DNA of 34,094 nucleotides from Bacteroidota bacterium. GTDB taxonomy: Bacteria; Bacteroidota; Bacteroidia; Bacteroidales; UBA6013. The translations under genes and the position numbers were made by a program. Position 1 is the first letter of the stretch; every line of letters starts with the position of its first letter. This document shows, one piece after another, positions 1 to 34,094 of this stretch. The stretch is from NCBI GenBank assembly GCA_020048645.1, contig JAIFMG010000132.1, positions 1 through 34,094 on the forward strand, read 5' to 3'. The notes under the pieces are model-generated. The model had not been told where the DNA came from. It made no database searches and was given only the letters and a program-made list of their open reading frames with translations.

Positions 1-653
1 ATCCAAGGCACAGAAACACATTCGAAACCTACAAGAATTACAACACATTACAGCCAAATCACATCTTTAAGGAATAGAACAATAAATCATTCCGAAAAAT
101 AATTTAAAATGAATATCCGTAAATATTAACATTCTCTCTGCGTTTACGGTTAATATTGCATTTGCTACTTGAATCTAGGAATGCGCACCTCCTGAAGCCG
201 CGCCAATCCGTCAAAATTCGAACTGGCAGGTTTGAGATGTCCACCAGCCGACTTTGGCCTTGGACATTCGTGGTTTTGACGGGTAGTTGGTTCATCTGGG
301 GTTTGAAATTGACAATAGCCAAAGATACAAACTATGTTTTCGAGAAGCAAATGCCTGGGCGATTTTTTTGAAAGCGCGGGCGAGTCGTGCTTAGAGATGC
401 GTTGAAAAACCGCAAGTATTTGTTTGTCAAGAGGATAGCCTGCCTCTTGTGCGCCTGGGAATCGAAGATCGAGCGGCCCCGGGGCGCTTGGGAGGGGCCG
501 TTCTGCCGATGCGGCAGGGATGGGATGCGAACAGCCTCGGATGGGATTCGGGAATGGGCGAACCCGGGCGGACCAGAACCCTTAGGGGTACAAAGTGGCA
601 AAAGCGCTTGTCCATGAATCCTGAACTTTTGCAGGCAAGTTGGTGGTATGGCT
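1..653. other. AT-rich to GC-rich intergenic stretch, no gene supported
   Basis: I see no convincing coding region here. The first 150 bases are strongly AT-rich and the rest rises to the GC level of the flanking genes. Three simple hairpins lie in a row: 428-434 with 443-449 (7 bp), 474-480 with 494-500 (7 bp) and 503-507 with 513-517 (5 bp). Open frames through this stretch carry no recognisable domain and overlap each other on both strands. No tRNA-like cloverleaf was seen. Confidence 0.6.
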
Positions 654-682
654 TGATTTTGAGCGCCGAATCATTATTTTTG
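654..682 (+). promoter_or_regulatory. Bacteroidota-type promoter for plsC
   Basis: A TTG (654-656) is followed after 18 bases by TATTTTTG (675-682), which matches the Bacteroidota sigma-70 pattern TTG (-33) and TAnnTTTG (-7). The plsC start codon lies 25 bases downstream. The same 18-base spacing recurs before the genes at 24118 (plus) and 9154 (minus). Confidence 0.55.
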
Positions 683-707
683 CCGCGAACCCAAAAGAAA
701 CAAAGCG

Positions 708-1499
708 ATGATAAGAACCACACTCGCCTACCTGATCTGCTTCTTCTACATCTTCTTCGCGCTGGTCTTCGTCCTGCCCATCGTGCTGATGCGGGCCTTC
801 GGCATGGACCAGCGGGCCGACCAGCTCGTGGTGGCGCTGGTGCAGAGCTGGGCACGGGTGATGATCTGGTCCACGGGCTCGCGGGCCGAGCTGCTGGGCC
901 ACGAGAACCTGCCCGCGCACGACAGCTTCTGCCTGGTGAGCAACCACCAGAGCAACTTCGACATCCCGCTGATCCTGGGCTTCATCCCCCGGAAGATCGG
1001 CTTCGTGGCCAAGCACGAGCTGGGCAAGGTCCCTTTCCTGAGCACCTGGATGCAGATCATCGGCTGCGTGCTGATCGACCGCCGCGACGGGCAGCAGGCC
1101 GTGCAGATCATCCGCGAGCGCATAGAGCTGGCCCAGCAGGGGCATCCCATCGTCATCTTCCCGGAAGGCAGCCGCAGCAAGGACGGCCAGATGCGCCCCT
1201 TCAAGCAGGGCGGGCTGAGGGCCGTCTTCGACTCGGGCATCACCATCGTGCCCGTAACGGTTTCCAACACCTTTCCGCTGTTCGAGCAGCAAGACCGCCT
1301 GGTGCCCCAGAAGCTGTTCCTGAACATCCATCCGGCCGTCGAGACCCGCGGCCTGGCCCCCGAGGACTTCCCCACCGTGGTCGAACAACTGCGGCAGACC
1401 ATCGAGCAAGGCATCCAGGAACAGCCGCAAGTCGATTGGGGATTCCAGTTCTACCTCAACCAGAACCTCAACCTGCCCAATTTCCGCGACTGGCTCTGA
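708..1499 (+). CDS. plsC: 1-acyl-sn-glycerol-3-phosphate acyltransferase (PlsC family)
   Basis: This 263-residue membrane-associated enzyme should transfer an acyl chain to lysophosphatidic acid to make phosphatidic acid, the precursor of membrane phospholipids. An N-terminal hydrophobic segment (about residues 5-30) would anchor it. The family's catalytic H-x4-D motif is seen as NHQSNFD (H80, D85), and the substrate-binding block FPEGSR (E153, G154, R156) follows, ending in the usual F-K-x-G stretch. Length and motif spacing fit the AGPAT/LPLAT family. The ATG at 708 is the first in frame after a good promoter and gives a normal N-terminus. A weak GC hairpin with T6 follows the stop, so the gene is probably monocistronic. 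Acyl-donor specificity cannot be told, and a lyso-ornithine-lipid acyltransferase is possible but less likely. Confidence 0.9.
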   Translation: MIRTTLAYLICFFYIFFALVFVLPIVLMRAFGMDQRADQLVVALVQSWARVMIWSTGSRAELLGHENLPAHDSFCLVSNHQSNFDIPLILGFIPRKIGFVAKHELGKVPFLSTWMQIIGCVLIDRRDGQQAVQIIRERIELAQQGHPIVIFPEGSRSKDGQMRPFKQGGLRAVFDSGITIVPVTVSNTFPLFEQQDRLVPQKLFLNIHPAVETRGLAPEDFPTVVEQLRQTIEQGIQEQPQVDWGFQFYLNQNLNLPNFRDWL

Positions 1500-1501
1500 G
1501 C

Positions 1502-1526
1502 GCCGCGGCGGGCGGGCGGCTTTTTT
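1502..1526 (+). terminator. Probable rho-independent terminator of plsC
   Basis: A 5-bp GC stem, GCCGC (1502-1506) with GCGGC (1516-1520), is followed directly by six T residues and an AT-rich tail just after the plsC stop. The stem is short, so confidence is moderate. Confidence 0.5.
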
Positions 1527-1604
1527 ATTTGGGGGAAAAAGCGTAATTTCGTTGTCGCTAAGACCTGAGTTTTCCGCAAAATCCTCCTTAATTCCCTTTT
1601 CAGA

Positions 1605-1982
1605 ATGAACATTCCCAAGAATTTGAAGTACACCCAAGACCACGAATGGGTACGGGTGGAAGGCGAAGAAGCCTACGTGGGCATCACCGAATATGCCCAG
1701 GGCGAGCTCGGTGACGTCATCTTCATCGAAATCGAGACCGAGGGCGAAAGCCTTTCCAAGGGCGACACCTTCGGCACCGTCGAGGCCGTGAAGACCGCCT
1801 CCGACCTGTTCATGCCCCTGACGGGCGAGGTGCTCGAGGCCAATCCCATCCTTTCCGAAAAGCCCGAGCTGGTCAACTCCGACCCCTACGGCCAAGGGTG
1901 GATGATCAAGATTTCCGTGGCCAAGGCCGAGGAGCTGGACGGACTGATGGACGCCGAGCAGTACGAGGCGACCATCGCCTGA
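1605..1982 (+). CDS. gcvH: Glycine cleavage system H protein
   Basis: This 125-residue protein is the lipoyl-carrying shuttle of the glycine cleavage system. It accepts the aminomethyl group from the P protein, presents it to the T protein, and is reoxidised by dihydrolipoyl dehydrogenase. The lipoylation lysine is K63 in the hallmark block VEAVKTASDL, and the N-terminal HEWVR and C-terminal GWMIKI stretches are also typical. Length is normal for the family. The gene stands alone: gcvP and gcvT are absent from the window, but lpdA, its likely redox partner, is encoded about 28 kb away on the same strand. A strong terminator follows. Upstream, TAATTTCG (1544-1551) resembles a -7 box, but I found no well-spaced TTG. 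Confidence 0.96.
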   Translation: MNIPKNLKYTQDHEWVRVEGEEAYVGITEYAQGELGDVIFIEIETEGESLSKGDTFGTVEAVKTASDLFMPLTGEVLEANPILSEKPELVNSDPYGQGWMIKISVAKAEELDGLMDAEQYEATIA

Positions 1983-2004
1983 GCCGAGGCCTTCCCTCCA
2001 TGAG

Positions 2005-2043
2005 ACATCCCGCCCTCCCCTTAGGAAGGCGGGATGTTTTTTT
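2005..2043 (+). terminator. Rho-independent terminator of gcvH
   Basis: A perfect 10-bp stem (2005-2014 pairing with 2028-2037) with a 13-base loop runs straight into a seven-T tract (2037-2043), starting 22 bases after the gcvH stop. Confidence 0.85.
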
Positions 2044-2128
2044 CATGGAAGAAAGCGAGGCCTGACGGGCAATACCATTTGCTATCCAACGTGATAGATT
2101 GCCATGAAGTGCCTTGGTTTTCGCATTG

Positions 2129-2211
2129 AACCCCTACGGGGTTCTGGTTCGCGGTGGTTCTCTGCTCCCCGGATTTCATCCGGGGCTATCCACATTCAAT
2201 CCCTTCGGGAT
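2129..2211. repeat. Cluster of three small palindromes (Bacteroidota REP-like element)
   Basis: Three hairpins with three-base loops stand in 83 bases: AACCCC/GGGGTT (2129-2134, 2138-2143; loop TAC), CCCCGGAT/ATCCGGGG (2167-2174, 2178-2185; loop TTC) and ATCCC/GGGAT (2199-2203, 2207-2211; loop TTC). From memory, this style of tandem palindrome recurs between genes in many Bacteroidota genomes. It sits between gcvH (plus) and the 3' end of the DUF2797 gene (minus). I cannot confirm other genomic copies from this window. Confidence 0.6.
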
Positions 2212-2303
2212 AGGTGGAATAGCCCGATTTTGTCGGACGCTGGCACTTGTGATGTTCACCAACGAACGCAACTTGGCACAAGGAGACCACGGCCAACGGC
2301 GGA

Positions 2304-3101
2304 TCAGTACGAAAGCTCGACCCAGTAACCGCTGTGGTTGCGGACGTTGAGCACCCATCCGCCCTTGAAGATGAGGTACTGGCCGCGGATGCCCACCAGC
2401 GGCGCCTCCACCACGGGCTGCTTGTCGAGCTTGAGGCTGGTTATCTTCTTGGGGTATTCCAGGACCGGGTATTCCAGCCGGGTGATCTCGTCCTGGTCCG
2501 TCACGTAGAGGCGGAGCTCCTCGGGCAGGAACTGCCAGGCGCGCTGCTTCTGCTCGATGAGGTCAACCGGCCCATCCGAGATGTTTTTGAGCATCTTCTG
2601 CCAGTTGGTCTTGTCGTTGAAATGCTTCTTGAGCTCCACCTCGATCAGGCCGGCCAGTTGGCGGTAGGGCGTCTTGGCGAGCCGGATGGCCATGGAGGCG
2701 CCCTGGTCGATCCAGCGGGTGGGCACCTGGGTGTGGCGGGTGACGCCGACCTTGAGGCCGCTGGCCACGGCCAGATAGACGTAGTGGTCCACCAGGCTGT
2801 TGGCGCGGGCCCATTCCATGTCGCGGGCGATGCCGAGGTGGGCCTGGTCGAGCTCGGGGCGTAGGATGCCCGGGTCGCCCTGGGGCAGGGTCTGGAAGCA
2901 CTTGAAGCAGAGGCCGTCCATGAAGGTCTTGGTGATCTTCTTGCCGCAGTGCGTGCAGGTGATCAGCCCGGTGAAGGCCAGGCGGACCGACTGCCCGAGC
3001 AGCGGTTTGAGGGCGTGCGACTGGTCGGGGTTTTCGAGCCAGTAGCCCACGGGCGTCTCGGGGCGCGTGGCCATTTTGAGCAATTGCAAACGGGAAGTCA
3101 T
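2304..3101 (-). CDS. DUF2797 family protein with a zinc-ribbon-like segment
   Basis: This 265-residue protein matches my memory of the DUF2797 family, whose biochemical function is not established. A four-cysteine cluster (CTHCGKK then CFKC, near residues 52-70) looks like a zinc site. It is followed by a block reading YLAVASGLKVGVTR, which resembles the start of a GIY-YIG fold; that resemblance is inference. The chosen ATG (3101) lies in the gap after the upstream phosphatase gene. A longer reading to 3224 would run into that gene with composition unlike a protein. It is 53 bases downstream of the SpoIIE-type phosphatase on the same strand, so the two may be co-transcribed. No signal peptide or membrane segment is seen, so a cytosolic protein is expected. 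Confidence 0.82.
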   Translation of the reverse strand: MTSRLQLLKMATRPETPVGYWLENPDQSHALKPLLGQSVRLAFTGLITCTHCGKKITKTFMDGLCFKCFQTLPQGDPGILRPELDQAHLGIARDMEWARANSLVDHYVYLAVASGLKVGVTRHTQVPTRWIDQGASMAIRLAKTPYRQLAGLIEVELKKHFNDKTNWQKMLKNISDGPVDLIEQKQRAWQFLPEELRLYVTDQDEITRLEYPVLEYPKKITSLKLDKQPVVEAPLVGIRGQYLIFKGGWVLNVRNHSGYWVELSY

Positions 3102-3154
3102 GCTGTGGGTTGGGATGGGTAAAACAAGAGGAATGCGCGGGGGGAGGCGCTGGC

Positions 3155-4987
3155 CTAGGCGCCGCGGTGTATCCTGACGCCGAGCACCATCACGTCGTCG
3201 AGCTGCTCCTCCTGGCCCTTCCATTCGAGGAAAGTCCGCTCGACGATCTCGCGCTGCTGGGCCATGTGGAATTTCTGGGCCTCGACAACCATCTGCTTGA
3301 AGGGCCGAGTCATGAACTTCTTGCCCTCGGGCCCGCCAAACTGGTCCTGATAACCGTCGGAGAACATGTAAAGGGCATCACCTTCAAGCAGTTGAAGCTC
3401 GTGGTTGGTGAATGAGCCCTCGTTGTAGAAGATGCCGATGGGCATGGTGTTGGCGCGGATCTGGTAGAGCCAGTGGTCGGGGCCCTCGAAGCGGGAAAGC
3501 TCGCCGCGGAGCATGGGCTGGCCTTTGGCGCGGACGATGTAGAGCGGGCTGAAGGCGCCGGAGAAGTGCATCCGGAGGGTCTCGTTGTCGATGATGCACA
3601 TGGCCACGTCCATGCCGTCCTTGTTGTCGGTCTTCTTGCCCGACTGCTTGAGCGAGCGCTTGAGCAGCTCGCGGAGCTCGGTGAGGATCTGGGAGGCGGA
3701 CTCCCACTGGCGGTAGCTGACGACCTCGTCGAGCAGGGCCTTGCCGAGCATGGACATGAAGGCGCCCGGCACGCCGTGCCCGGTGCAGTCGGCCGCCGCG
3801 AGGAAGGTCGCGCCGCGGCTTCCGCCCAGGGGCGACTTCTCGGTCTGGCGCATCCAGTAGAAGTCTCCGCTGACGATGTCGCGGGGCTGGAAGAAGACGA
3901 ACGAATCGGGGAAGAACTGGCGGACCTCCTCCTCGGCGGGCAGGATGGCCGACTGGATGCGGCTGGCGTAGTTGATGCTGGAGGTGATGCTGCGGTTCTT
4001 CTTCTCGAGCTCCTTCTTCTGGCTTTCGAGCTGGGCGTAGATGCGGGCCTTGTCGAGGGCGATGGCGATGAAGGCCGTGAGGTTGGCCAGCAGGTTGGTG
4101 TGGTACTTGTTATAGACGTTGACCTCGCTGGACTGGATGGTGATCACGCCTACCTTCTTCATGTCGATGCTCAGGGGCAGGTAGATCATCGAGCGGCTCT
4201 GCTGCCCGACCTTGGGGTCGGGGCGGCACTCGACGTAGTTGACGTACTCGACATCGAAGTCTCCGATGAGGAAGGTCTCGCCGCGGAGGAAGCACTGCAC
4301 GGCCATGCGGTTGGTCTCGGCCAGGGTGTAGCTGAAATAGGGCAGGCGCTCGCCGGAATGCTGCGTTACGAAGAACTCGAGGCTGTCGTTGGCGGGGTTG
4401 TGCAGCCCGATGCCGAAGACGCTGAAGGGGATGATGTTCTGGAGGTTGCGGAAGGAGGTGTCCATGATCTTCTCGACCGAAAGCGAAGAGGTGAGCTGCT
4501 GGCCGATGTAGCCCAGGAGCTTGAGGTCCTCGAAGTTGCGCTGGAGCTCCTGGTGGTTCCGCTCGAGCTGGTCCTTCTGCGCCAGGATCATGGCCCTCGA
4601 AAGGCTGAAGCGGATGGCGGAGCTGACCCTGGAGGTGAGCTCGACGGTGTCGATGGGCTTGCGGACGTAGTCGATGGCGCCGGCCTCGAGGGCGTCCTTG
4701 AGGGCTTCGGAGGATGAGTTGCCGGTGGCCATGATGACGGGGATCTCGCGGGTCTTGGGGTCCTTCTTGAGGGCCAGCAGGGCGTCCATGCCCGAGAGGA
4801 CCGGCATCTCCCAGTCCATGATGATCAGGTTGGGCTGCTCGTCGAGGGCCTTCCGGAGGGCCTCCATGCCATCGCGCGCCTTGACCAGGACATGCTTGCC
4901 GCTGATCTTGCCCACGAGCTTGCTCAGTTGCAACATGACCATGGGGTCGTCGTCCACCAGCAAGATCTTGTAAGGCTGCTTGTCCAT
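3155..4987 (-). CDS. Response regulator with GAF-like and SpoIIE-type PP2C phosphatase domains
   Basis: This 610-residue cytosolic signalling protein should dephosphorylate a serine/threonine-phosphorylated partner in response to phosphorylation of its own receiver. Residues 5-120 are a receiver domain (acidic VDDD at 11-14, phospho-acceptor D58 in MDWEM, T88, K110 in RKP). Residues about 165-320 resemble a GAF sensor, and a charged helical linker runs to about 350. The rest is a PP2C/SpoIIE domain with its metal-binding aspartates in SGDFYW, ADCTGHGVPGAFMS, FSDGYQDQFGG and LDDVMV. Start: the only methionine right before the receiver. The DUF2797 gene follows 53 bases on. The partner (an anti-sigma antagonist or other phosphoprotein) is not in the window. 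The TPR gene upstream ends in a strong terminator, so this gene probably has its own promoter. Confidence 0.92.
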   Translation of the reverse strand: MDKQPYKILLVDDDPMVMLQLSKLVGKISGKHVLVKARDGMEALRKALDEQPNLIIMDWEMPVLSGMDALLALKKDPKTREIPVIMATGNSSSEALKDALEAGAIDYVRKPIDTVELTSRVSSAIRFSLSRAMILAQKDQLERNHQELQRNFEDLKLLGYIGQQLTSSLSVEKIMDTSFRNLQNIIPFSVFGIGLHNPANDSLEFFVTQHSGERLPYFSYTLAETNRMAVQCFLRGETFLIGDFDVEYVNYVECRPDPKVGQQSRSMIYLPLSIDMKKVGVITIQSSEVNVYNKYHTNLLANLTAFIAIALDKARIYAQLESQKKELEKKNRSITSSINYASRIQSAILPAEEEVRQFFPDSFVFFQPRDIVSGDFYWMRQTEKSPLGGSRGATFLAAADCTGHGVPGAFMSMLGKALLDEVVSYRQWESASQILTELRELLKRSLKQSGKKTDNKDGMDVAMCIIDNETLRMHFSGAFSPLYIVRAKGQPMLRGELSRFEGPDHWLYQIRANTMPIGIFYNEGSFTNHELQLLEGDALYMFSDGYQDQFGGPEGKKFMTRPFKQMVVEAQKFHMAQQREIVERTFLEWKGQEEQLDDVMVLGVRIHRGA

Positions 4988-5148
4988 CGGGGGAAGAGGT
5001 TGAAGGGATTGGGGTTTTCGGAGGTCTTCGTTGGGGGCCGACAGCGATTTTCGCGGCCTTGAATTTAGGAAAAAATCGGCCCGAAGCACCAATGCCGATG
5101 ATTTTTCGGCACGGAAGCGGGCTTTGGGACGGCCAGCGGTGGCACATC

Positions 5149-5189
5149 GAAAACGAAGGCCGCGGGAAGCGACGAGGCTTCCCGCGGCC
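5149..5189 (-). terminator. Terminator of the secreted TPR gene
   Basis: A perfect 13-bp stem (5158-5170 with 5177-5189, six-base loop) lies 28 bases past the TPR stop. Read on the minus strand it is followed by TTCGTTTTC, a T-rich tail. It separates this gene from the downstream phosphatase gene. Confidence 0.7.
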
Positions 5190-5216
5190 AAGGGCTTGCC
5201 ATTCGGCCGCGCAGGC

Positions 5217-6386
5217 TCACTCGCCTCCTTCCAGCTCGTCGATTCGGGCCTTGAGGGTGTTGGCCTTGTCGTACTGCTGGGTCTTGACATAGACCTCGAT
5301 CAGGGCGCGCATGACGTCCACGTCGTCGGGCTTCTGCTCCAGGGCGCGGGCCAGGAAAGGCTCGGCGTCGCTGAGGTTCTTCTTGCCCTCGGCCACCTTG
5401 GCGTCGTAGGCGGCGGCTTGGCTGGGCGGAATCTGGTTGGCGGCGGTGAAGCAGACGCTGGCCTGGTTGATGTAAACGGCGCCCAGGTTGTAGAGCGAGG
5501 GATAGAAGTTGGGGTCGATGGACAGGGCCTTCTGGTAGGCCTCGCGCTCCTGGTCAACCTGGCCCAGCTTGTTGTGGGTAACGCCCTTGGCGTGCCAGAA
5601 CGAGACGTTCTCGGGGTCCTTCTCGATGACTTCGTCGATGTAGCCGATGGCCTTCTCGGGGTCGTCCTTGTCGATGAGGTAGAAGTTGACCACCTGGATG
5701 AGCAGGTCGCCGTTGGTGGGGTCCTTGGCCAGCGCGTCGGTCAGGATCTGCTCGGCCTTGTCCACCATGCCTTGCCGCGAGTAGGCGGTGGCCAGGGTGG
5801 AAAGGGCGCCGTCGAAGCCCAGGTCGGCGGCCACCTGGAGGTAGGGCACGGCCACCTCGGGCTTGCCGACGTTGAGGGCCGTCTCGCCGACCAGGTAATA
5901 GACCAGGGTGTCCTTGGTGGCGGCCTGCGCCAGGCTGTCAATCGCCACGCAGGCGCGGAAGGCCTCGTAGGCGGGCTCCTGCTGGCCGTTCTGGTAGGCC
6001 TGCACGCCGGTGTTGAAGTAGAGGTCCTTGATGCCGGGCAGTTGGTCGCGCACCTCGTCCTCGTAGGCGTTCTTGTCCATGGCCGTGAACTTCAGGGCCT
6101 GGCGGTAGGCCTCCAGGGCGATGCGCGGCGCGTCGGGCTCCAGCTCGTTGTACATCGGCAGGGGCGACTCGGCCAGGCTCTGGTAGATCCTGCCTCGGGT
6201 GAACCAGGCCTTGTCCCATTGCACGGTGTTTTCGTCCTGGGCGGCCAGGTCGATGTCGATCTGCTCCTTGGCCTTGTCGAGCAAGCCCTGCGACAAGAAG
6301 CTGTTGGCGCTGTTGACCTTTCCTTTTTGGGCGTGGGCAGCCACCGAGATGGAAAGGGCTCCAGCCAAAATGATTGCTTTTTTCAT
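5217..6386 (-). CDS. Secreted tetratricopeptide-repeat protein
   Basis: This 389-residue protein begins with a clear signal peptide (MKKAIILAGALSISVAAHAQ), so it should act in the periplasm or outer membrane. The rest is all helical TPR-like repeats, best seen at about residues 180-300 with pairs such as DPTNGDLLIQ, DPENVSFWHAKGV and DPNFYPSLYNLGAVY. TPR proteins usually serve as protein-interaction scaffolds, and no enzymatic motif is visible. The start at 6386 is chosen because it puts the signal peptide at the N-terminus; upstream frame extension reads as non-coding. It is flanked by kinase and phosphatase genes on the same strand, but the terminator after it and a -7-like box before it suggest it is transcribed alone. 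The specific role is unknown. Confidence 0.88.
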   Translation of the reverse strand: MKKAIILAGALSISVAAHAQKGKVNSANSFLSQGLLDKAKEQIDIDLAAQDENTVQWDKAWFTRGRIYQSLAESPLPMYNELEPDAPRIALEAYRQALKFTAMDKNAYEDEVRDQLPGIKDLYFNTGVQAYQNGQQEPAYEAFRACVAIDSLAQAATKDTLVYYLVGETALNVGKPEVAVPYLQVAADLGFDGALSTLATAYSRQGMVDKAEQILTDALAKDPTNGDLLIQVVNFYLIDKDDPEKAIGYIDEVIEKDPENVSFWHAKGVTHNKLGQVDQEREAYQKALSIDPNFYPSLYNLGAVYINQASVCFTAANQIPPSQAAAYDAKVAEGKKNLSDAEPFLARALEQKPDDVDVMRALIEVYVKTQQYDKANTLKARIDELEGGE

Positions 6387-6500
6387 GATGATGGATAAAG
6401 GTTGATGGAAAAAAATGGGTTGTGTGATGGAAAAACCTCTGGCACAGGCCACGCGGATTCCCAAAAACCGCTTGACGACGCGCCAAAGGCCAAATTTAAT

Positions 6501-6508
6501 CAAAAATA
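6501..6508 (-). promoter_or_regulatory. Possible -7 box for the secreted TPR gene
   Basis: On the minus strand this reads TATTTTTG, a perfect TAnnTTTG -7 element, 115 bases before the TPR start. No TTG occurs at 18-20 bases, so only half of the promoter is supported. Confidence 0.35.
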
Positions 6509-6517
6509 GCGCTAGTT

Positions 6518-9154
6518 TCAAAAAATGGGCGGTTCCGGGGAAAGCCTTTCGGCCAAGACGGACAGTCTCCGCATCTCCTGGTTGATGCGCTCGAGGTCGA
6601 AAATCTTGAGGGCCTCCTCGATCTGCAGGGCCGAACGCTCCAGGCTAGGGCAGTCGTTGGCTCGGCCCTGCCGGCGGAGCCGCTCGGCCAGGGCGCTGAT
6701 GGCGTCCTCCGAGAGCAGCTCGCGGGTGCTGCCCAGCAGGGCCTCGAGCTCCTGGCCGAAGGCGCTGGCCATTTCGGGCTGGCGGCCCATCTTGGCCAGG
6801 ACCTCCGCCCAGCCGCCCTCAGCGACCTCATCGGCCTCGGCGGCCTCGGCCTGGCCCCCGGGCAGGCTGAAGCCGAAGGTCGTGCCCTGGGGGCCGCTGC
6901 TTTCGACCCAGATGCTGCCGCCGTTCTTCTCGACGAACTTGCGGGCCATGACCAGGCCCAGGCCGCTGTCGGACTTCGGCTTGGCCTCGGCGTAGAACAC
7001 GTCCTGCGGGTTGGCCAGGCCCAGGCCGGGGCCCTGGTCGCTCACCCAGCACACCTGCCCCCGCGGCGGCCGGGACTCGCTGGCCAGGCTGACCTGCCCG
7101 CCCCGCGGGCTGAAGCGTATCGCGTTGGCCAGCAGGTTGCGCAAGACCACTTGCAGGCCGTTGAAGTCGGCCAGCACCAGGGCCTCGGGCTCCACCTGGT
7201 TGAGCAGGCGCAGCCCACGGGCCTTGGCCTGCGCGTCCACGGCCCGCGAGGCCTGCTCGACGGCCTGGCGCAGCGAGAAGCGCGAGGGTACCTGGGGCAG
7301 TTCGTCCATGTCGAGCTTGGCCCATTGCAGCAGGTTCTCGAGCAGCTCGTGGGCCTGGGCCAGGCCCTGGGCCAGGTCGCGCCCCATCGGGTCCTGGGCC
7401 AGGGACCGCGCCTGCTGGGCCATCAGCCCCAGCGGGCCGCGCAGATCGTGCGAGACGATGGACAGCAGCCGGTTCTTGGCCCTGTCGGCCCGCTTGAGCC
7501 GCTCCTCGGCGCTCTTGAGCTGGCTGACGTTCACCAGCGTGCCCACCAGCCGCGAAGGCTTGCCGTCCGGCCCCCACTCCAGCACCTTGGCCCGCTCGAT
7601 CAGCCAGATGAGCGCCCCCTGCCGCGAAACCACCCGGAAGCTGGTCGAGACCTGCTCCTCCTGCCCCGAGCGCAGCAGCATCTGCTGGTGGGCGTAGGCG
7701 TCCAGGTCCTCGGCCACCAGCAGGCCCGTCCAGCTTTCCCAGTCTTGCACGAACTCCTCGTAGCCCAGCCCCCGCAGCCAACTGGGCGAGGCCCTGAACT
7801 TGCCCCGCTCGAGGTCGTGCTGCCAGAAGCCGACCTGCCCGTTCTCCATGGCCAGCCGGAGGGTCTCCTGGTTGGCCCGCAGGCTCTCCTGCATCTTCTT
7901 CTTGCCGTCGATGTCGCGGGTGTTGATGTAAACGGCCTGCTCGCCGGTGCTGAAATCCAAGTCGCAGCGGGCCCAGTCTTCCATCCTGACCCAGCCTCCG
8001 CCCGGCGCCGCGACGCGGTACTCGCACTCGTGCCGCCGGTCGAGGCCCTCGGGGCAGCGCAGCCAGATGTCGAGCAGCCGCGGGCGGTCGTCCGGATGCA
8101 CCCGCTCCAGGACGCGCTCCCACGGCAAGGGCGCCTGCGCCTGCGCAGGCAGGCCCAGCATCCGCAGGTACGAGGGCGAGGCGAAGCGGAGCTGCCCGCC
8201 TTGCAGCCAGGCCACCCCGTCCGAGATGTTCTCGGCCAGCAGCCGGTAGCGCTCCTCGCTGGCGCGGGCCAGGCCCCGCTCGTGGCGCACCTTGCCCACC
8301 AGGGCGTTCAGCGGCGGAATCGTCAACTGAAGCCCCAGCAACAGCATGTCCAGCCGGACGAAGGAGCTCAGCCGCGTGGCCGCCGCGAAAGGCCCGTGGC
8401 CCCAGCTCGTCAGGCCAAACGCAAACAACGTGTTCAGCATCAGCGACAAAGCCAGCACCGGCCAGCTCACGTAAACCGCCAGCAGGATGAAGAACGGGAA
8501 CAGCAGCAGCAGCGCGATGAACGAGAACTCCGCCCCCACCTGGTCGGCCAGCCAGTAAACGCCCGAGCCGAAGACGAGCGTGCCCAGGTACGAGAGCCAG
8601 CCGCCCAGCCGCAGGAAGCCCCGCTCGGCCGTCAGCAGCAGCAGGGCCAGCGGCGCCATGACCATCTGGCCCACGCAGTTGCCCATCCACCACGTCAGCC
8701 ACGAGTCCAGATAGTCGGCCGCCGCCAGGCCGCCGCCCAGCAGCAGCGCCAGGTTGCCCAGGCTGGCCGAAATCGGCTGCGCCACCAGCATCGAGACCAG
8801 CGAAATGGCCAGCAGCGCCCGAGGCCCCCGCGAAGTAGGCTTGTGCCCCAGGCGGCCATAGACCTCGGCCCCCAGCAGCGAGGCCAGCCCGTTGACCACC
8901 GAAATGGCCAGCAGCGCCCCCACCGAAGGCCCAGCCCCGAAACCCAGCGCGAACTGCCCCGCGAAGATGCCCCAAAAAACCACCGGCCCCCGGGCAATCG
9001 CGAAGGCCAGCGCGACGCCCTCCGGGAAGAAGGCCACGTTCGTAACGATGCCCAGGCTCGACGACAGCGCGAAGGCCAGCTTGCCCAAGCCGAAATACAG
9101 GGCCGCCAAAAACAGGTTTTGAACCCACGGATTCTGTTCGCTCGTCTTCGGCAT
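6518..9154 (-). CDS. MASE1-PAS-PAS sensor histidine kinase with helical C-terminal extension
   Basis: This 878-residue inner-membrane kinase begins with about 290 residues of hydrophobic segments with the NVAFFPEGVALAFA pattern of MASE1 integral-membrane sensors. Two PAS/PAC modules follow (about 310-430 and 440-550; SEERYRLLAENISDG opens the first). The HisKA box carries the phospho-acceptor H569 in SHDLRGPLG. The HATPase has the N box (NLLANAIRFSP), G1 (SDQGPGLG) and G2 (GLGLVMARKFVEKNGG). About 90 residues after the ATPase are charged helices, ending in a segment like the helical tails of composite sensor kinases; no conserved Hpt histidine is evident. There is no receiver domain and no adjacent response regulator, so it probably signals to an unlinked partner. 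The ligand is unknown. The start is the methionine before the first hydrophobic segment, with a well-spaced promoter 125 bases upstream. Confidence 0.9.
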   Translation of the reverse strand: MPKTSEQNPWVQNLFLAALYFGLGKLAFALSSSLGIVTNVAFFPEGVALAFAIARGPVVFWGIFAGQFALGFGAGPSVGALLAISVVNGLASLLGAEVYGRLGHKPTSRGPRALLAISLVSMLVAQPISASLGNLALLLGGGLAAADYLDSWLTWWMGNCVGQMVMAPLALLLLTAERGFLRLGGWLSYLGTLVFGSGVYWLADQVGAEFSFIALLLLFPFFILLAVYVSWPVLALSLMLNTLFAFGLTSWGHGPFAAATRLSSFVRLDMLLLGLQLTIPPLNALVGKVRHERGLARASEERYRLLAENISDGVAWLQGGQLRFASPSYLRMLGLPAQAQAPLPWERVLERVHPDDRPRLLDIWLRCPEGLDRRHECEYRVAAPGGGWVRMEDWARCDLDFSTGEQAVYINTRDIDGKKKMQESLRANQETLRLAMENGQVGFWQHDLERGKFRASPSWLRGLGYEEFVQDWESWTGLLVAEDLDAYAHQQMLLRSGQEEQVSTSFRVVSRQGALIWLIERAKVLEWGPDGKPSRLVGTLVNVSQLKSAEERLKRADRAKNRLLSIVSHDLRGPLGLMAQQARSLAQDPMGRDLAQGLAQAHELLENLLQWAKLDMDELPQVPSRFSLRQAVEQASRAVDAQAKARGLRLLNQVEPEALVLADFNGLQVVLRNLLANAIRFSPRGGQVSLASESRPPRGQVCWVSDQGPGLGLANPQDVFYAEAKPKSDSGLGLVMARKFVEKNGGSIWVESSGPQGTTFGFSLPGGQAEAAEADEVAEGGWAEVLAKMGRQPEMASAFGQELEALLGSTRELLSEDAISALAERLRRQGRANDCPSLERSALQIEEALKIFDLERINQEMRRLSVLAERLSPEPPIF

Positions 9155-9278
9155 GGGCTTTTCCTTCGTTGGGGTTGATGGATGCGGCTTCGGCTGTCTT
9201 GCTACCGAAGGAGCAAGCGGATCCCACGGCCAAGCCAGCAAGGCCTCCGTAAATGTAAGTATTCCGAGCGGCCCACGA

Positions 9279-9307
9279 AAAAAATATCCGCTATCCTTCT
9301 GTCCCAA
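9279..9307 (-). promoter_or_regulatory. Promoter for the MASE1 histidine kinase gene
   Basis: On the minus strand TTG (9307-9305) is followed after 18 bases by TATTTTTT (9286-9279), one base off TAnnTTTG. The spacing equals that at 654-682 and 23983-24011. The kinase start codon lies about 125 bases downstream. Confidence 0.45.
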
Positions 9308-9709
9308 AGGAAGAGGCCTTGCCCATCCGAGGGGCCATCCTACGCCCAAGGTCGAGGCTACGAAGGCCTCCCCGAAGCCGCCTCCAGAAAGTTTTGGGGG
9401 ACGAAGGCCCTCGCCCCCGACACTCCATGCCAGGTCGCGCTCGGTGGTGAAATGCCTGATACCAAGTTGCGTCCGCTGGTCAAATATCCGAACCCGACTT
9501 GGCATAAGATCGTAGGGCGCCGCCCCCTTCGAAGATCCGCAGGATTCGCCGCGAAAAACCCGAGGGAGCGCCAAATCCCTGCCACGGGTGAAGCCCATCG
9601 AGCGCAAGCCACCAAAAAAGGACGGGGCATTCCTGAATCTGGAAGACCAGACCCAAAAAGCATCTGTTAATCAAACGATTCGATCAAGATTGACTCAAAA
9701 TTCAATTCA
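9308..9709. other. Intergenic stretch between the kinase promoter and the AT-rich island
   Basis: About 400 bases with no gene I can support. Short open frames on both strands overlap each other and have no recognisable domain. GC content falls sharply near 9660, which marks the left edge of the AT-rich island. No tRNA or clear inverted-repeat terminus is seen at that edge. Confidence 0.5.
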
Positions 9710-9907
9710 TGTCGGAGCGTGGTGAAAATAAATATCGCCCGGGCGCTTGCTTTTCCAAGGTATAGTTTGTAAATTTGGATAACGTCAAGTTCACCCTCCC
9801 GATGAGCAGGCTACCTTTCAAAACCGGGGATGTCTCAATTTTAACATCTGATTTTTGGTGTAATTTTTAAGGTGCTATTTTAGAAAAAATATGAAAGCAT
9901 TTTTCAT
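9710..9907 (+). repeat. Repeat A, copy 1 (upstream of the methyltransferase gene)
   Basis: This segment aligns base for base, with scattered differences, to 11015-11209. Shared landmarks are TGTCGGAG at the start, TTGCTTTTCCAAG, ATAGTTTGTA, CCGATGAGCAGGCTACC, GGATGTCTCAATTTTAA and GAAAGCA-TTTTCAT at the end. Stop codons interrupt every frame that is open in copy 2, so it is unlikely to be coding. It ends 28 bases before the methyltransferase start. Confidence 0.85.
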
Positions 9908-9935
9908 TGAACTCTTCAATAATGCGTAACTCAAT

Positions 9936-10787
9936 ATGAAAGCAAAAGACATCTACAAATTTTTGAATCCAAGGTTCCAAAATCTTTTTTTGGAATATAG
10001 GGTGAATTTTAAACCACGTTATGGCAATGGGTTGCCTCCTCATAAAGAATTATACTCAATTATCAATTCGAAAAGAGGCAATTACAAAGACTTATTAGAT
10101 AAGGCATTAGGATACAAAGATGCCATTTGGGAAATAAAAGATTGGAATAAAGAGACTGATGCTCTCAAACCAAGTTGGAATAACGGCTTTATGCCTGGTC
10201 TTGATATGATAGGTATATACACTTTAGTTTCAGAACTTAAACCCAAAAAGTATGTAGAGATTGGTTCTGGAAATTCAACAAAGGTTGCACACAAAGCCAA
10301 AACAGAACAAAATATCGATACACGGATTATATCAATAGACCCGTTGCCAAGGGCAGAAATAGATGAATTAGCCGATAAAATAATCCGAGAGCCTTTTGAG
10401 AATATTAATTACGATATTGTAACTGAATTAGGAGAAAACGATATATTGTTTGTAGATAACTCACACAGAATATTACCCAATTCTGATTCAATGGTTTTTT
10501 ATCTTGAAATATTACCAAGACTAAAAAAAGGAGTAGTTGTGCACATACATGATATTTACTTGCCTTACGACTATCCCCAATTCATGTGCGATCGATTTTA
10601 TTCTGAACAATATGGATTAGCGATGTATTTGCTTGCAAATAGTAATAAATACCAACCATTGTTACCGAACTATTTCGTTTTTGAAGACACGGAGCTTAGC
10701 AAACAAATTAAACCTATATGGAAACACTCTAACATGAAAAATGTTGAACGGCATGGTGGTTCATTTTGGCTAAGAATTAATGAATGA
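9936..10787 (+). CDS. Class I SAM-dependent methyltransferase, laterally acquired
   Basis: This 283-residue protein contains a Rossmann-fold methyltransferase core: motif I is YVEIGSGNSTKVA (about residues 105-118), an acidic strand end in RIISIDPLP follows, and motif IV is NDILFVDNSHR with a downstream VVHIHDIY block. This pattern is like the Methyltransf_24-type enzymes often found with glycan or natural-product genes. The substrate cannot be told and no biosynthetic neighbours are present. The gene is strongly AT-rich with A/T-ending codons, unlike the GC-rich genes on either side, which suggests horizontal acquisition. It lies alone between repeat A copy 1 and repeat B copy 1, which begins about 6 bases after its stop. 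No canonical promoter was identified; it could be read from sequence inside repeat A. Confidence 0.85.
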   Translation: MKAKDIYKFLNPRFQNLFLEYRVNFKPRYGNGLPPHKELYSIINSKRGNYKDLLDKALGYKDAIWEIKDWNKETDALKPSWNNGFMPGLDMIGIYTLVSELKPKKYVEIGSGNSTKVAHKAKTEQNIDTRIISIDPLPRAEIDELADKIIREPFENINYDIVTELGENDILFVDNSHRILPNSDSMVFYLEILPRLKKGVVVHIHDIYLPYDYPQFMCDRFYSEQYGLAMYLLANSNKYQPLLPNYFVFEDTELSKQIKPIWKHSNMKNVERHGGSFWLRINE

Positions 10788-10792
10788 ATAGA

Positions 10793-11012
10793 GCAGTGCC
10801 TGCTAAAAAAAACGCAATCTGCTCAATTACAGCAAATTAAGTCCTTTTTTCTTTGGCCAATTACAAGGTTTTTGATATTTGGACCTCAAAAACTTGCGAT
10901 TGTGTTCAGTAAAATAATTGAATGTCTTCCTTTTTCCCATCGGAGGTCAAGCCTGGCTTGCGGATTCACCTTGCGCAAGCCTCTTCCTGCACAACCGATG
11001 GGGAGTATCGCA
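10793..11012 (+). repeat. Repeat B, copy 1 (most diverged)
   Basis: This segment aligns to 12143-12353 and 13508-13729. Conserved stretches include GCTCAATTAC, TTCTTTGGCCAA, GTTTTTGA, CAAGCCTGGCTTGCGGAT and GCAAGCCTCTTCCTGCACAA. The middle has drifted toward A/T compared with the other two copies. It begins right after the methyltransferase stop and runs directly into repeat A copy 2, so A and B form a composite here. Confidence 0.8.
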
Positions 11013-11014
11013 CC

Positions 11015-11209
11015 TGTCGGAGGCTTGTGGAAAAATTTCGCCCAAGCATTTGCTTTTCCAAGATATAGTTTGTAGCTTTGAATATCGTCAATTACCCCCC
11101 CCCCCGATGAGCAGGCTACCCTCCAAAACTGCGGATGTCTCAATTTTAAAACCTAATTTTGGGTTAATTTTTCAGGTGATCGTTCAAAAAAATTGAAAGC
11201 AATTTTCAT
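11015..11209 (+). repeat. Repeat A, copy 2
   Basis: This is the second copy of the repeat at 9710-9907, with the same landmarks in the same order. It differs by an uninterrupted run of 11 C residues (11095-11105) where copy 1 has ACCCTCCCGATG. Together, the two A copies bracket the methyltransferase gene and repeat B copy 1 as direct repeats. Confidence 0.85.
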
Positions 11210-11212
11210 GGC

Positions 11213-11243
11213 CTTTCACTAACAATTACTTTGTTAGTGAAAG
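11213..11243. repeat. Perfect 13-bp inverted repeat at the end of repeat A copy 2
   Basis: CTTTCACTAACAA (11213-11225) pairs perfectly with 11231-11243 around a five-base loop. There is no T-tract on the plus strand. It sits four bases past the end of repeat A, exactly where the next gene unit begins, so it could be a recombination site remnant, an element terminus or a weak terminator. Confidence 0.75.
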
Positions 11244-11366
11244 TTGGTTAGAGTTGTCGGAGAGTCCGTTCAAAGACACGCAATTAAAACTGATACTGAT
11301 GAAAATATTCTTGCGGATGAATTACTTATACACATGTTAAAGATTGATATTGCGAATTTGAATTAA
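11241..11366 (+). pseudogene. Possible truncated 3' end of an unknown gene
   Basis: A frame open from the hairpin to a TAA at 11364-11366 (41 codons) reads KLVRVVGESVQRHAIK and ends in HMLKIDIANLN, with a protein-like mix of charged and hydrophobic residues. It has no start in a sensible place and begins at the repeat boundary, so it may be the surviving C-terminus of a gene cut by recombination. I do not recognise the family and coding status is uncertain. Confidence 0.22.
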
Positions 11367-11388
11367 AATTGACCTCACAATTGAAACC

Positions 11389-11589
11389 ATGGAAGACTCA
11401 AAAATAGACAGAACATTTGTTAGGAAGGGTAAAATCAAAGAACAAGGCAATGATTTTTTATTTTGGCAATCTCAACCCTATATTGTACGGTTGCAAACAA
11501 TAGAACAAATCAGATTAGAATTTAATACTTGGCAATATGGTACTGAACAAGGATTTCAAAGAGTTTATTCAATTGTTAAACGTAAATAA
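11389..11589 (+). CDS. Small protein overlapping a nucleotidyltransferase gene
   Basis: This 66-residue basic protein has a central block reading LQTIEQIRLEFNTWQYG, followed by GFQRVYSIVKRK. From memory, small proteins with this EQIR...W-x-YG...FQRVY-I-KR pattern commonly precede nucleotidyltransferase genes in Bacteroidota and other phyla, so I take it as the conserved partner of the gene starting at 11537. The two reading frames overlap by 53 bases, a sign of translational coupling. A toxin-antitoxin-like arrangement (an antitoxin or accessory protein with a nucleotidyltransferase) is possible but not shown. Because its partner is broken, this gene may be a leftover. Confidence 0.6.
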   Translation: MEDSKIDRTFVRKGKIKEQGNDFLFWQSQPYIVRLQTIEQIRLEFNTWQYGTEQGFQRVYSIVKRK

Positions 11590-11983
11590 CGTCAAATATT
11601 TAATTATTGGCGGGTATGCTGTTGGCTTTCATGGTTATCCGTGATATACCAAAGATTTGGATATCTGGTTATTGGTTTCTGATGAAAACGCTGAAAATGT
11701 AATGAACGCATTAAAACAATTTGGATTTGGCAGCATTGGATTGCATAAAACAGATTTTCTGAAACACGATGAATTTGTGCAATTAGGTTATCCACCCAAT
11801 AGGATTGATTTGATAACATCCTGTGACGGAGTAGAGTTTAAAGAGTGCTACAATAGCAAATTAGAAGTTGAAGTTGATGATATAGTAATCAATTTCATTG
11901 ACCTAGAAAACTTGCGGAAAAATAAAAAGGCATCAGGTCGTCCACAAGATATGGCAGATTTGGATAACCTAAAAGCGAAATAG
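11537..11983 (+). pseudogene. Nucleotidyltransferase gene interrupted by an in-frame stop
   Basis: Reading from the ATG at 11537 gives MVLNKDFKEFIQLL, then VKYLIIGGYAVGFHGYP, then a TGA (11642-11644), then YTKDLDIWLLVSDENAE in the same frame, continuing to a TAA at 11981-11983. This is the usual small minimal-nucleotidyltransferase layout (GG-x-A, then the D-x-D metal site in DLDIW), about 148 residues if the stop is ignored. In relatives I know, the stop position is normally an arginine (PRYT), so CGA-to-TGA is the simplest change. The stop lies before the catalytic aspartates, so the first fragment would be inactive. Restart at an alternative codon such as TTG 11657 would lose the GG motif. 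The start overlaps the small gene at 11389-11589. Confidence 0.8.
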
Positions 11984-12142
11984 CAAGTAACTGACTGAAA
12001 AACAACAAGTTACTAACACCAAGCATACCAACAATGCCTGCCTGCTTTTTGCCCGACGCACAAAGCCACCGCAAGCAAACAGCGGGCTTGCACGGCGGAT
12101 GTTTGTTTCCGTTTTTATGCAGACGCATCAAGTAGAAATCAA
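11984..12142. other. Spacer with two inverted repeats after the nucleotidyltransferase pseudogene
   Basis: No gene is seen. AGTAACT (11986-11992) pairs with AGTTACT (12008-12014), and GCAAGC (12071-12076) pairs with GCTTGC (12086-12091). The segment leads into repeat B copy 2. It could hold an attC-like folded site or a terminator, but neither can be shown by eye. Confidence 0.4.
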
Positions 12143-12353
12143 TCAGGGTCTGCCGAAAAACCTGCAATCGCCTCAATTACAAGAAGTTAAACTCATCTTC
12201 TTTGGCCAAACGCAAAGTTTTGAGCAGCTTAGACCTCGAAACCTCGCGCTTGTGTTCGGAAGGACGACCGCTTGACTTCCTTCTGAACATCGGCGGTAAA
12301 GCCTGGCTCGAGGATCCGCCTAACGCAAGCCTCGTTCCTGTGCAACGCTTGGG
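12143..12353 (+). repeat. Repeat B, copy 2 (upstream of the Rpn gene)
   Basis: Aligns with 13508-13729 over its whole length. The core from AGTTTTGAGCAGCTT (12226) through CTTCTGAACATCGG (about 12295) is nearly identical, with about three differences in 70 bases. On the minus strand both copies keep an open frame reading FRRKSSGRPSEHKREVS then SKLLKTL, so the repeat may derive from the end of a coding element. Confidence 0.88.
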
Positions 12354-12426
12354 CAGAGCCTGGGTGTGACGTGCGAAATTGACCCGATAAAAATGAAGAC
12401 AAGGATGGGAAAATTTGAAAATTTCA

Positions 12427-12434
12427 TAAATTTG
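12427..12434 (+). promoter_or_regulatory. Possible -7 box for the Rpn gene
   Basis: TAAATTTG matches the Bacteroidota -7 pattern TAnnTTTG exactly and lies 25 bases before the ATG at 12460. No TTG occurs at the 18-20 base spacing, so the promoter is only half supported. Confidence 0.35.
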
Positions 12435-12459
12435 CATCATAAACTCAAATGAAACAGGA

Positions 12460-13488
12460 ATGAAGAAGACGGAACAACACATGAACGAAAATGATTACAT
12501 CATCATACCGAATCCGATTTATGATGTGGTTTTTAGGTATTTGATGGAAGACCCAGACAGTGCGATGATTGTGATTTCGACATTGATAAACGAAAAAATA
12601 AAGAAATTGCATCTTGAACCAATAACTCATTCCGAAAAAAATGAAAATTGGACAAAGATAGAGATTCAAGACCCTAAAACAAAGGACGATATTTTTTTGT
12701 TCCATCTTGATTTTACAGCCATCATCGAATTGCCTGACGGATCGGAAGAAATGATAATGATAGAATTGCAAAAGGCAAGCGAGCCGGATGATATCTTTAG
12801 GTTCAAACGGTACATCAGCAAAAATTTCCAAAGAAAGCAGGAAAAGGAAATCACAGACCCCAAAACACAAGCCATAGAAACCGTAAAAAAACCCATCCGG
12901 CTAATACCGATTTTTATACTCAATTTTAGGATTGAAAACGAAATTAATGATTTGTTGATCAAGACGAATAGAACAAAAACGGGGATTTATAAAAATAAAA
13001 ATCTACAAAAGCACAACGAATTCATTGACAATTTGAGCTATGACATCTGGGTGGTCCAGTTGCCCAACCTGCATCATGTTGTTGAAGATGATTACAAAGA
13101 CGATGACTACAAGCGCAAATTATACACGCTGTTAAAATTATTCGACCAGAAATCGATAGTGAAAAACAACGAACACAGGTTAAGAATAATCCGAAAGTTT
13201 TTCCCCGGATTTTTAGACCGCGTAATAAAAAGGATACAAGCCGCATCAATCGATAATCCAAACTTGGAAGAACAAATGTTTGCCGAAGATGAATATTTGA
13301 AAACGCTGATAAAAAGAGACAACAGGATTACATATTTAGAAGGCGAACTAGACAAAAAAGACAAAGCCTTGGAAGATAAAGACAAAGTGATAATTGAATT
13401 CGCAAAATCATTAAAAGAAAATGGTGTCCCAATTGATGTAATCCATAAAAAAACCGGATTGCGAATTGATGCGATTGAACGGTTGTAA
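12460..13488 (+). CDS. Rpn family recombination-promoting nuclease / PD-(D/E)XK putative transposase
   Basis: This 342-residue protein matches the Rpn/PD-(D/E)XK nuclease-family transposase group, whose studied E. coli relatives are DNA endonucleases that raise RecA-independent recombination. The N-terminal block IPNPIYDVVFRYLMEDPDSA is diagnostic. The nuclease core shows FHLDFTAIIELPDGSEEM and then IELQKA (about residues 84-112), giving the D...E-x-Q/K catalytic pattern, followed by FKRYISKNFQ. The C-terminal third is charged and probably coiled (LDKKDKALEDKDKVIIEF) and ends in an HTH-like stretch (VIHKKTGLRIDAIERL). It is AT-rich. ATG 12460 or 12481 could be the start. Repeat B copies 2 and 3 flank it as direct repeats, consistent with a mobile unit. 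The reading frame is intact. Confidence 0.88.
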   Translation: MKKTEQHMNENDYIIIPNPIYDVVFRYLMEDPDSAMIVISTLINEKIKKLHLEPITHSEKNENWTKIEIQDPKTKDDIFLFHLDFTAIIELPDGSEEMIMIELQKASEPDDIFRFKRYISKNFQRKQEKEITDPKTQAIETVKKPIRLIPIFILNFRIENEINDLLIKTNRTKTGIYKNKNLQKHNEFIDNLSYDIWVVQLPNLHHVVEDDYKDDDYKRKLYTLLKLFDQKSIVKNNEHRLRIIRKFFPGFLDRVIKRIQAASIDNPNLEEQMFAEDEYLKTLIKRDNRITYLEGELDKKDKALEDKDKVIIEFAKSLKENGVPIDVIHKKTGLRIDAIERL

Positions 13489-13507
13489 ACAGATGACAAA
13501 AAGATGC

Positions 13508-13729
13508 TCAGGGTCTGTTGGAAAACCTGCAAACATCTTAATTCCAATAAGTTGACTCTACCTTCTTTGGCCAAGCCCAAAGTTTTGAGCAGCTTGGACT
13601 TCGAAACCTCGCGCTTGTGTTCGGAAGGACGACCGCTTGACTTCCTTCTGAACATCGGTGGTTCAAGCCTGGACTGCGGATCCACCTTGTGCAAGCCTCT
13701 TCCTGCACAACGCTTGGGGAGTACCGCAC
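13508..13729 (+). repeat. Repeat B, copy 3 (right edge of the island)
   Basis: The third copy begins 19 bases after the Rpn stop and ends 26 bases before the 3' end of tamB. It shares the near-identical core with copy 2 and the 3' part (CAAGCCTCTTCCTGCACAA, GGGGAGTA-CGCAC) with copy 1. It contains a 7-bp inverted repeat TTGTGCA/TGCACAA near its 3' end that is not conserved in the other copies. Confidence 0.88.
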
Positions 13730-13755
13730 GGACGGGAAGCCCGCGAAGTCGGCGC

Positions 13756-16700
13756 TCAGGGCATCTCCTCGATGACACGGGGCTCGTTGGGCTTGCCCAG
13801 CCAGCGGAACAGCTTGAGCTCGCGCAGGTAGGTGAAGTCCTTGCGGTAGAAGATGCCCAGGCCCTGGATGTAGGCGGCCCCGAGGTCGGCGCGGCTGGGG
13901 TCGGTGGACTTGTTGTAGGCCTTGACCTGGAACTTCTGCGAGATCTTGTACTCGAGCTCGAAGTCGCCCGCGATGTTGCCTCCGGAGGCGGCGGCGGCGC
14001 TCTGCGACTGGCTCTGGCCCGTCACGCCGACGTTGACCTTGAGCTTGTCGTCGAGGAACTGGGTCTGCATGGCCACCTCGAGCTGCTCGCCGGTGATCTC
14101 GGAGCCGGAGTTGTAGTCCACGCCGATGTCGAAGTCATTGCTGATCTGCGAGAGCCAGTTGCTGAGCTGGTTCGACAGGAGCTGGTCGCTGCCGAAGCCC
14201 CCGCCGGTCTGGACGCCGCCCTGCATGCCGGGCAGGGGCTGGAAGCGCCGGACGATGAGCAGGGTCAGGAACTGCTTGTTCATCTCCTCGGGCGAGAGGC
14301 CGGCCAGTTGGGAGTTGATGCGCTCCTGGGCGTCGGGCAGCGAGACGCGGAACTCGAGCTTGGGGTCGGCCAGGTAGTCGGAGATGACCAGCATGCAGTT
14401 GACGGTAACCTTGGTCTCGAGGTCGCGCTCGTCTTGGGTGAGGTCGTAGAGCAGGACGTTCTTGATTTCATAGACGGCCGCCAGATCGACCTTGGCGTTG
14501 GCGGGGTCGTTGGTCCAGACCAGGCTTCCGCCGCGGGAGACGTTGAACTCGCGCATGATCACGTTCTCGAGGTTGAGCATGTAGTTGCCCTTCTCGACGA
14601 CGTAGTCGCCGTTCATGGAGATGTCGCCCAGGGCGTTCATGGCCATGCGGAGGTTGGCGGCCCCCTGGATCTTGAGCATCTCGCCGGTCTGCGGGTCGAA
14701 GATGATGCGCACCTCGGTCTGGGGGTCGATCTCGAGGTCGAAGTTGAGGTTGATGCCCGTGATGGGCTCGGGCTCGTCTTGCCGCAGGGCGGAGGTGTCG
14801 GTGGTGACGAAGGTGATGTAGTCGGCCTGGTTGGCCTCGCTGGCCTGCCCGAGCGAGATGTTGATCTGGGTGTCCTTGTTGGTCTTGGCCCAGAGCTTGA
14901 CGGCCAGGTCGTCGGGCTTGCCCTTGATGCTGCAGTCCATGTCGGCGAAGACCTTGCCGTAGTAGAGGGCCTCCTCGGTGGGCGGGGTGTCGAGGAACAG
15001 GAAGTTGGCCGCCTTGAAGAGCAGGTCGATGCGGATGTCGGAGAAGTCGCCGGTGTAGATGCCGCCGTTGAGCCTCCCCACGCCGTTGGGCGGGGTGTAG
15101 ATCTTCATGTCGTTGAACAGGATGTCGTTGTTGACGATGTGGATGGTGTCGGAGAACTGGTAGTTCGATTGCAGCATGTCCACCACGAAGTTGAAGCTCT
15201 TGAGATAGACCCGGCCGTTGAGCGAGGGCTTCTCCAGGGTTCCGGTCAGGCGCAGGTCGGCGTTCATGCGCGACATGCGGATGCTCTGGTCGTTGATGGT
15301 GATGGCCCCTTCGAGGAAGGGATTGAAGATGGCCAGGGGGAACTTGTCGAAGATGACCTTCTGGAAGTTCAGCGCACCGGTCTCGGGCTCGAGGTAGCCT
15401 TCGATGTTGATGGTCGTGTCGCGGCGCACGGCGTAGAGGTGGGTGTGGGCACGCTTGGAGCGGGGGTCCCAGTCGGTGGCCAGTGTCATGTCGCCGAAGT
15501 TCTGCCCGTTGACCGTGAAGTTGGAGATGACGTTGTGGCTGAGCACCACGGGGCTTTCGTACAGCCCCGAGAGGTTGGCCCGCGTGTTGAGGATGCCCTC
15601 GAGCGAGAACTCCGTGCCTTCCATGAAGACGTTCACGAAGGCCAGGTTCAGGTTGTTGACCACGACGATGAGCGAGTCGTGCGGCGACTCGGAGACGACG
15701 CCGGAGACCTTGATGTTCTGCTCCAGGTCCGAGCTCAGGATGGAAGACTCGTTGAAGATGGTCAGGTCGTCGATGGCCACCCGGCTGCTGTCGATGGTCA
15801 GGTGGCAGCGCTCGATGGCCCAGATGGAATCGAGCAGGGTGATTTCGGAAGGCAGGAACGACACGTTCAGGGTCGGGGCCGCGAGGCTGTCGCGCAGGCT
15901 GAAGAACGAGACCAGGTCGAGGCTGCCGCGGGTGTTCTTCGGCTTCCAGTCGTTCCAGCGCACCCGCGATTCGACCGAGTCGTTGTGTATCTCGTTGAAA
16001 ATCAACACATTTTCGAGGGCCATGCTGTCGCTCAGGAAAAAGCGCTTCATCCCGATGTCCATCAGCAGCCGCCCTTCGCGGGTCTGGGCCTCTACAAAGA
16101 AGTCCTCCAGCCGGTTCGACGAGAGCTGGACGAAGCTGGAGACCAGGCTCATGCTGAACTTGTCGCGGGTGCTGAACCGGCCGTTGATCTTGGTCTTGTT
16201 GTCGATGGAAAGCTCCGGCATGAACACCTCGGTCAGGGAGGCGATGTCCTTGAAGTTGATCATGAAGTCGAAATACTCGTCGGGCGCTGGCTCCGCGGGC
16301 GGCACGGGCTCGTCTTCGGCCGGGGCCGAGGCTGCGGCCATGACGGGCATCAGGCCGAAGAAGAAGTCGGAAAGCTGCTGGGTGATGCTTTCGATCTTGA
16401 ACTGCCCCTCGATGGTGGCGTGGAAGATGTCGCGCAGGTCGATTTCGACCAGGCGGACCTGCTCGGCGTCGCGGGTGACGACCATGTCCACGGCGGTCTC
16501 GATATCGTGCTCGTCGTCCCAGTAGCGGATCATGGGCATGTCCATGAAGCCCTCGAGGTTCTCGATGTCGGAGCCGAGCAGGTGCCCGCTCATCTCGAGC
16601 GAGAGCATGGGGTTGGGGCGGACGGTGTCGAGGCCCAGGGCGTAGAGGTCGGCGAAGAAGAGCTGGGACTCGTATTCGACGTAGGTGAGGTCCTGGCCCA

Positions 16701-18396
16701 TGTCGATCAGGACCTTGTTGCGCATGCGCAGGTTGGGGTCCTCGATGTCGATGGTGCCGCGGAAGCCTTCGTCGGAGGCCTTGCCTTGGGCCTTGATGTG
16801 CTGGTAGGGGTATCCGTTGACCTCGAGGCTGAGCACCTCCAGGCGCTCGATGTCGGCGAAGAAGGCCTGCGTGGGCGAGCTTCCGCCCTTGAGCTTGGCC
16901 TCGAGGCTGAGCCAGCCGAGGCTCTCGCTGTCGAGGATGCGGCCCAGGTCGAGGCGGATGATCTGGGTGCCTCCCTCGAAGCTCATGTCGCCGGTGGCGG
17001 TGTCGGTCCGCAGCACCATGTCGAAGTCGAGCTCGCCGGCGTCGGTCTGGAGCTTGCCCCTGGGCAGGATGTCGCCTTCGAGCATGGCCACGCGGCCGGT
17101 GTAGTGGATGCGCCCCATGCGGGCCACTTCGTCGGGCAGTTCGAGGAAGACGAGGCTGTCGAAGGGCGGCAGGCGCACGGCCGCGAGGTCGGCGGCGCTG
17201 GTGCGCAGGTCGAGGCGGTGGAAGTCGAGCCGGGCCTTGGCCATGTCGGGCAGGCCGTCGAGGCGGAAGTCGGTCGATAGGGCCGTCTCGCGGCCGTGCC
17301 GCAGGCTGAAGCCCTCCCCGACCAGGTGCTCCACGGTGCCTTCCACCTTGCCAGCCAGGGCCACCGAGTCCTCCAGGCCGCGCAGCTCGGGCACGAAGTG
17401 CGCCAGGTCCTGCGTGCGCAGGTTCGACGAGTCCAGGCGCAGCTCCAGGCGCACCAGGCGCTCGAACTCGTCGAAGGCCTCGGTGCTGGGGTAGTGCAGG
17501 GCCAGCCGCTGGGCGTGCAGGCTCGAGCCCTCGAAGAGCAGCCCCAGGCGGTCGAGCTCGAGGTGCTGGCCGCTGTAGAGGCAGTCGGCCCGCAGGTCGC
17601 GGAAGACGAAGCCCGAGTGGTCGCGGAACCCCAGGTGCTCCAGCTCGAAGAGCAGCGTGTCGCCCTGGCTGCTGAAATCGTCAATCACCAGGTCGAAGTC
17701 GGTGATGCCCAGGTTGTTGAAGTCCAGGTAGCCCGAATCGGGCTCGGCTCCCTCCACCTGGTAGTCGAAACGGGCGTCCTCCACCCGGAAACGGTAGAAC
17801 GAGAGGTCCCAGGGGCTGGCGGTCGTGTCGTCGGGCTTGGGGGGCTTGTCGGAGGCGAAGGCGTCGATCAGGTACTGGAAGTTCATCCGCCCGGTGCTGT
17901 CCGCGCGCAGGCTGCCCCGCGGCTCCAGCAGCACGATCTCGTCGAAGACGACCCGCTTCCTCTTCATCGAAAACTCGTCGAAGTCCAGCCAGAGCTCTGT
18001 GAGGCTCACCAGGGTGTCGCCCTGCTCGTCGGCCACGAAGACCTGCTCGAGCTCGATGGTGCTGAAGAGCCGGATGTCCACCCGCCCGATCGACATTTCC
18101 AGGCCGTACTGCTCGCGGGCGAAGGCCACGGCCTTGCGCGCCAAATAGGTCTGCGCCCCGGCGCTCATCAGCAGCAGGTACAAGAGGCTGGGCAGGACGA
18201 ACAGCACGACCGCCGTGAAAATCAGTATTTTGTAGGCTCTTGAGATGGCTGGGAGGCTTTTGAGTTGCGTGCGCCGTGTTTCCAGGCCCGATGCGAACCT
18301 GGCCTTTCCGCCTGGGCAAAGATAGCACATCCGCCCACATCGGCGCATGGACCGGATCCGCCTGGCGACAGCCTTGCCAGGCCCAATCCCCCTCAT
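13756..18396 (-). CDS. tamB: TamB-like translocation and assembly module protein (AsmA-like/DUF490)
   Basis: About 1,546 residues. TamB proteins span the periplasm as a long beta-groove and help assemble outer-membrane proteins and/or move phospholipids to the outer membrane. Here one hydrophobic anchor (about residues 56-76, KILIFTAVVLFVLPSLLYLLL region) is followed by a very long beta-rich domain with repeated LDIDL-type strands. The C-terminal 350 residues carry the TamB domain, including GEMLKIQGAANLRM, NYMLNLENVIMREF and DYNSGSEITGEQLEVAMQ. A Pro/Ala/Glu-rich linker lies mid-protein. The start is uncertain: ATG 18396, ATG 18330 and TTG 18411 are all in frame, and the residues before the membrane anchor look unlike coding sequence. 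No TamA/BamA-type partner is adjacent. It is divergent from hypB. Confidence 0.9.
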   Translation of the reverse strand: MRGIGPGKAVARRIRSMRRCGRMCYLCPGGKARFASGLETRRTQLKSLPAISRAYKILIFTAVVLFVLPSLLYLLLMSAGAQTYLARKAVAFAREQYGLEMSIGRVDIRLFSTIELEQVFVADEQGDTLVSLTELWLDFDEFSMKRKRVVFDEIVLLEPRGSLRADSTGRMNFQYLIDAFASDKPPKPDDTTASPWDLSFYRFRVEDARFDYQVEGAEPDSGYLDFNNLGITDFDLVIDDFSSQGDTLLFELEHLGFRDHSGFVFRDLRADCLYSGQHLELDRLGLLFEGSSLHAQRLALHYPSTEAFDEFERLVRLELRLDSSNLRTQDLAHFVPELRGLEDSVALAGKVEGTVEHLVGEGFSLRHGRETALSTDFRLDGLPDMAKARLDFHRLDLRTSAADLAAVRLPPFDSLVFLELPDEVARMGRIHYTGRVAMLEGDILPRGKLQTDAGELDFDMVLRTDTATGDMSFEGGTQIIRLDLGRILDSESLGWLSLEAKLKGGSSPTQAFFADIERLEVLSLEVNGYPYQHIKAQGKASDEGFRGTIDIEDPNLRMRNKVLIDMGQDLTYVEYESQLFFADLYALGLDTVRPNPMLSLEMSGHLLGSDIENLEGFMDMPMIRYWDDEHDIETAVDMVVTRDAEQVRLVEIDLRDIFHATIEGQFKIESITQQLSDFFFGLMPVMAAASAPAEDEPVPPAEPAPDEYFDFMINFKDIASLTEVFMPELSIDNKTKINGRFSTRDKFSMSLVSSFVQLSSNRLEDFFVEAQTREGRLLMDIGMKRFFLSDSMALENVLIFNEIHNDSVESRVRWNDWKPKNTRGSLDLVSFFSLRDSLAAPTLNVSFLPSEITLLDSIWAIERCHLTIDSSRVAIDDLTIFNESSILSSDLEQNIKVSGVVSESPHDSLIVVVNNLNLAFVNVFMEGTEFSLEGILNTRANLSGLYESPVVLSHNVISNFTVNGQNFGDMTLATDWDPRSKRAHTHLYAVRRDTTINIEGYLEPETGALNFQKVIFDKFPLAIFNPFLEGAITINDQSIRMSRMNADLRLTGTLEKPSLNGRVYLKSFNFVVDMLQSNYQFSDTIHIVNNDILFNDMKIYTPPNGVGRLNGGIYTGDFSDIRIDLLFKAANFLFLDTPPTEEALYYGKVFADMDCSIKGKPDDLAVKLWAKTNKDTQINISLGQASEANQADYITFVTTDTSALRQDEPEPITGINLNFDLEIDPQTEVRIIFDPQTGEMLKIQGAANLRMAMNALGDISMNGDYVVEKGNYMLNLENVIMREFNVSRGGSLVWTNDPANAKVDLAAVYEIKNVLLYDLTQDERDLETKVTVNCMLVISDYLADPKLEFRVSLPDAQERINSQLAGLSPEEMNKQFLTLLIVRRFQPLPGMQGGVQTGGGFGSDQLLSNQLSNWLSQISNDFDIGVDYNSGSEITGEQLEVAMQTQFLDDKLKVNVGVTGQSQSQSAAAASGGNIAGDFELEYKISQKFQVKAYNKSTDPSRADLGAAYIQGLGIFYRKDFTYLRELKLFRWLGKPNEPRVIEEMP

Positions 18397-18464
18397 CCTG
18401 CCGAAATTCAAAGGATTTCGCGTAAATTGTGCCCATTGTTCCTTAACCCCAAAAAACCGAAACC

Positions 18465-19289
18465 ATGTGCGCGACCTGCGGATGCGGAAACCAGGACGGA
18501 GTGGTCATCCTCAAGACCAACGGTGAACATATCCACCTGGACCACAACGGAAACCATCACCACCACGATGGGGACCACCACCACCACCACGAACACGACG
18601 GCGGGCACCACCACCACCACCCGGCGGACCAGCCCGGCCCCCTGAGCCGCGAGCTGCGCCTGGAGCTGGACGTGCTGCGCCAGAACGACCTGCTGGCCGA
18701 GCGCAACCGGGGCTACTTCGAGGCCAAGGAAATCGCCGCCCTCAACCTGGTCAGCTCGCCCGGCTCCGGAAAGACCTCGCTGCTCGAGAAGACCATCGCC
18801 GCCCGAGCCGGCGCGCGCCCCATCAGCGTGATCGAGGGCGACCAGCAGACCCTCAACGACGCCCGCCGCATCGAGGCCGCCGGGGCCAAGGCCGTCCAGA
18901 TCAACACCGGCAGCGGATGCCACCTCGACGCCCGCATGGTCAACCTGGCCCTCAAGCAGCTACAGCCCCAGCAAGGAAGCCTCCTGTTCATCGAGAACGT
19001 CGGCAACCTGGTCTGCCCCGCCGCCTTCGACCTGGGCGAGCGCCTGCGCGTGGTCATCGTCAGCGTTACCGAGGGGCACGACAAGCCCCTGAAATACCCC
19101 GACATGTTCCGCGGCTCGCAGTGGTGCGTCATCAACAAGACCGACCTGCTGCCCTACGTCGATTTCGAAGTCGAGAAGATGAAGGAGTACGCCCGGCGCG
19201 TCAACCCCGACCTGCGCTTCGTCGAGCTTTCGGCCACCACCGGCCAAGGCATGGAGACCTGGCTCAATTGGCTGGACGAGCTGGCCTGA
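18465..19289 (+). CDS. hypB: Hydrogenase/urease nickel incorporation GTPase HypB
   Basis: This 274-residue GTPase should deliver nickel to a [NiFe] hydrogenase, normally with HypA and sometimes SlyD. It starts with the high-affinity metal motif CATCGCG (C2, C5, C7). A histidine/aspartate-rich stretch (about residues 22-52) follows and would store nickel. The GTPase core has the P-loop SPGSGKTS (98-105), a metal-site CH in SGCHLDA, ENVGNLVCP and the NKTD specificity motif, all in family order. What is odd is the setting: no hypA, hypC-F or hydrogenase gene is in the window. Instead, a small secreted protein (23 bases on) and a histidine kinase follow on the same strand. The hydrogenase may be elsewhere, or HypB may serve another nickel or zinc enzyme here. 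Confidence 0.95.
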   Translation: MCATCGCGNQDGVVILKTNGEHIHLDHNGNHHHHDGDHHHHHEHDGGHHHHHPADQPGPLSRELRLELDVLRQNDLLAERNRGYFEAKEIAALNLVSSPGSGKTSLLEKTIAARAGARPISVIEGDQQTLNDARRIEAAGAKAVQINTGSGCHLDARMVNLALKQLQPQQGSLLFIENVGNLVCPAAFDLGERLRVVIVSVTEGHDKPLKYPDMFRGSQWCVINKTDLLPYVDFEVEKMKEYARRVNPDLRFVELSATTGQGMETWLNWLDELA

Positions 19290-19312
19290 ACACCCGAAAA
19301 ACCAAGCCCGAC

Positions 19313-19723
19313 ATGGCAACCCCCGCGCTCCTAGCCGCCCCGCTCTGGGCCGCCCTGCTCGGCGCGCCCGCCCAGGCCCCGCCGCCGCCCGACAGCCTGG
19401 CCATTGCCCTGCCCGCCAGCGCCGACCCGCGGCGCCCGGCCAAAGCCCGGTTCGACCTGCGGCTCGATGAAGGCCAGCGCTACCGCCTCTGGGCCGAGGC
19501 CTACGACTGCCACAGCCTCGCCCCCAACCCCGCCCGCGAAGTGGTCCTCGAGCTCTGGCTCGGCCAGCAGCCCCTCGGCCAAAGCCGCGACGAGACCTGC
19601 TGCCGCATCGTGCAGGAGCTGGAGCTGCGGGCCCCCCAGACGGCCAGCTACCGCCTCGAGGCCTACGCCCGCGACGCCGGGGCCACCTGCGCCACCGCCC
19701 GCGTCGAGCGAATCAACCCCTGA
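19313..19723 (+). CDS. Small secreted protein of unknown function
   Basis: This 136-residue frame starts 23 bases after hypB and ends 26 bases before the histidine kinase gene, so it sits inside an apparent operon. The N-terminus (MATPALLAAPLWAALLGAPAQA) is a likely signal peptide followed by a proline-rich spacer. The mature part looks like a single beta-sandwich (DEGQRYRLWAEAYDC, VVLELWLGQQPLG, TASYRLEAYARDAG) with four to five cysteines, including CC in DETCCRIV, suggesting disulphides in the periplasm. I do not recognise the family. Context would allow a periplasmic ligand-binding or accessory role for the kinase that follows, but that is inference. Longer open frames start inside hypB and are not credible. 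Confidence 0.6.
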   Translation: MATPALLAAPLWAALLGAPAQAPPPPDSLAIALPASADPRRPAKARFDLRLDEGQRYRLWAEAYDCHSLAPNPAREVVLELWLGQQPLGQSRDETCCRIVQELELRAPQTASYRLEAYARDAGATCATARVERINP

Positions 19724-19749
19724 CCGAGAAGCCCACAACATCGCCCCGA

Positions 19750-22700
19750 ATGGAACCCACCCAGACCGCCTTGAGCGACTTCTTCTTCGCCGCCGTGGAG
19801 CGGCAGCCCGCGGGCGTGGCCTTCGTGGACAAGGACGACCGCCTGGTCTTCATGAACGAGGCCCTGCGGCAGATGACCGGCTACGACCTGGCCCAGGCCC
19901 TGGAAAGCGGCGGCCTCCAGGACAAGCGCGACGAGGTGGCCGCCAGCGGCATCCTCGAGCTGCTCCAGACCCGCGACCGCTGGGAGGGCGCGAGCCTGCT
20001 CAAGACCCGCGGCGCGGCCTCGCGGCACTACCGCGTCGTGGCCACCGCCCACCGCGGGCCCTCGGGCGAGCTCCTGGGATTCGCCGCCTACCACGAGCCC
20101 CTGAACCGGAGCGAGCTGCAAAACCACCGGCTGCTCCAGTTGCTCGACTTCGAGACCGTCGTGGCCCGCGGGCTGGTGGGCATGGCCGACCCTGGCCGCG
20201 AATGGCCCAGGATCGTCGAGGAGCTGCGGGTCTTCTTCGGCTTCACCAGGGCCGACCTGGGCACCCTGGCCGTCGAGCAGGAGCAAGCCGTGGTCAGGAG
20301 CCTGCGCCCCAAGGCCGAGCCGCTGGCCCTGCCGGGCCGCTTCGAGGGCGTCTCGGGCCGGACCCGCTTCGAAGGCCCGGAGGAGGACCTGCTGGCCGTG
20401 TTCGGCTCCGTGCCCGGAGGCCCGCGGCTGGCCCTGCTCTTCTGGGGCCAGCGGGGAGCGCCCAAGCTGCTCTCCAGCGAGGAGCGCTTCCTGGAGAGCA
20501 TCTGCCTGGCCTTTTCGACCATGCTGGAAAGGCAGCAGGCCATTTCCGGGCTGCGCGAGCAGGTGGACGGGCTGGCGCGCATGGTGCAGGCCTCGGACGA
20601 GCTGTTCTGGCAATGGGACCCGGTCAGCGACAGCCTGCGCTTCAAGGAGGGCCAGCAGAGCGTCGTGGGCCTGGAGAGCGAGCTGCTCGAAAGGGCCTCC
20701 AACTGGTTCGGCCGGTGGGTCCACCCCGAAGACCTGGCCGCCTTCCGGCAGACCATCGGGCAGCTCGAGCGGGGCGAGCGCGAGCAGGCCTCCTTCGAGT
20801 TCCGGGCCCTGGCCCGCGGGCAATGGACCTGGTTCAAATGCACGGCCCACGCCCCCCTCGACCCCGCGCGCCCCAAGCCGCTGGTGGTGGGCGCCCTGGC
20901 CAACATCCAGACCTGGAAGTCCATGGCCTCGCGGGCAGAGTTCGAGAACAGCCTGCTCAAGGACAAGATGGCCGCCCAGTCGCTCTCGCTCAAGCGCAAG
21001 GACGCCGAGCTCGACTTCAAGAGCGAGCTCTTCCACGTGGTCTTCCGCATGAGCGAGCTGCCCATGCTTATCATGGACTCGAAGGGCCTGGTCCGCGAGG
21101 CCAACCCCGCCTTCGAAGGGCAGTTCGGGCGCGCCGAGGGGCCCATCTGGCGGCTGGAGGCCTTCAAGCCCGAGGAGGCGGACGCCCTGCGCCAGGCCAT
21201 CCGGCAGAACCGCGACTCCCTCAAGCTCAAGATCGCCACGGGCGACGAGGCCGGGCCGCACCGGAGCTTCGAGACCGTGCTCCAGCGCATCCGCTCCGAG
21301 GCCGCACGGCCCCACTTCTGGACCTGGACCGCCTACGAGACCACCCACGTGGGCCTGGCCCTCGAGGAGCTGCGCCTGAACCGCGACATCCTGCTCGAAT
21401 CCCAGATCCTGGGCAAGGTCGGCACCATCACCATGCGCAAGCCCTCCAACGAGATGGTCTGGTCGCAGGGGATGTACCGCATCTTCGAAATCGAGCCCGG
21501 GCAAGGCTTCGAGCCCAGCCCCGAGGCCTTCCTCCGCCTGGTCCACCCCGACGACCGCCAGCGCATGGCCCTGCAAAACCACAAAATCTTCGAAATGGCC
21601 AGCCAACTGCCCCTGGAGGTCGAGTACCGCGTGATCACCCTGGACAACAAGACCAAGATCCTCAAGGGGAGGGGATCGCTCCTGCACGACCAGGACGGCA
21701 AGGTCATCGGCAGCGTGGCCTCCGTACACGACGTTACCGACCTGCGCCGCAAGGAGCAGGAGGTGGCCAAGCTGACCGAGCGCCTGTCCCTGGAAGTCAA
21801 CCTCAAGGCCGAGGAGCTGGCCAAGACCAACAAGCACCTGCGCCTGTTCTCCGACAACGCCGAGCTGCTGGTCTGCACCCACGACGACTCCTTCCGGGTC
21901 ATCTACGCCAACCGCTTCTCGAAGGTGCTGCTGGGCCTGGAGCCCTCGGAGCTGGAGGGCCGGACCTGGTGCTCGCTGTTCCCGCCCGGCTACCGGCCGG
22001 TCTTCGAGAAGGCCCGGGAGAAGGCCCGCGGCGGAGGGTTCACGGTCCGCACCCGCCTTGAGGCCGCGCGGGGACGGTTCACCACCCTTTCGACCACCTT
22101 CAGCCGCATCCAGGACCCCGAAGGCGAGGCCGGCTCATGGACCAGCATCACCCGAGACCTGACCCAGGCGGAGATGAACGAGGCCCGCGAGCGCAAGCTC
22201 GTCGAGGCCCGGGAGGAGTTCGTCCGCTTCGCCTCGCACGAGTTCAAGACCCCCCTGGCCACCATCCAGACCAGCGCCGAGCTGATCAACTCCTACCTGG
22301 CCCGCGAGGCGCAGGTGCGGCACAAGGCCGAGATGGCCCGCCACACCGAGCGCATCTTCAACACCGTCACGCACATGCAGGAGTTCCTCGACAAGTTCAT
22401 CAACCTGGGACAGTACGGCATGAGCCAGTACAAGCCCGAGCTGAGCCGCTTCGACCTGCTGGACTTCATCGAGAACCTCAAGGAGCACCTGCTGCTGCGC
22501 GAATGGCAGAGCCGCCGCATCGTCCACCAGGTACACGGCCAGCCCTACGAGGTCCTGCTCGACCGCAAGCTGCTGCACCATTGCCTGCTCAACCTCTGGG
22601 AGAACGGGCTCAAGTACTCGGAGGGCGACCTGCGGGTGGAGCTCTTCTTCGGCCCGGAGGAGCTGCGCCTGGAGGTGAGCGACCAGGGAAGGGGAATCCC

Positions 22701-22890
22701 GCCCGAGGACCTGGAGCGGATATTCGAGCCTTTCGCCCGGGCCTCGAACGCCGACGACAAGCCGGGAAGCGGACTGGGCCTGGGCTTCGCCCGCATCTGC
22801 GCCGAGCGCAACGGCGGCCTGCTGAGCTGCCACAGCCAGCTCGGCAAGGGCTCGACCTTCGCCCTGCGCTTCCCCAGGCCCAAGGCCTGA
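19750..22890 (+). CDS. Multi-PAS sensor histidine kinase
   Basis: This 1,046-residue kinase has no membrane segment, so it probably senses a cytosolic or diffusible signal. An N-terminal PAS opens with VERQPAGVAFVDKDDRLVFMNEALRQMTGYDL split over about residues 15-46. A GAF-like stretch follows (about 130-265), then PAS-type modules at about 275-385, 430-540, 550-655 (PDDRQRMAL; VEYRVITLD) and 700-790. The HisKA box carries H830 in ASHEFKTPLATI. The HATPase has the N box LWENGLKYSE (N952), SDQGRGIPPEDLERIFEPF and GSGLGLGFARICAERNGG. No receiver or response-regulator gene is adjacent. It is the last gene of the hypB group and ends 5 bases from the convergent amn gene, leaving no room for a separate terminator. 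Confidence 0.92.
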   Translation: MEPTQTALSDFFFAAVERQPAGVAFVDKDDRLVFMNEALRQMTGYDLAQALESGGLQDKRDEVAASGILELLQTRDRWEGASLLKTRGAASRHYRVVATAHRGPSGELLGFAAYHEPLNRSELQNHRLLQLLDFETVVARGLVGMADPGREWPRIVEELRVFFGFTRADLGTLAVEQEQAVVRSLRPKAEPLALPGRFEGVSGRTRFEGPEEDLLAVFGSVPGGPRLALLFWGQRGAPKLLSSEERFLESICLAFSTMLERQQAISGLREQVDGLARMVQASDELFWQWDPVSDSLRFKEGQQSVVGLESELLERASNWFGRWVHPEDLAAFRQTIGQLERGEREQASFEFRALARGQWTWFKCTAHAPLDPARPKPLVVGALANIQTWKSMASRAEFENSLLKDKMAAQSLSLKRKDAELDFKSELFHVVFRMSELPMLIMDSKGLVREANPAFEGQFGRAEGPIWRLEAFKPEEADALRQAIRQNRDSLKLKIATGDEAGPHRSFETVLQRIRSEAARPHFWTWTAYETTHVGLALEELRLNRDILLESQILGKVGTITMRKPSNEMVWSQGMYRIFEIEPGQGFEPSPEAFLRLVHPDDRQRMALQNHKIFEMASQLPLEVEYRVITLDNKTKILKGRGSLLHDQDGKVIGSVASVHDVTDLRRKEQEVAKLTERLSLEVNLKAEELAKTNKHLRLFSDNAELLVCTHDDSFRVIYANRFSKVLLGLEPSELEGRTWCSLFPPGYRPVFEKAREKARGGGFTVRTRLEAARGRFTTLSTTFSRIQDPEGEAGSWTSITRDLTQAEMNEARERKLVEAREEFVRFASHEFKTPLATIQTSAELINSYLAREAQVRHKAEMARHTERIFNTVTHMQEFLDKFINLGQYGMSQYKPELSRFDLLDFIENLKEHLLLREWQSRRIVHQVHGQPYEVLLDRKLLHHCLLNLWENGLKYSEGDLRVELFFGPEELRLEVSDQGRGIPPEDLERIFEPFARASNADDKPGSGLGLGFARICAERNGGLLSCHSQLGKGSTFALRFPRPKA

Positions 22891-22895
22891 GCCGG

Positions 22896-23666
22896 TCAGA
22901 ACTTCAGGTGCCGGACCGACTTGCCCTTGCTGCCGATTTCCTTGAGCGAGTCGATGCCGATCTTGACGTGCTGGTGGACGAACTTCTGCGTAACCTTCTT
23001 GTCGCTGTCGGAGGTCTTGACGCCCGTGGAAATCATGGGCTGGTCCGAGACCAGCAGCAGCGCCCCGGTGGGGATGCTGTTGGCGAAGCCGACGGTGAAG
23101 ATGGTGGCCGTCTCCATGTCGATGGCCATGGCCCGGGTGCTGCGCAGGACCTCCTTGAAGTTCTCGTCGTATTCCCAGACGCGGCGGTTGGTGGTGTAAA
23201 CGGTGCCGGTCCAGTAGTCCTGCTTGTAGTCGCGGATGGTGGACGACACGGCGCGCTGGAGGCTGAAGGCGGGCATGGCGGGCACCATGGGCGACATGTA
23301 GTCGTTCGAGGTCCCCTCGCCGCGTATGGCCGCGATGGGCAGTATCAGGTCGCCCAGCTCGTTCTTCTTCTTCAGCCCGCCGCATTTGCCCAAGAAGAGG
23401 ACGGCCTTGGGCTCGATGGCGCTCAGCAGGTCCATGATGGTGGCGGCGTTGGCACTGCCCATGGTGAAGTTGATCATGGTGATGTCCTCGTGGGTGGCCG
23501 CGGGCATGGGCGCCGAGGGCAGGGCCACCTCCACCTGGTTCCACTCGCAGAAAAGCTCAAGGTAGTGGTTGAAGTTGGTCAGCAGGATGTACTTGCCGAA
23601 TTTCTCCAAGGGCATGCCCGTGTAGCGGGGCAGCCAGTTTTGCACGATTTCTTCTTTGGTTTTCAT
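22896..23666 (-). CDS. amn: AMP nucleosidase (Bacteroidota type)
   Basis: This 256-residue enzyme should hydrolyse AMP to adenine and ribose 5-phosphate in purine salvage. It matches the short Bacteroidota AMP nucleosidase form of the nucleoside phosphorylase/PNP_UDP fold, which lacks the extra N-terminal domain of the E. coli enzyme. Visible signatures are FTMGSANAATIMDLL, VLFLGKCGGLK (the phosphate/ribose-binding GxxGG-type turn), the RGEGTSNDYMSP segment, and RAMAIDMETATIFTVGF, whose M-E pair contacts ribose in this fold. The ATG at 23666 gives the normal N-terminus (MKTKEEIVQNWLPRYTG). It converges with the histidine kinase gene with a five-base gap. The upstream leader carries a bulged GC hairpin (23692-23740) of unknown meaning. 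Confidence 0.93.
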   Translation of the reverse strand: MKTKEEIVQNWLPRYTGMPLEKFGKYILLTNFNHYLELFCEWNQVEVALPSAPMPAATHEDITMINFTMGSANAATIMDLLSAIEPKAVLFLGKCGGLKKKNELGDLILPIAAIRGEGTSNDYMSPMVPAMPAFSLQRAVSSTIRDYKQDYWTGTVYTTNRRVWEYDENFKEVLRSTRAMAIDMETATIFTVGFANSIPTGALLLVSDQPMISTGVKTSDSDKKVTQKFVHQHVKIGIDSLKEIGSKGKSVRHLKF

Positions 23667-23982
23667 CGCTTTGCGTTTGTTGAGGGATCAAAGCCCTCGC
23701 TCCTTGGGCGGCGCGGGGCGGCCAGGGGGGGAGCGAGGCTCTCGTCGGGCGCGAAGAAACGATTTTCTCGCGAAGCCCGAAAAGGGCCTTCCCAGCCTTC
23801 GGAAGGCCTGGGTCGTCGAACTTTTGTCATGGCTGGCGTTTTCAGAAGGCGAGTTCGGCCAGAAAGAAACCTGGCGATCCGCGGCCTTGTCGGCTTGCGC
23901 TTGCGGGAACTGTCCCCCAAAGGACTTTTGGCCGCGGGGCGATGGGCCAAGGCCAGGCTTGCCGCCAACCCTCCGGCAATCC
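23667..23982. other. Intergenic region between amn and the FG-GAP protein gene
   Basis: No gene is seen. Two hairpins stand out: a bulged stem, 23692-23703 with 23730-23740, in the amn leader, and a second one, CCCAG-CCTT with AAGG-C-CTGGG (23791-23799 with 23803-23812, loop CGG). Neither has a T-tract. No riboswitch pattern that I know fits. Confidence 0.5.
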
Positions 23983-24011
23983 TTGAGAAAGTCAAAATTT
24001 CAATATTTTTG
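23983..24011 (+). promoter_or_regulatory. Bacteroidota-type promoter for the FG-GAP/Ig-like protein gene
   Basis: TTG (23983-23985), an 18-base spacer and TATTTTTG (24004-24011) match the Bacteroidota promoter pattern, with the same spacing and -7 box as the plsC promoter. The leader to the ATG at 24118 is about 100 bases. Confidence 0.55.
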
Positions 24012-24117
24012 AAGGGTTAGCATAGGCCAGCCTAGCTCGCCGACACGGCCGGGGCTGGTTGGCAACCGGGACGCTGGCCATGCCGACCCAAGCCCTCCCG
24101 CAAGCCCCTGGTCCGCG

Positions 24118-27100
24118 ATGGACAAGAACTTTCTCAACATGAACAGAAGACTCTCCCCCTGGGCCGCCGCCCTATTGCTCGCCCTTTGGCCCAACTGGGC
24201 GGCCTTTGGCCAGTACCTGCCCCTGGACCTTGGCTTCCAAGGCCTGACCAAGTGCGACCTGGAGTGGGCGGACATCGACAACGACGGCGACCTCGACCTC
24301 CTGGCCATGGGCTCCTTCCTCGACTACGAGCTGAAGAAGACCCTCCGCTCCACGCAGGTCCTGCTCAACCTTGGCGGCAGGGCGTTCGCCCCAAGCCCCG
24401 ACAGCCTCCCGGGCCTCGACCAGGGCGACATGGCCCTGGCCGACTTCGACCGCGACGGAGACCTCGACCTGCTCATCTCGGGCTTCGACGGGCAGGCGCC
24501 GCGGGCCTTCCTCTTCGAGAACAAAGGCGGGCGCTTCTTCGCCTCGGGGCAGGCCATCGAGCCCCTTGTCGATTGCCAGTGGGCCTGGGCCGACCTCGAC
24601 AACGACGCCTGGCCCGACCTGGTCGGCGTCGGGACGGGGAAGGACGAGCAGCCCCGGGCGCTGCTCTACCTCAACCGCGGAGGCCGGCTCGAGGCCTCGC
24701 CGAACAGGATCCCGCCCCTGTCCCGTGCCGGCCTGGCCGCGGCCGACCACGACCGCGACGGCGACATGGACCTGGCTCTGATCGGAGCCTCCCTCAGCGG
24801 AGACCGCGCCACCGAGCAGGCCTGGCTGCTGCGCAACGACGGCGGCGCGCTGCTGACGCCCATCGACCTGGGGCTGCCCGGCTACTCCGACGGCGACCTG
24901 AGCTGGGGCGACTTCGACGCCGACGGCTACCCCGACCTGTTCCTTTGCGGCAGTGAGGACTTCAGCCCGCCCACCCTCATGCGCAACGCCGGAGGCAAGC
25001 TCCAGGCCACCGACGCCCAGTTCCCCGGCGTCAACATGGCCGCCTCCGCCTGGGCCGACTTCGACTCGGACGGCGACCTCGACCTCTTCCTGATGGGCTT
25101 CGCGGCCCAGCAGGGAAGCCGCCCCATCACCGAGATCCACGAGAACCTCGGCCAGGGAAGGTTCCAGCCCTCCCGCGAGCGGCTCCGCAGCCTCTGGCTC
25201 GGCACGGCCAAGCCCGCCGACTTCGACCGCGACGGCGACGTGGACCTGGCCATCGCCGGGTTCAACGAGCAGTTCCACACCCTGCTCTTCCAGAACGCCC
25301 GGGACCTGCCCAACCGCCCGCCCGCAGCGCCCTCGGGCCTGAGCGTCAGCATCCTGCCCGACAGCAGCTCCGCCATCCTGCGCTGGCGCCCTTCCGCCAA
25401 CGAGGCCGCGCCCGACGGCGCCTCCACCTACGAGCTCTACTTTTCGGAACGCTCGCTCCAGCACCCCGACTCGGCATGGCCCGGCGCCCTGCGCCTGCCC
25501 CTGGAGGGATTCCTGGGCAAGCTGGGCGCCGACACGGCCTGGCTGGCCAGGGGGCTCGAAGTCGGCAAAGGCTACCACTGGAGCGTCAGGGCCGTGGACA
25601 ACACCGGCGCCCGCTCGCAACTGGCCTACCAGAACAGCTTCATGGTCGGATTCCAGGTGCAGGCCAAGGCCAGCGACACCCAGGTCTGCGTGGGCCAGGC
25701 CGTCCGCTTCGAGAACTTCTCCAGCTTCGCCAACGAGTTCCTCTGGAAACGAGACGGCATCATCTTCGCCACCACCCGCAACGCCAGCTACAGCTTCAGC
25801 CAGCCCGGCAGCTACGACATCAGCCTCACGGCCCTCAACGGCACCTTTGCCCAGACCGAGCACCTGCGGGTGGACGTCCACGAGCTGCCGCGGCCGGAGA
25901 TCCTGAGCGACCGCGAGCTCGACTTCTGCGAGGGCGAGCAGGCCACCCTGCGGGCCAGCCTGCCGGGCATGGCCCGCTACCAGTGGACGCTCAACGGCGA
26001 GCCGCTCGAGCAGGACCAGCCGAGCATCGTGGCCAGCCAGTGGGGCCGCTACGGCCTGGCCGTGGAAGACCGCAACGGCTGCGCGGCCCAGGCCCTGCCC
26101 GTCTCGCTGATCGTCCACCCCAGCCCCGACGCGCAGGTGCGCAGCAACTCGCCCAACCCCATCTGCCAGGGCGAGCAGGCCCGCCTGATGGCCGAGGCCG
26201 GCGTGGGCACCAGCCGCCAGTGGCTGCTCGACGGCCAGCCCATCGAGGGCGCCACCGGCTCCGACCTCGCGGCCACCCGGCCGGGCCGGTACAGCGCCCG
26301 CATCACCAACAGCTACGGATGCGCCACCACCACCGAGCCTTACTCCTTGATCGTGAACCCCTTGCCCGAGTTCCACATCGACAAGCCCAGCCTCGAGTTC
26401 TGCCAAGGCAACAGCTCCACCCTCAGCACGGGCGCCGACCCGGCCAGCGCCTTCGTCTGGTACCGCGACGAGATAGCCCTGCCCACCGACAACCTGCCCC
26501 TGCTCCAGGTCAGCCAGCCGGGCCGCTACAAGAGCCGCATCACCAACAACCTGGGCTGCCACGTCTTCACGCCCGAGGTGCGGGTGCAGGTGCATCCGCG
26601 GCCCGCGGCCCCGAGCATCGCGGCCTCCGGGGCCACCAGCTTCTGCCAGGGCGGCGCCGTGCTGCTGGCCTCGGCCGACACCCAGCGGGTCAGCTTCCGC
26701 TGGACCGTTTACTACCAGCCGATTGAAAACGCCCAAGGGCTGAGCCTTGAGGCGGTCTCCTCGGGCAACTATCGCCTGGTGGCCACCAATGTCCACGAGT
26801 GCTCGGCCAGCTCCAACGCCATTGCCGTCCGGGTTTACGAGATGCCCCAGGCCAGCGTCAGCCCCCAAGGGCCTGTGCTGCTATGCCAGGGCAACGAGCT
26901 TTGGCTGGAGGCCTCCACCCAGCCCGGCGTCAGCTACCAGTGGATGCGCAACGGCAGGGACGTCGGCCCGTCGAACCAGGCGCGGCTGCGGGTGGAGCGC
27001 GAGGGCGAGTACCAGCTCGAGGCCAGCACCCAGTATTGCCAGAACCTCTCGGCGCCCGTGCAGGCCAGCTTCGCCGAACTGCCCTCTGCGGAGCCGCTGG

Positions 27101-27816
27101 TGCCCTCGGTCGTGCCCCTGTGCTCGGGCGGCGCGGCGCGGCTGGAGCTGCGGGCCACGCCCGGGGCGAGCTACGCCTGGTACCAGGGCCAGCGCCTGGC
27201 GCAGGAGGGGAGCAGCCCCGTCTTCGAGGCCACGGAGCCGGGCGAATACACCTGCCGGGTGAGCAGCTCGGCCACTTGCGCGGCCAGCAGCCTGGCCATT
27301 TCGGTGCGGGCCGTGCGGGTGGAGTTCAGCTACCAGAACGAATGCGAGGAGAACACGGTCTCCTTCGTGTCGCGGGTCAGCGGCGGCGTGGAGGGCGGGC
27401 AGATCTCGTGGCAGATGGGCAGCCGGAGCATGGAGGGAGTCGCGTCGCCGAAGGTGCGCTTCAACGAGCCGGGCCCGGTGCCGGTTCGGCTGTCGGTGGA
27501 CTTCGGCGGGATATGCCAGGAGCAGGCCGAGCGCGAGGTGGAGGTCCTGCCCACGCCGAAGATGCAGCTCGCGGCCAACAACGCCATTGTGGGGCGGCCG
27601 TCCGAGTTCGGCTTCTCGACCTTGATCCACCCGGAGGCCATTGCCTCATTCCATTGGGATTTCGGCGATGGCGAATGGCTCGACACGGAAGACGCGGCCA
27701 GCGTCAGCCATGTTTACCAGAAAGAGGGCAACCCCGCGGTGAAGGTAACGGCCCGGCTCCGGCAGGAAGGCTGCCCCGATTTGGAGGCCAGCAAGACCAT
27801 CCTGGTCTCGGACTAG
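24118..27816 (+). CDS. Secreted FG-GAP/VCBS repeat protein with Ig-like and PKD domains
   Basis: This 1,232-residue protein is probably exposed on the cell surface or released. A signal peptide (NRRLSPWAAALLLALWP region, ending near AAFGQ) opens it; ATG 24139 would fit as well as ATG 24118. Seven FG-GAP/VCBS repeats follow (about residues 40-395), each with a calcium-site-like D-x-D-x-D-G motif such as ADFDRDGDLDLLISG, giving a beta-propeller-like domain. A fibronectin-III-like segment comes next (about 400-510), then a run of Ig-like repeats starting with CQGE/CEGE/CSGG and ending in GRY-type strands (about 600-1050). A PKD domain closes it (WDFGDGEWLDTED, SHVYQKEG). No type IX C-terminal sorting domain is visible after the PKD. 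Adhesion or polymer binding is likely from the architecture, but the ligand is unknown. Confidence 0.88.
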   Translation: MDKNFLNMNRRLSPWAAALLLALWPNWAAFGQYLPLDLGFQGLTKCDLEWADIDNDGDLDLLAMGSFLDYELKKTLRSTQVLLNLGGRAFAPSPDSLPGLDQGDMALADFDRDGDLDLLISGFDGQAPRAFLFENKGGRFFASGQAIEPLVDCQWAWADLDNDAWPDLVGVGTGKDEQPRALLYLNRGGRLEASPNRIPPLSRAGLAAADHDRDGDMDLALIGASLSGDRATEQAWLLRNDGGALLTPIDLGLPGYSDGDLSWGDFDADGYPDLFLCGSEDFSPPTLMRNAGGKLQATDAQFPGVNMAASAWADFDSDGDLDLFLMGFAAQQGSRPITEIHENLGQGRFQPSRERLRSLWLGTAKPADFDRDGDVDLAIAGFNEQFHTLLFQNARDLPNRPPAAPSGLSVSILPDSSSAILRWRPSANEAAPDGASTYELYFSERSLQHPDSAWPGALRLPLEGFLGKLGADTAWLARGLEVGKGYHWSVRAVDNTGARSQLAYQNSFMVGFQVQAKASDTQVCVGQAVRFENFSSFANEFLWKRDGIIFATTRNASYSFSQPGSYDISLTALNGTFAQTEHLRVDVHELPRPEILSDRELDFCEGEQATLRASLPGMARYQWTLNGEPLEQDQPSIVASQWGRYGLAVEDRNGCAAQALPVSLIVHPSPDAQVRSNSPNPICQGEQARLMAEAGVGTSRQWLLDGQPIEGATGSDLAATRPGRYSARITNSYGCATTTEPYSLIVNPLPEFHIDKPSLEFCQGNSSTLSTGADPASAFVWYRDEIALPTDNLPLLQVSQPGRYKSRITNNLGCHVFTPEVRVQVHPRPAAPSIAASGATSFCQGGAVLLASADTQRVSFRWTVYYQPIENAQGLSLEAVSSGNYRLVATNVHECSASSNAIAVRVYEMPQASVSPQGPVLLCQGNELWLEASTQPGVSYQWMRNGRDVGPSNQARLRVEREGEYQLEASTQYCQNLSAPVQASFAELPSAEPLVPSVVPLCSGGAARLELRATPGASYAWYQGQRLAQEGSSPVFEATEPGEYTCRVSSSATCAASSLAISVRAVRVEFSYQNECEENTVSFVSRVSGGVEGGQISWQMGSRSMEGVASPKVRFNEPGPVPVRLSVDFGGICQEQAEREVEVLPTPKMQLAANNAIVGRPSEFGFSTLIHPEAIASFHWDFGDGEWLDTEDAASVSHVYQKEGNPAVKVTARLRQEGCPDLEASKTILVSD

Positions 27817-27821
27817 GCGGC

Positions 27822-28481
27822 TCAGAACTCCTCGTAAAGCTGGTAGAACTTGGCGGCCTTGTCCTGGTCGCCCAGCGCGATGTAGCAGTCGTGGACGTAG
27901 AGGTAGCAGGTCTTGGCGACCTCGGGGATCTCGAGCTTGTTGGCCAGCTCCGCTCCGAGCTTGTAGCTGTCGATGGCCAACTGGAACTCCCCGAGCTCCT
28001 GGTAGCACTCGCCCAGGCTGACGTAGTCTTGCAGGACGTACTCCTCGCGCTCGAGCCGGATGTTGATCTCGAGGCAGGTCTGGAAGTGGGACAGGGCCTT
28101 TATGGGCATCTTCTGGACCATCATGATCTGGCCGATGTTGTTGGCGATGTTGGCAATGGCGTTCTCGTTGTCGATGGCCTTGTTGATGGTCAAGGACTGG
28201 GCGAAATGCGCGACGGCCTTTTCGTAGCACTCAGCCTCCCAGTAGATTTCCGCGACGAAGTTGAGGTACTTGGCGTAGAGCCGGTTGTCGTTCTGGCCGC
28301 GGTGGAGCCTTGCCAGCTCGATGTTGTTCTGGAGCTCGGCTTGCTCGCCAGGCCCGAGATGGCAGCTATCGGTCTGTCCGGCCATGATGGAGGGGTTGCC
28401 CAGTACCATGAGCACGGACAGCAAGGCCATGGCCAGGATGCCGACGGGCGTAGGGCGGGTTTTGTTCGAGGGCATTTTCAT
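27822..28481 (-). CDS. Secreted TPR protein
   Basis: This 219-residue protein has a hydrophobic N-terminal export signal (TPVGILAMALLSVLMVLGNPS) and then four or so TPR-like helical pairs: RLYAKYLNFVAEIYWEAECYEKAVAHF, ENAIANIANNIGQIMM with KALSHFQTCLEI, VLQDYVSLGECYQELGEFQLA, and TCYLYVHDCYIALGDQDKAAKFYQ (each seen in pieces). Similar TPR arrays occur as sensor parts of Bacteroidota kinases, but here no output domain follows, so it is a scaffold or orphan sensor. ATG 28481 or 28475 could be the start; readings further upstream lack an export signal at the N-terminus. The stop is five bases from the convergent FG-GAP gene. Function is unknown. Confidence 0.8.
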   Translation of the reverse strand: MKMPSNKTRPTPVGILAMALLSVLMVLGNPSIMAGQTDSCHLGPGEQAELQNNIELARLHRGQNDNRLYAKYLNFVAEIYWEAECYEKAVAHFAQSLTINKAIDNENAIANIANNIGQIMMVQKMPIKALSHFQTCLEINIRLEREEYVLQDYVSLGECYQELGEFQLAIDSYKLGAELANKLEIPEVAKTCYLYVHDCYIALGDQDKAAKFYQLYEEF

Positions 28482-28607
28482 CGGGCTTGGGAGTCGGGTT
28501 GGTGGTCGGTTGGCGGGCCAGTGCCGCGGGAGAAGGTCGTTCGCCTCGGTCTTGGACAAGCTCGGCATAAACTTAGAAATATTGCTCCATCTTTTTAAGG
28601 CATCACC

Positions 28608-28615
28608 CAAAAATA
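28608..28615 (-). promoter_or_regulatory. Possible -7 box for the secreted TPR gene at 27822-28481
   Basis: The minus strand reads TATTTTTG here, and again at 28645-28638. A TTG lies 22 bases upstream of the nearer box, a looser spacing than the 18-19 bases seen elsewhere in the window. The leader would be about 125 bases. Confidence 0.35.
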
Positions 28616-28775
28616 AAGTTTTTTGGTTTCACGGATTCAAAAATATTTGTTAAACAAGCAGATGCGTGCTCGACAACGCGCAAGAAATAGACTGGCCAGG
28701 GCCCGAGGCTGCCAAAATATCGCACGGCTTGATTAACTTCGTGCCCAAGGAAAATCCCACTAAAAATACACCAAA

Positions 28776-29900
28776 ATGCTGAGAATGAAAATTTCGCTGG
28801 CCATCGTCATGCTGACGGCGGCCTTGGCCACGAGCCAGATGTCGTGCCAGAGCGGCCCAACGGGTGGCCAGGCGGCCGATTCGCTGGCCGCGGGCGGAAC
28901 GCCCGAACTGCCAGCGGTGGACTGGCGGTCCAAGCTCGCCACGCTCTCGACCCTGCTGGGCCAGTCGGCACCGGCACAGCTCCAGCCGCTGGCCGACCTG
29001 GCCTTGCAGCCCGCGCTGGTCGTGGAGGCCGGGCAGGTGGAGCAGGCCTACGCCCTGCGCGACCAGCTCCTCGAGGTCGAGGGCTTCGCGCAAGGCCTCA
29101 CCGACAAGGCCTACGAGCTAGAGCAGACGGAGCTGGAGCGGCTCGACCAGGAGCTGGGCCAACTGGGCCTGGCGGGCATCTACGTGGAGGGAATGCTGGT
29201 GGACCTGGGCAAGAAGCTCTTCCTGGCGCAGCAGCTCGAGCAGCTCTGCGCGAAGGACTTCGCGCTCTGCCAGCGGTTCTGGACGGCCTACCACGCCGGC
29301 ATGGGCTCCGAGTATCCCTTCGCCGACATGAGCGAGCACATCCGGGCCCTCAAGCTGGCCGAGCAGCTCCGGGCCGAGTTCCCCGAATCGGACTGCCAGC
29401 TCGACGAGGCCTACGACCAGATGCTCTCGACCTTCGTGGACTTCCACAAGCAGATCGACGCCAGCGGCGAGGTAAGCTGGCTGCACTCGGGCATCTACAC
29501 CGACTTCTGGCCCAACCTCTCGGACCTGGACAACTACCAGGGCCTGGCCGAGCAGCTCCCCGAGAGCCTGCCGGGACGCCTGGTGGCCCAGGTGCTGGCC
29601 GACCCCTCGGTCATCCGGGTGGACGCCGAGGGCACTTTCGCCCGCTGCCACGCCGTGGTGGTGGACCAGGCCGCCGACTACATGGAGGCCGAGCGCAAGC
29701 GCATGGAATACCTCCGGCAGGGCAAGGCCGTGGCCCACGTGGTGGTCGGCCAGGACGGCCAGGGCCAGGAGCAGGCCCTCTGCGTTTACCGTGTCTATGA
29801 CGCGCCCGACAAGGCCCAGGCCACCGCGCGCGCCATCGTGGCCGACTTCCCGCAGGCGCGGGTCGTGGCACTGGCGCCCGACGGCTCGATCCTCGACTGA
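28776..29900 (+). CDS. Exported protein of unknown function, possible lipoprotein
   Basis: This 374-residue protein starts with a positively charged, hydrophobic export signal (MLRMKISLAIVMLTAALATS) followed by QMSCQSG. A cysteine at residue 24 suggests a lipoprotein, though QMS-C is a poor lipobox. The mature part is mostly helical and acidic (repeated LEQ/ELEQ patterns, AEQLRAEFPESDCQLDEAYDQM) with several paired cysteines. The last 60 residues alternate strand and helix (VAHVVVGQDGQ, ALCVYRVYDAPDKAQATARAIVADFP, RVVALAP), a layout loosely like a SPOR domain; this is a guess. I do not recognise the family. It is alone on its strand until lpdA, which has its own promoter-like site 3' of this stop. 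Confidence 0.75.
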   Translation: MLRMKISLAIVMLTAALATSQMSCQSGPTGGQAADSLAAGGTPELPAVDWRSKLATLSTLLGQSAPAQLQPLADLALQPALVVEAGQVEQAYALRDQLLEVEGFAQGLTDKAYELEQTELERLDQELGQLGLAGIYVEGMLVDLGKKLFLAQQLEQLCAKDFALCQRFWTAYHAGMGSEYPFADMSEHIRALKLAEQLRAEFPESDCQLDEAYDQMLSTFVDFHKQIDASGEVSWLHSGIYTDFWPNLSDLDNYQGLAEQLPESLPGRLVAQVLADPSVIRVDAEGTFARCHAVVVDQAADYMEAERKRMEYLRQGKAVAHVVVGQDGQGQEQALCVYRVYDAPDKAQATARAIVADFPQARVVALAPDGSILD

Positions 29901-29907
29901 TTATTTT

Positions 29908-29937
29908 TTGCCACTTGACGAAAAGGCGCTAATTTAG
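29908..29937 (+). promoter_or_regulatory. Probable promoter for lpdA
   Basis: TTG (29908-29910), a 19-base spacer and TAATTTAG (29930-29937) give a near match to the Bacteroidota promoter pattern, with one mismatch in the -7 box. It starts 8 bases past the upstream gene's stop and 105 bases before the lpdA ATG. Confidence 0.4.
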
Positions 29938-30042
29938 GGCCGCCATCGCGCCAAGAGCGGGGCCAGGGCGCCCGTCCGGGCCATTTTTCCCGAGCCAAGG
30001 AAGGCGCCTCCTCAACCAACCATACCAACAATCGCAATCAGC

Positions 30043-31437
30043 ATGAATCACGATTTGATCGTCATTGGCAGCGGCCCAGGGGGTTACGTGGCCGCCATCC
30101 GTGCCTCCCAACTGGGCATGAAAGTAGCCGTGGTCGAAAAAGAGTCCCTCGGGGGCATCTGCCTCAACTGGGGCTGCATCCCCACCAAGTCGCTGTTGAA
30201 GAGCGCGCAAGTCTTCGAATACATCCAGCACGCGGCCGACTACGGCATCACCATCGAGCAGGGAGCCGCCAAGGCCGACTTCGGCGCCATGGTCAAGCGC
30301 AGCCGCGGCGTGGCCGACGGGATGAGCAAGGGCGTCCAGTTCCTCTTCAAGAAGAACAAGATCGAGACCCTCAGCGGCTTCGGCCGCATCAAGGCCAAGG
30401 GCGTCGTCGAGGTAACGGACGACAAAGGCAACAAGACCGACTACCCCGCCCAGCACATCCTGCTGGCCACCGGCGCCCGCTCGCGGCAGTTGCCCTTCAT
30501 GCCGCAAGACGGCAAGAAGATCATCGGCTACCGCGAGGCCATGAACCTCGAAAAGCAGCCCGAGCGCCTCATCGTGGTCGGCTCCGGGGCCATCGGCAGC
30601 GAGTTCGCCTACTTCTACAACGCCATCGGCACCAAGGTAACGCTGGTGGAGTACATGCCCAACATCGTGCCCGTAGAAGACGAGGAGGTCTCCAAGCAGC
30701 TTGAGCGCTCGTTCAAGAAGCAGGGCATCGAGGTGCTGACCAGCGCCTCCGTCACCGAGGTGGACACCTCGGGCGAGAAGTGCGTCGTAACGATCAAGAC
30801 CAAGAAAGGCGAAGTCCGCCAGGAGGCCGACGTGGTCCTCTCGGCCGTGGGCGTGCTGCCGAACCTCGAGGGCATCGGCATCGAGGAGATGGGCATCGCC
30901 ATGGAGAACGGCCGCGTCAAGGTGGACGGCTTCTACCGCACCAACGTCGAGGGCGTCTATGCCATCGGCGACATCGTCGGCGGCCCGGCCCTGGCCCACG
31001 TGGCCTCTGCCGAAGGCATCATCTGCGTCGAGAAGATCGCCGGGCACCACCCCGAGCCGCTCGACTACGGCAACATCCCCGGCTGCACCTACACCTCGCC
31101 CGAGGTGGCCTCGGTGGGCATGACCGAGCAGCAGGCCAAGGCCCAAGGGCGCGAGGTCAAGGTCGGCAAGTTCCCCTTCAGCGCGTCGGGCAAGGCCAGC
31201 GCCTCCGGCGCCAAGGACGGGTTCGTCAAGCTCATCTTCGACGCCAAGTACGGCGAGCTGCTGGGCGGGCACCTCATCGGCGCCAACGTTACGGAGATGG
31301 TGGCCGAGCTGGTGGCCGTGCGCAAGCTCGAGACCACGGGCATGGAGCTGATCAAGACCGTCCACCCCCACCCCACCATGTCCGAGGCCATCATGGAAGC
31401 CGCCGCCGCCGCCTACGGCGAGGTCATCCACCTCTGA
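30043..31437 (+). CDS. lpdA: Dihydrolipoyl dehydrogenase (E3)
   Basis: This 464-residue FAD enzyme reoxidises dihydrolipoyl groups with NAD+ in 2-oxo-acid dehydrogenase complexes and in the glycine cleavage system. The FAD-binding GSGPGGYVAA lies at residues 9-18. The redox-active disulphide is C40 and C45 in GGICLNWGCIPTK. The NAD-binding IVVGSGAIGSEFA, the second FAD site VYAIGDIVGGPALAHVA, and the C-terminal catalytic pair in VHPHPTMSEA (H443, E448 by count) are all present. Length is typical for the family. No E1 or E2 gene is adjacent, so it is probably shared among complexes, including the H protein encoded at 1605-1982. A 19-bp perfect hairpin follows 26 bases after the stop. Confidence 0.97.
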   Translation: MNHDLIVIGSGPGGYVAAIRASQLGMKVAVVEKESLGGICLNWGCIPTKSLLKSAQVFEYIQHAADYGITIEQGAAKADFGAMVKRSRGVADGMSKGVQFLFKKNKIETLSGFGRIKAKGVVEVTDDKGNKTDYPAQHILLATGARSRQLPFMPQDGKKIIGYREAMNLEKQPERLIVVGSGAIGSEFAYFYNAIGTKVTLVEYMPNIVPVEDEEVSKQLERSFKKQGIEVLTSASVTEVDTSGEKCVVTIKTKKGEVRQEADVVLSAVGVLPNLEGIGIEEMGIAMENGRVKVDGFYRTNVEGVYAIGDIVGGPALAHVASAEGIICVEKIAGHHPEPLDYGNIPGCTYTSPEVASVGMTEQQAKAQGREVKVGKFPFSASGKASASGAKDGFVKLIFDAKYGELLGGHLIGANVTEMVAELVAVRKLETTGMELIKTVHPHPTMSEAIMEAAAAAYGEVIHL

Positions 31438-31463
31438 CAACCGGCCTGCCAAAAGCCTTCCAC

Positions 31464-31508
31464 ACAACGAAAAGCCGCGGGAATCGTCCCGCGGCTTTTC
31501 GTTGTTTT
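31464..31508. terminator. Bidirectional terminator between lpdA and the TlpA-like gene
   Basis: A perfect 19-bp stem (31464-31482 with 31487-31505) closes on the tetraloop ATCG. Both arms contain an A4/T4 run beside the GC core (AAAAGCCGCGGGA and its complement), so either strand gives a GC stem followed by T residues. It stands between the convergent lpdA (plus) and the thioredoxin-like gene (minus). Confidence 0.85.
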
Positions 31509-31538
31509 GTGGCCAGCCCCGCCCACCGGGGCCGCGGC

Positions 31539-32162
31539 TCAGCGCGTGGCGGGCAGGCTCGAAAGCTCTCGCATGAACTCCACCGACGACTCGTCGCCCC
31601 AGTCGCCCGTGCCGGTCTCCTTGAAGACCAGGCGGCCGTCGGGCGAGATGACGAAGCTGGTGGGCATGACGTTGGAGCGGAGCGGCTCGGGCGGCAGGGT
31701 TCCCAGGGTATAGACGGGCATGGTGAAGCCCTTGCGGTCGAGGAACTCGCGAATGACCGCGGGCTCCTCGTTGCTGACCAGGACAATGGCGACCTGCTCC
31801 AAGTCCTTGAGCTGCTGGTGCATGAGCTCGATGGAAGGCATCTCGGCCACGCAGGGCGGGCACCAGGTGGCCCAGTAGTTCAGGAAAATGGCCTTGCCCT
31901 TCCAGTGCTCGAGGGCCAGCGGCTGCCCGTCGAGGGTGCGAATCTGCCACAGCCAGGCGGCCTGGCCGAGCTCAGGGGCGTCGGCGGGTATCTCCAGGTC
32001 GGGCGGCATGAGGGTGAGCTTCCGCACGAAGACCGTGATGGCCATGCGGCTGGCGGGCACGAACATGGCCACCAGGAAGCTCACGAAGAAGATGTCGGAC
32101 GCGATCTTGGACTTGCTGCTCTTCTGCCAGTAGTCCTTCCAGCGGTTCTCAAGGCTTGTCAT
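31539..32162 (-). CDS. Membrane-anchored TlpA/ResA-like thioredoxin
   Basis: This 207-residue protein has one hydrophobic segment (about residues 22-48, DIFFVSFLVAMFVPASRMAI), which would hold it in the inner membrane with the catalytic domain in the periplasm. The thioredoxin domain carries the redox site WATWCPPC (C101, C104) and the cis-proline segment VMPTSFVI, with a TlpA-style insertion between. This pattern is typical of TlpA/ResA/AhpC-TSA reductases that keep periplasmic cysteines reduced, for example in cytochrome c maturation. The start at 32162 gives a normal N-terminus, and further upstream the frame reads as non-coding. It diverges from gldN over 145 bases. The substrate is unknown. 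Confidence 0.9.
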   Translation of the reverse strand: MTSLENRWKDYWQKSSKSKIASDIFFVSFLVAMFVPASRMAITVFVRKLTLMPPDLEIPADAPELGQAAWLWQIRTLDGQPLALEHWKGKAIFLNYWATWCPPCVAEMPSIELMHQQLKDLEQVAIVLVSNEEPAVIREFLDRKGFTMPVYTLGTLPPEPLRSNVMPTSFVISPDGRLVFKETGTGDWGDESSVEFMRELSSLPATR

Positions 32163-32307
32163 TTTATCGGCTTTTAATGAATGAGGCTTTCCAGCCCGCG
32201 AAGTTAGCCAAAAGAGCCGACAGTCGGCGGGCCGCGGGCCGCGGGGGCCGGGGCCAAATGGTATGTTTTTTGCCATTGGAAACCCCAAACGCATAAAACG
32301 ATTCATT

Positions 32308-33252
32308 ATGGACAAGAACAAATTCGCCAAGGCTGGCATGCTGCTGCTCTTGGCACTGGTTTTCGGCGGGGGAGCGACAGTGCATGCGCAAGGCGGCGAT
32401 TTTGAACGACCCAGCGACCCCCGAGGCCCGATCGTGGTCTCCGGCGTCATCGACCCCGACGCGCAGCTCTGGGAGCGGCACCACATCAACGAGCGGCTCT
32501 ACCTCAGCTACGAGAAGGTCCGCGAGTCCGACGTCATGTGGCAGAAGACCATCTGGCGCCAGATCGACTTCAAAGAGAAGATGAACCTGCCCTTCTATTT
32601 CCCCTACCTGCCCGACACCACCAACGCCGGCCTTCGCCGGAACCTCATCAACACCATGATCTGGGGCATCGAGAACGACTGGATCATCGCCTACAAGCCC
32701 GACGACTACCACGAGTTCCAATTCCCCCGGACCATGGAGGAGATTTACGTGGACATGGGCGGCGGCGCGGACACCATCATGGTCCCTGACATGAACGACC
32801 CGTCCATCATGATTCCCACCGTAACCGTAGAGGAGCCCAAGGTCGGCGACGTTTACTCCATCATCGTCAAGGAAGTCTGGTTCTTCGACCGCCACCGCTC
32901 GCAGCTCGAAGCCCGCATCGTGGGCATCTGCCCCATCATCGACACCTACCGCGAAACCGACTTCGAACGCCTGAACCCCACGCCCAAGAAGCTCTTCTGG
33001 ATCTACTACCCTGACTCCCGCGACCTGTTCTCCTCGCAGGAAGTCTTCAACGTGACCGGCAACGACGCCGAGCGGCGCACCTTCGACGACATCTTCGTCA
33101 AGCGCTTCTTCTCCAGCTACATCATCGGTGAGGCCAACATCTACAACAACCGCCGCATCCTCGAATACACCCTGGGCGTCGAAGCCCTGCTCGAGGCCGA
33201 GCGCATCAAGGAGGAAATCTTCAACTACGAGCAGGACCTCTGGGAATACTGA
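32308..33252 (+). CDS. gldN: Gliding motility / type IX secretion protein GldN
   Basis: This 314-residue protein should be the GldN (PorN) part of the type IX secretion machinery, which forms a periplasmic ring with GldK under the outer membrane and meets the GldL/GldM motor. A signal peptide (MDKNKFAKAGMLLLLALVF, cut after VHAQ) is present. Family signatures include DVMWQKTIWRQIDFKEKMN, the KEVWFFDRHRSQLEARIVGI block, LFWIYYPDSRDLF, and the C-terminal RIKEEIFNYEQDLWEY (positions seen in order across the protein). Unlike the usual gldKLMN operon, no gldK, gldL or gldM precedes it: the upstream neighbour is the divergent thioredoxin-like gene. It may be a detached or paralogous gldN. The start at 32308 puts the signal peptide at the N-terminus. 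Confidence 0.92.
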   Translation: MDKNKFAKAGMLLLLALVFGGGATVHAQGGDFERPSDPRGPIVVSGVIDPDAQLWERHHINERLYLSYEKVRESDVMWQKTIWRQIDFKEKMNLPFYFPYLPDTTNAGLRRNLINTMIWGIENDWIIAYKPDDYHEFQFPRTMEEIYVDMGGGADTIMVPDMNDPSIMIPTVTVEEPKVGDVYSIIVKEVWFFDRHRSQLEARIVGICPIIDTYRETDFERLNPTPKKLFWIYYPDSRDLFSSQEVFNVTGNDAERRTFDDIFVKRFFSSYIIGEANIYNNRRILEYTLGVEALLEAERIKEEIFNYEQDLWEY

Positions 33253-33281
33253 GCCTCCGACAACTTCCCTCCACACAAAGC

Positions 33282-33313
33282 AAGGACGCCCCTAGACGGG
33301 CGTCCTTCTTTTT
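33282..33313 (+). terminator. Rho-independent terminator of gldN
   Basis: A perfect 10-bp stem (33282-33291 with 33298-33307, six-base loop) is followed by TTCTTTTT, starting 29 bases after the gldN stop. Confidence 0.85.
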
Positions 33314-34062
33314 GCGGCCCTGGGGCTCATGCCAGCCCAAAGCCACCGGGGCCAGGAAGTGCGCCCGCGAAGACCCGTGGCGAAGGGCCTCCTCCTGCCA
33401 AGCTGCCTTCGATGATGAAACATCCGATTCGGAAGTGTCCGACAGAACAGAGGTTGCCTGCGAGGCTTTTCCGGATGCGAACCTGACTGCCGCGACTTGG
33501 AATCTGGCCCAGGCTCTATGAACATGTCCGTGGAAATGCGCGCTGATGACACGAATCTGGCGGACAAATCATTGATAGACAACAATTTCCATCTCGTCCG
33601 TTTGCCATTGGTTCGGAGTTTTCAAAAAAGATCGGACAAGCTTTTCGCAACACGTTTGAAGGCAAACTGGCATCATGCGGCACATGGTCAAGCCAAGATA
33701 ACAATGGCCCTTCAACCTTTTTTTGTGGAAACAGCATCCAAGGGCAAACAAAAGCCAGAAAATATGTTGGATTTCAATGCCTTGTCTGTGATCATCCACC
33801 CAATTCGTGCCATTTGCCTTCCCAATCCACAAAAAGCTCCAAGAACCCGTATTTGTCAACGCGGAGACAAGTAATACATGAGCCCAGTACAAAAAGCCAT
33901 TATTTGCATCTTCTTAATTTGTAACCAATTGATAATCAAAGGTATTTTTTTGAAAGTGAATTGCAGAAATGACCTTTTTAGACCGCTCTCAAAAATAATT
34001 TCATAAGTAAGACTTTGAAATTAGATTGTGTTAAATCTGAAATCAATGTTCGATTTTTTTCC
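33314..34062. other. Intergenic region, GC-rich then AT-rich, no gene supported
   Basis: About 750 bases without a gene I can support. The first 200 resemble the GC level of the genes. After about 33540 the sequence is AT-rich, like the first 150 bases of the window. A 125-codon frame (33497-33874) and an overlapping antisense frame lack a recognisable domain, export signal or promoter. Confidence 0.5.
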
Positions 34063-34089
34063 ACGAAATGCACGAAGAACACGAAATTT
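34063..34089. repeat. Three 9-bp units beginning CACGAA
   Basis: CACGAAATG, CACGAAGAA and CACGAAATT stand in tandem (34063-34089) in an AT-rich context, each flanking run being mostly T. From memory, similar CACGAA/TTCGTG units recur between genes in many bacterial genomes, but I cannot show other copies here. Confidence 0.6.
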
Positions 34090-34094
34090 TTTTG

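Follow-up and report, generated by a model that had tools for sequence, protein, structure and literature searches.

Within the 34,094-nt stretch of DNA analysed here (the window), which belongs to a Bacteroidota MAG (242 contigs, 4.81 Mb, 92% complete), lies an AT-rich island in which genes alternate with two interspersed repeats, A and B. The question this locus raises is whether its genes are integron-like cassettes or units moved by recombination at shared repeats, the two readings that the first-pass annotation had proposed on the strength of the B copies that follow the genes.

The island in the window

The GC content is 32-46% from about 9.75 to 13.5 kb and 55-73% in the flanks on both sides. 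The GC profile and alignments bear out the three-unit island with two copies of A and three of B that had been described from the letters: A1 (9730-9871) and A2 (11033-11175) are 82% identical over 143 aligned bp, and pairwise alignment of the B copies, each about 220 bp long, gives 85% identity for B2/B3, 76% over 167 bp for B1/B3, and 71% over 204 bp for B1/B2. The order given for the units (A1-MTase-B1-A2-small ORF/NTase-B2-Rpn-B3, all on the plus strand) is also correct, as are the distances of 6 nt and 19 nt between a stop codon and the start of B1 and B3, respectively (Table 1). A third copy, A0, lies on the minus strand with its core match at 171-371. The window also encodes GldN (PF19841).

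Table 1. Coordinates of repeats, genes and candidate sites in the window
Feature	Position	Strand	Basis
Repeat A1, left platform part, truncated	9723..9871	+	model match 7-113 of 228; attI end missing
Predicted A1 promoter	TTG 9747-9749, 20 nt, TAAATTTG 9770-9777	+	sequence
Cargo gene 1, methyltransferase (Methyltransf_24)	9936..10787	+	PF13578, E=4.4e-9
Repeat B1, composite: left ~140 bp IS-end-like, right ~90 bp separate dispersed repeat	10793..11013	+	
Repeat A2, platform copy, truncated	11033..11175	+	model match 7-114 of 228
Predicted A2 promoter	TTG 11050-11052, 20 nt, TAGCTTTG 11073-11080	+	sequence
Small ORF, 66 aa, cargo unit 2	11389..11589	+	no Pfam match
Nucleotidyltransferase-like ORF, 3' part	11657..11983	+	NTase reading by eye; no Pfam match
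Weak attC candidate, possibly decayed, after NTase: R'' GTTACTAAC ... R' GTTTTTA	12009..12117	+	
Repeat B2	12143..12363	+	
Cargo gene 3, Rpn-like nuclease	12460..13488	+	weak match to TIGR01784, E=5.7e-6, 26 bits, cutoff 52
Repeat B3, then native GC-rich DNA	13508..13729	+	
Repeat A0, directed towards the contig start; an IS-like end interrupts its insert at position 1	171..427	-	

Repeat B does not have the structure that a cassette hallmark should have. It is a composite whose left and right parts each also occur separately elsewhere in the genome, the right part being a dispersed repeat in its own right. The left part starts with the terminal sequence GGGTCTGCTGAAAA, carries a minus-strand coding-like end, is present in five identical copies at contig ends, and borders other inserts (L058 and L039) on their right, in the same orientation; by these features it looks IS-like, that is, like the end of another IS. 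We also considered B as an attC site and rejected it, since an attC-like hairpin better than shuffles precedes only 2 of 10 B-left copies and attC structure is in general absent.

The window itself retains little of a cassette system. A1 and A2 match only positions 7-114 of the 228-position model of repeat A, so their attI end is gone, and the NTase frame is interrupted by a TGA at about 11642, leaving only its 3' portion open. The candidate attC site after the NTase has a hairpin score of 12 that none of 40 shuffles equalled, and a fold of the whole region was not significant against shuffles. With the attI end lost from A1 and A2 and only one weak attC candidate, the window locus alone would not prove an integron-like case. 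It is best explained as a decayed derivative of a platform family found elsewhere in the genome, with IS-like remnants (B) after the genes.

Repeat A and the cassettes behind it

Repeat A is not confined to the window. A sequence-only model of A has 107 matches in its own genome at E<=1e-5, fragments included; a DNA search gave at least 40 matches, and the 25-mer core of A matches 61 times in this genome, as compared with 0 for a reversed control pattern. In the 0.81 Mb of contigs that we fetched there are 81 copies of A, whose core identity has a median of 0.71 and a range of 0.45-0.94. In the wider search, the model had 0 matches when run on 294 further genomes from the order, among which near relatives may be missing, and A was not found in relative G007 or the other relatives searched. 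The exact 22-base core pattern was absent from GTDB r220 contigs and IMG/VR, which may lack near relatives, and A was not found in plasmids, whose collections may omit near relatives as well.

Nearly every intact copy of A marks where, on the left, an AT-rich insert begins within DNA of about 63% GC. The downstream DNA is below 42% GC for 68 of the 74 copies with enough sequence, as compared with 16% of random windows, and the upstream DNA is mostly of native GC. The cargo is oriented away from A: 108 of 119 cargo ORFs are sense and 11 antisense, and the first ORF, which is sense in 61 of 65 cases, starts at a median of 311 nt past the A anchor. Family matches place the cargo among type IIG/MmeI/ISP/Eco57I methylases, AAA/Old/Abi/PtuA-like ATPases, HEPN proteins, nucleotidyltransferases and Rpn-like nucleases. 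The cargo is AT-rich and, as judged from these matches, many of its genes are defence-like. Tandem A-gene-A-gene units are present in the genome.

The consensus of A (...GCgCTTGnTTTTccAAngtanAGTtTGTAtcTTTGG...) reads as a Bacteroidota-type promoter facing the cargo, with a conserved TTG-N20-TAtcTTTG that matches the Bacteroidota sigma-ABfr motif TTTG / TAnnTTTG (PMC7366714). Thus, A appears to carry a Pc-like promoter directed towards the cassettes. The promoter is followed by about 200 bp and then by the end ...GGTGGAAGTAATGAC|GTTR. Intact copies stop abruptly at ...AATGAC|GTTRnnnn, where conservation drops from about 0.8 to about 0.45 within the next bases and gives way to a GTTRnnnnYAAT pattern. 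The possibility that A is a leader-peptide gene was discarded, because its variation is flat across codon positions (0.12/0.16/0.13), indicating no coding constraint. No known RNA family was found in the window or in four other loci.

If A ends in an attI site, the R' box just past it should pair with the R'' box of a cassette further downstream. Complementarity of R'' and R' within a site is the wrong test of attC once cassettes are integrated in an array, and a hairpin scan scores both strands alike, so we asked instead whether the R' lying upstream pairs with the R'' lying downstream, comparing the 10 nt from the G of GTTR after A with the reverse complement downstream. The R' boxes after A do pair with R'' boxes downstream: exact 10-nt pairs follow 4 of 32 A copies, where 0.10 are expected, and 6 of 54 copies reach a pairing-plus-hairpin score of >=20, where 0.6 are expected. 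From the abrupt boundary together with this pairing, we infer that the right end of A is an attI-like site with a G|TTRRRY-type crossover.

The six attC sites (L040, L039, L049, L072, L069 and L106) are 97-139 bp long, each lies between consecutive same-strand genes, and they cannot be aligned with one another. Their shuffle z by script ranges from -1.2 (L106, the weakest) to -3.7, and in a fold tool the bottom strand of the L040 site folds at -44 kcal/mol (z=-7.9). Integron-type attC sites, with R''/R' boxes and a bottom-strand hairpin, are thus present behind A. In the sequence examined, an array usually has one clear attC in addition to the conserved 5' segment, and by pairing-plus-hairpin scoring a recognisable attC is absent from most inserts. 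The suggestion of integron-like cassettes is therefore well supported genome-wide for repeat A, with its attC sites, R'/R'' pairing, promoter- and attI-like 5' segment, co-oriented cargo and the 3' segment described below; the window taken by itself would not establish it, since A1 and A2 have lost the attI end and the one attC candidate is weak. It is A, not B, that is the informative repeat, a point that the first-pass annotation missed along with A0 and the ISL3-like transposon in which the platform appears to sit.

Transposon ends and recombinases

On its left side A is preceded by a terminus, GGTTCTTTATAAGAGTGTGTGGGTAGCGC..., which stands 123-126 bp upstream in 15 copies and no more than 400 bp away in another 9, so that only about 24 of the 81 copies have an ISL3 terminus within 400 bp. 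Terminal repeats of about 68 bp occur in many copies, and the inverted terminus is found beyond the cargo at five loci (L106, L108, L109, L113 and L119). Between the last attC and this inverted terminus is a 3' segment, GTTATCGCCAG...CCACAGCAGGATTCC..., which holds a C-terminal remnant of an ISL3 transposase and the terminal inverted repeat. The 3' segment starts at an R' box (GTTATCGCC), often directly past an attC-like hairpin. The genome has 24 copies, most of those that reach the 5' end begin at the G of R', and a strong hairpin comes right before the segment in 9 of 23 cases (0.47 expected). ISL3 transposase (PF01610) gives 19 partial matches, mostly to the C-terminal part, and the same search of the 92%-complete assembly found no full-length copy. 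In one element (L113:2506-4919) both ends are present, each flanked by AAAAATG(G), a putative target duplication of 7-8 bp. No other element was seen with its two ends, since IS-like copies inside the inserts cause the contigs to break. In the fetched sequence, we found neither an A joined directly to the 3' segment nor an empty platform site.

The first-pass annotation had seen no integrase in the window, and in the genome as a whole, at 92% completeness, no integron integrase scores over the cutoff of TIGR02249. Matches to PF00589 are confined to two Xer-like recombinases, one of 313 aa (C43) and the other on C78, and to a fragment on C114; we read the two Xer-like recombinases as XerC, which adjoins PEPCK, and XerD. 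The tyrosine recombinase fragment lies inside A on both C114 and C233, in the direction of the cargo. Its best NCBIfam match is NF040815 and its best PDB match is IntI4 (2a3v, E=6e-17), and it may be what remains of the platform's own integrase. Its neighbours in genome_contigs are generic tyrosine recombinases of at most 73% identity and were uninformative. Of 295 genomes of the order, 4 have an IntI that scores over cutoff, and there is no clear cassette array near the IntI loci of these relatives.

Competing explanations and significance

We think it probable that non-autonomous ISL3-type transposons bearing an integron-like platform have A as their conserved left (5') segment, and that these transposons have been multiplied about 100-fold and loaded with cassettes. 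A typical element would consist of a terminal inverted repeat, an inward promoter, an attI-like ...AATGAC|GTT, one to several attC cassettes, and a 3' segment that runs from R' GTTATCGCC through the ISL3 transposase remnant to the inverted terminal repeat. An integron-type tyrosine recombinase would have inserted cassettes, as circles, into the attI-like site at its G|TT, and an ISL3-family transposase acting in trans would have spread the platforms to about 100 places, as suggested by the shared inverted repeats and by the one element that has a putative target duplication of 7-8 bp. Every copy would then place its first gene beside a Bacteroidota promoter, which we expect to be active.

The shared ISL3 terminus and the transposase remnants show that A elements are MITE-like, so A might be an ordinary repeat of this kind that has an outward promoter and inserts beside AT-rich acquired genes, with the attC sites belonging to unrelated, integrase-less cassettes. 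A clear attC in only a minority of inserts fits that account, and cassettes are known to integrate at genomic attG sites (PMC12901181). However, the conservation of A ends at the G|TTR core, pairing between the R' that follows A and the first attC R'' is well over the control, and attC-like hairpins precede the 3' segment, which starts at R'. Two boundaries this precise, both at a crossover point, are not what insertion by proximity would produce, and we regard this account as improbable. Somewhat less unlikely is that cargo passes from one A copy to another through homologous recombination at their shared 5' and 3' repeats, no integrase being active now and the integron features being ancestral. 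The failure to find an integrase in the assembly, the decayed look of the recombinase fragments inside A and the tandem A-gene-A-gene units all agree with this, but a median A identity of only 71% is poor for frequent exchange, and the diverse attC sites with private R' boxes are what site-specific capture would be expected to leave. Homologous exchange may still operate alongside site-specific capture.

For the window locus alone, the chances are about even that decayed remnants of IS and platform link three unrelated foreign genes and that no cassette has moved at this site, which is compatible with the platform reading for the family. The truncated A1 and A2, the IS-like B-left, the broken NTase frame and the single weak attC candidate favour such a remnant, but an A-derived promoter segment, a gene and B come twice in the same order, so some duplication or replacement of units must have occurred.

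Among the known systems closest to these elements in the open-licence papers covered, class 1 integrons (5'-CS / cassettes / 3'-CS, Tn402-like) likewise have a promoter, an attI-like site of the G|TTRRRY type, cassettes with attC, fixed segments on the 5' and 3' sides and transposon ends. Here, in contrast, no intI was found in the element or the assembly, the ends are of ISL3 rather than Tn402 type, copies number about 100 dispersed per genome, and the cargo is defence rather than resistance. Work by Darracq and by Kieffer, both in 2025, is said to have presented sedentary chromosomal integrons as defence biobanks. Such integrons likewise hold anti-phage genes in attC cassettes (reviewed in PMC12409362), but in one long array per genome, unlike the many short arrays seen here, each with a promoter-proximal slot. 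Non-autonomous terminal repeats also mobilise the platform in MITE-flanked class 1 integrons, or integron mobilization units, where a single integron with intI1 lies between two MITE copies (PMC3934969), whereas here the platform family itself is MITE-like and amplified. CALIN, which IntegronFinder defines by attC alone, are likewise cassettes lacking an integrase (PMC9024848), but the present arrays open with a promoter/attI-like segment that is conserved. A CALIN has two or more attC sites, and the arrays here usually have one that is clear. Reports of complete integrons in Bacteroidota are rare (PMC9024848), and among open-licence papers we found no report of about 100 dispersed platforms in one genome.

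In chromosomal integrons that store defence genes, only cassettes close to the one promoter, at position 1, reach the highest expression (reviewed in PMC12409362), and multiplying the platform instead of lengthening the array would be a different solution to first-position expression. Whether the genome works as a parallel integron, in which about 100 dispersed attI/Pc platforms served by one integrase in trans keep many defence cassettes in an expressed first slot, seems to us evenly balanced. Cassette capture can be traced here from the repeats without a nearby integrase, and repeat A can serve as a marker for listing candidate defence genes in this lineage. If the platform reading is true, a cell that would ordinarily have a single port for capturing genes would have many, and the genome would offer a natural experiment on how attI works, how cassettes are expressed and how transposon and integron act as partners in Bacteroidota.

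The recombinase fragment and other termini

Two copies of repeat A, the left part of the dispersed platform, contain a C-terminal tyrosine recombinase fragment at the identical position in A. This fragment is possibly a relic of the platform's own integrase. Several families of identical contig ends lie within AT-rich inserts, and these ends are probably other IS that caused the assembly to break. At one locus, a gap of about 5 bp separates two back-to-back ISL3-type termini, which point outward from each other.

The two parts of repeat B

B-left is present in five identical copies, all at contig ends (C216, C200, C39, C242 and C31). Older copies lie at the right ends of inserts; those at L058, at L039 and in the window have the same orientation as the cargo. 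We consider B-left to be an IS-like end whose complete element is absent from the assembly. B-right, a repeat of about 90 bp bearing a small hairpin (TTGTGCA...TGCACAA), frequently adjoins AT-rich DNA.

Positions of repeat copies and termini
Feature	Location	Position	Orientation
A with recombinase fragment	L046, C114	1886-2038	minus
A with recombinase fragment	L043, C233	703-834	
B-left	window	10793, 12143, 13508	cargo direction
B-left	C129	13716, 15160	direct
B-right	L062, L073, L074, L075, L076, right halves of B1-B3		
Identical contig ends, ~85-90 bp	L040, L042, L050, L054, L064, L065 and others		
ISL3-type termini	L104	6851/6856	outward

Cargo units

The nucleotidyltransferase-like frame in the window is broken by a TGA at 11642 (GYP*YTKDLDIW). 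On contig C129, an AT-rich gene lies between two B-left copies, and A is absent from the stretch read; this arrangement is a second unit whose layout resembles that of Rpn-B3 in the window.
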